64,000 nucleotides of DNA, taken from Paenibacillus sp. NAIST15-1. GTDB lineage: Bacteria; Bacillota; Bacilli; Paenibacillales; Paenibacillaceae. Numbering within the stretch: position 1 is the first letter of the stretch; every line of letters begins with the position of its first letter. The DNA lies in assembly GCF_001894745.1 (NCBI RefSeq), contig NZ_BBYF01000003.1, positions 558,001-622,000 on the forward strand. The letters are read 5' to 3'. Made by a program: the position numbers and the translations under genes. This document shows positions 1 through 64,000 of the stretch, in pieces. The notes under the pieces are model-generated. The model was not told the DNA's origin. It saw only the letters and a program-made list of their open reading frames with translations, and did no database searches.

Positions 1-1072
1 TATTATACAACTGAGAACCGCCAGATACTCCAGGAGATTCTGGATGTGACGGAATGGTTACAACATCCCAATCAAACTTCGTAAAGCCTTTGATTTTGTC
101 AGCATTCTTCATGGCATCTGACAATTCCGTATTAATGTAATTATAGTCTCCGATCGCCATAGCAACCTTCCCGGACAGGAAGTTATCATGTCCGAACGGA
201 TTTTCATTTTCCGGCGTTTGAACAGGCATTTCAGTACTGTTGGCAGGTGGGACGATTTTCTTGATCGCCAGATCACTTACCGTTGTCCATACTTTTTCCC
301 ATTGCGGCGTGTTTACCGTCATCTTCTCGCCTTTTTCATCGAACATACGAAGATTTAATGGCGGAATATATAAATTCATCATATCGCTAAACACATCGGA
401 GCCATTATAACGATTGAAGCTGAAACCATATTTGCGATCTGCTCCGTCACCTTTCGATAGGTTAGCCGCGAGCGTAAATACTTGATCCCATGTCATATTA
501 TCAGTCGGCGGCGCAATGCCTGCATCACTGAAGAGCTTCTTGTTGAAGAACAGTGCATTCGAGGAGAATGTAGGCGCAAGACCATACAAGCTGTTGTCTC
601 CCATTGCTTTTATCCCATCAATAACCGTTGGGACAAAGTCGGACAAATCAATACTGTCCTTCTGTACAAGCGGATCAAGCTGCTTCAACATTCCATCTTC
701 CACGAGCTTGCGGAACTGGAACGAATCCGTGACGATGATGTCAACTGGATTCGCGGAATTCAGCAGTTTTTTCATCGCTTCATAGCGATCCGGCTGTTTC
801 TTCGGATCCCCTGAATTGTCATAACGCATATCTGCACCATCAAGTGCTGGAACAAGCTCAATACGGATTCCTTTATGTGTAATTTCAAATGTATCCGTCC
901 ATTGCTGACGGAAATAGGTGTCGTCGTATCCTCCATACTGCATGCCAATACGCAATACTCGCTCTTGTCCTGGAACAACCTCATCTTTGTTCGTACAAGC
1001 AGCCAGCATTGGGATAATCATCGTCAATACCAGTGTAACCGTCAATAATTTACGTACCCAGTTTTTTTTCAT
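1..1072 (-). CDS. Extracellular solute-binding lipoprotein, family 1 (3' end outside window)
   Basis: The frame is open from the ATG at 1072 to the window edge, giving 357 codons without a stop; the C-terminus is missing. The N-terminus has basic residues, a hydrophobic stretch and a lipobox LAAC with Cys at residue 26, so it should be a lipid-anchored protein outside the membrane. The rest resembles family 1 ABC solute-binding proteins, with segments such as LYGLAPTFSSNALFFNKKLF (ligand-lobe region) and FLSGKVAMAIGDYNY. A GGAGGAG ribosome site lies in the last codons of the preceding ATPase gene, whose stop is 4 bases upstream. The gene is therefore the distal member of the exporter operon at 1077-6767. 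The substrate cannot be read from the sequence, and no sugar-type permease is visible nearby. The family call is firm; a role with the exporter is inferred. Confidence 0.85.
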   Translation of the reverse strand, partial: MKKNWVRKLLTVTLVLTMIIPMLAACTNKDEVVPGQERVLRIGMQYGGYDDTYFRQQWTDTFEITHKGIRIELVPALDGADMRYDNSGDPKKQPDRYEAMKKLLNSANPVDIIVTDSFQFRKLVEDGMLKQLDPLVQKDSIDLSDFVPTVIDGIKAMGDNSLYGLAPTFSSNALFFNKKLFSDAGIAPPTDNMTWDQVFTLAANLSKGDGADRKYGFSFNRYNGSDVFSDMMNLYIPPLNLRMFDEKGEKMTVNTPQWEKVWTTVSDLAIKKIVPPANSTEMPVQTPENENPFGHDNFLSGKVAMAIGDYNYINTELSDAMKNADKIKGFTKFDWDVVTIPSHPESPGVSGGSQLYN

Positions 1073-1076
1073 CTGG

Positions 1077-1952
1077 TTACTCCTCCAATTCCTTAGGTGT
1101 GCGGATAATAATTTTGTCTCCGTCTAATTCCATAGATGCCTTGTCTTGAATATCGAGAGCTTCCAAATACTCCTTTGGCACTTGCAATCGACCGACTCGA
1201 TCAACTACCACGTAGGCTTCATGATGATCCTGAAGCCCGAATCCTTCCTCACCTCCACCAGCATCCAAATTCGGATTACGCTTGATGAATTCTGTGCTAG
1301 TTAAGCCGTCACGTATGGCAACGACACGATCCACCTTCCCTGCAAGCGACAAATCATGGGTTACGATGACCACTGTTACCCCTAATTCCCTACTCATACG
1401 GCGGAAAATATTCATGATCATATCTGATGTCTGCGTATCCACAGATCCAGTAGGTTCGTCGGCAAGCAGCATTTGTGGGCGATTCGCTAGTGAAATCGCA
1501 ATGGCCACCCGCTGCTGCTCACCGCCTGATAGCTGTTGCAGCTTATTGTGCATGCGATGACTTAGCCCAACCCATTCAAGCAGTTCCTTTGCATATTTGC
1601 GATCCATCTTGCCGGCCAGCATCATCGGCACTTCAACATTCTCTAACGCCGTCAAATAAGGAAGCAAGTTGCGCGCATTGTTCTGCCAGATAAATCCGAC
1701 AGTATCCCGCTTGTATTCAACAAGCTCTTTATCCGAAATTTTAAGCAGATCCCACTTCCCTACCTGAACGGAGCCGGCGGATGGCCGATCCAACCCGCCG
1801 AGTATGTTCAGAAGTGTCGATTTCCCACTGCCGCTGTTGCCGATAATCGCCATCAGCTCGCCTTGCTTAACAGACAGGTTCAGCCCTTGCAGGGCAACAA
1901 CTTCAATATCATCTGTTTTGAAAATTTTAACTAACCCTTCACAATGTATCAC
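1077..1952 (-). CDS. ABC transporter ATP-binding protein (LolD/MacB-like) with C-terminal AbrB-like domain
   Basis: A 291-residue ATPase that should power the FtsX-type permease encoded just upstream. Visible motifs are Walker A GNSGSGKST (38-45), signature LSGGEQQR (141-148), Walker B LLADEP (162-167) and the H-loop His199. The core ends near residue 225. After a Gly/Glu-rich linker, residues about 246-288 contain VVVDRVGRLQVPKEYLEALD followed by a short acidic/hydrophobic strand pair. This matches the layout of AbrB/MazE swapped-hairpin domains (D-x-x-GR-hydrophobic-x-(I/V)P-K-E). The start is GTG, 3 bases after the permease stop, with GGAGAGGAG inside the permease end. The ATPase call is secure; the AbrB-like fold is a pattern-based inference. 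It may serve dimerisation or DNA binding. Confidence 0.9.
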   Translation of the reverse strand: MIHCEGLVKIFKTDDIEVVALQGLNLSVKQGELMAIIGNSGSGKSTLLNILGGLDRPSAGSVQVGKWDLLKISDKELVEYKRDTVGFIWQNNARNLLPYLTALENVEVPMMLAGKMDRKYAKELLEWVGLSHRMHNKLQQLSGGEQQRVAIAISLANRPQMLLADEPTGSVDTQTSDMIMNIFRRMSRELGVTVVIVTHDLSLAGKVDRVVAIRDGLTSTEFIKRNPNLDAGGGEEGFGLQDHHEAYVVVDRVGRLQVPKEYLEALDIQDKASMELDGDKIIIRTPKELEE

Positions 1953-1955
1953 CGA

Positions 1956-4811
1956 TTAACGCTCCTCTCCCATCTTCACGGCTTGATGGACACGTAGACG
2001 ACGAATATGCATGAACAACAAGGTCGCCCCAGTAAAGATCATCACGCCAACGACGATGTACAGCTGGATCGTATCTCGTGATTCAAATACAATCCGGAAT
2101 GGTGGCACCTGCATCTTGGAGCTTTCTGCCGTCTGTAGGAATGGCAGGAACAAGCGGCTCGCCACCTTCCCAAGCAAAATGCCAAGCAGGATAGAAAGCC
2201 CTGCTGTAAATAGCTGTTCCAGCAGCAGCATACCGGTTAGTTGTCTGCGCGACAACCCCATTGCACGCAAAATCCCGAACTGAAGCACACGTCTTGTCAA
2301 GTTAAAGAACCAGAACAACAAATATCCAATCAAGGAGATAATGACGGATATTAAGAAGCCCATACTCAGAATGCCAAATACGCCGCCCCGGGTAGGATGC
2401 TTGCTCTGTGTTGCAAGCTCGCTTCGTACATCCGTCACGCTGAATATTTCTATCCCTTTCTTTTGCAGTTCTGTAATGACAGGGCCTAGCGGTGCTTTGT
2501 CCTTCATTTTCAACCATACTTCATACGGTGTGATTGGTACTTGATCATAAATATAATCTAAGTTCGCAATAAAGAACGGTTTCTCGTCTGGATACATACT
2601 CGGCCAATATGGGAGTACCCCAACAATTACGAATTCAACCAACTGCTCCCCAAATCCGATGGAGATGATGTCGCCTTCCTTCAATTGATACTGCTTCGCG
2701 ACATTGCTCGGGATAATCACAGCGGATTCCGTATACTTCCCTAGTGCATCCAAATAGCGGAACGGATGGTTTGGGAACAAGTCCTGACGGAACCAGGCAA
2801 CCTTCGAGAAGTCGACATTGTCGATTCCCATAATCTCACCTTGACCGATTGAACGTCCGGAAATGATTACATTCCCCTTCGTCTTCAGCACTCGTGCGGC
2901 TCCTTCAACACCCGGCATCTTTTTGAAGAGCTCAAACGGCGGCTCCGTATAAATCGTCTTGCCCGCCTTCGGTGGTTGGTTGCCACCACCACCTTGCCCT
3001 GGATTGCCGCCTCCATTGTTTCCTTTGCCTTTATCCTTATCTCTAATAATCTCTTGTTCAGATTCCCATACCGTTTGGACAATGACGTCCGTACCATATT
3101 TGTACAAGGTGCGTTCTGTCGAGTTAATGTCAATCGTGCGAGCTGCCGACGCATTGTATACGCCAAGACCAAGTGTAAGAATAAGCAGAATCATAAGCGG
3201 ATAATACGTCTTGGCAGAACGGGACAACTGCGTAAGCGTCAAATATAGCGGAACTGGCAGCAGCTTTCCGCCAATCCACTGCACGATTTTAAGAATAAGC
3301 GGGAACAATCGTAAAAAGAACAGTCCGCACGCAAAAATCGCGAGTGCCGGCACAAAAAATAGAAATGGCTGTACTTGCAGCTGATCAGAGCTCACTCCTG
3401 ATTGGAATGTCAACAACTGTCTCTCATTAAGCAGGTAATAGCCATAACCCGCCAAGCCCAGCAGCAGGACATCAAGGAACCAGCGCTGCCATACAGGCTT
3501 GCGGTCTGATCGTGCCATCTTCTGCTTCAAGTTCACGATAGATGAACGAGCGAAGACTACTGCTGGTATAATGCTTGCGAACAAGGCAATGACAACTGCA
3601 GCCACGCCAAATAAAACAGCATCTGTCGTAAATCCTACCGGAATAGACTTCCGATTTACGAACTCCAGGAAGCCGTTCGCCGAGCCTATTGACTTCGCCA
3701 TAAACCAGCCGAATATAGGGGCCAATGCCAGAGCCAACAAGCCGAGAATGATTCCTTCCAATAGATAAAGCCATATAATCTGCCGCGTACTTGCTCCACG
3801 GCTTCGCAGCACAGCAATATCACTTTGCTGCTTCTCTAGCGATTGACTTGCATTCATCGCAATATAATAGAACACCATTGCAATCATCGGTGCAGCAAGC
3901 GTGAACAGCATCATTTGCAACTGTACGCTCTGACTGCGGAATTCATTCAATACCTTCGCGAAGGAAATCTCCACTTGCGTTCCCTTCAGCTTCTGGTACA
4001 AATCAATATTCAAGCGTTCTAGCATAGAGCTAAGTGAGGACAACTGACTTGTCTTTACCTCGCGCAGATCAAACGCATAATACCAACTGGATACAGAGAT
4101 CGGCAGCTTTTTCTGTTCCATCAAATGATCGAACGTTGCCGGTGAGACGTACAAGGAATTCATCATTCCTTCTAAGCCCTGGAACCAATAAGCACTCGTA
4201 TCTTCTTTCGGCTTAAAAGTACCTACCAACTTCACCTTCAGCACGGTATCCGTGCCGGTTACTGGGTATTCAAGCTCGTCACCAATATGGAGATCATTGC
4301 GGTACATGGCTTCCTCCATCATGACAACCTGCAATGTCCCATTCTGCTCGCCATCTTCATATTCCTTACCCAGTGTCCACTCTACTCGGTCGTTCAAATC
4401 GGATAAAGAGCCAAGCGTCATCGTTCGAACCCGGCTGGCATCAACCTTGCTCGGATCTACAGGGTAAACTTCTGTTCCTCGGAGCGAACGCGCATTGACA
4501 AAGATTTGAGCTGGAAACCCAACCTGCGCCTTCACATCCTCACGTATGTAACGATCAACTTCCTTTAATTCTTTCGGATCCGTCTTGGTTCCACCTGTCG
4601 CCTGGTACTTGATTGACAACGAGCCGGCTGGCATTGCTGCACTATTGTCCTCCAATGTCTTCGAGACAACCCGCTTCAAGGCGCCATCAGCATACATCGG
4701 AATGCTGACTGTAAAGGATACAGCCACAATGAGCCCTAGAAGTGTGCTGAACGTAAGCCAGCGGGTATTCCACATTTTCCGGAATAGAAACCGCAACAAA
4801 GGAATGCCCAT
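1956..4811 (-). CDS. ABC transporter permease, FtsX/MacB-like, duplicated
   Basis: A 951-residue membrane protein. It starts with a membrane segment (about 13-38), then a large outside domain (about 40-290), a cluster of membrane helices (about 300-555), a second outside domain (about 560-810) and a final FtsX-type helix block (about 815-945). Two such halves are typical of the 8-10 helix FtsX/LolCE-like permeases that extrude or extract substrates rather than import them. A glycine/asparagine-rich linker follows IRDKDKGKG near residue 590. The start ATG overlaps the stop of the adaptor gene as TAATG, indicating translational coupling; no strong independent ribosome site is seen. It acts with the adaptor and one or both ATPases. 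The substrate is unknown; by analogy with YknXYZ it could be a peptide or toxin. Confidence 0.88.
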   Translation of the reverse strand: MGIPLLRFLFRKMWNTRWLTFSTLLGLIVAVSFTVSIPMYADGALKRVVSKTLEDNSAAMPAGSLSIKYQATGGTKTDPKELKEVDRYIREDVKAQVGFPAQIFVNARSLRGTEVYPVDPSKVDASRVRTMTLGSLSDLNDRVEWTLGKEYEDGEQNGTLQVVMMEEAMYRNDLHIGDELEYPVTGTDTVLKVKLVGTFKPKEDTSAYWFQGLEGMMNSLYVSPATFDHLMEQKKLPISVSSWYYAFDLREVKTSQLSSLSSMLERLNIDLYQKLKGTQVEISFAKVLNEFRSQSVQLQMMLFTLAAPMIAMVFYYIAMNASQSLEKQQSDIAVLRSRGASTRQIIWLYLLEGIILGLLALALAPIFGWFMAKSIGSANGFLEFVNRKSIPVGFTTDAVLFGVAAVVIALFASIIPAVVFARSSIVNLKQKMARSDRKPVWQRWFLDVLLLGLAGYGYYLLNERQLLTFQSGVSSDQLQVQPFLFFVPALAIFACGLFFLRLFPLILKIVQWIGGKLLPVPLYLTLTQLSRSAKTYYPLMILLILTLGLGVYNASAARTIDINSTERTLYKYGTDVIVQTVWESEQEIIRDKDKGKGNNGGGNPGQGGGGNQPPKAGKTIYTEPPFELFKKMPGVEGAARVLKTKGNVIISGRSIGQGEIMGIDNVDFSKVAWFRQDLFPNHPFRYLDALGKYTESAVIIPSNVAKQYQLKEGDIISIGFGEQLVEFVIVGVLPYWPSMYPDEKPFFIANLDYIYDQVPITPYEVWLKMKDKAPLGPVITELQKKGIEIFSVTDVRSELATQSKHPTRGGVFGILSMGFLISVIISLIGYLLFWFFNLTRRVLQFGILRAMGLSRRQLTGMLLLEQLFTAGLSILLGILLGKVASRLFLPFLQTAESSKMQVPPFRIVFESRDTIQLYIVVGVMIFTGATLLFMHIRRLRVHQAVKMGEER

Positions 4812-5932
4812 TAGCGACCCACTACTTTCTGTCCAGGCTCAAGTCCTTTTTTGATTTCCAATCTCGTTGCATCCTGTTCACCGATTTCCACGTCAACCTC
4901 ACGTTTGCCATTGTCATCAACGACTTGAACATAGGTTCTAGCACCAAGCGTGCGAAGTGCGGATGGCGGGATATAGACAACATTGCTCCGTTTCTTCGTA
5001 ATAATGGTCGCACCAAGCATGGATCCACGCGTTACTGTAGAAGGCAGCTTATCATTCAATGTCACCGTTACATATTTATCAATCCGATCCTGTTCAGGCA
5101 TATTGCCCCCGCCCGGATTGTTGTTGTTGTTGTTCCCTCCGTTGTCCTTGTCTGATGTAGGAGCAGGAAGCGCCTTAACCTTTCCTTTTAAAATTTTGCC
5201 TGTCGAATTAATGCTTAGTTCAACATCCATTCCAGGGGCAATTTTCTTCAAATCATCCTTCGGTACATCCACCGTAACAACCAATCGGGATGTATTGGCG
5301 ATTGTCGCGACAGGGTCATACTTCTTCGTCATATTCCCTTTCTTCGCAGCGACGTTAACGACCGTTCCAGCGAATGGAGCAGTAACCAATCCTTTTGCGA
5401 TATCGTTTTCTACTTCCGCAATCTTTTCGAGAGCCTCTTCGTATGCGATTTGCTCATCTTCGAATAGAATTGGATCCATCTCATCCTTCTGGCGGAGCGT
5501 TTCTTTCATCTTCACTTCCAACTTGCGAAGCTCTCTCCGCTTCGAACGCAGGTCCCTTTGCATTTCTTCAACATCAAGTACTGCCAATACCTGACCTGCC
5601 TTTACGTTGTCGCCGTTCTTGACCTTTACATCCTTGACAGGCTTATTATCAAGCGTGAAGAAGAACGTCTCTTCCTGCTCCGACATTACCTTCCCTGTTG
5701 CCTTCACATCAGATATCCATTCGCCCTTCATAACATCATATTCGGGCTTCTTCGAGATTGCTGGCGGCGTAATTGTCGGCAGCGTCTCTTCTTGTTCCTC
5801 ATCTGGAAGCAAGGAACATGCAGAGGTAAGCATCATGACCCCGCACATCAATATCAGCGCGGAGCGGCGCCATTTCTTCCTTTTATCTACTGCCTTATGA
5901 GATGAATTTTCCGTCGACCATTTCATAAACAT
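4811..5932 (-). CDS. Membrane-fusion (HlyD/MacA-like) adaptor lipoprotein
   Basis: A 373-residue adaptor. A signal peptide ends in lipobox LTSAC with Cys39. It is followed by the split lipoyl/biotinyl-like region (DNKPVKDVKVKNGDNVKAGQ, then TAPFAGTVVNVAAKKGNM) flanking a coiled-coil hairpin of about 55 residues (RDLRSKRRELRKLEVKMK onward), then beta-barrel domains. An Asn/Gly-rich low-complexity loop sits near residue 275. Gram-positive members such as YknX assist MacB-like permeases. The start ATG at 5932 is chosen because GGAGGT lies 8 bases upstream; an in-frame ATG at 5926 is an alternative. The gene overlaps the end of the upstream ATPase by 38 bases and the permease start by one base, so the three are tightly coupled. 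Confidence 0.88.
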   Translation of the reverse strand: MFMKWSTENSSHKAVDKRKKWRRSALILMCGVMMLTSACSLLPDEEQEETLPTITPPAISKKPEYDVMKGEWISDVKATGKVMSEQEETFFFTLDNKPVKDVKVKNGDNVKAGQVLAVLDVEEMQRDLRSKRRELRKLEVKMKETLRQKDEMDPILFEDEQIAYEEALEKIAEVENDIAKGLVTAPFAGTVVNVAAKKGNMTKKYDPVATIANTSRLVVTVDVPKDDLKKIAPGMDVELSINSTGKILKGKVKALPAPTSDKDNGGNNNNNNPGGGNMPEQDRIDKYVTVTLNDKLPSTVTRGSMLGATIITKKRSNVVYIPPSALRTLGARTYVQVVDDNGKREVDVEIGEQDATRLEIKKGLEPGQKVVGR

Positions 5933-6767
5933 GATCAGCTACCTCCAAAATTGTAGGATCGTGGGTTGTCATACAGATTGCGATCTTCTCAGAACGTATA
6001 ATTTGCCGGAATACTCCCATGACCTGTGCACCCATCTGTGAATCAAGTTCTGCTGTAGGTTCATCTGCAAGCAGCAACAGAGGCTTATGCGCGATCGACT
6101 TCGCAATCGCAACACGCTGCTGCTCACCGCCGGACATTTCGAACGGACGGTGCTTCATTCGCTTTCCGAGACCAACCAATTCCAAACAATGCTGTACGCG
6201 TTCCTTCCATAAATGACGCGGAATGTTCGCCATACGCAGCGACAGCTCGACATTCTCATATGCAGATAACAACGGCATCAAAGCAAACGCCTGAAATATG
6301 AATCCGATATCATTGCGTCTTGTAAAGGTGCGCTTGTTATCGCTCCAAGATGAGAGCTCCTCTCCTCGAAAATAAATCTCGCCTTTTGTAGGCAGATCCA
6401 GGCCGCCGAGCATGTTAAGAAGAGTCGTTTTCCCTGAACCGGAACGACCTTTCAGCATTACCAACTGACCTGGGTTAACCTGCATATTGATGCCTTTCAG
6501 GACATGAAGCTTCTCACTGCCCACTTGGAAGGTTCGTTCCACACCGCGAACTTCGAGGATAGGTTCATCTGTAGCGACAGGAACCGCACGTTCAGGCCAT
6601 TCTGAAGATGTTTTTTTGTCGTCTATGTATTTCGCCTCATTATTCGCAACTGTCTCGTCCTGATTATGCACTGCGAGATTTGGGGTTGCCTCGTTAGCCT
6701 CGACCTCGTCAGCCTGCTTCCGTTTGCGAAGCCATTTCATCCTTATATCTGCCCCTTTCTCGGACAT
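5895..6767 (-). CDS. ABC transporter ATP-binding protein (MacB/LolD family)
   Basis: First gene of the export operon, 290 residues. The ATPase core begins near residue 69 (PILEVRGVERTFQVG). Motifs are Walker A GRSGSGKTT (107-115), signature MSGGEQQRVAIAKS and Walker B LLLLADEPTAELD. The first 65 residues are a hydrophilic, charged extension (KWLRKRKQADEVEANEA) that is not part of the usual fold; its role is unknown. GAGGAG lies 9-11 bases before the ATG at 6767. A second in-frame ATG at 6740 is possible but has a poorer ribosome site. This is one of two ATPase genes in the operon; they may form a heterodimer or serve different steps, which the sequence does not settle. Confidence 0.9.
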   Translation of the reverse strand: MSEKGADIRMKWLRKRKQADEVEANEATPNLAVHNQDETVANNEAKYIDDKKTSSEWPERAVPVATDEPILEVRGVERTFQVGSEKLHVLKGINMQVNPGQLVMLKGRSGSGKTTLLNMLGGLDLPTKGEIYFRGEELSSWSDNKRTFTRRNDIGFIFQAFALMPLLSAYENVELSLRMANIPRHLWKERVQHCLELVGLGKRMKHRPFEMSGGEQQRVAIAKSIAHKPLLLLADEPTAELDSQMGAQVMGVFRQIIRSEKIAICMTTHDPTILEVADHVYEMVDGKFIS

Positions 6768-6821
6768 GACGTCAAACTCTCCTCAAGTATAAACGAAAGT
6801 TTTGCGTGAAAAGTTACAATG

Positions 6822-6851
6822 ATCTTAACCGTTTTTCTGTAAAAATGACAA
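6822..6851 (-). promoter_or_regulatory. Possible sigma-A promoter of the exporter operon
   Basis: On the minus strand TTGTCA (6851-6846) and TAAGAT (6827-6822) are separated by 18 bases, upstream of the first ATPase gene. The -35 box matches 5 of 6 positions and the -10 box is weaker. No other convincing pair is seen between the pyrE terminator and the gene. Confidence 0.3.
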
Positions 6852-6899
6852 ATATTCTGATTATTTTTTGGTAGTCTTTTGTCAGTTCATGACTCTATC

Positions 6900-6937
6900 A
6901 AAAAAGAGACCCTTCCTCATGATGCAGGAAAGGTCTT
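6900..6937 (-). terminator. Intrinsic terminator after pyrE
   Basis: Read on the minus strand, AGACCTTTCCT, an 8-base loop and AGGAAGGGTCT form an 11-bp stem with one G-T pair, followed by CTTTTTT. It closes the pyrimidine operon and insulates the exporter operon. Confidence 0.85.
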
Positions 6938-6999
6938 CAAGAAATGCTATCTATAGAAATAGAATTCAAAATCAAATTCAAATTCGCCTTCTTTTCTTC

Positions 7000-7638
7000 T
7001 TAGTTGCCCCATGTCGTTGGATCATGACGCCATGCTTGGAGCACATCCATATCTTCGGCTTGAATAACACCATGATCCAGTGCCGTCTGCGTCAGTGCTG
7101 TATAGTTCGACAGCGTGCGAAGTGGAATCCCTGCTTCCTCGAATGCAGAAGTTGCTTTTTCCAATTGGTAGCTGAAGATCGCCAGTACTGCCAATGGCTC
7201 AGCTCCTGCTTCCTTGACGGCAAGTGCGGCTTTCAAGGAGCTTCCACCTGTAGAAATCAAATCCTCTATGACAACAACCTTCTGTCCAGGACGAATGATT
7301 CCCTCAATTTGATTTTGCTTTCCGTGGCCTTTTGCCTTGTCGCGAATATAAGCCATTGGCAAGCCAAGCTTGTCCGCTACCCAAGCAGCATGCGGAATGC
7401 CTGCTGTAGCTGTGCCTGCGATAACTTCTGCATCAGGAGCGTATTGTTTCACCAAGGAAGCAAATCCTTCTGCAATTGCATCTCGAATCTCTGGGTAGGA
7501 CATCGTCAAGCGATTGTCGCAGTAGATTGGAGATTTCATGCCTGACGTCCACGTAAATGGTTCATTTGGACGAAGCGCTACCGCTTGGATATTTAATAGA
7601 TGCTGTGCAATTGTGCGTTCCAGGTTCGTTGTAGTCAT
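7000..7638 (-). CDS. pyrE: Orotate phosphoribosyltransferase
   Basis: A 212-residue enzyme that converts orotate and PRPP to orotidine 5'-monophosphate, the fifth step of UMP synthesis. The PRPP-binding signature [15 protein letters not shown] is at 121-135, and the flexible-loop lysines are in [12 protein letters not shown] near 100-110. The start ATG overlaps the pyrF stop as TAATG, so translation is probably coupled. It is the last gene of the pyr operon and is followed by a clear terminator. Length is normal for the short bacterial PyrE class. Confidence 0.97.
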
Positions 7639-8378
7639 TAGTTCAACAGCTCCTTCATAATAGATAGAATCGCGTTGCGTGGATTCGGTGCAGCAGTTAT
7701 CGGGCGGCCGACCACAATATAATCTGTTCCTTGCTCAAATGCTTGTGCTGGAGTCATGACACGGGATTGGTCACCCTTTGCACTGCCTGCTGGACGAATC
7801 CCAGGCGTAATCGTCTGGAATTCTTCTCCGCAAGCAGCCTTAATTGCAGTTACTTCCTGAGGCGATGCCACAACTCCATCAAGCCCTGCTAGCTTCGTCA
7901 GCTTCGCATAACGTACGACAGTGTCAGCTATCTTGCCAGGAATTCCGAGTTCCTCATTCATGACCGTTTCATTCGTGCTCGTTAATTGCGTGACTGCAAT
8001 CACGACGGGTCGCTTCAATTCCGCATTTTCAGCCAGTGCCGCTTCAACACCCTCCATAGCAGAAGCCATCATCGCTGCACCGCCGCCGGCATGGACATTG
8101 AACATATCAACGCCTAGCTTCGTGATGCTGTTCGCTCCACCCTTAACTGTGTTCGGGATATCATGCATCTTTACATCAAGAAAAACTTTGTAGCCTTTAT
8201 CCTTCAGCTCGCGAACAAACGCTGGGCCCGCCGCATAGAACAACTGCATGCCTACCTTCATATAACAAGGGATTCCTTGCAGCTGCTGCAGCAGCTCTCT
8301 CGCTGCGTCTGCATTCGGATAATCCAGTGCGACCATAATTCTGCCCGCCGCTTCTGCCTCGCTCCATCGTTTGTTCAT
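7638..8378 (-). CDS. pyrF: Orotidine 5'-phosphate decarboxylase
   Basis: A 246-residue TIM-barrel enzyme that makes UMP from OMP. The catalytic D-x-K-x-x-D tetrad region is seen as [15 protein letters not shown], with D68, K70 and D73. The C-terminal phosphate-binding loop region is [19 protein letters not shown] precedes the ATG. The gene lies after a 134-base gap from carB, where pyrK and pyrD sit in Bacillus subtilis; neither is present here. It overlaps pyrE by one base. Confidence 0.97.
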
Positions 8379-8443
8379 CGTGACACCTCTTCGTATTTTT
8401 CTCGTACCTTACCCCAAGCTTCGTCCATAGCCTATTCATACTC

Positions 8444-8467
8444 CGAGGAGGCCTTGCGGCCTCCTCG
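8444..8467 (-). repeat. 10-bp hairpin with GCAA loop between carB and pyrF
   Basis: On the minus strand CGAGGAGGCC, GCAA, GGCCTCCTCG form a perfect GC-rich stem with a GNRA tetraloop. There is no U-run after it, so it is not a normal terminator. It may stabilise or process the operon mRNA between the large carB and the pyrF-pyrE part. Confidence 0.6.
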
Positions 8468-8512
8468 ATTCTGCTTCTATTGTGAGACGATACTCGTCTA
8501 TTACTTCTGTGA

Positions 8513-11500
8513 TTACTTCTGAACAACCGGCATTGCGCGGGATGAGAAGTTGATTTGCTCCAGCATGCCCAGCAGCGCGTGTACAGTATCCAGCGATGTC
8601 ATGCAGACTACGCCGTTCTCTACTGCTTCGCGGCGAATGCGGAAGCCATCGCGTTCTGGCGTTTTGCCCTTCGTCAAGGTGTTGACAACGAAGTGCGCCT
8701 CTCCTCCGCGGATGAGATCCAGAATGTTAGGCGAGCCTTCTGTCAGTTTCTTGACATTTGTCACGCTCAGACCTGCATTTTCAAGCGCAACCGCTGTTCC
8801 ACCAGTCGCAATGATCTTGTAGCCAAGGCCCACGAAACCGCGCATCAATTCAACTGCTTCTTCCTTATCCTTATCTGCTACTGTACAGATGATGGCGCCA
8901 GTTGAAGGAATCTTCATACCGGAACCGATAAGGCCTTTGTACAATGCCTTCGCATATTGCTTGTCGCGTCCCATAACTTCACCTGTTGATTTCATCTCAG
9001 GACCGAGTGTCGGTTCAACGCGGCGCAGCTTCGCGAACGAGAACACAGGAACTTTAACCGATACATGGTCATCTTCTGGCCACAAGCCCTCTTGATAGCC
9101 AAGGTCACTCAGCTTCGTACCCAAGATAAGCTTCGTTGCCACATTCGCCATTGGAATGTTCGTCACTTTACTTAAGAATGGAACCGTACGCGAGGAGCGT
9201 GGATTCACTTCAATCACATATACTTGGTCATGGTAGATGACGAACTGGATGTTAATCAAGCCGACCGTCTTCAGTTCCTTTGCGATGCGAATCGTAACAT
9301 CCACGATTTGCTGCTTCAGCTCTTCGGACAAGTGCTGTGGTGGATATACCGCAATCGAGTCACCGGAGTGTACCCCTGCGCGCTCAACATGCTCCATGAT
9401 ACCAGGGATGAGCACCGTCTCGCCATCACAGATGGCATCGACTTCAACCTCTTTGCCAAGCATGTAGCGGTCGATGAGAACCGGATGCTCAGGGTTGATT
9501 TTCACTGCTTGCTCCATGTAGGTCAACAGTTCTTGGTCAGAGTACACGATTTCCATTGCGCGTCCGCCCAGAACGTAGGATGGACGAACAAGTACCGGGT
9601 AGCCGAGTGATTGTGCCGTACCTACTGCCTCGTCAACAGATGTTACCGTGCTGCCTTGCGGCTGTGCAATATGAAGGCGCGACAGCAAAGCTTCGAATTT
9701 CTTCCGGTCTTCCGCTTCATCGATGCTCTCCAAGCTCGAACCGAGAATCCGCACACCAGCGGCTGCCAGCGGTGCTGCAAGGTTGATAGCCGTTTGTCCA
9801 CCGAATTGGACGATAACCCCTACCGGCTTCTCCTGCTCAATAACATTCATTACGTCTTCGAAGAAGAGCGGCTCGAAGTACAAGCGGTCTGATGTGTTGA
9901 AGTCCGTTGATACGGTCTCAGGATTGTTGTTGATGATTACTGCTTCATACCCTGCATCTTGAATCGCCCATACCGCATGTACAGTCGAGTAGTCGAATTC
10001 GATACCTTGACCGATGCGAATTGGACCAGAGCCAAGTACTAAGATTTTTTCTTTATTGGATTCAATAACTTCATTTTCTACTTCATAGGTCGAGTAGTAG
10101 TACGGTGTTGTCGCTTCGAACTCTGCCGCACATGTATCGACCATTTTATAGACAGGCTTCAAGCCTTGTTGTACCCGATAGTCACGAACCTCGGCTTCCT
10201 TCGTGTAAGTGCCGCCAGGCTGGCCTTCACTGCGCAGTTCAGCAATCGCGCGGTCTGTGAAGCCCATGCGCTTCGCTTCGTAGAGCGTTTGCTCAGTCAG
10301 TGTTTCTTCTTCACGAATGCGATCCTCAAACTTGACCATGCCTTCCAGCTTGTCGAGGAACCACCAGTCGATTTTCGTGAGATCCTGCAACTGCTGCAGT
10401 GTGTATCCGCGGCGGAATGCTTCTGCCAGCAAGAACATGCGCTCATCATCTGGTGTTTGCAGACGATATTCCAGTGTTTCTTTGTCCAGCTCTTCCGTAC
10501 CTTTCAACATCAAGCGATGTACGCCGATTTCCAGGGAGCGGATTGCCTTGTGCATGGACTCTTCGAATGTACGTCCGATAGCCATGACTTCGCCAGTTGC
10601 TTTCATTTGCGTACCGAGCTTACGGTTCGCTTGTGTGAATTTATCGAACGGCCAGCGTGGAATCTTCGATACGATGTAATCGAGTGTAGGCTCGAAGCAT
10701 GCGTATGTTTGCCCCGTAACTGGATTCACGATTTCGTCAAGTGTGTAGCCGACCGCGATTTTCGCTGCCATCTTCGCAATCGGATAGCCTGTTGCTTTCG
10801 AAGCGAGTGCAGAAGAGCGGCTGACACGAGGGTTAACCTCGATGACATAGTATTGATAGCTGTGTGGATCCAGCGCGAACTGAACGTTACACCCACCCTC
10901 GATGTTGAGCGCGCGGATAATTTTAAGCGATGCGGAGCGCAGCATTTGATACTCGCGATCCGACAGCGTTTGGCTCGGTGCTACGACAATACTGTCGCCT
11001 GTATGGACACCTACCGGGTCGAAGTTCTCCATGTTGCAGACTACGATACAGTTGTCGTTCGCGTCACGCATAACTTCGTACTCGACTTCCTTCATGCCCG
11101 CGATGCTCTTCTCAATCAAGCACTGTCCGATTGGACTGTAGCGGATACCTGATGCAACCGTATCGCGCAACTCTTCTTCGTTCGCACAAATACCGCCGCC
11201 TGTACCCCCAAGCGTATAAGCAGGACGGACGATGATTGGGTACCCAATCGTATTTGCGAAGTCAACTGCTTCCTGTACCGAGTTGACAATAACACTTTCC
11301 GGTACCGGCTGCTCCAGTTCACGCATCAGGTCGCGGAACAAGTCACGGTCTTCTGCGCGCTCAATGGAATCTAGCTGCGTCCCGAGAAGCTTCACGTTCT
11401 CTTGCTCAAGCACACCTGCACGAGCAAGTTCCATAGCCATATTCAAGCCAGTCTGGCCACCCAGTGTCGGAAGCAATCCATCTGGGCGCTCTTGGCGGAT

Positions 11501-11731
11501 AATCTGTGTTACAAACTCCAGAGTAATCGGCTCGATATACACCTTATCGGCCATATTTGTATCTGTCATAATCGTAGCTGGGTTGCTGTTGATGAGAACG
11601 ACTTCCATGCCTTCTTCTTTCAGTGCTTCACATGCTTGTGTTCCTGCATAGTCGAACTCGGCTGCCTGACCGATTACGATCGGGCCTGATCCGATAACAA
11701 GGATTTTCTTGAGGTTGTTATTTTTCGGCAT
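8513..11731 (-). CDS. carB: Carbamoyl-phosphate synthase, large subunit
   Basis: A 1072-residue subunit with the usual duplicated layout. Each half has a pre-ATP-grasp domain ([20 protein letters not shown] near the start; [20 protein letters not shown] at about 550) and an ATP-grasp domain (TLGGTGGGI in the first). A C-terminal MGS-like allosteric domain follows (residues about 930-1072). It makes carbamoyl phosphate from bicarbonate, ammonia delivered by CarA, and two ATP. Full length, no disruption seen. It starts 1 base after the carA stop. Its position in the pyr operon marks it as the pyrimidine-specific enzyme (pyrAB of Bacillus). Confidence 0.97.
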
Positions 11732-11732
11732 T

Positions 11733-12863
11733 TTATAGTTCCCCTTTCAGCTGTGCTACGAGCTCCGCTTGGCGCGGAGTCTTAGGTTGATTGCGTTTAT
11801 GCTCTCGAATCATATCAATGAATTGGTCGAACAAGTAGCTGCTGTCATGCGGACCAGGAGCCGCTTCTGGGTGATATTGTACCGAGAAGGCTGGGTACTT
11901 CGCATGTGCAAGTCCTTCAATTGTTTTATCGTTATTGTTGATATGAGTTACTTTCAATTCCGTACCTTGTACCGAATCCTCCAGAACTGTATATCCATGG
12001 TTCTGAGAAGTAATATAGCAGCGATTCGTTGCGAGCTCTTTAACCGGATGGTTTCCACCGCGATGGCCGAACTTCAATTTCCCAGTGTCAGCTCCGCAAG
12101 CGAGTGCGAACAATTGGTGTCCCAAGCAGATACCGAAGATTGGGTACTCTCCAAGAAGCTCTTGCAGCATCTTCACAGCATGCGGCACATCCTTCGGATC
12201 CCCAGGGCCGTTGGACAATTGAATTCCATCAGGGCGCAAGCGCCGAATTTCGTCTGCTGTTGTGTCATGAGGAACGACGACTACATCACAGCCGCGCTTT
12301 GTCAGCTCGCGCACGATACCGCTCTTCGCGCCGAAGTCGACAAGTACGATGCGTTCTTTGTCACCAGGGCTGGAGAACATCTGCTTCGTTGAAGTGCGTG
12401 CTACTTGATCCCGCATCAATTCCGCAACACCTAGCATTTCCTTCAATTCTTCTATTGATTGGTTACCCGTTGTCAGCAATCCCTTCATCGTACCAAAGTG
12501 ACGAAGCTTGCGAGTCAGCATGCGCGTATCGATGCCGCTGATGCCTACGATGCCGTATTCTTTCAGAAGACGGTCTACCGAATACTCAGCGCGCCAGTTG
12601 CTAGGAACTTCTTCATGTCTGCGCACGACGAACCCGTTTACGTAGGGACGAATGGATTCGAAGTCATCGCGCGTAATGCCGTAGTTGCCAATCAGCGGGT
12701 ACGTCATCGTTACAATTTGTCCGCAATAAGATGGGTCGGATAATACCTCTTGATATCCTGTAATCCCTGTATTAAATACAACCTCACCTACAGACTCACC
12801 GTCTGCACCGAACCCCGTTCCTGTAAAGAGGGTACCATCTTCCAACAACAATCTTGCTTGCAT
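11733..12863 (-). CDS. carA: Carbamoyl-phosphate synthase, small (glutaminase) subunit
   Basis: A 376-residue subunit that hydrolyses glutamine and channels ammonia to CarB. The N-terminal small-subunit domain includes [20 protein letters not shown]. The C-terminal class I amidotransferase domain shows the nucleophile loop [15 protein letters not shown] and the His/Glu pair in YHPEAAPGP. The ATG at 12863 is preferred: GAGGAG lies 8 bases before it, whereas the earlier in-frame GTG at 12872 overlaps that same ribosome site. It is equivalent to pyrAA of Bacillus and lies between pyrC and carB. Confidence 0.96.
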
Positions 12864-12944
12864 GTCCGTCACTCCTCGCTCTCTATCTTATGCACTTCAC
12901 GTTGCTATTCTTATCTATCTATAATGGACTATCTATCAATCTTG

Positions 12945-14219
12945 TTACTTGCTCCATACAAGACGGCCGTCTACGAATGTCTTCACTGGCCATCCCTTCA
13001 AGCTCCAATCTGTGAACGGCGTATTCCGTCCCTTAGTCAAGAATTCGTCCGGATTCACCTTATGCTCGGTCTCCAAGTCAATAACCGTAATATCAGCCGG
13101 CGCTCCTTCTTCAAGACGTCCTGTATTCAAGCCGAACGTTCTTGCCGGGTCGCTTGTCATGCGATTGACGAGCAGAGATAGCGGCCATTTGCCTGTCGCT
13201 ACAAATTTCGTATAAAGGAGAGGGAATGCAGTTTCCAATCCGACAATACCGAACGGTGCAAGCTCCATCCCTTTGGCTTTCTCTTCTTCACTATGTGGTG
13301 CATGGTCTGTTACGACAATGTCGATTGTGCCATCTACCAGCGCCTCAATGCAGGCTTCTACATCGCGAGGCGAGCGAAGCGGTGGATTCATCTTCCAGTT
13401 TGCATCCAATCCCGGGATATCTTCATCTGAGAGAAGCAGGTGATGTGGACATATCTCTGCAGTCACCTTCACACCGAACTGCTTCGCTTGACGGATAAGC
13501 CGAACGGACTGTTCTGTGCTAACGTGGCACACATGATAATGTACGCCTGTCGCTTCTGCCAGCAGCACATCCCGGCCTACATGAATCGCTTCCGATTCAT
13601 TCGGAATCCCCTTCAATCCATGCTTGCGGGCGAACTCTCCATCTGTTACTGCCGCACCTTTAACTAGCGAATCATCTTCGCAGTGTGCGATAACCGGCAT
13701 GCCCAGTTCCTTGGCCCAGTTCATCGCATCCTTCATCATTTGGGCATTCTGTACGCCAACCCCATCGTCTGTGAAGCCGACAACACCTGCATTTTTCAAG
13801 GCTACAAAGTCTGTAAGCTCTCTTCCCAGCTCACTCTTCGTAATCGAGCCATAAGGCAAGACCTTCACATAGCCTTCTTGCTTAGCCTTATCGAGTATAA
13901 GTTGTACCGTTTCTGATGTGTCTGTGACTGGACGTGTATTTGGCATACATGCGATTGTTGTAAATCCACCCTTTGCCGCGGAGTGAGTACCTGTTGCAAT
14001 CGTTTCTTTATGTTCAAAGCCAGGCTCTCTCAAATGAACGTGCATGTCGATGAAGCCTGCCGATACGAATTTTCCTTCGATGTCATGAACTTCTGCTCCC
14101 GCTGGAGCAGCTTCTTCGCGATTCGTAATCCGACGGATGACGCCTTCTTCCATCCAAATGTTAGCGTCAACCAATTCGCCTTCGGTATTTAATATCTTTG
14201 CATTTGTTAATACGATCAT
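12945..14219 (-). CDS. pyrC: Dihydroorotase
   Basis: A 424-residue class I dihydroorotase (amidohydrolase) that cyclises carbamoyl aspartate to dihydroorotate. The metal-binding HxH is in DMHVHLREPG (H60, H62); further ligands lie in HVCHVS and in the later VTDHAPHS. The ATG at 14219 is chosen because AAGGAG lies about 10 bases upstream and the family starts with this IVLTNAKIL strand; an upstream in-frame start at 14297 would add 26 atypical residues. It sits between pyrB and carA. No second PyrR attenuator is seen in the 110-base pyrB-pyrC gap. Confidence 0.96.
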   Translation of the reverse strand: MIVLTNAKILNTEGELVDANIWMEEGVIRRITNREEAAPAGAEVHDIEGKFVSAGFIDMHVHLREPGFEHKETIATGTHSAAKGGFTTIACMPNTRPVTDTSETVQLILDKAKQEGYVKVLPYGSITKSELGRELTDFVALKNAGVVGFTDDGVGVQNAQMMKDAMNWAKELGMPVIAHCEDDSLVKGAAVTDGEFARKHGLKGIPNESEAIHVGRDVLLAEATGVHYHVCHVSTEQSVRLIRQAKQFGVKVTAEICPHHLLLSDEDIPGLDANWKMNPPLRSPRDVEACIEALVDGTIDIVVTDHAPHSEEEKAKGMELAPFGIVGLETAFPLLYTKFVATGKWPLSLLVNRMTSDPARTFGLNTGRLEEGAPADITVIDLETEHKVNPDEFLTKGRNTPFTDWSLKGWPVKTFVDGRLVWSK

Positions 14220-14329
14220 CGGTTTCTCTCTCCTTACGGTGCCATTGTGAAGTTTTCGTCCGTTTGGTTGGTATTTTTCAATTTCATTCAATTTCAATCT
14301 ATCGATTTCTTCTATATAAGATGTGATTC

Positions 14330-15238
14330 CTATGAGAGTGCTCGCTCCAGTACTGCCATCCGTACGGGAACCCCGTTTGCCATTTGCTCGAAGATTCGCG
14401 ACTGTTCTGCTTCAACGACCTCGTCATCGATTTCTACATTGCGATTGACAGGAGCTGGATGCATAACAATCGCATGTTTCTTCATCAATGCGACGCGTTC
14501 AATCGTCATGCCGTACTCTGACCGGTACGCCGCTGTCGAGTGCATCACTTCTGATTCATGACGCTCAAGTTGTACGCGAAGCATCATGACCACATCTGAC
14601 TGCAGCGCCTCATCCATCGTCACAAACGGTGCATCCAAATCATGAGCACGCATATTGTCCGGTGCACAGAAGCTTACGTTCGCTCCGAACTTGCGAAGCG
14701 CGTATAAATTAGAGCGTGCCACTCGGCTGTGCTCAATATCTCCGACTATCGTGACATTCAGTCCATCTAGCTGTCCAAAATGCTTGCGCATTGTGTACAG
14801 GTCTAGGAGTGCCTGTGTAGGATGCTCATTATTCCCGTCGCCTGCGTTGATCAGCGGCATCTTGACGCGTTCCGCAATTTGTTCCAAGAGCCCAATCGGC
14901 TTCAAGCGGATAACCCCTGCATCCATGCCCATAGATTCGAGTGTTCGAACCGTATCGTAGATTGATTCGCCCTTCTCTACACTCGAGGAGGATGCAGAGA
15001 AGTTGATAACCTCTGCACCCAGACGCTTCTCGGCTACTTCGAACGAACAGCGGGTGCGCGTGCTGTTCTCGAAAAACATGTTGGCTACAAATTTATTTTT
15101 TAATGCATCTTGTACTTTAACATCCTGCCCATCCCAATGTGCGGCTCGATTCAAAATGGATTCGATTTCGAATCTGCTTAGTGACTTTAAGCCCAGTAAG
15201 CTGCGGTCTTTTACCGTACGTTCCAACTGTATTGTCAT
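14330..15238 (-). CDS. pyrB: Aspartate carbamoyltransferase, catalytic subunit
   Basis: A 302-residue enzyme that joins carbamoyl phosphate and aspartate. The carbamoyl-phosphate signature FFENSTRTRCSFE is near residue 55, and the Ser/Lys loop SSSSVEKGES follows. HPAPVNRNVEI lies near the C-terminus. The short length and the absence of pyrI suit the unregulated Bacillus-type trimer. Start ATG 15238 has GGGGTAG upstream. It lies 5 bases after pyrR and is co-transcribed with it. Confidence 0.97.
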   Translation of the reverse strand: MTIQLERTVKDRSLLGLKSLSRFEIESILNRAAHWDGQDVKVQDALKNKFVANMFFENSTRTRCSFEVAEKRLGAEVINFSASSSSVEKGESIYDTVRTLESMGMDAGVIRLKPIGLLEQIAERVKMPLINAGDGNNEHPTQALLDLYTMRKHFGQLDGLNVTIVGDIEHSRVARSNLYALRKFGANVSFCAPDNMRAHDLDAPFVTMDEALQSDVVMMLRVQLERHESEVMHSTAAYRSEYGMTIERVALMKKHAIVMHPAPVNRNVEIDDEVVEAEQSRIFEQMANGVPVRMAVLERALS

Positions 15239-15243
15239 TACTG

Positions 15244-15933
<690 letters not shown>

Positions 15934-16041
15934 CTACAGCGCAGAAGTAGAAGCTCTTCGCGATCCATCATAGCTCTCGGCATCTGACGGACATGCTTCT
16001 TCCTTCCGCTCTTCACGTGTTCTTTCTCGTAAACGAGCGTT

Positions 16042-16074
16042 ACCTTGCCAGTCTCACGGGACTGATTTAAAGGT
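16042..16074 (-). promoter_or_regulatory. PyrR-binding anti-antiterminator in pyr leader RNA
   Basis: The minus strand holds AGTCCCGTGAGACT (16063-16050), which fits the known PyrR binding loop ARUCCNGNGAGGYU at 13 of 14 positions. It sits in a two-part stem: lower ACCTT/AAGGT, internal bulge, upper CAGTC/GACTG, and a CCGTGA loop. This is the published shape of PyrR binding loops. Only one such element is found in the operon. Confidence 0.88.
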
Positions 16075-16091
16075 CTTATTTGATTAACTGG

Positions 16092-16120
16092 ATTATCCCA
16101 CTTCTCACGATCCATGTCAA
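16092..16120 (-). promoter_or_regulatory. Sigma-A promoter of the pyr operon
   Basis: TTGACA (16120-16115) and GATAAT (16097-16092) on the minus strand are separated by exactly 17 bases. The -35 box is perfect and the -10 box matches 5 of 6. Transcription would start near 16085, just before the PyrR-binding hairpin, giving a leader of about 300 bases. Confidence 0.85.
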
Positions 16121-16141
16121 GTAATACTACTCATATAAATT

Positions 16142-17395
16142 TTAGAAAATATATTCAACGTCGGTAAGTCTGCGCTTGAGCTCACTCATTACACGCTTCT
16201 CTTCGGCCTCGCCCCGGGCTTGGAACGTAACCGAAAACCGAATAAAGCGTCCTGCATCATCCCAAGGCACTGTCGAGATTAACTTCTCTCGAATCAAATA
16301 TTGGGAGAAGTCCTCAGCCGTTCTGAATTCTGGCCCGCCCTGTACCGCCTTTGGCGCTTCAACATAGAGGAAGAAGGAACCTTGCGGCTTAACGGCGCGG
16401 AAGCCCGCTTCATTAAGTGCTGCAACTAGCAGGTCATGACGGCGAGAGTATTTGTCAGCGATCGCTTCCGTAATCTCTGGATGAGCCAGGCCGTATGCAG
16501 CTGCCTTCTGGATCGCGATGAACTGGCCGGAATCGTTATTGTCCTTGACGTCACCGAATGCCTTCACAATGAGCGGATTGCCGGCAATAAAGCCAATGCG
16601 CCATCCCGTCATGTTGTACGATTTGGACAAGGAATGGAGCTCAACCCCAACGTCCTTCGCCCCAGGTACGCTCAAGAAGCTTAGCGGCTTGTTGCCGTCA
16701 TAGGTCAACGCTGCGTAAGGGGCATCATGTACAATGATGACCTTATGCTGCTTCGCCCAAGCAATGGCCTTGGCGAAGAACTCAACACTCGCTACTGCTC
16801 CAGTTGGATTGTTCGGATAGTTCAAATAGAGCAGCTTGGCCCGTTGGCACACCTCTTCAGGGATAGCATCCAAATCAGGCAAGAAGTTATTGTCAGCCGT
16901 AAGCGGAATGTTATACACTTCTCCTCCTAAATATTTCGTGTGCGTACCCATTACCGGATAGCCAGGAACCGTCATAATCGTAATGTCCCCTGGATTGATG
17001 AAGCAGGAAGGCAGCATCGCAAGCGCTGGCTTCGTACCAATGGAATGAAGCACCTCAGTGTCTGGATCAATTCCTTCGACCTGAAATACTTCTTTCAAGT
17101 AGGTTGCCGCAGCATGCTTAAACTCTGCAATGCCATTATCAGCGTAACCGCGGTTTTCGGGCTTGGACGCTTCTTCTGCCAATGCAGCCACGATACCTGC
17201 GTCAGCCATTTCATCCGGTTCACCGACACCCATATCGATCAATTCCACATCAGGGAACTGTAATTTGGCAGCAGCCTTAGCTCGTTTGATCTTTTCAAAT
17301 TTGTAGATATTCGTGTCTTTTCCGTAATTGGCTCCACCAATTCGCTCTGCAAATGTATGTTGAATATATGTGTTTTGATAAAATTCTGTCGTCAT
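16142..17395 (-). CDS. dapL: LL-diaminopimelate aminotransferase
   Basis: A 417-residue fold-type I PLP aminotransferase. It resembles DapL, which converts tetrahydrodipicolinate directly to LL-diaminopimelate for lysine and wall synthesis. Motifs include YLNYPNNPTGA, the PLP-aspartate region VHDAPYAALTYDG, and the lysine loop SLSKSYNMTGWRIGF. The ATG at 17395 is preferred: GGGG lies about 9 bases upstream, while the earlier GTG at 17419 has no ribosome site. It lies between the rluD-like gene and the pyr promoter. Other class I/II aminotransferases share these motifs, but the N-terminal RIGGANYGKDTNIYKFEKIK region fits DapL. MurE in the same window has the meso-DAP motif, consistent with a need for diaminopimelate. 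Confidence 0.82.
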   Translation of the reverse strand: MTTEFYQNTYIQHTFAERIGGANYGKDTNIYKFEKIKRAKAAAKLQFPDVELIDMGVGEPDEMADAGIVAALAEEASKPENRGYADNGIAEFKHAAATYLKEVFQVEGIDPDTEVLHSIGTKPALAMLPSCFINPGDITIMTVPGYPVMGTHTKYLGGEVYNIPLTADNNFLPDLDAIPEEVCQRAKLLYLNYPNNPTGAVASVEFFAKAIAWAKQHKVIIVHDAPYAALTYDGNKPLSFLSVPGAKDVGVELHSLSKSYNMTGWRIGFIAGNPLIVKAFGDVKDNNDSGQFIAIQKAAAYGLAHPEITEAIADKYSRRHDLLVAALNEAGFRAVKPQGSFFLYVEAPKAVQGGPEFRTAEDFSQYLIREKLISTVPWDDAGRFIRFSVTFQARGEAEEKRVMSELKRRLTDVEYIF

Positions 17396-17593
17396 CTTAT
17401 CCAGCCCCTTCTCCTGCACCAGTCTTATATCATCGGTTATGATGCCAATGTATTAACTATGCTTGATAATGACGACGAAAGGAATGAACGATCTCCAATA
17501 CAATTTGCACTTTTTTCACACGAATATCAGAATACACACTATTTTACAACTAAATATCATGGTTTAATTTGCATAATTACGACTACACAGCAA

Positions 17594-18556
17594 CTATCTA
17601 TTGCGAATGGAATGAAGCAAGTTCTCCATGTCTTCCGGAAGCGGAGCATGAAGTTCCACAGTCTCCCCGCTTGCAGGATGTGCGAATCCCAGCGTCATGG
17701 CATGTAATGCCTGTCCATTCATAGTCAGACCGCGCGTCCCTCGACTGTACATTGGATCCCCGACAAGAGGATGACCAATGAATTTCATATGCACACGGAT
17801 CTGATGTGTACGACCTGTCTCCAATTGCAATTCAACAAGGGTCGCGTCTCCGAACCGCTCCATTACTTTAAAATGTGTCACTGCATGCTTGCTGTTATTC
17901 TCGGTTACGGTGTACATCTTCCGATCATGGGTATCACGCCCAATTGGGGCGTCGATTGTTCCTTGATCATGAGGCACATTCCCGTGCACAAGCGCCACAT
18001 ATTTCCGTGTAACCGAATGTTCTTTCAGCTGTGCTGCTAGGTGAACATGTGCGCGATCATGCTTGGCCGCCATCAACAAGCCTGATGTATCCTTATCAAT
18101 GCGGTGAACAATTCCAGGCCGAAGTTCGCCGTTAATACCAGACAAATCACGACAATGGAACATCAATGCATTAACAACCGTCCCCGAGGTATGTCCTGGT
18201 GCTGGATGGACAACCATTCCACGCGGCTTATTAATTACAATAACGTCCTTATCTTCAAAATATACATCCAGTGGAATATCCTCAGCTACAATATCAGCAG
18301 ACTCCGGCTCAGGCATTGTCAGTGTGATGACATCTTCGGCTGCTACTTTGTAGTTCGGCTTCACTGGATTACCATTCACGAGCACATGCTGATCACGTAT
18401 CCATAGTTGGACTTGTGACCGAGAAACCTCTTCTTCAATTGACTCTGTAATAAATTTGTCGATCCGATCTTTGGCATTAGCCGACTCGACCGTCCATATG
18501 TATGGCTCTCGACCTTCGTCCCCTGCTTGTTCTTGCAATCGATGTTCTTCTGTCAT
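17594..18556 (-). CDS. RluA/RluD-family pseudouridine synthase
   Basis: A 320-residue enzyme. It has an N-terminal S4-type RNA-binding region (about 30-90: DKFITESIEEEVSRSQVQLW) and the RluA catalytic domain with GIVHRIDKDTSGLLMAAK, where the Asp is the catalytic residue. Members convert uridine to pseudouridine in 23S rRNA; the Bacillus relative next to lspA is YlyB. The target site cannot be told from sequence. GAGGGG precedes the ATG. It lies 26 bases after lspA and probably shares its transcript. Confidence 0.93.
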   Translation of the reverse strand: MTEEHRLQEQAGDEGREPYIWTVESANAKDRIDKFITESIEEEVSRSQVQLWIRDQHVLVNGNPVKPNYKVAAEDVITLTMPEPESADIVAEDIPLDVYFEDKDVIVINKPRGMVVHPAPGHTSGTVVNALMFHCRDLSGINGELRPGIVHRIDKDTSGLLMAAKHDRAHVHLAAQLKEHSVTRKYVALVHGNVPHDQGTIDAPIGRDTHDRKMYTVTENNSKHAVTHFKVMERFGDATLVELQLETGRTHQIRVHMKFIGHPLVGDPMYSRGTRGLTMNGQALHAMTLGFAHPASGETVELHAPLPEDMENLLHSIRNR

Positions 18557-18582
18557 TACTTACAATCCCCTCTATGCTAATC

Positions 18583-19095
18583 CTATGCTTGGTTCGATGA
18601 ATGATCTTGTTGTTCTGCAGGTGTACCCGTGCCGGATTGATTCTCCCGCTTCACGGTAACGAGCGCATCAAGCAGTACCAGTCCTACGCCGATACAGATT
18701 CCCATATCTGCTACATTGAATATTGGGAACGTGTACGACCCGAAATTGAACTGCAGGAAATCAACAACTTCCCCTGTAAGCAGACGGTCGATAAAATTGC
18801 CGATCGCCCCACCTAAGATCAAGCTGAGTCCCAGTGGCAATATGACTCCACTCTGATGTTTAATCTTCTGCATATACCATACAAGTCCGATTACTACCAC
18901 TGTCGTAACGACAATGAAGAACCAGCGTTGATTTTCTAAAATACTGAAGGCCGCCCCCGTATTCCGATGCGACGTAATCAAGAAAAAGTCACCAATTACC
19001 GAAATTTTTTCTCTCAGTTGCAAATTCGTAGCGATCATCCATTTGCTTACTTGATCAATCAGCAAAACGATAAAGGCGATAATATAGTACCACAC
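18583..19095 (-). CDS. lspA: Signal peptidase II (lipoprotein signal peptidase)
   Basis: A 170-residue membrane aspartyl protease that removes signal peptides from prolipoproteins such as those encoded at 1-1072, 4811-5932, 50628-51692 and 63473-64000. Four membrane segments are visible. The conserved boxes are TSHRNTGAAFSIL, GGAIGNFIDRL and FPIFNVADMGI, the last two with the catalytic aspartates. Start is GTG with GAGGTG 10 bases upstream. The C-terminal 20 residues are polar and variable, as is common. It lies divergently from the yteA-like gene. Confidence 0.96.
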   Translation of the reverse strand: MWYYIIAFIVLLIDQVSKWMIATNLQLREKISVIGDFFLITSHRNTGAAFSILENQRWFFIVVTTVVVIGLVWYMQKIKHQSGVILPLGLSLILGGAIGNFIDRLLTGEVVDFLQFNFGSYTFPIFNVADMGICIGVGLVLLDALVTVKRENQSGTGTPAEQQDHSSNQA

Positions 19096-19277
19096 GTGCC
19101 ACAGTCACCTCATTTAATTTTTATTAAGTGTGAAAGAACTTGAAGCTGTGCTCATTGTATCACAGGAGCCGAACCCAAACCAATCCAACGCCTACGCCAT
19201 TTACCACGCAGGAACGTCCTTCAACTTGCACATGCTAGACATAAGTTACGCCAACGCGAAAGGAGCGTTCTGCACGA

Positions 19278-20024
19278 ATGAATCGACTATCCTCTGAACA
19301 ATTAAACAGCTTGCAACAACAATTGCTGCAATCCAAGGCTCAGATCGAGCGCCGTCTTCATCACGGAGATCATTATGGTTTGTCCAATTCCTTACGTGAA
19401 AACACAGGAGAGCTGTCTACACTGGACAATCACCCCGCGGACGTTGGTACTGAGATGTTCGAGCGCGGTAAGGACATCGCACTAAATGAGCACGATGAAA
19501 TATTGCTTGAACGCATTGATACTGCCCTATCCCGCATGGATAAGGGACAATACGGCAAGTGTGTTGCATGCGGCAGAGACATCCCTTATGAACGTCTTGA
19601 AGCCGTCCCTTCCACGATGTATTGCGTCGAGCATTCCCCTGAGCAGATTGTGTCCGAACGTCGGCCGGTCGAAGAACAGTTTCTTATGCCTCCATTCGGG
19701 AGGACTAGCCTTGACGAAGATACGCAAAATGGCTTCGACGGTGAAGATGCTTGGCAAATAGTCGAGTCCTGGGGGACATCCAATACACCTGCCATGCATG
19801 AAGAACGCGACGTCGATGATTATGGCAATCTCTACATCGAAGCATCCGAAGAACTCGATGGCTGTGTTGAAGCCTATGAGAGCTTTGTCGCTACGGATAT
19901 GACAGGACGCCATGTAACTATCGTTCGCAATCGTCAATATCGTCAATATATGGATAACCAAGAGGGCGTCGGGTTATTCGAGCCTGATCAAGAATATGAT
20001 GCCGATTACGATGGGAATCAATAG
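19278..20024 (+). CDS. TraR/DksA-type zinc finger protein, YteA-like
   Basis: A 248-residue protein with an N-terminal helical region and a zinc-finger segment near residues 95-118 (GKCVACGRDIPYERLEAVP, then YCVEH), a C-x2-C ... C-x2-H arrangement. This matches the YteA family found in spore formers, often annotated as sporulation-related. The C-terminal half is acidic and of unknown role (DVDDYGNLYIEASEELDG). AAGGAG precedes the ATG by about 12 bases. It is transcribed away from lspA and its last 7 bases overlap the end of the convergent DUF5665 gene. Regulation of RNA polymerase, as for DksA, is possible but not shown. Confidence 0.85.
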   Translation: MNRLSSEQLNSLQQQLLQSKAQIERRLHHGDHYGLSNSLRENTGELSTLDNHPADVGTEMFERGKDIALNEHDEILLERIDTALSRMDKGQYGKCVACGRDIPYERLEAVPSTMYCVEHSPEQIVSERRPVEEQFLMPPFGRTSLDEDTQNGFDGEDAWQIVESWGTSNTPAMHEERDVDDYGNLYIEASEELDGCVEAYESFVATDMTGRHVTIVRNRQYRQYMDNQEGVGLFEPDQEYDADYDGNQ

Positions 20025-20509
20025 AACTTCGCATCAAGCTGATGTTGAACAATTCGTACAATGTCAGCGATAAAATCACCGATGATAGGCAGATTGAGCG
20101 CGCCTAAATATTGCAAAATGTAGACAATGATAGCCGTAAATAGCGTAAATCCAATCGCAATTCCAACACCGCGGGCCGCTCCACCCATGAGGTTCACCCA
20201 GATCAGCTTGCGCGGATTGAACAGCAATTCATTGTATTCTGAAATTCTAGACTTCTCCATCGCTTGTGCAATTTGCAGCGTATAATCATGAATGCTCTTC
20301 ATCATTTTTTTAGCATCATCTTCATCTTGCGTAGTGGTGATGGATACGCCTGCTTTTGATTCTCCTTGGGTATCCAATGAACTCGAATCCGTCAATTGCT
20401 GCCCACTCTTGGTTGTGTGAGTATTGCCCCCTTGTTGAATTGCTATTTGTTCACGCTCGGCACTTGGGTTCTGTGGATTTGTAGAATTGTTCGAATCATG
20501 CGCTGTCAT
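20018..20509 (-). CDS. DUF5665 domain membrane protein
   Basis: A 163-residue protein. The first 75 residues are hydrophilic and low complexity (Asn/Ser/Thr/Gln-rich). The C-terminal part has a helix (KMMKSIHDYTLQIAQAMEKS), then PRKLIWVNLMGGAARGVGIA and a membrane segment (IGFTLFTAIIVYILQYLG), the layout of DUF5665. Function is unknown. GGAGGAAATGTC precedes the ATG. It lies downstream of the ileS terminator, so it probably has its own promoter or is reached by read-through. Confidence 0.75.
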   Translation of the reverse strand: MTAHDSNNSTNPQNPSAEREQIAIQQGGNTHTTKSGQQLTDSSSLDTQGESKAGVSITTTQDEDDAKKMMKSIHDYTLQIAQAMEKSRISEYNELLFNPRKLIWVNLMGGAARGVGIAIGFTLFTAIIVYILQYLGALNLPIIGDFIADIVRIVQHQLDAKFY

Positions 20510-20558
20510 GACATTTCCTCCTCTGTGAAAGCCGATGTACTACATCCCCTTATATCGC

Positions 20559-20610
20559 AAAAAGAGCGTGACCGAACAGATGGATTAACCATCTGCAAGG
20601 TCAACGCTCT
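20559..20610 (-). terminator. Intrinsic terminator after ileS
   Basis: On the minus strand AGAGCGTTGACC and GGTCACGCTCT flank an inner AGATGG/CCATCT stem, and the hairpin is followed by TTTTTG. It ends the ileS transcript 58 bases after its stop codon. Confidence 0.8.
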
Positions 20611-20667
20611 CCCCCTCTTATTCGTCATAGACTCCCCTGAATTGGAAACATCTATACGCAGAAACTG

Positions 20668-23600
20668 CTACGCAATTGCGACTCGGATCGTCTTCTGTCC
20701 CAAATCAACGGATTCCATACCCTCTTGAGAACCAAACGACAAGTTCGCAACGAGTACGTTATCACGCAGTGTGGACTCGAACGCTTGAATCGCCGCTTGC
20801 AATTGCGCATCGACATCCAGAACGATATCGACCCGTTTCTCAATTGGCAGATCAAGCTTCTTGCGCAAGTCTTGGATACCGCGAACAACTTCGCGAACCC
20901 AGCCCTCTTGCTCGAGTTCCGGCGTAATCTCCGTATTCAATGCGACTGTAATTTTATAACCTGATGCTGATGCGAAGCCAGATTTCGCTTGCTTCTCAAT
21001 CAGAAGCTCCTCACGTGTCACCTCGAAGCTTTCACCGTCTTGGTTCGTGAAGTTCCATACACCGGATTCGACGATACGACGAGTGTCCTCAGCAGCCATC
21101 GACTTCAAAGCGCCTTGCAGGACACCGACATTTTTGCCGTATTTCTTGCCGGCTACTTTGAGGTTAAGCTTCAATGTAAAATCAACAAAGCCGGAGTCGC
21201 TTGTCTCGAGGCGAATCTCCTTCACATTGATCTCTTCCTTGATGACTTCTTCATAAGCCTCCAGATGGAACTCTCGATCCATGGACACGATAAGTTCAGA
21301 CAGCGGTTGACGCGTTTTGATGCCTGTTTCATTACGTACGTTGCGTGCCAGCTCAACGATTTCACGAGCTGTTTCCATATCGCGTTCCAATTCGGCATCT
21401 ATCAAGGCTTGATCTGCAACAGGATAGTCAGCTAAATGCACACTCTCGCTTGTGCCGCCAAGATTCATGTAGATGTCTTCTGCAATCATCGGAGCATATG
21501 GCGCGATAAGTTTGGACAACGTGAGCAGAACACGGCGAAGCGTTTGGTAGGCGGTCAATTTGTCCTCTGTCATCTCGCTGCCCCAGAAGCGGTCACGGGA
21601 ACGGCGGATGTACCAGTTGCTCAACTCATCGATGTAAGACTCGATAGCTTTTGCCGGATTCAAGAAATCATTCGCTTGCAGTCCTTTGCTTACACTTGCG
21701 ATCAGCGTATGCAAGCGAGACAAGATCCAACGATCCAGCTTGTTGTTCGATGGACGCTCTTCATATGCACTAGCATCATATTGATCAATGGAAGCATACA
21801 GCGCATAGAAGGCATGCGTGTTCACAAGCGTATCAATTACTTTGGATTTCGCTTCTGCTACGATTTGCTTCGAGAAGCGCTTCGAGTTCCAAGGTGCACT
21901 ATCCGACAGCAATGCCCAGCGGAATGCATCTGTACCGTACTCATTGATAATATCCCATGGATCGATAACATTGCCCTTCGATTTGGACATTTTCTGTCCA
22001 TTTTCATCGAGCACGTGACCCGTTGAGATAACGGCCTTGTATGGCGCTATGCCTTTATACAGCGTTGCAACGGCGAGCAAGCTGAAGAACCAGCCTCGAG
22101 TCTGGTCAATTCCTTCACAGATGATGTCTGCAGGGAACTGTTCTTCGAACTTCTTCTCATCTCCGAACGGATGATGGTGCTGAGCGAATGGCATCGAACC
22201 ACTATCGAACCATACGTCAATAACTTCTGACGTACGTTCCATTACACCGTGTTCGCAATGTGGACAGTGCAGCTTAACTTCATCCACATATGGCTTATGC
22301 AGCTCCAGGTTCTCATCTACCGGCGACGTCGCACGATCGCGCAAGTCTTGATGGCTGTCTGGCGAGTATTCACCTTTACAGGATCCGCATACCCATACGT
22401 TTAGCGGTGTGCCCCAGTAACGGTTACGGCTAATATTCCAGTCCACCAAGTCTTCCAAGAAGTTGCCGAAGCGGCCTTCGCGAATATGACCAGGGTACCA
22501 GTCGACCTTACTGTTATTTGCTATTAATTGATCTTTAACCGCTGTCGTCTCAATGAACCACGATTCTGTCGCATAGTAGAGAAGCGGCGTTTTGCAGCGC
22601 CAGCAGAATGGATAGCTGTGCTCGTATTTTTCCTTGGAGTACAAGGTTCCGTTCTCAGACAGCTTCTTCACGATGTCGATATCGCAATCCTTCACGAAGC
22701 GTCCTGCAAAATCAGTAATCTCATCGTTATAGCGGCCTTGGGCATTCACAACACTGATGAAGCTGATTCCATTCTCACGGCAGCTCTTGTAGTCGTCTTC
22801 ACCGTGAGCCGGGGCCATATGAACGATACCCGTACCGCTGGAATCTGTTACGAAATCAGCAGCGACGATAAGATGTCCCTTCTCGGGCACAACATATGGG
22901 AATGGAGCAGCATACGTCTTGCCAATGAACTCAGAGCCTTTATGCTCAGACAAGATCGTGTACTCGCCCTGCATCACATCTTCAACCAGATTTTTCGCAA
23001 CGATATATACACCGTCTTCTTGCTGAACGCGAACATAATCCATGTTCGGATTCATGGCAAGTGCAGCGTGTGCTGGCAATGTCCACGGTGTGGTTGTCCA
23101 AGCAAGCACATATTCGCCATTGTCATGCAGCTTGAACTTCACAGTTGCAGACAAATCCTTCACCGTTTCATAACCTTGTGCTACCTCATGCGAACTGAGT
23201 GTCGTTTGGCAGCATGGGCAATATGGACTTACACGGTGCCCACGGTACAACAATCCTTTTTTATGAATCGTGGACAGGATGTGCCACACACTTTCAATAT
23301 AGTTGTTATCAAGCGTGATGTATGGATCATCGAGATTCGTCCAGTACCCGATCGCTTCCGTAAGCTCACGCCACTGCTTCTCATATTCGAATACACTCGC
23401 TTTACATTTTTTAACGAATGCTTCTACCCCATAGTTCTCAATTTCCTGTTTGCCAGAAATGCCAAGCTGCTTCTCAACACCAAGCTCTACAGGTAGACCA
23501 TGTGTATCCCAGCCCGCTTTACGCACGACACGATAGCCGGACATTGTCTTGTAGCGGCAAATAAAGTCCTTAATTACACGTCCGAGCACGTGCCCAATAT

Positions 23601-23760
23601 GAGGCTTTCCGTTTGCTGTAGGCGGTCCTTCATAAAATACGAAATTAGGTTTGTCTGCGCGATGCTCGATGGACTTGGCAAATGTATCTTCCGCGTTCCA
23701 TTTCGCCAATACACGCAGCTCCCGTTCCCGGGCGCGTTCTTTGACATCAACTTTTCTCAC
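20668..23760 (-). CDS. ileS: Isoleucyl-tRNA synthetase, IleS2 (eukaryote-like) type
   Basis: A 1030-residue class I synthetase that charges tRNA-Ile. The HIGH motif is PPTANGKPHIGHVLGR (H54-H57) and the KMSKS motif is GQKMSKSKGN. An editing CP1 domain lies between, and a tRNA-binding C-terminal region follows. It has about 110 residues more than Bacillus IleS1 and lacks an obvious C-terminal four-Cys zinc motif; its sequence follows the IleS2 class. The start is GTG 23760 with AGGAAG upstream; an upstream frame to 23922 runs into the T-box terminator and is not real. It is preceded by a T-box leader with its own promoter. Confidence 0.95.
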   Translation of the reverse strand: MRKVDVKERARERELRVLAKWNAEDTFAKSIEHRADKPNFVFYEGPPTANGKPHIGHVLGRVIKDFICRYKTMSGYRVVRKAGWDTHGLPVELGVEKQLGISGKQEIENYGVEAFVKKCKASVFEYEKQWRELTEAIGYWTNLDDPYITLDNNYIESVWHILSTIHKKGLLYRGHRVSPYCPCCQTTLSSHEVAQGYETVKDLSATVKFKLHDNGEYVLAWTTTPWTLPAHAALAMNPNMDYVRVQQEDGVYIVAKNLVEDVMQGEYTILSEHKGSEFIGKTYAAPFPYVVPEKGHLIVAADFVTDSSGTGIVHMAPAHGEDDYKSCRENGISFISVVNAQGRYNDEITDFAGRFVKDCDIDIVKKLSENGTLYSKEKYEHSYPFCWRCKTPLLYYATESWFIETTAVKDQLIANNSKVDWYPGHIREGRFGNFLEDLVDWNISRNRYWGTPLNVWVCGSCKGEYSPDSHQDLRDRATSPVDENLELHKPYVDEVKLHCPHCEHGVMERTSEVIDVWFDSGSMPFAQHHHPFGDEKKFEEQFPADIICEGIDQTRGWFFSLLAVATLYKGIAPYKAVISTGHVLDENGQKMSKSKGNVIDPWDIINEYGTDAFRWALLSDSAPWNSKRFSKQIVAEAKSKVIDTLVNTHAFYALYASIDQYDASAYEERPSNNKLDRWILSRLHTLIASVSKGLQANDFLNPAKAIESYIDELSNWYIRRSRDRFWGSEMTEDKLTAYQTLRRVLLTLSKLIAPYAPMIAEDIYMNLGGTSESVHLADYPVADQALIDAELERDMETAREIVELARNVRNETGIKTRQPLSELIVSMDREFHLEAYEEVIKEEINVKEIRLETSDSGFVDFTLKLNLKVAGKKYGKNVGVLQGALKSMAAEDTRRIVESGVWNFTNQDGESFEVTREELLIEKQAKSGFASASGYKITVALNTEITPELEQEGWVREVVRGIQDLRKKLDLPIEKRVDIVLDVDAQLQAAIQAFESTLRDNVLVANLSFGSQEGMESVDLGQKTIRVAIA

Positions 23761-23794
23761 AGTGATACTTCCTTTCTTCGATACATAATTGAGG

Positions 23795-24110
23795 AAACAA
23801 AAAAAACCTCCTCCCAAAAAGGGACGAGGTTCTGCTCGCGTTACCACCCTTGTTCCGTCCAACAATGACTTACAACATTGTCGTACGGCACCTTCATCAT
23901 GCATGCTTCTCCAAGCATACAAGCCCCCAATAACGGAGGGGATCCGGATATGCTTACTACGCCAGCCTTAATCCAACCAACTGCATTCGGCATATCTTCT
24001 CTGGGATGATGTCTGAACACGATTCGTTCGTCGGTTCTCACCTGCTCCGACTCTCTGAAGAACGGATGGGCGTGTCAGTGCGTTCCCGTCATTGAATATC
24101 ACGTTATTAA
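23795..24110 (-). promoter_or_regulatory. T-box riboswitch (tRNA-Ile sensing leader of ileS)
   Basis: The minus strand carries the T-box core AAGGGTGGTAACGCG (23851-23837), followed by a terminator stem (AACCTCGTCCC/GGGAGGAGGTT, 23832-23805) and a long T-run. Upstream are stem I features including the AGAGAG GA-motif near 24055. Uncharged tRNA would pair with the core and favour the antiterminator. The gene downstream implies an isoleucine specifier; ATC triplets occur in stem I near 24010-24025, but I could not fix which one is the specifier. Confidence 0.92.
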
Positions 24111-24116
24111 TACATA

Positions 24117-24145
24117 TTTATATCGTGTTTTGCGGCAAATGTCAA
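24117..24145 (-). promoter_or_regulatory. Sigma-A promoter of ileS
   Basis: TTGACA (24145-24140) and TATAAA (24122-24117) on the minus strand are 17 bases apart. Transcription would start near 24110, at the beginning of the T-box leader. This makes ileS separately controlled from divIVA just upstream. Confidence 0.85.
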
Positions 24146-24161
24146 TCAGCCGCCCCTACGA

Positions 24162-24653
24162 CTAATACAATTCTTTAACTTCCTTCACTTCTTCACGCTC
24201 AAGCGCATCCCAGCCGTCTTGATTGAGCAGCTCCATCTGAGCCTCAACCAATGTGCGGAAGCGTGCACGATAGATCGAGGATTGCTTCTTAAGCTCCTCA
24301 ACTTCCAACGCAACTTTGCGCGACTTCGCCAGTGCATCGTTCACGATGCGATCTGCATTTTTCTCAGCTTCTTTGACGATAAGCTGTGCTTCCTTCTTCG
24401 CATTGCTCTTCACTTCATCCGCAGCTTCTTGTGCAACGATGATCGTTTTGCTCAAGGTTTCCTCAAGATTCGCGAAATGGTCAAGCTTGTCCTGCAAGGA
24501 GTTTGCATGGTTTTGCAGTTCCTTGTTCTCGCGAATTAGCGCTTCATAATCTTTAATAATCTGATCGAGGAACTCGTTAACAGCGTCCTCATCATAACCG
24601 CGCAGCTTGCGGCTAAATTCCTTGTTATGTATGTCTAGTGGTGTCAATGGCAT
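24162..24653 (-). CDS. divIVA: Cell-division initiation protein DivIVA
   Basis: A 163-residue coiled-coil protein that binds negatively curved membrane at poles and septa. The N-terminal lipid-binding domain is clear: MPLTPLDIHNKEFSRKLRGY, then DAVNEFLDQIIKDYEALIRE. A long coiled coil follows (about 30-140). The ATG at 24653 has GGAGGT 8 bases upstream; the earlier GTG at 24662 lies inside that ribosome site. Its place after the ylm genes and before ileS is the standard Firmicute order. Confidence 0.96.
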   Translation of the reverse strand: MPLTPLDIHNKEFSRKLRGYDEDAVNEFLDQIIKDYEALIRENKELQNHANSLQDKLDHFANLEETLSKTIIVAQEAADEVKSNAKKEAQLIVKEAEKNADRIVNDALAKSRKVALEVEELKKQSSIYRARFRTLVEAQMELLNQDGWDALEREEVKEVKELY

Positions 24654-24742
24654 CGTGTGCACCTCCTCAAAATTACAAAAGCATGCGGCAAATCATGTCT
24701 TTTCGAACCCTCTTAGCTGCAAACGTACAAACTACAGCGAGC

Positions 24743-25534
24743 TCAACGTGTATAAGTACCTACCGAAATACGCATGCGGCCTTTTTTCGATACGCCTTCA
24801 ATTTCTATTACTTTGAATCGTCCGAACCCTTGCAAGGAGACAACATCCCCCGCTTGGAGCTGGGTGGACGGATTTTCTTCTACCTTCCAGTTCACCTTGC
24901 ATCTCCCCGCCTTGATCGGGGTTACGATCTTCGTTCGGCTAAGTCTGAATACATCGCTGGCAATGCCATCCAATCGAAGGGATGCAACACTTATGGACAT
25001 CATATTCAGCTCTGCATGAGCAGTCCGAAGCTCGGATAATGGGACAATCTCGGTCATTACATTCACGCGATGTACCTGACGCAGATGTGTATCGAGAAAA
25101 GCCCCAATTTCTTCTGTGATCACAATGTGGCAACGATCATCGTTAACGTGAATATCGCCAATTTTGTCTCGCTTTATGCCAAGCCCGAGCACAGCACCCA
25201 AGAAATCGCCATGCTCAAGCTGCCCCCAATTGCGGTCGGAAGAAATAATTTGAAGGACTTGCATCCCCATTTCTTCTCCGTCTGCGTATACATAATCGGG
25301 AGCAATGAGCGCACGCTTGCGTTCGGCCTGCTCATGCCCTCCATCCAAGCGCAGCTGAACATCAGCATTCCGATTGACCAATGTAGCCACAATAAAAGCT
25401 TGTCTCGGATCCAAAAAATCAGTACGACGGAGCTCGTGGACTTGCGCCGCACGTTCCACCCACTCCGCAGCGCGATCGACAAACACACGCTCATCAGGGT
25501 GAAAGTGCGTATAAATATTTTCATTTGCTGTCAT
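24743..25534 (-). CDS. ylmH: S4-domain RNA-binding protein YlmH
   Basis: A 263-residue protein with a C-terminal S4 RNA-binding domain (about 185-245: ASLRLDGIASDVFRLSRTKI, then VSLQGFGRFKVIEIEG). It belongs to the YlmH family found between ylmG and divIVA in Firmicutes; members bind the ribosome and help with stalled-chain quality control. ATG 25534 is chosen with AGGTGA 9 bases upstream; a GTG at 25543 is in frame but overlaps that site. It lies 10 bases downstream of the ylmG stop. Confidence 0.92.
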   Translation of the reverse strand: MTANENIYTHFHPDERVFVDRAAEWVERAAQVHELRRTDFLDPRQAFIVATLVNRNADVQLRLDGGHEQAERKRALIAPDYVYADGEEMGMQVLQIISSDRNWGQLEHGDFLGAVLGLGIKRDKIGDIHVNDDRCHIVITEEIGAFLDTHLRQVHRVNVMTEIVPLSELRTAHAELNMMSISVASLRLDGIASDVFRLSRTKIVTPIKAGRCKVNWKVEENPSTQLQAGDVVSLQGFGRFKVIEIEGVSKKGRMRISVGTYTR

Positions 25535-25553
25535 CACTAGCACTCACCTATTG

Positions 25554-25832
25554 CTAAATAAAATACTGAAGTACTGCAATTACACCTCTGTACACGAACT
25601 CAAGCGTGAACAATGCCACGATTGGGGAAATGTCCAGCATCCCGCCGATCGGCGGAATAATACGGCGGAACGGAGCCAAATAAGGCTCAACAATCTTGCC
25701 TAGAATCTCGCCGATAAAGCTCTCGCGTACATTAGGTACCCAAGACATCAAAATATAAACAATAATTAACCATCTGTATATGTTGAACAGGTAATACACG
25801 TATTCAGCAATCTGATACTCCAACAAGGTCAC
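25554..25832 (-). CDS. ylmG: YggT-family membrane protein YlmG
   Basis: A 92-residue protein with two membrane segments (about 8-30 and 68-90) and the central family motif [22 protein letters not shown]. The family is linked to division and membrane organisation but its biochemical role is not settled. It starts with GTG whose bases overlap the sepF stop (GTGA), so it is coupled to sepF. Confidence 0.93.
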
Positions 25833-26281
25833 CTCGTTTGCATGTTTTCGTAATCGTCGTGTAGGATTTCTGTGATGGAACCTTGAATTTCAACCTGCTC
25901 GGGGGTACACACGAATATATTTCCACCAACCTTGGATATGTTTCCGCTTAATGCATAGACCGTGCCACTCAAGAAATCAATAATCCGAAAAGCTTGATCC
26001 TTCCGAACTCTTTGCAAATTCACGATAACCGAGCGACGTGAACGCAAGTGATCCGCAATCTCTTGGGCCTCATCATAAGAACGCGGCTCATATAGCACCA
26101 TCTTGGAGGACTTCTGTGAGTGTATGCTCACTACATTAGCAGCCTTAGAGGATTTGCGCTGGTCAAAATTCGGCGCTTCTACCTCTTGCTCGTTCATATC
26201 CGTTACTACTTTCTCACGCTCAATGATTTCTTCTTCTTCTTGAAGTCCTAGAAAATTCATAAATCGGTTCATTACACCCAT
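25829..26281 (-). CDS. sepF: Cell-division protein SepF
   Basis: A 150-residue protein that links FtsZ to the membrane. It has the N-terminal amphipathic helix [13 protein letters not shown], an acidic linker and the C-terminal SepF fold ([20 protein letters not shown]; then [20 protein letters not shown]). The ATG at 26281 is chosen because GGAAGGGG lies 7 bases upstream; it overlaps the TAA of the ylmE remnant as TAATG. A longer frame to 26329 would run through that remnant and is rejected. It overlaps ylmG by 4 bases. Confidence 0.95.
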
Positions 26282-26665
26282 TACGTTTCCCCTTCCTTCC
26301 CAACTAGGACGGATCCAAATCTCAGCCATGTCGCCCTCTCTTCCACAGCGACTTCAAAATCATTGGGCATCCCCATCGATAAGTGCGGCAATGATATGGA
26401 CAACGATGATCCAAATTCGTCTCGCAACTCACGTAATATGCCGTAATCTGCGAAATACGGGTCTCGTCTGTTCCGGTTCAGCTTCGTATGGAGCCATCGT
26501 CATTAGTCCAATCGGCTCAATATGAGGAAACGCGCGCAATTGCTCCACAAATGCCGCGGCTTGTTCCGGTTCTAATCCATGCTTGGATTCCTCACCCTAG
26601 ATATTCACCTGAATGAAGCAGCGAATGTTCCGCCCTATAGCTTCGATTCGTTGCTGCAGCGTCAT
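26281..26665 (-). pseudogene. ylmE: Decayed ylmE/yggS (PLP-binding YggS/PROSC family)
   Basis: Between pgeF and sepF, where ylmE belongs, the minus strand encodes pieces of YggS. A start (MTLQQRIEAI) runs directly into RCFIQVNI, then a TAG stop (26599-26597), GEESKHGLEPEQAAAFVEQL, IGLMTMAPYEAEPEQTRPVF, then after a one-base frameshift near 26452 LRELRDEFGSSL and [16 protein letters not shown] up to the TAA at 26283. QVNxSGEESK and LSMGMxxDFExAI are family hallmarks. About 110 residues, including the PLP-lysine region, are missing from the N-terminal half. The product cannot be functional. The TAATG junction to sepF is kept. Confidence 0.9.
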
Positions 26666-26669
26666 TCTG

Positions 26670-27527
26670 TCATCCCTTCTTCCAGCCAATCCAACTCATC
26701 ATGCGACCGGTCGTCCCGCCCTCCATTCGGTGGGAATAGAACATATCTATATTGCAGCCGGTGCACAGTGTAGTACATTCGATATTTGTTGCCAAAATTC
26801 CTGCTTGGATCAACAAATGTCGATTCAATTCACGCAAATCAAGCATAGCATGCCCAGATGTTGTCGGACGGATGATATCATTCTGAACTTGCTCCGCTTG
26901 TGGATCGCCTGCGAGCACACGCCGCACTTCGCCAATTACGCGCTCGTCCACCTCATAGCAGCAGGAGCCAATCGATGGTCCAATCGCTGCTTGAATATGC
27001 TCAATACGGCAGCCAAACTGCTCCTGCATCTTATGTACCGTTGCAGCGCCAATATTGCTGACGGTTCCTTTCCACCCTGCATGTGCAAGACCGACCACGC
27101 GCTGGATCGGATCTAAGAACATCAATGGAACACAGTCGGCATAAAATGAAGTCAATAGAACTCCCGTAACATCAGTAACCAAAGAATCCGTATTTTGAAT
27201 CGCATCTTCACGATTCAGCCTTCCTTTTCCTCGTTCTTCCTCTGTAACGACATGAACATGACTTCCATGCACCTGCTCACCACATGTCCATGCTTCAAAT
27301 GGCATGCCGCACGCTTTGGCGACAAGCTCGCGATTATGGATGACATCTGCCTCATTATCGTGTACATGCAGCGCACAATTCAATGAGTTAAAATGCTCAC
27401 TGCTCACGCCGCCATTTCTTGTTGTGAAACCAGCCGTCAACTCTGGATAAGCCTCTGTCCATTTCTTGACATTCAATAGGACAGGCCCTTCTGCTGCCTC
27501 AGGCTTCTGTAATTGAAATGGTTCCAT
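26670..27527 (-). CDS. pgeF: Laccase-domain purine nucleoside phosphorylase YlmD/PgeF
   Basis: A 285-residue protein of the YfiH/YlmD (laccase-domain, DUF152) family. Members cleave purine nucleosides and have been linked to peptidoglycan precursor editing. Conserved metal-site segments are EQVHGSHVHVV, SFYADCVPLMFLD and VVGLAHAGWKGTVSNIG. The ATG at 27527 has GAGGTGAT upstream; an earlier in-frame start at 27608 reads through a hairpin and is rejected. It stops 4 bases before the ylmE remnant. Confidence 0.92.
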   Translation of the reverse strand: MEPFQLQKPEAAEGPVLLNVKKWTEAYPELTAGFTTRNGGVSSEHFNSLNCALHVHDNEADVIHNRELVAKACGMPFEAWTCGEQVHGSHVHVVTEEERGKGRLNREDAIQNTDSLVTDVTGVLLTSFYADCVPLMFLDPIQRVVGLAHAGWKGTVSNIGAATVHKMQEQFGCRIEHIQAAIGPSIGSCCYEVDERVIGEVRRVLAGDPQAEQVQNDIIRPTTSGHAMLDLRELNRHLLIQAGILATNIECTTLCTGCNIDMFYSHRMEGGTTGRMMSWIGWKKG

Positions 27528-27541
27528 GACGATAATCACCT

Positions 27542-27572
27542 CACCGTACAGTTTACCACAAACCGTACGGTG
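27542..27572 (-). repeat. 13-bp dyad between ymxH and pgeF
   Basis: CACCGTACAGTTT (27542-27554) and AAACCGTACGGTG (27560-27572) form a 13-bp stem with one wobble and a 5-base loop. There is no T-run. It lies directly before the pgeF ribosome site and could be an mRNA processing structure or a protein-binding dyad. Confidence 0.6.
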
Positions 27573-27576
27573 AAGC

Positions 27577-27864
27577 CTATTGTTTCTGTACAAAGGCAGT
27601 GCTGTCATATTCTTCAGTTCGCGCCTGCTTCATTTCCTCCATTTTCACCAGAACGACATCAGCGCCGATCTTCACAATATTTCGCCAAGGAATGATCAAC
27701 TCGCTTCCGCCACCGAACAACCCCATGAACTTACTGTAATTGGGAACAACGATGGATTCAATTCTTCCCTGTTTCATATCGAGCTCTACATCGCTTACTT
27801 GACCTAATTTCTTGCCGTCGATAATGTTGATTACATCCTTCGTTTGAAAATCAGAAATTTTCAT
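27577..27864 (-). CDS. YlmC/YmxH-family PRC-barrel protein
   Basis: A 95-residue PRC-barrel protein (MKISDFQTKDVINIIDGKKL; IESIVVPNYSKFMGLFGGG; IPWRNIVKIGADVVLV). This family sits next to sigG in many Firmicutes and is annotated as sporulation-related (YlmC/YmxH); its molecular role is not known. ATG 27864 is chosen to match the family start; the longer frame to 27909 adds atypical residues. It lies after the sigG terminator, so it probably has its own, perhaps sporulation-specific, promoter. Confidence 0.85.
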   Translation of the reverse strand: MKISDFQTKDVINIIDGKKLGQVSDVELDMKQGRIESIVVPNYSKFMGLFGGGSELIIPWRNIVKIGADVVLVKMEEMKQARTEEYDSTAFVQKQ

Positions 27865-27953
27865 CGCAATCACCATTCCACCAGGAATTTGACCGTAGCC
27901 AGCGTACATACCTTAGTATATGAATGCATTGGGCAAAATGCCCTGACAGACAT

Positions 27954-27988
27954 AAAAAAAAGCCGCCGCATAACCGCGGACGGCTTAT
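27954..27988 (-). terminator. Intrinsic terminator after sigG
   Basis: On the minus strand AAGCCGTCCGC, a short loop and GCGGCGGCTT (one bulged base) are followed by a run of T. It lies 18 bases after the sigG stop. Confidence 0.85.
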
Positions 27989-28005
27989 CTGTTCAAACTA
28001 GGTAT

Positions 28006-28788
28006 TTACGTGCGAACATGCTTCTGCATCTGATTGATTGCGGATTTCTCTAGCCTAGATACTTGCGCTTGTGAAATGCCAATCTCGTCTGCAACTTCCA
28101 TTTGGGTTTTGCCTTCGAAAAAACGCATCGATAAAATCATCTTCTCACGTTCGTTCAACTTCCGCATTGCCTCACGCAGAACGATCTCTTCGATCCATGA
28201 CACGTCCTTATTCTTCTCATCGCTAATTTGATCCATCACATAAATCGGATCGCCGCCATCATGATAAATTGGCTCGAACAAGGACACAGGATCTTGAATC
28301 GCATCAAGTGCGAACACGACATCTTCCTTCGGAACATTCAACGCCTCCGAGATTTCGTGAATCGTCGGTTCACGAGAATTCTGATTGGTTAAGGAGTCAC
28401 GCACTTGCAATGCTTTATACGCGATGTCCCGCAAGCTTCTGGACACCCGGATTGGGTTATTGTCCCGCAAGTATCTGCGAATTTCTCCGATAATCATCGG
28501 AACCGCATATGTAGAGAATTTAACATTCTGACCAAGGTCGAAGTTGTCAATGGCTTTCATTAATCCAATACAGCCAACTTGGAATAAGTCATCAACGAAT
28601 TCGCCTCGGTTGTTAAATCGCTGGATCACACTCAATACGAGCCTCAAATTACCGTTTACCAGCTTCTCCCGAGCCGATAGCTCATTTCGCTCCTGTAATG
28701 ACACGAACAATTCCCTCATTTCGGCGTTCGTGAGGACGGGCAACTTCGATGTATCGACACCGCAAATTTCGACTTTGTTTCGGGTCAT
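28006..28788 (-). CDS. sigG: RNA polymerase sigma-G factor (forespore)
   Basis: A 260-residue late forespore sigma factor. The N-terminus KVEICGVDTSKLPVLTNAEM is typical of SigG. Region 2 shows DDLFQVGCIGLMKAIDNFDL and VKFSTYAVPMIIGEIRRYLR; region 4 ends with the helix-turn-helix MEVADEIGISQAQVSRLEK. The ATG at 28788 has GGGAGGTA upstream; the frame to 28815 starts within untranslated sequence. It follows sigE after a gap of 130 bases, the conserved spoIIGA-sigE-sigG order. Confidence 0.97.
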   Translation of the reverse strand: MTRNKVEICGVDTSKLPVLTNAEMRELFVSLQERNELSAREKLVNGNLRLVLSVIQRFNNRGEFVDDLFQVGCIGLMKAIDNFDLGQNVKFSTYAVPMIIGEIRRYLRDNNPIRVSRSLRDIAYKALQVRDSLTNQNSREPTIHEISEALNVPKEDVVFALDAIQDPVSLFEPIYHDGGDPIYVMDQISDEKNKDVSWIEEIVLREAMRKLNEREKMILSMRFFEGKTQMEVADEIGISQAQVSRLEKSAINQMQKHVRT

Positions 28789-28918
28789 TCGTATTACCTC
28801 CCAGGGATGAAACATTAATGTACATTATCTCCCCGGGGTGCTTTTTTATTCCTGCGTTTCCTCCGCCTGATTAGTTCCGATTGAGCCGTATTCCGCACCC
28901 GTTCAAGCAGTGAAACGT

Positions 28919-29641
28919 TTACACCATCTTATTAAATTCTTTGCGCAAACGCTTAATAATCCGTTTCTCAAGCCGGGAAATATACGACTGGGATATGCCC
29001 AGCATATCGGCCACATCCTTCTGTGTCTTCTCTTCTCCATCTGTCAATCCGAAGCGCAGCTCCATGATCATTCGTTCCCGATCACTTAGCTTATCCAAGG
29101 CTTTGTGCAGCAGTTTGCGGTCAACCTGCTCTTCAATATTTTTATAAATTGTATCGTTCTCTGTGCCGAGCACATCCGATAACAGCAATTCGTTGCCATC
29201 CCAATCAATATTGAGCGGCTCGTCGAAGGATACTTCCGTTCTTGTCTTGCTGTTACGTCGCAAATACATCAAAATTTCATTTTCGATACAGCGCGATGCG
29301 TACGTAGCAAGCTTGATTTTCTTTTCTGGATCAAAGGTGTTAACAGCCTTAATCAGTCCAATAGCACCAATCGAGACCAAATCTTCAATATGGATGCCTG
29401 TATTTTCAAATTTGCGCGCAATATAAACAACGAGACGCAAATTACGCTCAATCAACATTGCTCGTACTGCTGACTCCCCGGTCGACAGCCGTGACAGCAA
29501 AAATTCCTCTTCTTCCCTGGTTAATGGTGGAGGCAGAGCCTCGCTTCCGCCAATATAATAAATCTCATCCCGCTTCAGTCCTAGCCAGAATAACAGCCGA
29601 TAATAGTGAAGCTGCATCCTCAGTTTCCATTGCAAACGCAT
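28919..29641 (-). CDS. sigE: RNA polymerase sigma-E factor precursor (mother cell)
   Basis: A 240-residue pro-sigma factor. The first ~28 residues ([20 protein letters not shown]) are the membrane-associating pro-sequence; processing should occur close to the conserved [16 protein letters not shown]. Region 2 ([40 protein letters not shown]) and region 4 ([20 protein letters not shown]) are nearly identical to known SigE. ATG 29641 has AGGAGG 7 bases upstream. The protease SpoIIGA is encoded just upstream. Confidence 0.97.
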
Positions 29642-29738
29642 CGCCAATCCTCCTACAACTTAGTGATGACAGGGTCGTTCGTATAGGTACATCAGTATAA
29701 TCGATAGAATAATAGCAATGTTCATCCTAGCAGGCCGC

Positions 29739-30728
29739 TTACGAAGCGCGGTGAGTAGAATCCGGCATAGCATGATAGGCAGACTCATTCTCTGAAGTTT
29801 GCAGCAAATCTGGATGCACGATAGCTTGGAAGGCACCATCATGTGACAATGTCCCGCCATCCAACCCGATAATTACTTTCGTACATAGATAAGTCTCGTT
29901 CTCTGTGCGTATCCGAACCGAATCCGGACGCAGTCCCATCATCCACTGCATGTCACGATTCACCCCACGATAAGGGATGAGCCGCAGCCGGGATTCGTCC
30001 AGCATTCCTCCGTCTTCACTTGTTCCCTTCCAAGACTGAAGCATATCAAATGGCTGCTCTGACCGAAGCCTCTTCAACCATTCAGAAGGCAGAACGCCCT
30101 CCCACAGCCTCGACTCCGTTACTACTACAGGCGCTCCTCCTAGTGGGTCTCGCAGATGATTTCCCGTATCTACGAGTCCTGTACAATGTCGAACTGTATC
30201 GCCTATATAGATATCCAATTGCACCAGCTGCTTCACTACCTGCTGCTGTCTTGCACTATGTCGCCATACGAGACGGAATAATGCGTAAGAGGCAGGAAGA
30301 GCTACTACGAGAAAGCCTATTCCAGCTTGAAAGGTAGTGCGATGAGCATCCATCCATTGTGTCGCACGATCGGATATTGTCCAAGCCCGCGCATCCTGCA
30401 GCAAATATTGCAGCCCAAATGCCCCGCCAGCAATGACAAAGGCCGAAAAATAAAAGACAGCAATATTTTTAAGAAAATATCCGGCATTCTGAAATCCAAA
30501 CGCCAAGATGATCATAAGTATAGATAAGAGTAATTTGCCAACATACGTATAGAGGATCGGATAAGAAGGAATAAAGAGCACTGCTGCATACGCAGTACCC
30601 AAGCCTGCTGCGGCAACGATCCGCCAGCGCGAAAACGGGATTCCGCGGATCTTCGCAGTCATTCGCAGCAGCGTCCAATCCAATACTAAGTTTAGGCCGA
30701 ATAGAAGATCGGCATAGATGACGGTCAA
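29739..30728 (-). CDS. spoIIGA: Sporulation sigma-E processing peptidase SpoIIGA
   Basis: A 329-residue membrane aspartyl protease that activates pro-SigE. Five membrane segments fill about residues 5-155, followed by a cytosolic domain with the catalytic motif GLVDTGNHLRDPLGGAP near residue 200 and the later GLDGGTLSHDG. It starts with TTG, with GGAGGG upstream. It is the first gene of spoIIG; a possible Spo0A-controlled promoter lies just before it. Confidence 0.92.
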   Translation of the reverse strand: MTVIYADLLFGLNLVLDWTLLRMTAKIRGIPFSRWRIVAAAGLGTAYAAVLFIPSYPILYTYVGKLLLSILMIILAFGFQNAGYFLKNIAVFYFSAFVIAGGAFGLQYLLQDARAWTISDRATQWMDAHRTTFQAGIGFLVVALPASYALFRLVWRHSARQQQVVKQLVQLDIYIGDTVRHCTGLVDTGNHLRDPLGGAPVVVTESRLWEGVLPSEWLKRLRSEQPFDMLQSWKGTSEDGGMLDESRLRLIPYRGVNRDMQWMMGLRPDSVRIRTENETYLCTKVIIGLDGGTLSHDGAFQAIVHPDLLQTSENESAYHAMPDSTHRAS

Positions 30729-30776
30729 TGCGCTTCCCTCCTTTTTCTGCCGCCAACTATTGGGAAGTTATTAATT

Positions 30777-30843
30777 AGTATAAAGAGTGATGTATTCGAA
30801 GTCTGTCTAATGATGGGTGTGGAATGGCACTTTTTTTGTCGAT
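30777..30843 (-). promoter_or_regulatory. Possible Spo0A-dependent spoIIG promoter
   Basis: The minus strand has a -10-like TATACT (30782-30777). Upstream lie a TTCGAAT element near 30800 and ATCGACA (30843-30837), the latter matching the 0A box TTCGACA at 6 of 7 bases. In Bacillus the spoIIG promoter is activated by Spo0A bound near -35. The assignment is by position and partial matches only. Confidence 0.35.
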
Positions 30844-30916
30844 CATTCCAATCTTCATCGGGAAGGACCATTAGATAACAGCTCTAGTCGCCGTCGGAGG
30901 TAATTGTGGAAAATGC

Positions 30917-30949
30917 AAAAAGCGTCTGCCCTTAACGGGCAAACGCTTA
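30917..30949 (-). terminator. Intrinsic terminator after ftsZ
   Basis: On the minus strand AAGCGTTTGCCC, GTTAA, GGGCAGACGCTT forms a 12-bp stem with one wobble, followed by TTTG. It separates the division genes from spoIIG. Confidence 0.82.
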
Positions 30950-30966
30950 TAGTAAAGTAGTACGTA

Positions 30967-32100
30967 TTATTCGTTATTTGTGCTGCGTGGACGGTTACGC
31001 AAAAACGTCGGAATATCTAGCTGATCAGACGCTGGTTGATTGCCGAACGGGCGCAATGTAGACGAGGAACGAGATTCCTGAGATTCGCCAGAGTTTGAAC
31101 TAGTCGAGCCAGTAGCTGGACGACGTCCTGGAATTGGCGCAGCCGCCTTGCTCTCGAATCCTGTCGCAATAACCGTAACTTTAATATCGTCCTTCATATT
31201 CTCATCGATGATCGCACCGAAGATCATATTTACTTCCACATCGGAAGCTTCCGTAACGATTTCTGCTGCTTCATTGACTTCATACAAGGACAGATTTGCG
31301 CCACCTGTAATGTTCATAATGACACCACGAGCACCATCAATGGAAGTCTCGAGCAATGGACTCATGATCGCCTTGCGTGCTGCTTCAGCAGCACGGTTCT
31401 CACCGTTCGCAACACCAATCCCCATCAAGGCAGAACCACGCTCAGTCATAATCGTCTTCACGTCCGCGAAGTCCAAGTTGATAAGACCTGGTACCTGGAT
31501 CAAGTCAGAAATACCTTGCACAGCTTGACGGAGTACGTTATCAACCTCGCGGAAAGCTTCCAGCATTGGTGTCTTCTTGTCTACGATTTCTAGCAAACGG
31601 TCATTCGGGATTACGATAAGCGTATCTACCTTTTCCTTCAATGCTTCGATACCGATTTCTGCTTGCGAAAAACGCTTGCGGCCTTCGAATGTGAATGGAC
31701 GCGTAACGACACCAACAGTCAATGCGCCGCATTCCTTCGCGATCTCAGCAATTACAGGAGCAGCACCAGTACCTGTTCCGCCTCCCATACCGGCAGTAAC
31801 GAATACCATGTCCGCACCTTTCAGTGTATTGCTGATCAACTCGCGGGATTCTTCTGCAGCCTTCTTCCCTACTTCTGGGTTCGCACCTGCACCAAGACCG
31901 CGCGTCAATTTGTCGCCGATCTGCAGCTTGTGCTCGGACTTCGCAAAGTGTAGCGCCTGCGCATCCGTATTTACTGTAATAAATTCAACGCCCTGAACGC
32001 CATTATCAATCATTCGGTTAACCGCGTTGCTACCGCCGCCACCGACACCAATAACTTTAATTTGGGCCAACTGTTCCATTTCAAATTCAAATTCCAACAT
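30967..32100 (-). CDS. ftsZ: Cell-division GTPase FtsZ
   Basis: A 377-residue tubulin homologue that forms the Z ring. The GTP-binding signature is GGGTGTG (106-112), with [14 protein letters not shown] near the start and [11 protein letters not shown] as the T7 loop region. A variable Ser-rich linker (about 325-360) leads to the conserved C-terminal peptide [10 protein letters not shown] that binds FtsA, SepF and others. Start ATG 32100 has GGAGGACTC upstream. It follows ftsA by 52 bases and ends with a terminator. Confidence 0.98.
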
Positions 32101-32152
32101 GAGTCCTCCATCTCCTCTTCATTGTGCACCGATGGCCTGAAGTCAACTTTTA

Positions 32153-33397
32153 TTAAATGAATTCACTAAACATATTTTTTAACCGATCAATGAAGCTAGG
32201 TTTGTTTGATGATTCCATTGGAGTTGGCTTCCGAGTTGCCGCTTTCTTGGCGCCACCTGCACTGCGTGGACGAACGGAGCGCAACACATGATGCAATACC
32301 CCAACACCGCTTACGAATCCTGGATCGCGTACACCAATAAAGTCAGGTACCGCGATTCGTACCGAAGTCTGCATGGCAGCTTGGGCGGACTTCAGAACTC
32401 CAGGCATAGAGACTGTGCCTCCAGACAGAATGTACCCACCTGGCAGCTCCGTGAAGCCTAGTCGCTTCACTTCATTTTTGACAAGCTGGAATATTTCTTC
32501 CATACGCGGTTCGATGATGTTGGCAAGGAATACTTGATTGAATTCCTTCTCCACATTGCTGCCGATACGCGTTACTTTGAACACATGATCCTCTAGCGCG
32601 TCCTCAATCCATGCACAGCCGAACTTCAGCTTTACTTTCTCTGCATGGTCAGACATGGTTCGAAGACCATATGCGATATCGTTCGTAACGAAGTCCCCGC
32701 CAATAGGCAATGTAGACGTAGCAGCAAGCGTTCCATCTTGGAACACAGCAATAGTCGTTGCGCCTGCACCGACATCTACAAGGACGGAGCCCATCATCTT
32801 CTCATCTTTAGACAATGCCAACTGCCCTCCGGCAAGAGACATTAATATTAGATCCTTGACATGCAAGCCAGCCTTCTCCACACAACGCAACAAGTTATGT
32901 ACAGCTGTCTTCGCCCCAGTTATAATCGTGGCATCGACTTCCAAGCGAACACCTATCATGCCTCGAGGATCATGAATATCCTCCAGTCCATCAACAACAT
33001 ATTGCTTTGCAACCACGTCGATGATTTCACGTTCTGGTGGCAAAGCAATAACTTCTGCTGCTTTGAGCACACGCTCAATATCCTCTTCGCCAATCTCACG
33101 GTCTTCATTCGATACCGCGACAACTCCATGGCTGGATTGCAAGCCGATATGATTGCCTGATATGCCTACGTACACTTCCGTAATTTCAATGCCGACCATT
33201 CGCTCCGCATGCTCTACCGCATTACGAATTGACTGGACAGTCTGATCAATATCTACAATCGCACCTTTGCGAATACCTTCTGAGTCAGCAGATCCAACGC
33301 CGATAATTTGCAGCGTTCCGTTGTTAATTTCCCCGATGATAGCGCGCACTTTGGATGTACCGATGTCCAAACTCACAATGATGTCATTGCTGCTCAA
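32153..33397 (-). CDS. ftsA: Cell-division protein FtsA
   Basis: A 414-residue actin-like ATPase that anchors FtsZ to the membrane. Nucleotide-site motifs are IVSLDIGTSKVRAIIGE (phosphate 1), VLVDVGAGATTIAVFQDG (phosphate 2) and GGYILSGGTVSMPGV (adenosine). The C-terminus IDRLKNMFSEFI is the amphipathic membrane-targeting helix. Start TTG 33397 is chosen because GGAGGT lies 8 bases upstream. A 279-base gap precedes it, so ftsA-ftsZ may have their own promoter. Confidence 0.96.
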   Translation of the reverse strand: MSSNDIIVSLDIGTSKVRAIIGEINNGTLQIIGVGSADSEGIRKGAIVDIDQTVQSIRNAVEHAERMVGIEITEVYVGISGNHIGLQSSHGVVAVSNEDREIGEEDIERVLKAAEVIALPPEREIIDVVAKQYVVDGLEDIHDPRGMIGVRLEVDATIITGAKTAVHNLLRCVEKAGLHVKDLILMSLAGGQLALSKDEKMMGSVLVDVGAGATTIAVFQDGTLAATSTLPIGGDFVTNDIAYGLRTMSDHAEKVKLKFGCAWIEDALEDHVFKVTRIGSNVEKEFNQVFLANIIEPRMEEIFQLVKNEVKRLGFTELPGGYILSGGTVSMPGVLKSAQAAMQTSVRIAVPDFIGVRDPGFVSGVGVLHHVLRSVRPRSAGGAKKAATRKPTPMESSNKPSFIDRLKNMFSEFI

Positions 33398-33676
33398 CCC
33401 GTGGCACCTCCTAGTTCCCAATCAATTGGTATGTTTGTATCCCCGGACACTTTGTATGTATTCAACAAAGTTTAGTCATTCCCTCTTTTTTCTACAAATT
33501 TTTTGAAGACAAATTCCTTCCATATAAGCAGTAACCGTCTTCTTTCTTAAAAACGTGAAGAAAAAAGAAGGAGAGAACGGAAATACCCATAAGTTTTATT
33601 CTAGCATTTTTTCCGTTTATTGAGTAGAGTTTTTTTATCTCTCCATATTTTGCTCATTCATGGATGAACCATTGTC
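33398..33676 (-). other. Non-coding gap between divIB and ftsA
   Basis: About 280 bases without a gene, A/T-rich on the minus strand. A TGCTAGAAT sequence near 33603-33611 resembles an extended -10 box, but no good -35 box is found. It is likely to hold an ftsA promoter; no hairpin of note was seen. Confidence 0.4.
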
Positions 33677-34609
33677 TTATTCCGTTTCCTTGTTTGTTTC
33701 TTGGCCTTTCTCAGGTTCCTTTATATCATTCTCTGCGTCAGCTCCTTTTTCCTGCTCAGATCCACGTACTTTCTCATTTGTATTCTCCGAGCCGGTGCCT
33801 TCCTTATTCTGCTCTGAGCTTTCAGCTTCTCCCTTGTCCTCTTTGGCTCCCTCGAGAGCCTCGATGTCATTTGGCAGGCTGGAATACGGAATATACGAGT
33901 CTGCCTTCAGCATCGTTATCCGTCCAGGAGACTGAGATTCCACGACACCGCTCAAGTAAGCTATCTTATCAGGAAGTAAAGGCACAGTCGTAACCACTTC
34001 GAACCCAGAACGTGTATACATCTTAATCCGATCAGGATAAGAAGAGGACGGGTAGTAGCGGATCTCCGAAATATCAGCCAGCAGCCCTCTTGGCGTAGCC
34101 GCAAGTGCCTTGCTTAGCTCGGTCTTCAATTCGGCTTGACCTTCCCACTGTGTAAGAACCGGCTTCTCCAGTACAAGCTTCTGCTTGTCCTTCAGCGAGA
34201 TCACCGCACCATTCTCCAAGCATGCTTGGATGCTCCCATCTTCCGTCAACTCATAAGCAACTGGAGCATATTCTTGAATATAAATTTCAATGACACTTGG
34301 GAACTGCTTGTCCACTTGAACCGATTTGACAAATGGGAACTCCGCCTTGATTCGTTCCGCAACAGAACTTTCACTCGTTCCGAAATACGGTTCACCCGGC
34401 TTCACACCACTGCTGCTGCTTAATTGTTCATAACTGACGAGGTGATTCCCAATCCAGCGAACTTCTTTTATTTTACTGATTGATGACCTGAAGAACAGGA
34501 CAACAAGCAGCACAACTAGAAGGAAGAGGAGCAGCCATTTCACTCTGACACCTATCCGTTTCTTCCTCACCGGCTTATCAGGCAGCGGGGGTATCGTTCT
34601 CAATGACAC
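33677..34609 (-). CDS. divIB: Cell-division protein DivIB/FtsQ
   Basis: A 310-residue single-pass membrane protein of the division complex with FtsL and DivIC. A basic cytosolic tail is followed by a membrane segment (VKWLLLFLLVVLLVVLFF), a POTRA domain (ISKIKEVRWIGNHLVSYEQL; AERIKAEFPFVKSVQVDKQF) and a beta domain. The last 58 residues are very acidic, rich in Glu, Lys, Asn and Gly. The GTG at 34609 is preferred because AAGGGG is correctly spaced (9 bases); the ATG at 34618 directly abuts that site. It lies 113 bases after murA. Confidence 0.93.
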   Translation of the reverse strand: MSLRTIPPLPDKPVRKKRIGVRVKWLLLFLLVVLLVVLFFRSSISKIKEVRWIGNHLVSYEQLSSSSGVKPGEPYFGTSESSVAERIKAEFPFVKSVQVDKQFPSVIEIYIQEYAPVAYELTEDGSIQACLENGAVISLKDKQKLVLEKPVLTQWEGQAELKTELSKALAATPRGLLADISEIRYYPSSSYPDRIKMYTRSGFEVVTTVPLLPDKIAYLSGVVESQSPGRITMLKADSYIPYSSLPNDIEALEGAKEDKGEAESSEQNKEGTGSENTNEKVRGSEQEKGADAENDIKEPEKGQETNKETE

Positions 34610-34722
34610 TGGATTCATCCCCTTCTATCAATACACATTTCAAAGTAACTAGAAACATCAATACGAGAATTACTACAGTCCCCTTCCGTATCAAAGAAGG
34701 GGACCGAGTATAAATTATTGCA

Positions 34723-36006
34723 TTATCCGTTGGCAATATCAAGCTTAGGCACAGACGTGATTCGTTCAATCTTCGCGCCGAGCCTAGTAAACATATGCTC
34801 GATACTATCGTATCCGCGATCAATGTGATGAACATTCTCTACGACGGTACGACCGCTTGCGGCAAGCCCAGCAATAACGAGCGCCGCTCCTGCGCGCAGG
34901 TCGGTTGCCTCGACTGTCGAACCATACAATTCTGGCACACCTTTGATAAATGCATTACTCAGATCAACCCGAATATCTGCTCCCATTCTGGCGAGTTCCT
35001 CGACATGCCGGAAACGGCCTTCAAATACCGTCTCCTTCATCACACTTACCCCATCAGCAAGTGACAGTAACACCATCAGCTGAGATTGCAAATCAGTCGG
35101 GAACGCAGGATATGGCGACGTTACAATTCGCTCTACAGCCTTCGCTCTACCAAAGCTAGTTACGTTGATTATACCATCACTCGTTGCGATCTGAACACCG
35201 GCGCGGCGCAGGATATGGATTAGCGAAGTCAAGTGGCTCGCATGCGCATTGGTCAGCGTTACTGCTCCTCGGGTTGCCGCAGCGGCTATCATGAGCGTAC
35301 CCGCTACAATGCGATCAGGCATCACTTCATATTGGCTTCCTCTTAGCTTCGTAACGCCTTCAACGACAATTGTGTCTGTACCGGCTCCTGACACCTGTGC
35401 ACCCATGCTGTTCAGAAAATGCTGCAAGTCAACAATTTCCGGTTCTCTTGCTGCATTCGTTATGACACTCGTTCCTTCTGCGAGAACGGCTGCCATCATC
35501 ACATTCTCCGTAGCACCAACACTTGGAAAATCAAGATGAATATCTGTCCCAATGAGCCGTTCTGCACGGCATGTGATTCGATTGCCGCAATGCTCCAGCT
35601 CTGCGCCTAATGACTGCAGTCCACGCAGATGCAGATCAATCTTCCTCTCACCGATTGCACAGCCACCTGGCTGATAGATGTGAACCTCCTTAAACCTTGC
35701 AAGCAGCGGCCCCATCAAGAAAATAGAAGAACGCATCTGGCGCATCAAATCCTCCGGCACATGCGTGGAATGGGCGCCTGACGTATCAATGGAGACCGTC
35801 CCTCCATCTTGGATCGTCCTGCAGCCCAGACTTCGCATAATGTGCTGCATGACCTCGATGTCTAGCAATTGCGGAACGTTCTCTAGCCTAACGATGCCAT
35901 CGGTTAGAATCGAGGCTGCCATAATTGGTAAAGCGGCATTTTTAGCTCCTTGGATACGAATCGTACCAGATAGAGGCCTTCCACCCTCAATCACCAATTT
36001 GTCCAA
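34723..36006 (-). CDS. murA: UDP-N-acetylglucosamine 1-carboxyvinyltransferase
   Basis: A 427-residue enzyme for the first committed step of peptidoglycan synthesis, transfer of enolpyruvate to UDP-GlcNAc. The catalytic cysteine is in QPGGCAIGERKIDLHLRG (Cys116), and the fosfomycin-sensitive form is expected. KNAALPIMAASIL is the N-terminal substrate loop. Start TTG 36006 has GGAGGT 6 bases upstream; the longer frame to 36033 would overlap the murB remnant. Firmicutes often carry two murA genes; which one this is cannot be told here. It sits between the murB remnant and divIB. Confidence 0.96.
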   Translation of the reverse strand: MDKLVIEGGRPLSGTIRIQGAKNAALPIMAASILTDGIVRLENVPQLLDIEVMQHIMRSLGCRTIQDGGTVSIDTSGAHSTHVPEDLMRQMRSSIFLMGPLLARFKEVHIYQPGGCAIGERKIDLHLRGLQSLGAELEHCGNRITCRAERLIGTDIHLDFPSVGATENVMMAAVLAEGTSVITNAAREPEIVDLQHFLNSMGAQVSGAGTDTIVVEGVTKLRGSQYEVMPDRIVAGTLMIAAAATRGAVTLTNAHASHLTSLIHILRRAGVQIATSDGIINVTSFGRAKAVERIVTSPYPAFPTDLQSQLMVLLSLADGVSVMKETVFEGRFRHVEELARMGADIRVDLSNAFIKGVPELYGSTVEATDLRAGAALVIAGLAASGRTVVENVHHIDRGYDSIEHMFTRLGAKIERITSVPKLDIANG

Positions 36007-36022
36007 TGTGTCACCTCCGAGA

Positions 36023-36735
36023 TTACCGCTCACCCACTACTCGATTTTCGGCACCAACGCTGCATGATTGTATCTCTTGTATCATCTGTTGAATGCACGC
36101 TATAAGGGCAAGCACGTCTGACGCTGTTGCTTGACCGGTGATAACAATGAAATTGGCATCCCCTATGCTGAAGAGCTTAGCGTCGCATTTCCGACAAACC
36201 TGTTAAGCAGCGCAGAGGGCCGTATGCGAAAAATGCACAGGTTCCGTCATTTCACTCACCAATTTCCCTATCCCAGTTCAATCTCAGCAGTATCAATTAT
36301 TCGTGACACATCCGACCCCTTCGCTCCTGCACTCATGGATACGGCGCTTCAGACCGTTCATGAATGCGCTCAGCATATTCAAGCCTCGACAGCTCTACAC
36401 TGTGTGTGGATAGCTCCATCTTCATGAATGGAGGGTCGCTCCAGCATACCAATTTGCCTTCCTCGCTTCCGTGGCAAAGCCACGCCACACCATCTCACAA
36501 GGATTGTGAGCTGCCGCCAGCTATACTTAGGTTCATATTCACAAGCCGTGCAATCTTGAAGAGTGTACGACGAGGCAGCGGTCTGGGGGAATCTGTCACG
36601 ATGTATAGAGTATATTATGTTCGGGCGAAACGTTGTGTGACAGGAGCCCATTCCCGATTCTTCTACTATATGACGTCCTGACAATTTCAGGACAATAGCT
36701 GCATCAAACCCCTTAAGCTCGTAAATTAGGCACAA
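36023..36735 (-). pseudogene. murB: Decayed murB (UDP-N-acetylenolpyruvoylglucosamine reductase)
   Basis: No open gene exists in the ~715 bases between murG and murA, but broken MurB-like pieces occur in order on the minus strand. QLTILVRWC lies near 36510-36484; SRLEYAE, from the segment that normally reads GLSGLEFAGGIPGS, is near 36384-36364; AGAKGSDVSRIIDTAE (36330-36283) is the MNAGAxGSD region. The C-terminal NFIVITGQATASDVLAL is followed by NRVVGER and TAA at 36025-36023. Several stops and frame changes separate them, and the FAD-binding part is not recognisable. The C-terminal match is strong; the N-terminal boundary is uncertain. The cell must have MurB encoded elsewhere. Confidence 0.78.
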
Positions 36736-36763
36736 AAAAATCGGGCAAGCTTACTTGCCCGAT
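36734..36763 (-). terminator. Intrinsic terminator overlapping the murG 3' end
   Basis: On the minus strand ATCGGGCAAG, TAAG, CTTGCCCGAT then TTTTTT. The left arm encodes the last residues of MurG and the loop holds its stop codon. It should stop transcription from the mur operon before the murB remnant and murA. Confidence 0.88.
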
Positions 36764-37857
36764 AATCGTTGTAATTCAGCTACTACTCTTGCAGCTGCGT
36801 CTGGCTGTCCAAAAGACTTGGCAGCGTCAGACATGTTTTTTCGCTTCGCTTCATCAGTCATCAACGACTTGATATGGCCGAACAAAGCTTCTGTCGACAG
36901 TTCTTTCTCGGTAATCATAATGGCTGCTCCCTCATCCTGCAAGGAGCGCGCATTCGCTTCCTGGTGATTGTTCGTCACATTTGGCGACGGGATCAAGATG
37001 GAAGGAATTCCGAGAGCAGTCATCTCTGCAAGTGAAGAAGCTCCCGCTCGACTGACAGCGAGCGTTGTTGCCGCAAGCACTTCAGGCATGTTGCTGATGT
37101 AAGGCAGGACATGCAGATGATTGCGAACTGCATCACTCGTCTGCAGCACAGCCTTCCGTGTATTTTCATAATAGTTCTGCCCCGTCACATACACGAAGTG
37201 TACATCCGGCAATTGCTTCAGTAATGGCGCCATGCCGATCATCGCTTCGTTCACTGCCTTTGCACCTCGGCTACCGCCTACGATAAGGACAATTCGGCTG
37301 TCGCTCGGCAATCCGAGAGTCGCGAAGCCGCGTGCTTTCTCCGCTTCCATCACTGCCGTTGCTCGCGGATTCCCACAATAGACTACGTTTTTTGCTTTCT
37401 TGAAATACGGAGCAGATTGCTCGAAGCTAACCGCAACTGTACTCGTATATCGGCTTAGAAACGTATTCGTCAAGCCTGGAATCACATTCTGTTCATGAAT
37501 GACGGTCGGAATTCCAAGCTTCGCTGCAGCGTATACAACGGGACCGCACACATATCCACCCGTTCCAACGACTACATCAGGCTTGAATTCTCTCAGCATT
37601 TCTTTGGCCTTGCCTACACCGCGAATGAAACGCATGATCGTCTTGAAGTTTTCCATTGAAAGCTTGCGGCGAAATCCTGTAATTTCAATCGCCCGAAAAT
37701 CCAAGCCCTCTTCAGGAACGAGACGGCTCTCCAATCCCTTCTCTGTTCCGATATATAAAAAAGCGCTGCCGGGATACTGCTTCTCGCATTCCCTTGCAAT
37801 GGCGACTGCCGGGTAGATATGTCCACCTGTCCCGCCACCGCTGAGCACGACGCGCAT
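36751..37857 (-). CDS. murG: Lipid II synthase MurG (GlcNAc transferase)
   Basis: A 368-residue GT28 glycosyltransferase that adds GlcNAc to lipid I at the inner membrane face. N-terminal glycine loop RVVLSGGGTGGHIYPAVAIA, a second G loop VVGTGGYVCGPVVYAA, and the C-terminal UDP-site region SRAGASSLAEMTALGIPSIL. ATG 37857 has GAGGTG upstream that also contains the spoVE stop. The end is joined to a terminator hairpin. Confidence 0.97.
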   Translation of the reverse strand: MRVVLSGGGTGGHIYPAVAIARECEKQYPGSAFLYIGTEKGLESRLVPEEGLDFRAIEITGFRRKLSMENFKTIMRFIRGVGKAKEMLREFKPDVVVGTGGYVCGPVVYAAAKLGIPTVIHEQNVIPGLTNTFLSRYTSTVAVSFEQSAPYFKKAKNVVYCGNPRATAVMEAEKARGFATLGLPSDSRIVLIVGGSRGAKAVNEAMIGMAPLLKQLPDVHFVYVTGQNYYENTRKAVLQTSDAVRNHLHVLPYISNMPEVLAATTLAVSRAGASSLAEMTALGIPSILIPSPNVTNNHQEANARSLQDEGAAIMITEKELSTEALFGHIKSLMTDEAKRKNMSDAAKSFGQPDAAARVVAELQRLSGK

Positions 37858-37862
37858 GACTT

Positions 37863-38960
37863 TCACCTCGCATAACGTGATATATTCAGTAAAATTCCTA
37901 GTGCAGTCAGCATTAAGGTCAGCGACGAGCCACCATAACTAATTAATGGCAGCGTTATTCCCGTAACTGGCATGAGTCCAATTACGACACCAATATTGAT
38001 GATCACTTGAACTGCCACAATTCCAACAATGCCTGCCGCCAGCAGGCTGCCGAATTTATCAGGCGCCGTCAGAGCAGTTCGCATACCTCGCCACACTAAG
38101 ATAAGAAATAAAATCAAAACCGTAACTGCACCTAAAAATCCTAGTTCCTCTGCTAAAATCGAGAAGATAAAATCAGTTTGCGGCTCAGGCACATAGCTGT
38201 ATTTCTGGCGGCTTGCACCGAGGCCAAGTCCCATAAGACCGCCTGGCCCTATAGCAAATAACGACTGAATCGATTGGTATCCAGCCCCCAGCGGATCCTG
38301 CCAAGGATCAAGAAATGCGGTAATCCGCAGAAGCCGATAGGGCGCAGCGAGCACGAGTCCAACGAACCCAGCTACCCCAACTGCAGCAAGCGACAGCAAA
38401 TGCTTCATTTGAGCTCCCGCCACAAAAATAACAAGCAGCACCGCACCAACCATGACCGTTCCTGTACCGAGATCCGGCTGCAGCATGATAAGTCCGAACG
38501 CCGTTCCCATAATCGCAAGCGGCGGCAGCAACCCCTTTGTAAAGCTCGTAATGCTCGTTTGCTCCTCGGAGAGCATTTTGGCCATGAACAGAATCATCCC
38601 GAGCTTCATAAACTCGGACGGCTGTATGCCAAACGAACCGATGCCTAGCCAGCTTCGCGCCCCACCCCGAACATTGCCGATTCCCGGAATGAGAACAACA
38701 ATCAGGAGCACGAAGCAAATAAGAAGTCCAATCTTCGCATATCGCTTCCATACGCGATAGTCCGTATTCATCGTAACGAACATCGCAGCAATCCCCAGCA
38801 GAGCAAACAGCAATTGACGCTTAACGAAGTAGAACGAATCTCCATATTCCCGGAAGGCGAGAACAGCACCGGCGCTGTATACCATAATCATACCGATCGA
38901 TAGCAGGGACAGTACCGAGACGATTAGCCACAAATCGGGCGCAGTGCGTGCTTTGACCAT
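37863..38960 (-). CDS. spoVE: SEDS-family lipid II polymerase SpoVE/FtsW
   Basis: A 365-residue polytopic membrane protein of the FtsW/RodA/SpoVE family, peptidoglycan glycosyltransferases that pair with class B PBPs. About ten membrane segments are visible, plus conserved FGIQPSEFMKLGMILFMAKM and PVTGITLPLISYGGSSL. Its position between murD and murG is that of spoVE in Bacillus, and spoVD lies in the same operon; a vegetative FtsW role cannot be excluded. ATG 38960 has GAGGTG 6 bases upstream. Confidence 0.92.
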   Translation of the reverse strand: MVKARTAPDLWLIVSVLSLLSIGMIMVYSAGAVLAFREYGDSFYFVKRQLLFALLGIAAMFVTMNTDYRVWKRYAKIGLLICFVLLIVVLIPGIGNVRGGARSWLGIGSFGIQPSEFMKLGMILFMAKMLSEEQTSITSFTKGLLPPLAIMGTAFGLIMLQPDLGTGTVMVGAVLLVIFVAGAQMKHLLSLAAVGVAGFVGLVLAAPYRLLRITAFLDPWQDPLGAGYQSIQSLFAIGPGGLMGLGLGASRQKYSYVPEPQTDFIFSILAEELGFLGAVTVLILFLILVWRGMRTALTAPDKFGSLLAAGIVGIVAVQVIINIGVVIGLMPVTGITLPLISYGGSSLTLMLTALGILLNISRYAR

Positions 38961-39007
38961 GCGGTACACCTCTATTAGGACAATGTAGGGGCTTGAACAC
39001 CCCCCTA

Positions 39008-40426
39008 CTACAGACTATGCACCGCCGCTTTAAACATGCGTCCCCGATCTTCATAAGACGGGAACATGTCCCAGCTTGCACATGCTGGTGACAAGAGAAT
39101 GATATCGCCTGGCTTCGCATAAGCGTGCGCCATATCGACAGCTTCCTTCACTGCGTCGGCTGCATGATCTACATTGTCGACGACAGATATATCCGTTAAA
39201 CCTGCCTTCTCGGCAACTTGTTTCATAATGTGACGCGTTTGGCCCATCGTAACAACTGCCTTCACTCGCTCTCCCATAATGGGGATCAGCTCATGGAAGT
39301 CCAGCCCTCGGTCAAGTCCACCCGCAATAAGAATAATATTGCGTTCAAATGCGCCCAATGCCATCAGAGTAGCCTTCGTATTCGTAGCCTTGGAGTTATT
39401 GTAGTACTTCACACCGTCCTGCTCGCATACGAATTCAAGACGATGCTCTACCCCTTGGAACGAACGCAGAGGCTCTGCAAGTGCTGAAGGCTCTGCACCC
39501 GCAGCAATCGAAATGGCACACGCTGCCAAGGCGTTGTCCACGTTATATCTTCCTGGAATGCCGAGTTCCACGACAGAAAGAATCCGATGCATTTGGCCTG
39601 TGCCATCTGCATAGACGATCATTCGCTCCTCTTCCTTCGCCTCAACCTCATAGGATGGCTCTACGAATACGCCGCGCTCCACGCGCTTCATCGAAGATAC
39701 CCACCACTTCGTCGCTTGAATATCGGATGCAAGACTACAGCAAGTCTCATCATCTGCGTTCAGCACCGCAATATCTTCGCTTCCCATATTGGCGAATAAT
39801 CGTGCCTTCGAATTGACGTAATCCTCCATCGAGCCATGATAGTCAAGATGTGTCTCAGCAATGTTAAGCAAGCATGCAATGTGAGGGCGAAAAGCGCTTG
39901 TCCCCTTCAACTGGAAGCTGCTGAGTTCCACAACCAGTGTATTGTCCTCGTTCGCATCCTGAGCCGCCTGACAAAGCGGAGTGCCTATGTTGCCTGCAAC
40001 AATCGGCTTCATTCCTGCAGCTTCCAACGTCTTGCCTACCCATGTTGTCGTTGTCGTCTTCCCATTGCTTCCCGTAATCCCGATAATCGGAGCTGGACTC
40101 AGCTGATACGCAACCTCTACCTCCGTTACGACCTCGATGCCGAGTTCCACAGCACGGGCTACTGGAGGAGCCGTATAGGGGATTCCCGGATTTTTGACTA
40201 CAAGCGCTACCTGCTCATCGATCAAGTTATCTGGATGATGCCCGCATACAACACAAATGCCCAAAGCTTCTAATACCGAAGCTTCGGGGCACTTGTCGCG
40301 ATCCTTCTTATCATTGACGGTGACAATCGCACCGAACTTGTGGAACAATTGCGCTGCGCTGACGCCGCTCTTGGCTAAGCCAAGTACGACGACGCGCTTC
40401 CCTTGATACGTTTCTGGGTGATTCAT
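39008..40426 (-). CDS. murD: UDP-N-acetylmuramoylalanine--D-glutamate ligase
   Basis: A 472-residue Mur ligase that adds D-glutamate. The N-terminal nucleotide-sugar domain starts RVVVLGLAKSGVSAAQLF; the ATP loop is IIGITGSNGKTTTTTWVGK; the Mur ligase C-domain has NNSKATNTKATLMAL and LILSPACASWDMF. AAGGGGATG precedes the ATG at 40426. It follows mraY by 3 bases. Confidence 0.97.
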   Translation of the reverse strand: MNHPETYQGKRVVVLGLAKSGVSAAQLFHKFGAIVTVNDKKDRDKCPEASVLEALGICVVCGHHPDNLIDEQVALVVKNPGIPYTAPPVARAVELGIEVVTEVEVAYQLSPAPIIGITGSNGKTTTTTWVGKTLEAAGMKPIVAGNIGTPLCQAAQDANEDNTLVVELSSFQLKGTSAFRPHIACLLNIAETHLDYHGSMEDYVNSKARLFANMGSEDIAVLNADDETCCSLASDIQATKWWVSSMKRVERGVFVEPSYEVEAKEEERMIVYADGTGQMHRILSVVELGIPGRYNVDNALAACAISIAAGAEPSALAEPLRSFQGVEHRLEFVCEQDGVKYYNNSKATNTKATLMALGAFERNIILIAGGLDRGLDFHELIPIMGERVKAVVTMGQTRHIMKQVAEKAGLTDISVVDNVDHAADAVKEAVDMAHAYAKPGDIILLSPACASWDMFPSYEDRGRMFKAAVHSL

Positions 40427-40429
40427 TCG

Positions 40430-41392
40430 TTACATCCCCTTGTTGATCCATAATCCAAGTCCGGCCAATACGATTCCCGCAAGCCAGAACGTAATAACTA
40501 CTCGCCATTCCGACCATCCGCACAGTTCAAAGTGATGATGGATCGGGCTCATCTTGAACACGCGCTTGCCGCGTGTCTTGAAGGATACGACCTGAATAAT
40601 TACCGACAGCATTTCAATGACGAAGATACCGCCAATAATAATGATGAGCAGTTCTGTCTTCGTTAGAATCGCTACCGCTGCAATGGCTCCACCAATCCCG
40701 AGCGAGCCTGTGTCGCCCATGAATACCTTAGCTGGATGCGCATTGAACACGAGGAACCCGAGTACTGCGCCAACCATAGCTGCTGCGCTGACCGCAGCCG
40801 ATATTTCCGATGCCTGCATCGCGATGATTGCAAATGCCGAGAAGGCAATCGCACTTGTACCGGCAAGCAAGCCATCCAAGCCATCTGTGAAGTTGACCGC
40901 GTTGCTCACGGCAAGCATCATCAGGACGATGAACGGATAGTAGAACCATCCGAAATCAAGCCCTAGAGACGTCCCTGGTATCGAAATAACTGTACTGTGA
41001 CCGGACTGCCACAACAGGAAGCAAATGAGTCCTGAACAAATGAGCTGTCCAATCAGCTTCTGCTTTGCAGTTAAACCGAGCGAACGTTTAAAAATAATTT
41101 TAATATAGTCATCTAAAAATCCAATTAAGCCAAATCCAAGTGTTGCGATAAGCAGCACATAGAAATCGGTATCCATCACCGAAAATTTAAGGAAAGAGAG
41201 AGCAAACGCAAGTAAGATAATTGCGCCACCCATCGTTGGCGTTCCTGCTTTTTTCAAATGAGCCTTCGGACCATCGTCACGAACCTGCTGACCAAACTTC
41301 AACCTACGAAGAAGCGGTATCGTTAACGGGCCCAATATGACGGCTAGGAGAAAAGATACACCGATTGTCATTAACATCAACTTGAAGTCCAA
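40430..41392 (-). CDS. mraY: Phospho-N-acetylmuramoyl-pentapeptide transferase
   Basis: A 320-residue polytopic enzyme that makes lipid I. Conserved cytoplasmic loops include [34 protein letters not shown] (DDxxK), [12 protein letters not shown] and the histidine motif [15 protein letters not shown]. Start TTG 41392 is supported by GGAGGT 7 bases upstream. It lies between murF and murD. Confidence 0.97.
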
Positions 41393-41419
41393 TCCTTACA
41401 CCTCCCGTTACACAACCCA

Positions 41420-42826
41420 TTAATGATGGACACTAGTCCATTCATTAACAACTTCTTCTAGTTTCATTCCTCTGGATGCCTTCACAAGCACGGTATCGCC
41501 CGCCTGAACATGCTGCAGCAGGCAAGCCTTCAATGCTGCCTTATCATCAAATGAATAAACGGCGTTCTCTGCAAAATGTTGCAGGGCACCCGTTCCAATT
41601 TCACGGCCCAGTTCGCCATACGTGAGCAATAGATCCAAGCTGCCCGGGCGTATGGATGCTCCTACTTCATAGTGGAGCCTCGCCTCATCAGGGCCTAGCT
41701 CTAGCATATCGCCGAGAATCGCAATCCGCTTGCCGCCCTGCAGTCCAGCAAGCACGTCAAGCGCCGCCTTCGTCGCAGTCGGACTTGCATTATAGGCATC
41801 ATTTAACAACACCCATCCGCCAGACGTAATCGTCCGTTCAAATCGCATCCCGCTTATTTGTGCATTGCCAAGACCATGCGCAATCTGCTCGTCAGCCAGA
41901 CCGAACAAACGGCCTATTGCAATAGCAGCCAACGCGTTAATGACATTGTGCTTGCCTAAGAGCGGAAGCTCGACAGTCAACGCCTTCTGACTGCCTGATG
42001 CCGCAACTGTGAATGTTGTCCCCGCCTCATGAAGATCGATATGCTCTGGTCGAACATCACATTGCATACCTGCACCGAAGCGAATAACTGACATATGCTC
42101 AGGCCGCTTCGTCGCTTCTTCTGAAAGTGCCATGTCAACGAGTGGTTCGTCTCCATGACAGATGAGCACTCCATTTTCTCGTAGTCCGCTAGTAATTTCT
42201 AGCTTAGCACGCGCAATCTCTTCCCGGGAACCAAGCTGCAGCAGATGCGCTTCCCCGATATTTGTAATGACTGCTGCGTCAGGCTGAGCGATGGAAGACA
42301 GAAGTTCAATTTCACCTCTTCCGCTCATCCCCATTTCGAGAACTGCAATTTCCGTATCTTTCGGCATGGACAATATCGTTAACGGAAGGCCAATATGATT
42401 ATTGAAATTGCCATCCGTCTTGTGAACACGATAACGTTCCGCAAGAACAGAAGCAATCATATCCTTCGTGGTCGTCTTGCCATTGCTACCTGTAATGGCT
42501 ACAACCTTAACCTGCTGCTGGGCTAAATAAGCTTGTGCCAGCCGCTGAAGCGCCTCTAATGTATTGTCCACCATAATGAGCGGATAGCCTTGCGGCATAT
42601 CATCATGATTGGACTGCCACATCGCAGCCGCTGCCCCATCCTTCAAGGCTTGATCCACATACAGATGTCCGTCGAATCGTTCCCCTTGAAGCGGCACGAA
42701 CAATACACCAGAATCGATCTTGCGCGAGTTCGTGCTAACCCCTTTTACCGTGCGGTCTCCATAGGAGGGATCAGAGAGTGTCCCTCCACACAAGTCCGCT
42801 ACTTCTCGTAACGTCGTTTCAATCAC
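41420..42826 (-). CDS. murF: UDP-N-acetylmuramoyl-tripeptide--D-Ala-D-Ala ligase
   Basis: A 468-residue Mur ligase that adds D-Ala-D-Ala to complete the pentapeptide. ATP loop VVAITGSNGKTTTKDMIASV, FNNHIGLPLTILSM, the central LLNDAYNASPTATKAAL and the C-terminal VLVKASRGMKLEEVV are all typical. It begins with GTG that overlaps the murE stop by 4 bases (GTGA), showing coupling. Confidence 0.97.
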   Translation of the reverse strand: MIETTLREVADLCGGTLSDPSYGDRTVKGVSTNSRKIDSGVLFVPLQGERFDGHLYVDQALKDGAAAAMWQSNHDDMPQGYPLIMVDNTLEALQRLAQAYLAQQQVKVVAITGSNGKTTTKDMIASVLAERYRVHKTDGNFNNHIGLPLTILSMPKDTEIAVLEMGMSGRGEIELLSSIAQPDAAVITNIGEAHLLQLGSREEIARAKLEITSGLRENGVLICHGDEPLVDMALSEEATKRPEHMSVIRFGAGMQCDVRPEHIDLHEAGTTFTVAASGSQKALTVELPLLGKHNVINALAAIAIGRLFGLADEQIAHGLGNAQISGMRFERTITSGGWVLLNDAYNASPTATKAALDVLAGLQGGKRIAILGDMLELGPDEARLHYEVGASIRPGSLDLLLTYGELGREIGTGALQHFAENAVYSFDDKAALKACLLQHVQAGDTVLVKASRGMKLEEVVNEWTSVHH

Positions 42827-44319
42827 TGAACTTTGCCCCTTATCGCTTCTTTGGCCACCAAGCGGTCATCGAAGTCAAATGTTTCCTTGCCGATGATTTG
42901 GTAAGTTTCATGGCCTTTCCCCGCAATCAATACTACATCGTGCGGGCTTGCCATTTCAATAGCTTTCGTGATGGCAGCACGGCGATCAACGATGCATTCA
43001 TAACGGCTTGGATCCAAGTTCACTTCATGAAGGCCCGCTACAATATCCTTAATAATCAAATCAGGGTCTTCCGTACGAGGGTTATCGGAGGTTACGATGG
43101 AATAATCCGCGTATTTCGCCGAGATTTTGGCCATCAGCGGACGCTTCGTACGATCTCGGTCTCCACCACAGCCAAATACACTGATGACACGTCCTTCAGC
43201 GAACTCCTTCACCGTCTGCAGCACATTCTCCAGTCCATCCGGTGTATGCGCGTAGTCCACGATCACGGCAAAGGATTGTCCTGCCTCAACAGCTTCTACA
43301 CGCCCGTCAACTCCAGCAACACTTTCAAGGCTCACACGAATCGCATCCAGTTCGATGCCTTCAATGAGTCCTACAGCAATCGCTGCTAATGCATTGTACA
43401 CATTGAACTTACCAACCATGCGCAGCTGAATGTCTGCCGAGCCTCTGAATGAATGAACTGTGAAGCTCGTTCCTTTTGCCGTAATCCGAATATTCTCGGC
43501 ACGAACATCCGCCTGCTCTGTCATGCCATACATGATCGTCTCAGCGGTTGTCATGCTTGCGAAGTATTCAGAAGCCGGGTCATCTGCGTTGAGCACCGCA
43601 TAGGAGCGATCTTCCTCAGCGTCAGAGAATATATTGCCTAGCCGTGAGAACAACAGGCCTTTGGCTTCACGATATGCTTCCATCGTCTCGTGATAGTCCA
43701 GATGATCTTGTGTTAAGTTCGTGAAGACAGCCGTACGGAAACGGCAGCCTTGTACACGTCCCTGTACAAGTGCGTGGGAAGATACCTCCATAGCCACGGC
43801 ATCTACACCCTCGTTCACCATGTCATGAAGCGACTTTTGCAGTTCGAAGGCATTCGGGGTTGTACGCGACATTGGGAATACCTTGCCTGCATAACGCATT
43901 TGAATCGTTCCGATGACACCTGCATTTCGCTTCGCATCATTCAAGATTTTTTCAATCAAATACGTGGTTGTTGTCTTACCGTTCGTTCCCGTAATGCCAA
44001 TTAGATTCATACTGCGGCTAGGTGAACCATAGAACGCATCTGACAGTACTGCAAGTGCATGTCTAGCACTCTTCACAATCAATTGAGGAACTGGCAGCTC
44101 CAATTCACGTTCTACCACAAGTGCAGCTGCACCAGCTTGAACCGCCTGCTCTGCATAACGATGACCGTCTTCGGCCGTACCAGAAATACAGAAGAACAGA
44201 TCCCCCTGCGCCACATGGCGTGAATCCATCGCGAGTCCTGTTACGACTGTATGTTCGTCTCCCTTGCACTTCGCTGTCAGCATTCGTGAGCAAGCTTCAG
44301 CCAATTGCATCTGTTGCAT
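42823..44319 (-). CDS. murE: UDP-MurNAc-tripeptide synthetase (meso-diaminopimelate adding)
   Basis: A 498-residue Mur ligase. ATP loop LIGITGTNGKTTTTYLIEKI, TTPNAFELQKSL and the substrate motif VTSDNPRTEDPDLI: the DNPR box marks meso-diaminopimelate rather than lysine. This agrees with dapL at 16142. It lies between spoVD (gap of 3 bases) and murF (overlap). Confidence 0.97.
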   Translation of the reverse strand: MQQMQLAEACSRMLTAKCKGDEHTVVTGLAMDSRHVAQGDLFFCISGTAEDGHRYAEQAVQAGAAALVVERELELPVPQLIVKSARHALAVLSDAFYGSPSRSMNLIGITGTNGKTTTTYLIEKILNDAKRNAGVIGTIQMRYAGKVFPMSRTTPNAFELQKSLHDMVNEGVDAVAMEVSSHALVQGRVQGCRFRTAVFTNLTQDHLDYHETMEAYREAKGLLFSRLGNIFSDAEEDRSYAVLNADDPASEYFASMTTAETIMYGMTEQADVRAENIRITAKGTSFTVHSFRGSADIQLRMVGKFNVYNALAAIAVGLIEGIELDAIRVSLESVAGVDGRVEAVEAGQSFAVIVDYAHTPDGLENVLQTVKEFAEGRVISVFGCGGDRDRTKRPLMAKISAKYADYSIVTSDNPRTEDPDLIIKDIVAGLHEVNLDPSRYECIVDRRAAITKAIEMASPHDVVLIAGKGHETYQIIGKETFDFDDRLVAKEAIRGKVQ

Positions 44320-44322
44320 GAA

Positions 44323-46257
44323 TTATTCCTCCGTCTCTTTCTCTTCTCCCATATAGATTCGAATCGTAGATCCTCGATCTACACGGGTTCCGGGCTTAGG
44401 CGCCTGATGAATAATGGTGTTGCCCGTACCGGATTTGGCTAATTGAAAATTCATATTCATATCTTCGTAGATATCAGTCAAGGTCTTCCCTACTAAGTTA
44501 GGAACGACAACAACCGGCGTCTCATCGAAACGATACTTGCGAGAAACTTGTTCCTTCCGCGGTTCAACGCCCATATAATGGAGCGTATCTTCCATAATCC
44601 GCTTCACAATCGGTGCGGCTACAAGACCACCGAATTGTATGCCTTGCGGATTATCAACTGCTGTATAGATAACAACCTTCGGGTCATCAGCAGGTGCGAA
44701 GCCAACGAACGATACAATATGCTCGTTCGGCGAATATCTGCCATTGATAACCTTCTGTGCGGTACCTGTTTTGCCACCAACGCGATAACCATCGATGAAA
44801 GCATTTCTCCCCGTGCCTTGAGCAACCACATGTTCAAGAGCATCACGCACCTTGCTTGAGGTCTCTGGACTGATGACTTGTCTGACCAATTCCGGCTTAA
44901 TATCTTCAACAACCATCCCTGTCTCCGGCTGAATGAATGACTTCGCCACATGAGGCTTGAACAGCTTGCCTCCATTGATGGCCGCAGACACTGCCGTAAT
45001 TTGCTGAATAGGCGTGACAGATACCCCTTGTCCGAACGCAGTAGTGGCAAGCTCAACGGGGCCTACCCGGCTCAGCTTGAACAAAATCCCGCTTGCTTCT
45101 CCACTAAGGTCAATGCCTGTCTTCTGTCCGAAACCAAAGTTGCGTATGTAATCGAACAATGTCTCTTTACCCAGTCGATTGCCAAGTGCAACAAAGCCCG
45201 GATTGCACGAATTTTGGACGACTTCCAAAAAGGTCTGACTGCCATGACCCCCGCGTTTCCAGCAGCGCAGCTTCGCTCCACCGACTTCTACACGTCCAGG
45301 GTCAAAAAAATGTTCATTGTACAGATCAACCTTGCCCTCCTGTATCGCAGCAGCAAGCGTTATGATCTTGAACGTAGAACCCGGCTCATAAGTCATCCAA
45401 ATGGGCAGGTTGCGATCATATACATCAGAGGGGAAGTCCTTGTAATGAGCCGGATCGTAGCTTGGCTTGCTTGCCATTGCCAAAATTTCACCTGTATTCG
45501 GATCCATGGCAATCGCCAGCGCCTGATTCGGCTTCAATTCCTCCATCGCACGATCAAGTTCCCGCTCCATAATTGTCTGTATCTGCTTGTCAATCGTCAA
45601 TTGCAAATTTAATCCATCTCGGGGGACGATGTACTTTTCTGAGGAATTCGGCATCTGATTGCCGCTTGCATCAGACAAATAAGCGATGTTCCCTCGCAAG
45701 CCGGTTAATGCAGAATCATACCTCTGTTCAATACCTGTCAACCCTTGATTGTCTATACCGGTGAAGCCGAGTATATGAGCCGCCAAATCGCCATAAGGAT
45801 AATATCTTTTATTATCCTCTGCCACGACGATCCCCGGCAAGTTCAACTCCCGCACTTTTTCCGCTGTTTCAAGCGATATTTTACGACCGCCGCCCTTAAT
45901 CTGCTTCACAGACTGCCCTTTCGCAATCATGCGCTCTACAACTTCCGTTTTCATCCCAAGGAGAGGTGCAATTTGTGCTGCAGTGGCTTTCTGGTCTTCA
46001 ATTTGCACAGGAATAGCCCATATCGTTGGAGAACTGATATTGTAGGCGATTCTTTCGCCTTTGCGATCCAGTATCTCACCGCGCTTCTGGGAAATGGGAA
46101 TCTCCCTCCGCCACGAATCTTCTGCCAGATTCGCAAGTTCTTTGCCCTCCCACAGCTGCACATACGCCAAGCGGACAATGAGCGCGATAAATCCAATCGA
46201 TATGAGCACCATTCCAACGATTAACCTCTTACGGATCGTCACCCCTGTAACCTTCAT
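44323..46257 (-). CDS. spoVD: Sporulation-specific class B penicillin-binding protein SpoVD
   Basis: A 644-residue transpeptidase for spore cortex synthesis. Membrane anchor at about 11-35, PBP dimerisation domain (about 50-210), transpeptidase domain with STFK (Ser294), SCN in VQNSCNPGF and KTG in VGGKTGTAQK, then one C-terminal PASTA domain (about 580-640). A single PASTA and the place before murE fit SpoVD; it should partner SpoVE. GGGAGGG precedes ATG 46257. Confidence 0.94.
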   Translation of the reverse strand: MKVTGVTIRKRLIVGMVLISIGFIALIVRLAYVQLWEGKELANLAEDSWRREIPISQKRGEILDRKGERIAYNISSPTIWAIPVQIEDQKATAAQIAPLLGMKTEVVERMIAKGQSVKQIKGGGRKISLETAEKVRELNLPGIVVAEDNKRYYPYGDLAAHILGFTGIDNQGLTGIEQRYDSALTGLRGNIAYLSDASGNQMPNSSEKYIVPRDGLNLQLTIDKQIQTIMERELDRAMEELKPNQALAIAMDPNTGEILAMASKPSYDPAHYKDFPSDVYDRNLPIWMTYEPGSTFKIITLAAAIQEGKVDLYNEHFFDPGRVEVGGAKLRCWKRGGHGSQTFLEVVQNSCNPGFVALGNRLGKETLFDYIRNFGFGQKTGIDLSGEASGILFKLSRVGPVELATTAFGQGVSVTPIQQITAVSAAINGGKLFKPHVAKSFIQPETGMVVEDIKPELVRQVISPETSSKVRDALEHVVAQGTGRNAFIDGYRVGGKTGTAQKVINGRYSPNEHIVSFVGFAPADDPKVVIYTAVDNPQGIQFGGLVAAPIVKRIMEDTLHYMGVEPRKEQVSRKYRFDETPVVVVPNLVGKTLTDIYEDMNMNFQLAKSGTGNTIIHQAPKPGTRVDRGSTIRIYMGEEKETEE

Positions 46258-46386
46258 ATATACCCTCCCTCGTCCGACATCGGTTCATAAACAACCTATT
46301 CGGGACAACCAGCGGATAGAACAAGCTTCAAGAGGATGATCCGCAAGCCTACACAAGACCACTTTTTTCCTTCTCTACCTCACACC

Positions 46387-48570
46387 TTACGGATGTTTCG
46401 GCTCCAATTTAATATGAACGATACGCGCCCCATTTTCATTGGTTTCTTTTTGTTGGGTGACGTAGCCTTCTCCATCAACACGAACTTCCCAACCGAGCAT
46501 AGAGGTGATCTCCATGACATCACGCAGCGATTTGCCCTTAAAGTTCGGCAAAGGCAGCTTTTCAGGCTCATCAGTAAGCAGGTATATCCGTTGGCCGATT
46601 GCCAATGGCTCGCCTGGCGCCGGATATTGACGCTTCACTTTCTCCCCAGCTCCAACCGTCTCGAAGACGATGCCTTGCTCAGCTAATCGCTGTTTGGCAT
46701 CGTAAGGCTTCAGGCCCTGAATATCAGGTGCCTTAACGGTTGTTGGTGCACCCGTCTTCTTCTCACTGTCCTTTTCTTGGCCGGAGATCGAGGAAGGAAC
46801 ACCCATGTAACGCAGCGACTGCGATACGATCTTCTTGAACATGAGCGGCGCTACAAAGCCGCCACCTTCCCAATAATCCTGCGGATCATCCACAACAACC
46901 AAAAGTGCTATACGTGGATCCTCAACAGGAGCAAAGCCGACGAAAGATACTACCGCACGAGTCGTGGCATATTCACCGTTAATGACCTTCAATGCTGTAC
47001 CTGTCTTGCCGGCAACGCGATATCCTTCGATGTATGCATTTTTACCTGTACCAATCTGCTGATCCGCCACAACCTGTTCCAAATATTCACTTACCGTTTT
47101 TGCAACGCCTGGGTCGATTACTTGACGAACTACCTCCGGCTTGCGTTCAGTCACTTCACCCGTAACGGGATCATGAACCTTCCCAACAATATGCGGCTTC
47201 ATAAGCTTGCCGCCATTGGCTACAGCTGCCACTGCCATAATTTGCTGGATTGGCGTAACTTGAACCTTACCGTGTCCGTACGATGCCGCAGCCACGTCTG
47301 CCGGATATTCAAATCGGATAAGACCATTGTTCTCTCCGGGAAGTTCAATGCCTGTCGGTTTGCCAAAGCCAAATTTCTCAATGTACGCCTTCAAGCGCTC
47401 TTCCTTCAATTGCTCAAATCCAAGTTTAACGAAGGCAACGTTACTGGATCGCTTAAGACCTTCGAAGTACGTAATTCTCCCCCATCCATCACGGTTAACG
47501 TCGTGGATGAGCCGTCCTCCCGCATAGATGCGTCCAGAAACGAATGTCGCATTCGGATCAAAGATGCCTTCCTGCACAGCCGCGGCCAGTGTCACAATTT
47601 TGAATGTTGAGCCCGGCTCATATCGAGACTGAACCGCATGATTGTAAAAAGCTGCAATGTCCTTAGCATCCCAATACGTATTCGGATTGAAATCTGGCAT
47701 ATTCGCGAGCCCCAATATATCGCCAGTCTTCGGATCTGCTGCTATTACCGTCATGCTATGAGGAGAGTATTTATTGTACACCTCACGCATTGCATCTTGA
47801 ATATATTGCTGAATATTACGATCGATAGTGAGGTATATGTTGTCTCCATCCTTAGATGGCTTGTATACTTCCGAAGCCTTCGGCAGCTTATTACCCATCC
47901 GATCTTTCTCATATTGGAGCATCCCTGCAGCTCCGCGCAGCTGTTCGTCATACAGCTTCTCAATTCCGCCGATCGGATTGCCCTGCTTATCTGTATAACC
48001 AAGCACATGCGACGCCAATGATTCTTTCGCGTAGAAACGCTTCACCTCAGGCAAGAGGTAGAGTCCGACATCTCTCAATTCTGTCGTCTTCTTCAACTCT
48101 TCTGTGAAGTCTCTCAGCTTCTGTGCAGTCTCATCGTTCACCTTCCAGCCTTCACTGCGAACTTCTACCTGCGCATAGAACTCATCCTTGTCTTTCTTCT
48201 TGCGGACGAGCTCATACAATTCGTTCTCAGGTTTCTTCAGTATGACGCTCAGTTTTTCTACGATAAGCCGCTCTACATCAATATTCTTCTCAACTAACTT
48301 CTTCGAGGTGCGCAGTTCCTGAATGATCTTAGGGCCGACCGCTACTGTGTATGCAGGTGCATCCATAGCAAGCACTTCACCATTCTTGTCATATATCGTG
48401 CCTCGAACTGGGGTAATCTCCTTCTTCACAGCCCAAGACTGCTTGGCTTCCGCCATCCAAAATGGCTGATTAATAACTTGGTACCAAAACAGTCTCCCAA
48501 TAATGACAATAAAAAAGAGGGTGAATAAGCCCCCGATCGTCAACGTGCGCAACTTAATTCGTTTGACCAT
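46387..48570 (-). CDS. pbpB: Class B penicillin-binding protein 2B (division transpeptidase)
   Basis: A 727-residue septal transpeptidase (FtsI/PBP2B). Membrane anchor at the N-terminus (LTIGGLFTLFFIVIIGRLFW), dimerisation domain, transpeptidase domain with YEPGSTFKIVTLAAAV near residue 315, SSN in LKRSSNVAFVK and KTG in VAGKTGTALK. Two PASTA domains fill about 600-725. The ATG at 48570 is preferred since GAGGG is 6 bases upstream; the ATG at 48576 abuts that site. It lies between ftsL and spoVD, the conserved order. Confidence 0.94.
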   Translation of the reverse strand: MVKRIKLRTLTIGGLFTLFFIVIIGRLFWYQVINQPFWMAEAKQSWAVKKEITPVRGTIYDKNGEVLAMDAPAYTVAVGPKIIQELRTSKKLVEKNIDVERLIVEKLSVILKKPENELYELVRKKKDKDEFYAQVEVRSEGWKVNDETAQKLRDFTEELKKTTELRDVGLYLLPEVKRFYAKESLASHVLGYTDKQGNPIGGIEKLYDEQLRGAAGMLQYEKDRMGNKLPKASEVYKPSKDGDNIYLTIDRNIQQYIQDAMREVYNKYSPHSMTVIAADPKTGDILGLANMPDFNPNTYWDAKDIAAFYNHAVQSRYEPGSTFKIVTLAAAVQEGIFDPNATFVSGRIYAGGRLIHDVNRDGWGRITYFEGLKRSSNVAFVKLGFEQLKEERLKAYIEKFGFGKPTGIELPGENNGLIRFEYPADVAAASYGHGKVQVTPIQQIMAVAAVANGGKLMKPHIVGKVHDPVTGEVTERKPEVVRQVIDPGVAKTVSEYLEQVVADQQIGTGKNAYIEGYRVAGKTGTALKVINGEYATTRAVVSFVGFAPVEDPRIALLVVVDDPQDYWEGGGFVAPLMFKKIVSQSLRYMGVPSSISGQEKDSEKKTGAPTTVKAPDIQGLKPYDAKQRLAEQGIVFETVGAGEKVKRQYPAPGEPLAIGQRIYLLTDEPEKLPLPNFKGKSLRDVMEITSMLGWEVRVDGEGYVTQQKETNENGARIVHIKLEPKHP

Positions 48571-48583
48571 CTTCATCCCTCGT

Positions 48584-48973
48584 TTAATCGTTTCCTACTT
48601 GTTGTTTGTATACTTCAATTTCAGATAATGTCTCAGGGAAGCGCAAACCATTCTTTCTTGCTTCGCGTTCAATCCGATTCCAATCGGACAGCTTCTCCTT
48701 CTCCACCGTTAGCTCCGACACTTCATTCGTCAGTGCAACCGTTGCCCGCTTCGTTTCTTGAACCTTCAGGTTCATGTTGTAAATATTGGCATACCCACTA
48801 ATGATGAACAAAGCTACGCCCGCGCAGAAACCGATTGTGCCCAAATAAAGCAGCTTCTCTCGAGTAGGTAGAGTAGATTTCCGGGTTACCTTCTTCTTCG
48901 TTTGACGATATCGAGGCTTCTGCTGTGTCTGTTTCTCTGGACGCATCGCCAGGTTGCCGCGCACATAGGCCAT
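48584..48973 (-). CDS. ftsL: Cell-division protein FtsL
   Basis: A 129-residue bitopic protein of the FtsL-DivIC-DivIB complex. A basic cytosolic tail of about 40 residues (KPRYRQTKKKVTRKSTLP) is followed by a membrane segment (LYLGTIGFCAGVALFIISGY) and a coiled coil (VQETKRATVALTNEVSELTV). Sequence conservation in this family is low, so size, topology and its place between rsmH and pbpB carry the call. GGAG precedes the ATG. Confidence 0.88.
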   Translation of the reverse strand: MAYVRGNLAMRPEKQTQQKPRYRQTKKKVTRKSTLPTREKLLYLGTIGFCAGVALFIISGYANIYNMNLKVQETKRATVALTNEVSELTVEKEKLSDWNRIEREARKNGLRFPETLSEIEVYKQQVGND

Positions 48974-48987
48974 TTATCTGCTCCCCC

Positions 48988-49941
48988 TCATCCCAATTTT
49001 TGAGCAACACGCAACTTAGCCGAACGCGACCGCGGGTTGTCTGCCAACTCGTTATCATTCGGGGCAATTGGTTTGCGATTCACTAACGACAATACACTTT
49101 TGTGGCCACATGCACACATTGGCAACCCCGGTGGGCATGTGCATTTTCCTACATACTCATTCATAATATGCTTACAGATCCGATCCTCCAGCGAGTGGAA
49201 CGTAATCACGGCCACTCTCCCTTCCGGCTTCAAGCAGCGTACCGCTTGATGCAAGGCATCTTCAAAAGCGCCAAGCTCGTCATTAACAGCAATTCGGAGC
49301 GCCTGGAAGCTTCGCTTCGCAGGATGTCCGCCTGTTCGTCTTGCAGCAGCAGGAATACCTGCCTTGACCAGCTCTGCGAGTTCTCCGGTCGTCTGAATGG
49401 GCTGCTTAGCGCGAGCTGCGCCAATCTCTCTGGCAATACGCTTCGAGAATTTCTCTTCCCCGTATTGATACAAAATTTTCGCGATATCGGCTTCTGACCA
49501 GCCATTGACAATATCGTAAGCTGTCAATTCGCCATTCTGATCCATACGCATATCCAGCGGCGCGTCATGGTTATAGCTGAATCCGCGCTCTCCTTCATCA
49601 AGCTGAGGCGATGATACGCCAAGATCGAATAGGATCCCATCCACTTGTGGAACTCCATCAACCTGCGGCACACCTGCTTGAATCAATGCTTCCTCCAAAT
49701 GGCGGAAGTTGGTTTTGACAAGCGTTACCCGATCCAAATAAGACGCAAGACGAACCTTCGCATTATCCAACGCCCAATCGTCCTGATCCAGCGCAATTAG
49801 TCTTCCGGCAGATGACAGCTGAGAAACAATTCGCTCGCTGTGTCCAGCTCCTCCTAGCGTACAGTCGACATATATGCCGTCAGGACGTATTCGCAAGCCT
49901 TCTACCGATTCTTCTTTCAACACGGTAATATGATGAAACAA
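48988..49941 (-). CDS. rsmH: 16S rRNA (cytosine-1402-N4)-methyltransferase
   Basis: A 317-residue SAM-dependent methyltransferase (MraW). SAM site [15 protein letters not shown], then [20 protein letters not shown] and the late [14 protein letters not shown]. Start TTG 49941 is chosen: GGAGGT lies 6 bases upstream and the family begins [15 protein letters not shown]. Residues near 105-118 show a tandem repeat [13 protein letters not shown], six residues duplicated compared with the family. It follows mraZ. Confidence 0.95.
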
Positions 49942-50005
49942 CGCAATACCTCCCAATTTCGGTTCCCATCTAGCTGCGATGCGTTATGATAGTCCTGATG
50001 TTCAC

Positions 50006-50437
50006 CTAAAAATTAAAATCAACCAACGTCTCCGCAATTTCGTTAAATGCGGATTCCGACTGCTCTACATATTGTTCCCAAGCATCCTTGCTCCAAATCT
50101 CTACCCGATTCTGGACACCGATAACCATGCATTCTTTTTCCAAATGTGCATAGCCGCGCAAATGGGAAGGGATTGTAACCCTACCTTGCTTGTCCCATTC
50201 ACATTCACTTGCCCCAGAAAAGAAGAAACGGGTAAAGGCTCTAGCATCAGCCTTCATTAAGGGAAGTGCCTTTAACTTCTGCTCAAGTGCTTCCCATTCA
50301 TTCATAGGGTAGACGAAGAGACACTGATCCAACCCTCGAGTCAGTATAAATGTGGTTCCTAAAGAGTCACGCAGCTTAGCAGGTATGATGAGACGGCCTT
50401 TGTCATCGATGCTATGTTGATACTCGCCCATGAACAT
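50006..50437 (-). CDS. mraZ: Transcriptional regulator MraZ
   Basis: A 143-residue protein with two SpoVT/AbrB-like half domains: [20 protein letters not shown] with KLRDSLG, and [20 protein letters not shown]. MraZ binds repeats upstream of its own gene and controls the dcw operon. Such repeats are present here (50462-50488). GGAGGAG lies before the ATG. It is the first gene of the division/wall cluster. Confidence 0.96.
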
Positions 50438-50461
50438 CAGCCACCACTCCTCCCCCTAAAT

Positions 50462-50488
50462 CCACCACAGTGCCCCACTTTCCTCCAC
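50462..50488 (-). promoter_or_regulatory. MraZ operator: GTGG repeats with 10-bp spacing
   Basis: On the minus strand GTGG occurs at 50488-50485, 50478-50475 and 50468-50465, exactly 10 bases apart, just upstream of mraZ. MraZ is known to bind short G-rich direct repeats, about 10 bp apart, at this place. A TATACA near 50500 could be the -10 box. Confidence 0.7.
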
Positions 50489-50514
50489 AACGAATGTATA
50501 CTTCGCCATAAAAG

Positions 50515-50543
50515 AAAAAAATCCTGCTAGAAAGCAGGATTTT
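50515..50543 (-). terminator. Intrinsic terminator after the DUF4349 gene
   Basis: On the minus strand AATCCTGCT, TTC, AGCAGGATT and TTTTTT. It isolates the lipoprotein gene from mraZ. Confidence 0.85.
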
Positions 50544-50627
50544 ATTGCGAAATAGGCCTATATAAATTTTGGATATGTTTCCATTAACACATACAAAGAC
50601 AGGACATCAGCATGCCTAATCATGCTC

Positions 50628-51692
50628 TTACCTTCTATCTTCGCCATTGTCTACAGCCGAGTTGCCTGTGTCACTCTGCACTTCAGAAGAATCCGCAGCC
50701 TTGTCTTTACTTGCGTCTTCTAATGCTGCCTCTGCCGCCTCAGCATCTGCTGGTGTTATTGATCCCAACACATTCTCCCCGGTATTCCCGCTCAAGTTTC
50801 CATTCCTTCCTCTCTTCTTTCTGGTGATAAGCCAGATCGGAGTTCCGATAATGAGCAGCGCACAAAGAAAAGGAAGCAGCGCAACAAGCACGAGAACAAT
50901 AGACTTCACACATTTTACAAGAGCGTCCCAACTGCCTACAAGGGTATCCGCAACTTGAGTTCCAAATGCATCCTCAAGCGCTTGACCACGCTTCGCTTTA
51001 AGCCGTTGAACCATATCCAATGTAATCGTGGACATCGCTACATTGTTATCATAATATCTCATTTTCCCCACAATTTGTTCAATTTCCGATTGTACATTCC
51101 CCAGTTCATTCGAGAAGTTTAATAAATCTTCCGATTTCGTGGCCTTCTCCATGAAGGACAGCAGTCTTGACTCTACTGTGCGGCGCGCCTTAAGCCGCGC
51201 CTGTAAATCAACATACTCCTCGGTCACATCATTAGCCGAATATTGACGAGTATAGGAGATCGACTCCCACTTGCCTAGCTCATCAATGAACGATTGAAAT
51301 CCAACAGCAGGAATTTTAATGACATAGGATCCGCCTCGCTCGCTGTCCGTCTCCGAAAATTGCAGCACATAGCCTTGTGATTGCGCAATGAATCGATTCA
51401 GCTTCTCTTTCACAGCCCCGTAGTCGGCAACTTCCATGCGAAGCTGCGCTTCATAAATGAGCTTGCGATCGGTCTTTACCTGCACTTGCTGCCCCGCACC
51501 CACCTGTAATGGTTCCTCTCTGCTTACAGCAGCATCATTACTAGTCGCTTCCATCTGAGCCGCTTCTGGCGCTGTATTCCCCGCCATTTTTAACCCTTGG
51601 CTGTCTGATGCCGAACTACAGCCACCAAGAAGCAGCAACAGCAGAAGCGACGCCAGCACGACTGTTTGCCATCCCCAATTTCTCTTTTTCAT
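50628..51692 (-). CDS. DUF4349 domain lipoprotein
   Basis: A 354-residue protein. The signal peptide ends in lipobox LLGGC followed by SSASDSQ. A DUF4349 domain follows (DRKLIYEAQLRMEVADYGAV; FSETDSERGGSYVIKIPAVG; a coiled coil LLSFMEKATKSEDLLNFSNE; DNNVAMSTITLDM), then a membrane segment (IVLVLVALLPFLCALLIIG), a basic stretch and an acidic tail. Function unknown; the family is a common cell-surface protein. ATG 51692 is chosen with GAGGGGG 8 bases upstream; the frame further upstream to 51812 runs into the ahcY terminator. Confidence 0.85.
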   Translation of the reverse strand: MKKRNWGWQTVVLASLLLLLLLGGCSSASDSQGLKMAGNTAPEAAQMEATSNDAAVSREEPLQVGAGQQVQVKTDRKLIYEAQLRMEVADYGAVKEKLNRFIAQSQGYVLQFSETDSERGGSYVIKIPAVGFQSFIDELGKWESISYTRQYSANDVTEEYVDLQARLKARRTVESRLLSFMEKATKSEDLLNFSNELGNVQSEIEQIVGKMRYYDNNVAMSTITLDMVQRLKAKRGQALEDAFGTQVADTLVGSWDALVKCVKSIVLVLVALLPFLCALLIIGTPIWLITRKKRGRNGNLSGNTGENVLGSITPADAEAAEAALEDASKDKAADSSEVQSDTGNSAVDNGEDRR

Positions 51693-51810
51693 CCCGTATG
51701 CCCCCTCTATCATCTTGGCATGGATATCTTGGATGTAATGGCTTTGTTCTCCATACTCAATCAATAGACGAATTGCCAAGAAATATGTTGCATAGGTAAG
51801 CTTCATACCC

Positions 51811-51848
51811 AAAATAAAACCGCCACTAGCATATCGCTAATGGCGGTT
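51811..51848 (-). terminator. Intrinsic terminator after ahcY
   Basis: On the minus strand AACCGCCATTAGC, 5 bases, GCTAGTGGCGGTT (one wobble), then TTATTTT. It ends the panE-DUF3397-bshC-ahcY unit. Confidence 0.85.
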
Positions 51849-51888
51849 CTTCCTTCTTGTCTGATACAGGCTTCATCGCTTCATTCCA

Positions 51889-53175
51889 TCAGTGCTCTTG
51901 CCAGCTCTCCAAGTAAGACTTTTGCTCGCTGCTAAGCGTGTCTACGGAGATTCCGAGCGACTCCAGCTTGTAGCGTGCAACTTGCTCGTCAAGCTCATAC
52001 GGCACATTGACAACTTTTTTCCCAATGGATTGATATTGATCATTTACATATTTCAAGGACATTGCTTGAAGCGCAAATGTCATATCCATAATTTCAGCTG
52101 GATGGCCATCCCCTGCAGCCAGATTGACTAGACGGCCTTCAGCCAGCAAGTAGATACTGCGGCCATCTTGCAGCTTGTATTCTTCAATGTTCTTGCGTAC
52201 CGTACGTACAGATGTGGAACGAGCCTCAAGCTCAGGCTTATTCACTTCAACATCGAAATGTCCAGCATTGGACAAGATGGCACCGTCCTTCATCACGTCA
52301 TAATGCTCACCACGGATGCAATCACGGTTGCCTGTGACGGTCACAAAGATATCTCCTACACGAGCGGCTTCGATCATCGGCAGCACTGTAAATCCATCCA
52401 TGTAGGCTTCTACGCCTTTGATCGCGTCCACCTCGGTAACAACGACATTCGCGCCGAGACCTTTGGCACGCATGGCAACACCCTTGCCGCACCATCCGTA
52501 CCCGACCACGACCACCGTCTTGCCGGCTACAACCAGATTCGTTGTACGATTAATGCCATCCCATACCGACTGACCAGTACCATAACGGTTGTCGAACAAA
52601 TACTTGCAATACGCATCATTAACGGCAACCATCGGGAATTGAAGCGTGCCATCCTTCTCCATCGCCTTCAAGCGGAGAATGCCTGTAGTCGTTTCTTCCG
52701 CGCCGCCTCTCACTTGATTACGCAAGTCAGGGCGCTCAGCATGCAGAATCGAGACCAAATCTCCGCCATCGTCGATAATCAAATCAGGCTTCGTCTCCAA
52801 TGTGTGAATAAGCAACTGCTTATATTCTTCCGGATCTGGGTTGTACTTGGCGTATACAGTAATGCCGTCTTCAACTAGCGCAGCGCATACATCATCCTGC
52901 GTCGACAACGGGTTGCTTCCTGTTATCGTTACATCTGCGCCGCCAGCTTGAACGACCTTCGCCAAATATGCGGTCTTCGCCTCCAAATGAAGCGATATTG
53001 CTACTTTGAGTCCTTTGAACGGCTGCTCCGCCTCAAATTGTTCCCGAATGCGGTTAAGCACAGGCATATGCGCTTGAACCCATTCAATTTTCAAATGACC
53101 TTCTGGTGCCAATGCAATATCTCGGATGATGCTCTTGTTTGCCGCATTTGTATTACGAGTTGGTGTATTACTCAT
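51889..53175 (-). CDS. ahcY: Adenosylhomocysteinase
   Basis: A 428-residue NAD-dependent enzyme that splits S-adenosylhomocysteine into homocysteine and adenosine. Motifs: SLHLEAKTAYL (substrate side), DDGGDLVSILH, VNDAYCKYLFDNRYGTGQS and the NAD loop VVVVGYGWCGKGVAMRAKGL. ATG 53175 is preferred, with GAGAGGA about 10 bases upstream; the ATG at 53196 lacks a ribosome site. Bacillus uses the MtnN/LuxS route instead, so this marks the single-step recycling route. It lies 99 bases after bshC. Confidence 0.96.
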   Translation of the reverse strand: MSNTPTRNTNAANKSIIRDIALAPEGHLKIEWVQAHMPVLNRIREQFEAEQPFKGLKVAISLHLEAKTAYLAKVVQAGGADVTITGSNPLSTQDDVCAALVEDGITVYAKYNPDPEEYKQLLIHTLETKPDLIIDDGGDLVSILHAERPDLRNQVRGGAEETTTGILRLKAMEKDGTLQFPMVAVNDAYCKYLFDNRYGTGQSVWDGINRTTNLVVAGKTVVVVGYGWCGKGVAMRAKGLGANVVVTEVDAIKGVEAYMDGFTVLPMIEAARVGDIFVTVTGNRDCIRGEHYDVMKDGAILSNAGHFDVEVNKPELEARSTSVRTVRKNIEEYKLQDGRSIYLLAEGRLVNLAAGDGHPAEIMDMTFALQAMSLKYVNDQYQSIGKKVVNVPYELDEQVARYKLESLGISVDTLSSEQKSYLESWQEH

Positions 53176-53274
53176 GGACAGTTCATCCTCTCCCATTTTG
53201 GATTAAGAAGCCATTTCATGATCCGTCTTGATTTCAGGAAATCGGGGCTTTCCAGCTCATGCTCTTAACATAGC

Positions 53275-54906
53275 TTATGACAACAGGGCGATGCGATGTT
53301 CCCCTCTCCATACGACAGGAGCCTCCATCAACATCGCAAACCAATTCTCACCGTAACGGCAGGCATACCCTAGCATATTCAATACACGTTCCTGTGGTTT
53401 GCCAAGCGGATGAAGGGAGACATGCAGCCGTTCCCACTGCCGCAAACCTGATTCATGCTGCTTCGCCATCGCGTCCTTAGCACGGTGATGAAGGAAATCA
53501 ATCTGTTCAAGTACTTTATTATGATTCGTAGCACCAAGTTTCCCAAGTGCAGGAAGCGATGCGACAAGATCCTCCAGCAGCTCCGTATATCTGGTATCCA
53601 CTTCTGCACGCAGCGTCTCGAAGCGTTCATCCAAGTGAAGTGCATCCTGCGCTTGCAGCCACGAAGCTCTTCTTGCTTCGTAATGATACACAACATCTTC
53701 AACCGACAACTCATACTTATCCAGAAGCTTATTTAGTGTCCCCTCAATACAAGTAAATCCCATGCGTGGCCATATGATTGGCATTCTCATGCCCAGCTCT
53801 CTGAATGCCTGCTTCGTCTGCGCCCAGTAAGCAATTTCTCCTGGTCCAAGCACGGTAGCCAGTACTGGGAATAAATAGTCCTGCATAAGCGGTCTCGTCA
53901 ATACATTATTGCTCAGCTCCTGCGGTGAATTCCGTGCGATGTCCAACATCTGCTCCATCGTGCACGATATTCCTTGGCGATGATTGACGAATTGCCCGTT
54001 CTCCTTATGCAGCAAGTGTCGCTCCCCGTCACGCACGAGGAACACATTCGCGCTGTGTTCGGAACGTATCGCCTGAGGGCTATAGCCATAAGAAGCAAGC
54101 TGCTGCTCACTGGTGTCGTAAGCCTTCTCCAGTCGGTCATTGTGCTGGAGGATTGCCTCGAACATAGGCGCTTCAAGCTCGCGCAGTCCGTCATCTGCCG
54201 AATCGATGAGCACGAGTCCATATTCACCAAATAGTCGGCCCATAGTCGCTGCGAAGGAATCTGACAGCGTGGCACAAGTAGCCACTGATTCGCGCAGGTG
54301 CTCGAGCAGCCCAGGTGTAAACTCCGTCTTGGGCAAGGAACTCTCTAGCTCTGTAAGAACAGATTCCCATGCAGCAGCATCCAGCTTCACATGGCTCACA
54401 GGGGCACGTCGATCACCTGGCTTCTCCATTCGTATACGCTGTACAGCAGGATCGGAGGTTACCACATACGTATGATCAACCTCATCAAAATCATGATCCT
54501 CTCCAGCAATCCAGAAGACAGGAACCACTGGTCTTGCTAATTTGATTTCTGCTTCTTGCGCCATTCGAATAATGGAAATTGCTTTATACAGAACAAGCAG
54601 CGGACCCGTAAACAAGCCGCCCTGCTGTCCCCCTACAACGACTAACGACCGCTCATCCTTCAGTCGTTCTATGGAATCTCGTACAGCTTGGCTGTTATTG
54701 AACCGCTCATTATAGCGGGTAAGCACATCGGCCAAGCGTGTGCGATTCACTCTTAGCTGTCCCGAACGCTCCACCCAATCCGCTCTCTTCTCCCAATCCA
54801 AGTCCGGATGATATTCGTAGAACGTCTCGACAACAGATGGTTCGCGTTCCATGTACTGTACGGTCAGCGGTTGCTGAACCGGAATAGATAATATTGGCCA
54901 TTTCAA
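53275..54906 (-). CDS. bshC: Putative cysteine ligase BshC (bacillithiol synthesis)
   Basis: A 543-residue protein of the BshC family, which adds cysteine to GlcN-malate in bacillithiol synthesis. A Rossmann-like core is seen in SLVVVGGQQGGLFTGPLLVL and VPVFWIAGEDHDFDEVDH, followed by a coiled-coil C-terminal part. TTG 54906 is chosen: GGGAGG is 9 bases upstream and the length then equals the family norm of about 540. Neighbours panE and DUF3397 recur beside bshC in Firmicutes. Confidence 0.93.
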   Translation of the reverse strand: MKWPILSIPVQQPLTVQYMEREPSVVETFYEYHPDLDWEKRADWVERSGQLRVNRTRLADVLTRYNERFNNSQAVRDSIERLKDERSLVVVGGQQGGLFTGPLLVLYKAISIIRMAQEAEIKLARPVVPVFWIAGEDHDFDEVDHTYVVTSDPAVQRIRMEKPGDRRAPVSHVKLDAAAWESVLTELESSLPKTEFTPGLLEHLRESVATCATLSDSFAATMGRLFGEYGLVLIDSADDGLRELEAPMFEAILQHNDRLEKAYDTSEQQLASYGYSPQAIRSEHSANVFLVRDGERHLLHKENGQFVNHRQGISCTMEQMLDIARNSPQELSNNVLTRPLMQDYLFPVLATVLGPGEIAYWAQTKQAFRELGMRMPIIWPRMGFTCIEGTLNKLLDKYELSVEDVVYHYEARRASWLQAQDALHLDERFETLRAEVDTRYTELLEDLVASLPALGKLGATNHNKVLEQIDFLHHRAKDAMAKQHESGLRQWERLHVSLHPLGKPQERVLNMLGYACRYGENWFAMLMEAPVVWRGEHRIALLS

Positions 54907-55082
54907 AGATAGCCGCCTCCCTTTTTGCCTCGTCTCGATTGTACACAATGCGGCTTCTGACCGTCAAAACAAAGATTATGTATTCCATTCCTTCATGCAC
55001 AATTCAACAACTAGCTGCCATCATCCATTGATATTGGCGCATGAGTCCTATCAATAATCTACCTTTATGAGTATAGCTTATC

Positions 55083-55469
55083 CTACATGCTTGCCGAATA
55101 AATAATTATTCCAATCAATAGCAAGAAAACGTACAGTACGCCAAGCAAGAAGAAAGTTATTCGCCAAATGACACGAATCAATTTTCTCGGATCCCACCTG
55201 CCATACTTCTGCTGTTGCAACCCACCGATTAACCCTGCCGCGATTAACAGAAAGAACAGTATCCAATAAAATCCTGCCTTAGAGTCAAACAACGTATTAT
55301 ATAAACCACCTACCGAGGCAATGAGAAACACCGTCGTTATATCCATTGCCAGCTTAATTGCCCTCTTCTTCGGTTTAAGCAGCCCCCTACCAATTAGCCA
55401 AGTAATAAGAAATGGAAAGAAGGGCAGTAAAGAAAGCAGAACGAATCCGTCAAACATCAGTTGAAACAT
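55083..55469 (-). CDS. DUF3397 membrane protein
   Basis: A 128-residue protein with four predicted membrane segments (about 5-27, 42-62, 66-85 and 103-125) and basic loops (KPKKRAIKL; KYGRWDPRKLIRVIWR). It fits DUF3397, usually located near bshC; function unknown. It lies 47 bases after panE and before bshC, so it is probably in one transcript with them. Confidence 0.75.
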   Translation of the reverse strand: MFQLMFDGFVLLSLLPFFPFLITWLIGRGLLKPKKRAIKLAMDITTVFLIASVGGLYNTLFDSKAGFYWILFFLLIAAGLIGGLQQQKYGRWDPRKLIRVIWRITFFLLGVLYVFLLLIGIIIYSASM

Positions 55470-55516
55470 ATTCGGGTAGACTCACTCCTCTCAACAAGGG
55501 ATCAGCACGGGAAATG

Positions 55517-56506
55517 TTATTCGCAACTTGCTAGAATAAGACGGTACATCATACGATGAAGCGGTACTGCAACCTCATATCGATCAGCCATTCGGATAAG
55601 TGCCCCCGTTATTGCCTCTATTTCTGTCCTTCTTCCCGCTTCTACATCTTGAAGCATGGACGACGAATTGGACGAAGTCATCCGGCACACCTGAACAACC
55701 CGCTCCCAATCCTTCTCTTCATCGATAGAAATATGAGCCGCTCGGTATACCGCAGCAGCCTCGCCGAACAACTCCTTCATTAAAGACAGCCTGTCCTCTT
55801 GCAGCAGCAGTTGACCGTTCTTGATGCGCAGCACAGCCGTTAATGGATTAATAATGACATTGACAAGCAATTTCTGATAAACCATACCTTCGATGTTGTT
55901 CGACAAAAACGTTTGAAATCCTGCATTTTCTAGCAACTTCTTTGTTGACAAACATAAAGAATTGACTAATTCCTTTTGTTCTGTTCGGCTTCCAGCAGGC
56001 TCCCAGATGCCAATTGACGTATGCCCGTGCCCCGTATGTACAACCTCATTGCAATTTACTCGCTTAGCCGCTTCCGTTGTAACCGCCCATATTAATTGCT
56101 CGTGCGGCCATATCGCACTAAGTGCTTCCATATGACCAACCCCATTCTGATAGCACACCAATGAAGCTGTCTGCTCTCTAGGAAACTTCTCTAACTGACT
56201 AAGAAGCTCAGAATCAATATGTGTCTGCTTCACGAACAACCATATGCTGCTCGCTCTCATACCTGTCCGTTCAAGTACTTTTCCTGCTTCTGTCAACGGA
56301 TAGGCATGTACTGGATAGATATGGGCCTGCCTCCCATCCAGATCCTCGAGATGAATCCCTTGACTACGAATTAGCTCCGCCTGCTCCGGAGTTCGTGTCC
56401 ACATCCTCACCTTCGTATTGCTGCTATCTATTGAATTACGTGTTCTCATCAGCATCGCTGCATGAAGCAGCCCCAATGACCCCCCGCCAATAATATCGAT
56501 AACCAT
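55517..56506 (-). CDS. panE: 2-dehydropantoate 2-reductase
   Basis: A 329-residue NADPH-dependent ketopantoate reductase for pantothenate/CoA synthesis. The Rossmann loop is at the start (VIDIIGGGSLGLLHAAML), CYQNGVGHMEAL follows, and the catalytic lysine region is MVYQKLLVNVIINPLTAVL. ATG 56506 is preferred (GGAAGG 8 bases upstream) over GTG 56515. It is the first gene of the unit running to ahcY. Confidence 0.88.
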   Translation of the reverse strand: MVIDIIGGGSLGLLHAAMLMRTRNSIDSSNTKVRMWTRTPEQAELIRSQGIHLEDLDGRQAHIYPVHAYPLTEAGKVLERTGMRASSIWLFVKQTHIDSELLSQLEKFPREQTASLVCYQNGVGHMEALSAIWPHEQLIWAVTTEAAKRVNCNEVVHTGHGHTSIGIWEPAGSRTEQKELVNSLCLSTKKLLENAGFQTFLSNNIEGMVYQKLLVNVIINPLTAVLRIKNGQLLLQEDRLSLMKELFGEAAAVYRAAHISIDEEKDWERVVQVCRMTSSNSSSMLQDVEAGRRTEIEAITGALIRMADRYEVAVPLHRMMYRLILASCE

Positions 56507-56566
56507 ATCAGGCACCTTCCCTTGTGTACAAGTATCCTATTTGTTATATCAAACCGAATGCAAAAA

Positions 56567-56612
56567 CACAAAAAAGCGCAAAGAGTGAGCAATGCTCTCC
56601 CTTCACGCTTTC
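56567..56612 (-). terminator. Terminator after rsfA-like gene
   Basis: On the minus strand AAAGCG...CGCTTT closes an imperfect hairpin with inner GAG/CTC pairing, followed by TTTTTTG. The stem has several wobbles. Confidence 0.6.
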
Positions 56613-56627
56613 TGTAAGCGGATGGAA

Positions 56628-57272
56628 CTATTCAATTCGCTCTAGGTTGCCATTGGCGTCCATCCGAAAGCGAGTTTTGGAGTCGTCCTCTTCTTCACTT
56701 AAAATCGCTAATCTGCGAGCACGATCCATAATTTGAATGAGCGCCTTATAATCATCATTTACCGTACGGTAATCCGTTTGAACGGCATTCACCTGTTTGG
56801 AGAGATACTCATTCTCTTCACGCAGACGATGATACTGCTCTTCCTTCTCATGCAGTTCTTTCTCCGTATGCTTCAATTGACGCGACAGCTCTTGATAACT
56901 GTTGCGCCATTGACGCAAGAAGCGGATCACCATATCCATGGAAAGTGATTCTTCGGTAATGAGCTCTGGCTTAAGGCCGACTTCTTCACTGTCCGCCAAT
57001 GCAATAGAGGCCACCTGTGCACCAATAGGCTGCTTTTTCATATAGTTTCGCTTTTGACGCTGTGCTTTTGCAAGCTGAATGGCAGCTTCATATTTTTTAC
57101 GGACACAGCTATTCCAGCGGAATCCGCAAGCCGCAGAGGTGCGGCCAATCTTTTCCCCTACTTCTTCAAAAGCAGCTAGCTGAGTACTTCCTTCTCGAAT
57201 ATGTCTTAACGTCACTTCTGCCAAAATCAAATCATCGTCCGCTGTCCACGCATCTTGTCTAATTGCTGTCAT
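56628..57272 (-). CDS. RsfA-family prespore transcription regulator
   Basis: A 214-residue protein. The N-terminal Myb/SANT-like DNA-binding domain is clear (RQDAWTADDDLILAEVTLRH; EEVGEKIGRTSAACGFRWNS). The C-terminal half is a coiled coil (QELSRQLKHTEKELHEKEEQ). It matches the RsfA family, whose Bacillus members act in the forespore under SigF. ATG 57272 has AGGAGG upstream. It lies divergently from the DUF2626 gene. Confidence 0.88.
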   Translation of the reverse strand: MTAIRQDAWTADDDLILAEVTLRHIREGSTQLAAFEEVGEKIGRTSAACGFRWNSCVRKKYEAAIQLAKAQRQKRNYMKKQPIGAQVASIALADSEEVGLKPELITEESLSMDMVIRFLRQWRNSYQELSRQLKHTEKELHEKEEQYHRLREENEYLSKQVNAVQTDYRTVNDDYKALIQIMDRARRLAILSEEEDDSKTRFRMDANGNLERIE

Positions 57273-57608
57273 GCGATACCCTCCTAACGACACTCATTCA
57301 ATTCGGTTGTATACAGCACCCACGCCATATGCATTGAAGCAAGTGACGAAGGATGATCAGTCGGTAATCAACCGCTTATTCCATCTCTATGCCCATGGTA
57401 GAGTTCATAGAATCTATCGGATACTAAAATGTATATCCATTTTTTCTATGAATCATACGTATGCCTGTCCATACAATAGATCACAATGAAGGGGAGATTC
57501 CGAAAAAGTTCGTTAATCCATCAAGATTGGCAGTTTACACCAGATGGCTAGAACGCTATAATGTCAATAGTAAATGTTGGGTTGAACGTAACGAGAGGGG
57601 GATGAATC
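57273..57608. other. Divergent intergenic region rsfA / DUF2626
   Basis: About 335 bases with no gene on either strand. It holds the rsfA ribosome site at one end and the promoter and ribosome site of the DUF2626 gene at the other. No convincing SigF or SigE promoter could be assigned for rsfA. The short frames here have no ribosome sites or family resemblance. Confidence 0.6.
57534..57562 (+). promoter_or_regulatory. Sigma-A promoter of the DUF2626 gene
   Basis: TTTACA (57534-57539) and a perfect TATAAT (57557-57562) are separated by 17 bases, 47 bases before the GTG start. Confidence 0.8.
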
Positions 57609-57845
57609 GTGGCACGGATGTATCGCGTACTCGGCTTCTGGACATTAGTAATCGGTCTGATGGCGTTCGCAGGAGACATGATTGAGATGGCGCTCCTGTT
57701 CTTCATGCAGACTGCTTTTTTTGTATTGCTGGGTTACTTGAAATTGTCCGAACGTACATATACAATGCTGTTTTGGGCGTACATGGTCGTATGCTTCAGC
57801 GGCTTTTCGTACTGGAGCGTCTTCGTTATGAAAAACCCTTACTAA
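57609..57845 (+). CDS. DUF2626 small membrane protein
   Basis: A 78-residue protein with three hydrophobic segments (FWTLVIGLMAFAGDM; ALLFFMQTAFFVLLGYL; MLFWAYMVVCFSGFSYW). The pattern MARMYRVLGFWT ... FFMQTAFFVLLGYLKLSERT fits DUF2626 of Bacillales; function unknown. Start GTG 57609 has GAGGGGG 7 bases upstream and a strong promoter before it. A hairpin terminator follows 65 bases after the stop. Confidence 0.85.
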   Translation: MARMYRVLGFWTLVIGLMAFAGDMIEMALLFFMQTAFFVLLGYLKLSERTYTMLFWAYMVVCFSGFSYWSVFVMKNPY

Positions 57846-57909
57846 GCAGCATCACTGTCTGTTGACTTGTTGCGGACGGATAATGAATGAAAGAATGAAT
57901 AGATACAGA

Positions 57910-57950
57910 AAGAAGCGCCAAGAGATCGGCGATCTCTTGGCGCTTCTTTT
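57910..57950. terminator. Bidirectional 18-bp terminator
   Basis: AAGAAGCGCCAAGAGATC, GGC, GATCTCTTGGCGCTTCTT is a perfect 18-bp stem. A TTTT run follows on the plus strand, and the minus strand ends in TTCTTTC. It serves the convergent DUF2626 and MidA-type genes. Confidence 0.88.
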
Positions 57951-57960
57951 GTGTTGAATC

Positions 57961-59094
57961 TTATAATATCCCAATTTCCGGTTCCGAACCGCAAGACAGC
58001 AGGAGTACATGAAACCGTTCACTCATCTGATCACTCAGCAGCAATTGTCGAATGGCACGATTGCGACGCGCTTCCGCACTGAACGGATCTGGGTTGGTAT
58101 GCTGCTGCAATTCATTTAGCAACCCCTGTTCGAGTAAAAATGACTTTTGTGTCATATAACCGATGATCGCAGCATTCACTTGCTTCGCAACACGCTGGCA
58201 AATATCGAAATCCACCATCGACGTGATATCTTGCTCGCCAATATGAATCCAAGGGTTGTCATGAGCCTGATGACGATGGTAACACATCAGTGTCCCCTCC
58301 ATCCGATGTGCTGCTGTCAGCTCATTCGTTCCATCCCCATAATCAATAAATATGAACTCTGCTTCCCCCACCTGACTTAAAATTGAGGTCATCCAAGCCG
58401 TCATCGCAATCCCCGCATCGAAAATTTGCTGATCCACAAGTTGAATTTCATGCTCCTCTAGCCATAGGAGAATATCTTCCGTTGCGGGCAGCCATAGCGG
58501 CATGAATTGCTCCTTCTCCTCATCCCACTTCACATAGCACTGTTCATACCGGCCATCATGATGCCGGATGCGCTCGACTGGGAATGCATCAAGCAGTTCA
58601 TTGGCTACAACGAACAGGCGCCGTGTAGGAGCCTCTTGTTCAAACACCTGTTCATCCCACCAAGTAATTGGAACCCGCTCTCCTCCGAGCAATTCGGATA
58701 CTAGTCTCTGATGATGAGGGCTTCTTTCCACAATGACATGCTTATAGCCTTCGAAGCGATCATACTTAAGCCGCTGGCTCATCTGCAGTGCGAGTCGTCC
58801 TGTACCAGCTCCCCATTCTACCAGCGTGATGGAATCAGCATCCCAGCCACGCTCCCTTGTGCGTCGTTCTACATAGACAGCAAGCATCTCAGCCATGATT
58901 GAGCCGATATTCGAGCTTGTATAGAAATCGCCGTTACGCCCGATCTTCGGTCGTTCTGACATATAGTATCCGTCTGTTGCGTGATACAGACAGGTGCCCA
59001 TAAACTGCGAGAAAGGGATGCAGCTGCTATCGGATTGTTCAATTTGGTTAATTAAGTATTGAATGAGGACGGGATTCGGCTGATAATGAGACAT
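57961..59094 (-). CDS. SAM-dependent methyltransferase, MidA/NDUFAF7 family
   Basis: A 377-residue protein of the MidA (DUF185) family of arginine/protein methyltransferases. Characteristic segments: IPFSQFMGTCLYHATDGYYM, IGRNGDFYTSSNIGS, the SAM loop LVEWGAGTGRLALQM and VVANELLDAFPVERI. The substrate in bacteria is unknown. AGGAAGG precedes ATG 59094. It ends 11 bases before the bidirectional terminator. Confidence 0.88.
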   Translation of the reverse strand: MSHYQPNPVLIQYLINQIEQSDSSCIPFSQFMGTCLYHATDGYYMSERPKIGRNGDFYTSSNIGSIMAEMLAVYVERRTRERGWDADSITLVEWGAGTGRLALQMSQRLKYDRFEGYKHVIVERSPHHQRLVSELLGGERVPITWWDEQVFEQEAPTRRLFVVANELLDAFPVERIRHHDGRYEQCYVKWDEEKEQFMPLWLPATEDILLWLEEHEIQLVDQQIFDAGIAMTAWMTSILSQVGEAEFIFIDYGDGTNELTAAHRMEGTLMCYHRHQAHDNPWIHIGEQDITSMVDFDICQRVAKQVNAAIIGYMTQKSFLLEQGLLNELQQHTNPDPFSAEARRNRAIRQLLLSDQMSERFHVLLLSCGSEPEIGIL

Positions 59095-59259
59095 ACAGTC
59101 CTTCCTTTCTATCTATGCAGGTTCAATAGAAGTATCTTGCTAAGTCATGCAAGTATCATCCATGTATACAACTCTATGTACACAACCACGGGTTCAGGTC
59201 ATGTCCAACCCGATCTGAACATACGATAATGTTGTGCAACTATTTAAGGAGGTCGCCTC

Positions 59260-60372
59260 ATGACCACAACGACACGCGCATGGCGCTCGCTTATCGGACT
59301 TCTACTATCGATGCAGCTCATCGCGATCGTTCCGTGTGCGACAGGTGCGGAGCCAGCTTCACCTGTACAATGGAGCATTCAGCCTACCGCTGAAGAGCTG
59401 CAGCTGCTTCAACAGAGTCTCTCTATCACAGAACTGGATAAGGAGATCGATCGTATCTCCGTTCAGGAAGCATCGACAGCCAAAGAACGTTCACGAACGG
59501 AAGCTGAGCTTCAGACCCGCGAAGCCGCCTTGGAACAGAAGCGAGAACAAGCCGGTCGTGTGCTTCGCGCTTATTATATTGGAGAACGAGACATGATGCT
59601 CCAGGCTGTTCTTTCTGCGGATCAGCTGCAAGATATGTTTCAGTTATTCGAATATTTCCAGATCCTCTTCCAGTCTGATCAGGACATTATGAATGACTAT
59701 AAGGAACAAACGCAAGCCTTGCGTCAGACAAGAGATCAGCATATGCGTCTGGAAAGGGAGCTTTCAACGGTACGCACTCAGCTGATTGATCAGCGCGATC
59801 GGCTCAAGCGGCTGCAGCAGAAGCTGGACGCTGACATATCGGCCAGCAATGATCCTAAAGCGATGAATGCACTTATACAAGAGTTTACAACTTACTGGCA
59901 GAACGTTGGACTTTATGAAGTTCGTCATTATTTCCGAGCATTGGCGAATGCGATGAACAAGCTCCCCGATTTTGTCAAAAATAGTGGAAGCCTTAGCATC
60001 GAGGGTACTAATTATACGATCACAGTCAAGGAAGAACAACTCAATCAGTTTCTCCGTGAGCAGGATCCCATGTTCGAAACCTTTGCATTCCAATTCAAGG
60101 AAGGCATGATCGCCGCTGAAGGCTCGCGCTCTGGCATGAGCGTACGTATCGAAGGACATTATACGATAGAATCGGAACCTGAGAATCGAATCTTGTTCCA
60201 TGTTGATCGAATGTTGTTCAATGGGCTTGAACTGCCCGAGTCGACGCGTACAGAGTTGGAGCAAAAATTCGATCTTGGATTCTACCCGAAGCAGCTCGTA
60301 TCTTTTATTGAAGCCAAAGAAGTGACAATTGAAGACAAAAGCCTTACCGTCAAGCTGGCGCTCAGCTGGTAA
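59260..60372 (+). CDS. Secreted coiled-coil protein (PcsB-like N-terminal region)
   Basis: A 370-residue protein with a signal peptide (LIGLLLSMQLIAIVPCATG, cleavage near AEP). Residues about 45-195 form a long coiled coil with a central break at RVLRAYYIGERDMMLQAVLS, which resembles the helical domain of PcsB/CwlO-type hydrolases. The C-terminal 170 residues are a beta-rich domain of unknown type (GSLSIEGTNYTITVKEEQLN; HYTIESEPENRILFHVDRML) with no catalytic NlpC/P60 or CHAP motif. AAGGAGGT lies 8 bases before the ATG. It converges on the solute-binding protein gene at 60461-61825. A wall-linked regulatory role is possible but unproved. Confidence 0.8.
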   Translation: MTTTTRAWRSLIGLLLSMQLIAIVPCATGAEPASPVQWSIQPTAEELQLLQQSLSITELDKEIDRISVQEASTAKERSRTEAELQTREAALEQKREQAGRVLRAYYIGERDMMLQAVLSADQLQDMFQLFEYFQILFQSDQDIMNDYKEQTQALRQTRDQHMRLERELSTVRTQLIDQRDRLKRLQQKLDADISASNDPKAMNALIQEFTTYWQNVGLYEVRHYFRALANAMNKLPDFVKNSGSLSIEGTNYTITVKEEQLNQFLREQDPMFETFAFQFKEGMIAAEGSRSGMSVRIEGHYTIESEPENRILFHVDRMLFNGLELPESTRTELEQKFDLGFYPKQLVSFIEAKEVTIEDKSLTVKLALSW

Positions 60373-60406
60373 GGCGGTAAGGCTAGGGCTTCTCCTCGTT
60401 AAGAGA

Positions 60407-60474
60407 ATCAGCAGATGGCCGTATCCAGTGCATTGTACCATGGATGGATACTCAATCCCGCTATCTGCTGATCG
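60407..60474. repeat. Long inverted repeat between convergent genes
   Basis: ATCAGCAGAT near 60408-60417 pairs with ATCTGCTGAT near 60464-60473, and an inner GTATCC/GGATAC pair lies between. No T-run follows directly. It probably acts as the transcription end for both convergent genes. Confidence 0.5.
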
Positions 60475-61825
60475 TGCTTGAATGATTCCATTCTTTCTGG
60501 AGCTGCTCTGTTGTTGCAGCCCCCTTCAGCCAAAGCTCAGCTGTCCCAATCCATCCATAAATCGGTTCCATTGCATGAAATAACGCCGCTCCTTGATTGG
60601 CTTGAGGCAGGAACATATCTGGCAGCCAGCGACGGATATCTCTCCAGCGATCTATGTATGCTTGTTCGTGAGCAGGCAGCACAGACAATGTATCGTACCA
60701 TTCTCGCTGAACCGCAAGACTCGTCATATAATCAATCCATTGCCTTGCCTCCGCTTCATGCTGTGAACTGGAAGCAATCATATAGCTTCTGCTCGTTGCC
60801 CACTGCCCAGCAGGAAGATGTACATCGGCTGGCGCTTCAATCGCTAGCGGTTCACTAACCTCGGCCACTGCTTCCGAATAGGGAACGATCCCAAAGGCTA
60901 CTCGACCGGCACGCAGCAAATCCCACGTATCTGATTTGCTCGCTTTCTCTCCCCAAGGTATAAAATGAGCTCGATAAGACTCCAGCTGGGCTAACTGTTG
61001 GTTCCACTTAAGACCGGATCCTTGCGCATTGTCGGCAACTCCCTTCGCATACCAATCGGCACGCATCAATGGCGCTTGATTCACTTCCGGCCATAGCAAG
61101 CCCAACCGCCGAATTAACGATAAGAAGGCTTCCTTATCTCCATCATGCCAGGCAAACCAGGCTTGAGGCATAGCACGCAATTCTACAGCAGCTGTACCAC
61201 GCTCAAGCAGAGCAGAAGCCCCCTCCTGACTGCTAGGGTCAAGGATCCTCTTCCACTCCTCCCAATTAGAAGGCAAGGATTCTTTGGTTCTGCCGGCCAT
61301 TAATTCCTTGTTCCATACCAGCACATAAGGATCAATCTGAGCAGGTACTCCCCACGTATACCCATTCCACTTCAGTTGATTCATTAGCCATGCCGGAGAG
61401 GAGAAACCAGCATTCGATGACTGCTCAATCGGCAGCAGCCACCCCTTTTTGGCAAAGCCCATTACGGAAACACTGTCTGACAGCATAATGTCCGCACTAT
61501 ATTCCTGAACCAGCTGATTGAACCAATCAGCATCAGTCAATTTATCTGTCGTATTGACAAGCTCTACATAGATGCCCGTTTCGTCAATAAAAGTCTGATT
61601 GGCTTGATTGAGTTGGATAAATGATATAGGTGACAGGTTCACCTGCACTCTTAGCTGCTTCCACGTTTCTGGACTCTTCTTCGCCTTAGGCGGGCGATTG
61701 GCTACCTCATTCGTTGAGGGCTGTGATGGTACGAATAATTGATCATCTATATGAAATTGGGACAGCAAGAGTAACGAAACGAAAATCATAATAACCGCAA
61801 CTAGCAGCTTTTTTAAGTTCGGCAC
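60461..61825 (-). CDS. Membrane-anchored extracellular solute-binding protein
   Basis: A 454-residue family 1 solute-binding protein (SIRLGLLWPEVNQAP-type region, YTWGVPAQIDPYVLVWNKEL, AGRVAFGIVPYSEAV, ATSRSYMIASSSQHEAEARQ). The N-terminus has one hydrophobic segment (LLVAVIMIFVSLLLLSQF) but no lipobox cysteine, so it is anchored by a membrane helix or secreted. The start is GTG 61825 with GGAGGAG upstream. No permease or ATPase gene is adjacent; it may work with another protein or as a sensor. Confidence 0.82.
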   Translation of the reverse strand: MPNLKKLLVAVIMIFVSLLLLSQFHIDDQLFVPSQPSTNEVANRPPKAKKSPETWKQLRVQVNLSPISFIQLNQANQTFIDETGIYVELVNTTDKLTDADWFNQLVQEYSADIMLSDSVSVMGFAKKGWLLPIEQSSNAGFSSPAWLMNQLKWNGYTWGVPAQIDPYVLVWNKELMAGRTKESLPSNWEEWKRILDPSSQEGASALLERGTAAVELRAMPQAWFAWHDGDKEAFLSLIRRLGLLWPEVNQAPLMRADWYAKGVADNAQGSGLKWNQQLAQLESYRAHFIPWGEKASKSDTWDLLRAGRVAFGIVPYSEAVAEVSEPLAIEAPADVHLPAGQWATSRSYMIASSSQHEAEARQWIDYMTSLAVQREWYDTLSVLPAHEQAYIDRWRDIRRWLPDMFLPQANQGAALFHAMEPIYGWIGTAELWLKGAATTEQLQKEWNHSSTISR

Positions 61826-61919
61826 TCATTCTCCTCCCACGTTACCATTTTTGACTTTTCCACATCCTTATTGTAGCACCGAACGCACTAGCTGTCCCTA
61901 TCTGAATGCGTCATTAGAG

Positions 61920-61953
61920 CAAAAAATAAGCCCCTGGGACTATCCAGAGGCTC
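61920..61953 (-). terminator. Intrinsic terminator after the ylaK/phoH gene
   Basis: On the minus strand AGCCTCTGG, a short loop and CCAGGGGCT form a 9-bp stem with one wobble, followed by TATTTTTT. Confidence 0.75.
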
Positions 61954-61978
61954 TGAGGGCTGTCGCTCACTAATGACT

Positions 61979-63316
61979 CTATAGGAGATCAGCTGCAAGC
62001 TGAGCGAGTCGGGAGCGTTCTCCCTTCTCAAGGGTGACATGGCCGCTTACACTTTCTGTCTTAAACCGTTCCACCAGATAGGTGAGACCGTTGCTTGCTG
62101 AATCCAGATAAGGATGATCAATCTGCGCTGGATCTCCCATGAGGACAATTTTACTTCCTTCCCCGACTCGGGATACGATTGTCTTCACTTCATGTTTGGA
62201 TAAATTCTGAGCCTCATCAATGATGATGAACTGTCCTGGTATGGAACGGCCACGAATATAAGTGAGCGCCTCAACTTGGATATTGCCCATACCCAGCAAT
62301 ATTTTCTCAATGTCCCCAGCTTTTTTCGTATCGAACAGAAATTCCAAATTATCATAAATCGGCTGCATCCAAGGCCGAAGCTTCTCTTCCTTCTCCCCTG
62401 GCAAGTACCCGATATCCTTCCCCATTGGCACTACTGGCCTTGCAATGAGAAGCTTCTTATACTTGCGCTCATCTTCCACCTTCATGAGGCCAGCTGCAAG
62501 CGCCAACAACGTCTTGCCTGTACCTGCCTTCCCTGCCATAGTAACAAGGGGAATATCGTCATTGAGCAGCAGCTCAAGCGCCATACGCTGCTGAGCGTTC
62601 CGTGCAGTAATGCCCCACACGGGATCATTACTGAGAAATAGCGGCTCAAGCTTCTTGGCATCTGCGCTCACCTTGAGCAAAGCAGACTTACTCGTCCCCA
62701 TGTTATCTTTCAAGATGACGAATTCATGCGGGTGAAATGACATATTGACATTTAAGCTGCGGATGGGGAGATGCCGGAAGGAATAAAATTCATCGATCAC
62801 CCCAGGATGAACGAATAAGGTGACGCAGCCATTATACAACTCATCGCCAGATTGTACGGTACGATCTGACATATAGTCCTCTGTATGCAATCCCAATACA
62901 TCTGCCTTGATTCGCACAAGCACGTCCTTGCTTACTAGAATGACAGTTGCTGGCTCGGGTTGCCGTTCCTCCTGCTCTAAATGATAATTCAATGCCACGG
63001 CCAAGATCCGATTGTCATTCGATACTTCCCCGAACATCTCCTGTACTTTGACAAAGCTGCGATGATTCAACTCCACCTTCAACGTTCCACCGTTGTGCAG
63101 TTTAACCCCCGAATGAAGATGGCCTACATCGCGAAGCCCGTCTAGCAAGCGGGAAACAGTACGGGCATTGCGCCCGATTTCATCTGCATTTCGTTTCTTC
63201 GAATCAATCTCTTCCAGTACAACTGCCGGGATAATCACTTCATTGTCGCCAAATGCAAATAATGCGTTCGGATCATGCAGCAACACATTCGTATCCAGTA
63301 CAAAAATTTTACTCAT
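61979..63316 (-). CDS. PIN domain / PhoH-like ATPase (YlaK type)
   Basis: A 445-residue two-domain protein. The PIN RNase-like domain (about 1-150) starts KIFVLDTNVLLHDPNALFAF and includes conserved acidic residues (EEIDSKKRNADEIGRNAR; SNDNRILAVAL). The PhoH helicase-like ATPase has Walker A MAGKAGTGKTLLALAAG, PVVPMGKDIGYLPGEKEEKL and Walker B FIIIDEAQNLSKHE. Such PIN-PhoH proteins are thought to act on RNA. AAAGGGAGA precedes the ATG. Beside it, divergent, is a ylaJ-like gene; ylaJ and ylaK are also neighbours in Bacillus. Confidence 0.92.
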   Translation of the reverse strand: MSKIFVLDTNVLLHDPNALFAFGDNEVIIPAVVLEEIDSKKRNADEIGRNARTVSRLLDGLRDVGHLHSGVKLHNGGTLKVELNHRSFVKVQEMFGEVSNDNRILAVALNYHLEQEERQPEPATVILVSKDVLVRIKADVLGLHTEDYMSDRTVQSGDELYNGCVTLFVHPGVIDEFYSFRHLPIRSLNVNMSFHPHEFVILKDNMGTSKSALLKVSADAKKLEPLFLSNDPVWGITARNAQQRMALELLLNDDIPLVTMAGKAGTGKTLLALAAGLMKVEDERKYKKLLIARPVVPMGKDIGYLPGEKEEKLRPWMQPIYDNLEFLFDTKKAGDIEKILLGMGNIQVEALTYIRGRSIPGQFIIIDEAQNLSKHEVKTIVSRVGEGSKIVLMGDPAQIDHPYLDSASNGLTYLVERFKTESVSGHVTLEKGERSRLAQLAADLL

Positions 63317-63472
63317 ACGATCTCCCTTTCAGTTCGCATGCCCGTACTTGCAACACCAGCGGACAGCCGCGCTCGGTGTTACATAAAAAATGCAGGCACC
63401 GCTCACACTATAGTCAGTACACATGCCGCACTACTTATTTGACCAACGAACAAAGAAAGGAACGATGAATTC

Positions 63473-64000
63473 ATGCGTATGTTGCTAATTGCCATGCTTG
63501 TCATCGGACTCATCGCCGGATGCGGCAACGCGAATAAGCACGCTGCTACGAATAACTCCTCCAATCAAGTTAAGGCGAGATCGACGAATAATGGAAAACC
63601 GGTCATTCACGATCGGGAAGCCGTTCGCGAACACTTAACTGCGCTGGCTAGGAAGGTGCCGGGGGTTCGCAACGTTAACTGTGTCGTATTCGGCAATACC
63701 GCAATTGTCGGGATTGACGTCGATGCGAGCCTAGAACGCTCTCGAGTCGGAACTGTCAAATATTCCGTTGCAGAGGTTCTCAGCAAAGACAAATATGGCG
63801 CCCATGCACTTGTTACCGCAGATATCGATTTGAATCAGCGTCTTCATGAGATGGCGGTTGATATTCGGCAAGGCCACCCTATTTCTGGCTTTACAGAAGA
63901 ACTTGCAGATATTATGGGCCGCATCGTGCCGCAGATGCCAAGCGACGTCCAACATATTGATCCATCCCGCAATACAGACCAGCCTAAACTGAAAAAACAG
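63473..64000 (+). CDS. YhcN/YlaJ-family sporulation lipoprotein (3' end outside window)
   Basis: The frame is open from ATG 63473 to the window end (176 codons, no stop). A short signal peptide ends in lipobox LIAGC (Cys17), followed by an Asn/Ser/Lys-rich linker and the YhcN/YlaJ domain (EAVREHLTALARKVPGVRNV; CVVFGNTAIVGIDVDAS; VAEVLSKDKYGAHALVTADI). Family members are found in the spore inner membrane. AAAGGA lies 11 bases upstream; an ATG at 63465 is in another frame. Confidence 0.85.
   Translation, partial: MRMLLIAMLVIGLIAGCGNANKHAATNNSSNQVKARSTNNGKPVIHDREAVREHLTALARKVPGVRNVNCVVFGNTAIVGIDVDASLERSRVGTVKYSVAEVLSKDKYGAHALVTADIDLNQRLHEMAVDIRQGHPISGFTEELADIMGRIVPQMPSDVQHIDPSRNTDQPKLKKQ

Follow-up and report, generated by a model that had tools for sequence, protein, structure and literature searches.

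The murB gene between murG and murA of Paenibacillus sp. NAIST15-1 is dead; two islands within its remains are constrained, survive in dead copies of the gene in related genomes and are joined by a predicted consensus RNA fold. We propose that these islands belong to a cis-acting RNA that is embedded in murB, covers the start site of murA and has outlived the gene, a reading to which we assign a probability of about 60%. From the modelled fold we infer that its helix P1 would form in the cell and regulate murA. The features are listed in Table 1, in coordinates of the window, by which we mean the whole stretch of 64,000 nucleotides that was analysed.

Table 1. Features of the murG-murA region and of the proposed RNA element
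Feature	Position	Strand	Basis
murA, intact, proposed target	34723..36006	-	ORF reading, comparison with relatives
murG, intact	36751..37866	-	ORF reading, comparison with relatives
Cluster murB remains still recognisable as MurB, frames broken	36026..36357	-	tblastn; MurB_C HMM at 36047-36163
Conserved promoter-like block, upstream of the murB remnant (TGTCACAC...GTGACAG)	36593..36642	-	conserved in most loci; putative function
murA Shine-Dalgarno GGAGGTG	36012..36018	-	sequence reading
Full extent of the RNA element in the match to covariance model R1	36004..36312	-	93.6 bits, E 1.1e-24
Block 1, first conserved island (5' strands of P1 and P2)	36272..36316	-	alignments; synonymous island; L003 comparison
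Block 2, second conserved island (P2 3' strand, P3 5' strand)	36106..36150	-	alignments; L003 comparison
Decayed inter-island linker (loop of P2); coding, about 315 nt in intact relatives	36142..36271	-	linker lengths
P1 5' strand (ATGTGTCAC)	36303..36311	-	alignments, unguided consensus fold, window folds
P1 3' strand: second half of murA Shine-Dalgarno, spacer, first base of TTG start (GTGACACAT)	36006..36014	-	
P3 3' strand (GGGTGAGC), partner block 2 GCTTGCCC	36028..36035	-	alignments, partner permutation, folds

The cluster murB is a pseudogene

No reading frame of murB length is present between murG and murA in the window, which confirms what a sequence-only reading of this DNA had noted. 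Its claim that murB decayed in place was likewise borne out. When seven intact cluster MurB proteins were searched against the whole window by tblastn, they matched 36026-36157 (best E 5.4e-8) and, in a different frame, 36274-36357 (best E 7.9e-5), a hit that contains an in-frame stop; the remaining matches at E<=1 were three, with E 0.21, 0.40 and 0.92. The Pfam model MurB_C gave a match below its cut-off at C3:594047-594163, corresponding to 36047-36163 of the window (22.3 bits, E 6.8e-4). All five MurB-like peptides that the same reading had picked out are present in the sequence (36487-36513, 36369-36389, 36283-36330, 36104-36154 and 36026-36046), and three of them lie inside tblastn hits. 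SRLEYAE is located about 12 bases upstream of one hit and fits the MurB order by eye, while QLTILVRWC falls outside every tblastn alignment and is unproven as a piece of MurB.

Comparison with a related strain, P. alvei DSM 29 (L003), whose MurG is 95% identical to that of this genome, revealed a dead copy at the same place, in a gap of 882 bp. Since this is an independent assembly, an assembly error is very unlikely. We conclude that the cluster murB is a real pseudogene.

A perfect intrinsic-terminator-like hairpin overlaps the murG stop codon (36740..36763, minus strand), and similar hairpins are found there in the P. alvei group. The promoter-like block further along the same strand has inverted arms, TGTCAC/GTGACA.

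An intact murB elsewhere and repeated loss from the cluster

The genome-wide search for another murB found one intact copy, coding for 305 aa (L001), on a different contig. Every genome searched (overlapping sets of 18, 40 and 39, with L046 left out), including all 28 with a broken cluster copy, gave a MurB_C match above the cut-off. The predicted takeover by a second murB is therefore well supported on sequence grounds, and the enzyme job of the cluster gene appears to have passed to the murB elsewhere. In a quick tree (SH-aLRT only), the copies elsewhere form clades apart from the cluster-murB clade, so the second murB is not a recent duplicate; five further copies, placed by sequence alone, group with the cluster clade. 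We also observed a third, divergent and longer type of murB of about 337-370 aa (L173-L193 except L176 and L177, L100 and L104-L109), which is the only intact murB found in the genomes of L067, L074, L077 and L079.

Among 80 Paenibacillaceae murG loci, 51 have a complete murB, one is cut by a contig end (L056) and 28 are without an intact copy; with the window, this makes 29 loci that lack an intact murB between murG and murA. A tree built on two proteins, MurG and MurA, places intact relatives between the broken groups and implies that murB was lost on about ten separate occasions: the window with L003; L008; L010/11/12/29; L013; L014/20/24/30; L035; L040; L064; L067/74/77/79; and a clade of ten fully excised loci (L047, 49, 50, 55, 59, 60, 61, 65, 76 and 80). 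The core of block 2 is kept in 19 of the 29 broken loci, which amounts to nine of the about ten losses, and block 1 is kept in all 19 except L040, where it is degraded. Both islands are gone from the excised clade, murA being kept, which shows that the RNA element can be lost. The promoter-like block and the pre-murA region are retained in this clade, and in the folds of L059, L061, L076 and L080 the leader start ATCACCC can pair with GGGTGA instead, as a hairpin.

Two islands of murB are constrained in living and dead copies

In an alignment of the gap between murG and murA, blocks 1 and 2 are almost the same in living and dead copies. Intact cluster murB genes (51 genes, 25 disjoint pairs) contain two islands of low synonymous change, one at codons ~165-187 and one running from codon ~275 to the last (L004 numbering); observed/expected ratios there are 0.28-0.68 vs about 0.9-1.5 elsewhere. 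This is a depletion of about 1.5- to 3.6-fold, and the lowest value along the gene was reached by none of 500 column permutations. The pieces of the window that are still readable as MurB are these two synonymous-poor islands. Paralogous murB genes elsewhere (42 sequences, 20 pairs) are without the islands of the cluster copy; they show an N-terminal dip (lowest 0.51, 1/500) and slight C-terminal dips (0.75-0.79). Where murB is followed by murA in distant genomes (34 distinct loci, 14 pairs), block 2 is depleted of synonymous change (0.43, 0/1000) and block 1 less so (0.68-0.91).

The dead copies of the window and L003 can be compared directly. At fourfold sites of murG and murA they differ at 180 of 395 positions (0.456), so their split is not recent. 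Block 2 has 1 substitution in 45 positions (0.022) and block 1 has 3 in 44 (0.068, plus one unaligned base). Low counts were also found in the stretch before the Shine-Dalgarno (1/35) and in the promoter-like block (4/50). The P3 loop has 10 substitutions in 64 positions, the linker 25 in 118 (0.212, with 194 nt unaligned) and the region upstream of block 1 has 75 in 262 (0.286). These rates do not fit neutral drift over the whole remnant. The cluster copy had been described as drifting, which is wrong for part of it: blocks 1 and 2 are strongly constrained though the protein is dead.

Across the dead copies, the islands are 64-97% identical to the nearest intact relative (only 24% for block 1 of L040), against 2-63% for the rest of the dead murB outside the islands and the P3 loop; these identities leave out the misaligned L074, L077 and L079, the recent loss L013 and the ten excised loci. 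Global pairwise alignment had misplaced block 2 of L074, L077 and L079, which direct comparison places. The linker measures 314-315 nt in intact genes and 1, 2, 3, 13, 18, 22, 33, 47, 76, 127, 308 or 320 nt in dead copies, and the blocks nearly touch (1-33 nt) in L014, L020, L024, L030, L035, L067, L074 and L077. These lengths fall into all three frames, so the conservation cannot be put down to a reading frame shared by the two blocks.

A predicted fold joins the islands to the murA ribosome-binding site

Complementarity links the two islands with one another and with the ribosome-binding site of murA. When RNAalifold was run with no structure given on 13 of the 19 island-bearing dead copies (all but the window, L003, L013, L008, L040 and L079), the consensus was a closed multi-branch fold of 23 pairs joining both islands; it contained the five innermost P1 pairs, P2 for the most part and six P3 pairs. 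The covariation term in this fold was small (-0.29 of -10.84). Folded singly, 4 of 11 dead copies (L064, L067, L077 and L079) formed P1 in the minimum-energy fold, as GATGTGTCAC with GTGATACAT, together with P2 and P3.

P1 of the window is fully Watson-Crick. The minimum-energy fold of the window contains 9/9 pairs of P1, 11/12 of P2b-d, 0/4 of P2a and 0/8 of P3, and the centroid fold contains 8/8 pairs of P3 in addition. The fold energy of the window is ordinary (z = -0.16, 43 of 100 shuffles as good) and is better in L067 (z = -2.71, 1/200) and L077 (z = -2.09, 4/200). In several of the loci L013-L041 and L045, relatives of P. amylolyticus/polymyxa, several dead copies included, the P3 loop holds TATCATCTC, which is complementary to GAGGTGATA of the murA ribosome-binding site and could form a competing pairing.

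Covariation gives moderate support

Pairing was scored on an alignment of 67 rows (51 intact, 16 dead). Not included in it are L008 and L079, which fell short of the automatic thresholds, L040 (removed by hand, block 1 being degraded), L056 (its contig ends inside murB) and the ten loci lacking both islands. The proportion of paired cells was 97% for P1, 79% for P2a, 98% for P2b, 96% for P2c, 82% for P2d and 83% for P3, vs 2-73% when the partner strand was slid. With the structure given, 87.6% of cells pair in the 13 dead copies vs 33-51% when slid, and covariation was 0.111 vs 0.075 in shuffled alignments (0/500), two of five shuffle measures being unremarkable (148/500 and 170/500). In an alignment of eight copies, one slid version covaried more than the proposed structure (0.105 vs 0.098).

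Dead copies contain individual changes that keep pairs. P2a has UA to AU between the L010 group and L003; in P3, L067 has CTCAAGA/ACTTGAG (6/7 pairs) and L003 has CTTGCCC/GGGTAAG (7/7). Permuting the partners among distinct strand pairs only (128 rows, some genomes occurring twice) gave 0/5000 for P2a/b, 26/5000 for P3 and a weak 216/5000 for P2c/d. The value for P1 over distant taxa was not significant (533/5000). P1 is nearly invariant, with a middle pair that is often G-A or G-G outside the family, so covariation hardly tests it. An unsupervised tree-aware scan found no single significant pair (best E about 0.5 and 1.2), and third-position covariation as good arises from composition alone about 3% of the time (in 1028 and 1186 of 39380 pairs). 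For these two reasons, the case rests on the constraint, the survival in dead copies and the unguided fold. Overall, the support from covariation is moderate and is weakest for P1, the helix that covers the murA start.

A covariance model recovers the element

A covariance model (R1) was trained on 8 of the 19 island-bearing dead copies, all from lineages other than that of the window. In the whole genome, the window was its only match below E 0.01, the next best having an E of 5.95. Applied to 46 loci, R1 matched every one of the 33 block-bearing loci at E below 1e-7 (its own training rows account for 7). L008, L040 and L079, absent from the 67-row alignment, are matched by R1. The 8 excised loci that were scanned all gave weak matches (E 4e-5 to 0.07), and the five paralogous murB loci gave none. 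R1 further matched 200 of 246 genomes of the order and 64 of 250 genomes of the class (20 of these 64 from the same family), counts that are not all evidence for the RNA because the distant score comes partly from murB coding similarity.

Alternative explanations

Both P1 and gene order would also suit pure translational coupling, by which the mid-murB strand covers the murA start, ribosomes on murB uncover it so that MurB and MurA are balanced, and the dead copies are left by inertia. P1 does join mid-murB to the murA start, and murA directly follows murB in 32 of 32 distant loci, although these are not independent, since the pre-murA segment is part of the model that picked them. A ribosome cannot, however, cross the whole frame in dead copies, yet the islands persist through nine of about ten losses. 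Some of the changes in dead copies keep pairs, and coupling alone leaves invariant unpaired positions unexplained. We consider it unlikely. Still less probable is an element that acts as DNA, for instance as an internal promoter of murA or as a site to which a protein binds. The blocks are short and near-identical and P1 covaries little, which would suit such an element, but there is complementarity between the two and with the murA start, and in the unguided consensus fold they are connected. An internal promoter was rejected, as a promoter scan of 35900-36900 gave sites upstream only, at 36614-36684.

Plain decay after a recent loss, with the islands as the slowest-changing parts of MurB, can draw on the conserved MurB motifs that both islands encode and on how much else remains in L013, a recent loss, and in the L003 linker (63%). 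We rejected it as very improbable because synonymous sites are constrained in intact genes, the islands outlast the rest of the dead gene and the 46% fourfold divergence from L003 speaks against a recent split. Maintenance of the islands by a short peptide or overlapping reading frame is hardly credible: some dead copies keep open frames of 41-77 aa over block 2, but the linker lengths break any frame common to both blocks and stops occur inside some block 2 matches, for which reasons a shared short frame was rejected as well.

Proposed mechanism of the RNA element

If the cis-acting RNA folds as predicted, the mid-murB strand GAUGUGUCAC would pair with the Shine-Dalgarno/start region of murA, GUGAYACAU, to form P1. 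In P2, block 1 would pair with block 2, leaving the middle of the murB reading frame in the loop, and in P3 CUCACCC of block 2 would pair with GGGUGAG just before the Shine-Dalgarno. Closed P1 would cover the murA start and keep translation low, and opening of P1 would allow more translation. Ribosomes on murB could open P1 in living operons, by coupling. Since dead copies, in which murB cannot be translated, retain the element, a different opener is likely there and might be a metabolite, a protein or temperature. A terminator-like hairpin ends murG and a promoter-like block comes after it, so that the murA mRNA probably has the murB remnant as its leader. MurA belongs to the EPSP-synthase family, of which this genome carries four genes, and regulation of one of them is thus plausible.

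A bolder version, possible but rather doubtful, is that the element represents an unrecognised class of riboswitch for a cell-wall precursor in Paenibacillaceae and neighbouring Bacilli, controlling murA with mid-murB in a stem loop and kept in dead copies by selection. Such a class would have escaped searches restricted to intergenic regions because it overlaps a gene.

Comparison with known systems

Riboswitches and leader RNAs that sequester the Shine-Dalgarno are structured RNAs in front of a biosynthetic gene that pair with its ribosome-binding site. The proposed element resembles them in its predicted structure before a pathway gene, its pairing with the ribosome-binding site and its conserved unpaired stretches. 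It differs in lying inside the upstream coding sequence with ~315 nt of murB in a loop, in persisting after the death of the gene and in having no Rfam match. In the RNA phage MS2, long-distance pairing between the coat and replicase genes likewise covers the start of a gene with a strand inside the gene upstream; the murB-murA element is cellular, has a larger predicted fold with P2 and P3, and is kept without upstream translation. The locus is also comparable to pseudogenes replaced by a paralogue, in that the cluster copy is broken while the genome retains an intact murB from a different clade, but here strong purifying selection acts on two pieces of the pseudogene.

MurA carries out the first committed step of peptidoglycan synthesis, and the element provides a concrete candidate for its control. 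A protein gene has died repeatedly while an apparent regulatory RNA inside it stayed under selection, and this repeated death is a natural experiment that exposes an overlapping function. It suggests a search plan based on synonymous-poor islands together with pseudogene pieces that refuse to decay.

A search of Rfam gave no credible match for the element; at loose thresholds, five loci yielded three matches, all of them far short of the cut-offs and to families of plant microRNA and snoRNA. To judge from their titles and the openings of their abstracts, the papers found in an open-licence library, PMC2864571 and PMC5491136 among them, describe no RNA at murB-murA. One passage of PMC2864571 deals with clustering within intergenic regions, and the 'murA' match shown from that paper is an author name. 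Elsewhere in the window, a PyrR-binding RNA (Rfam RF00515) is located at 15863-16077 on the minus strand.
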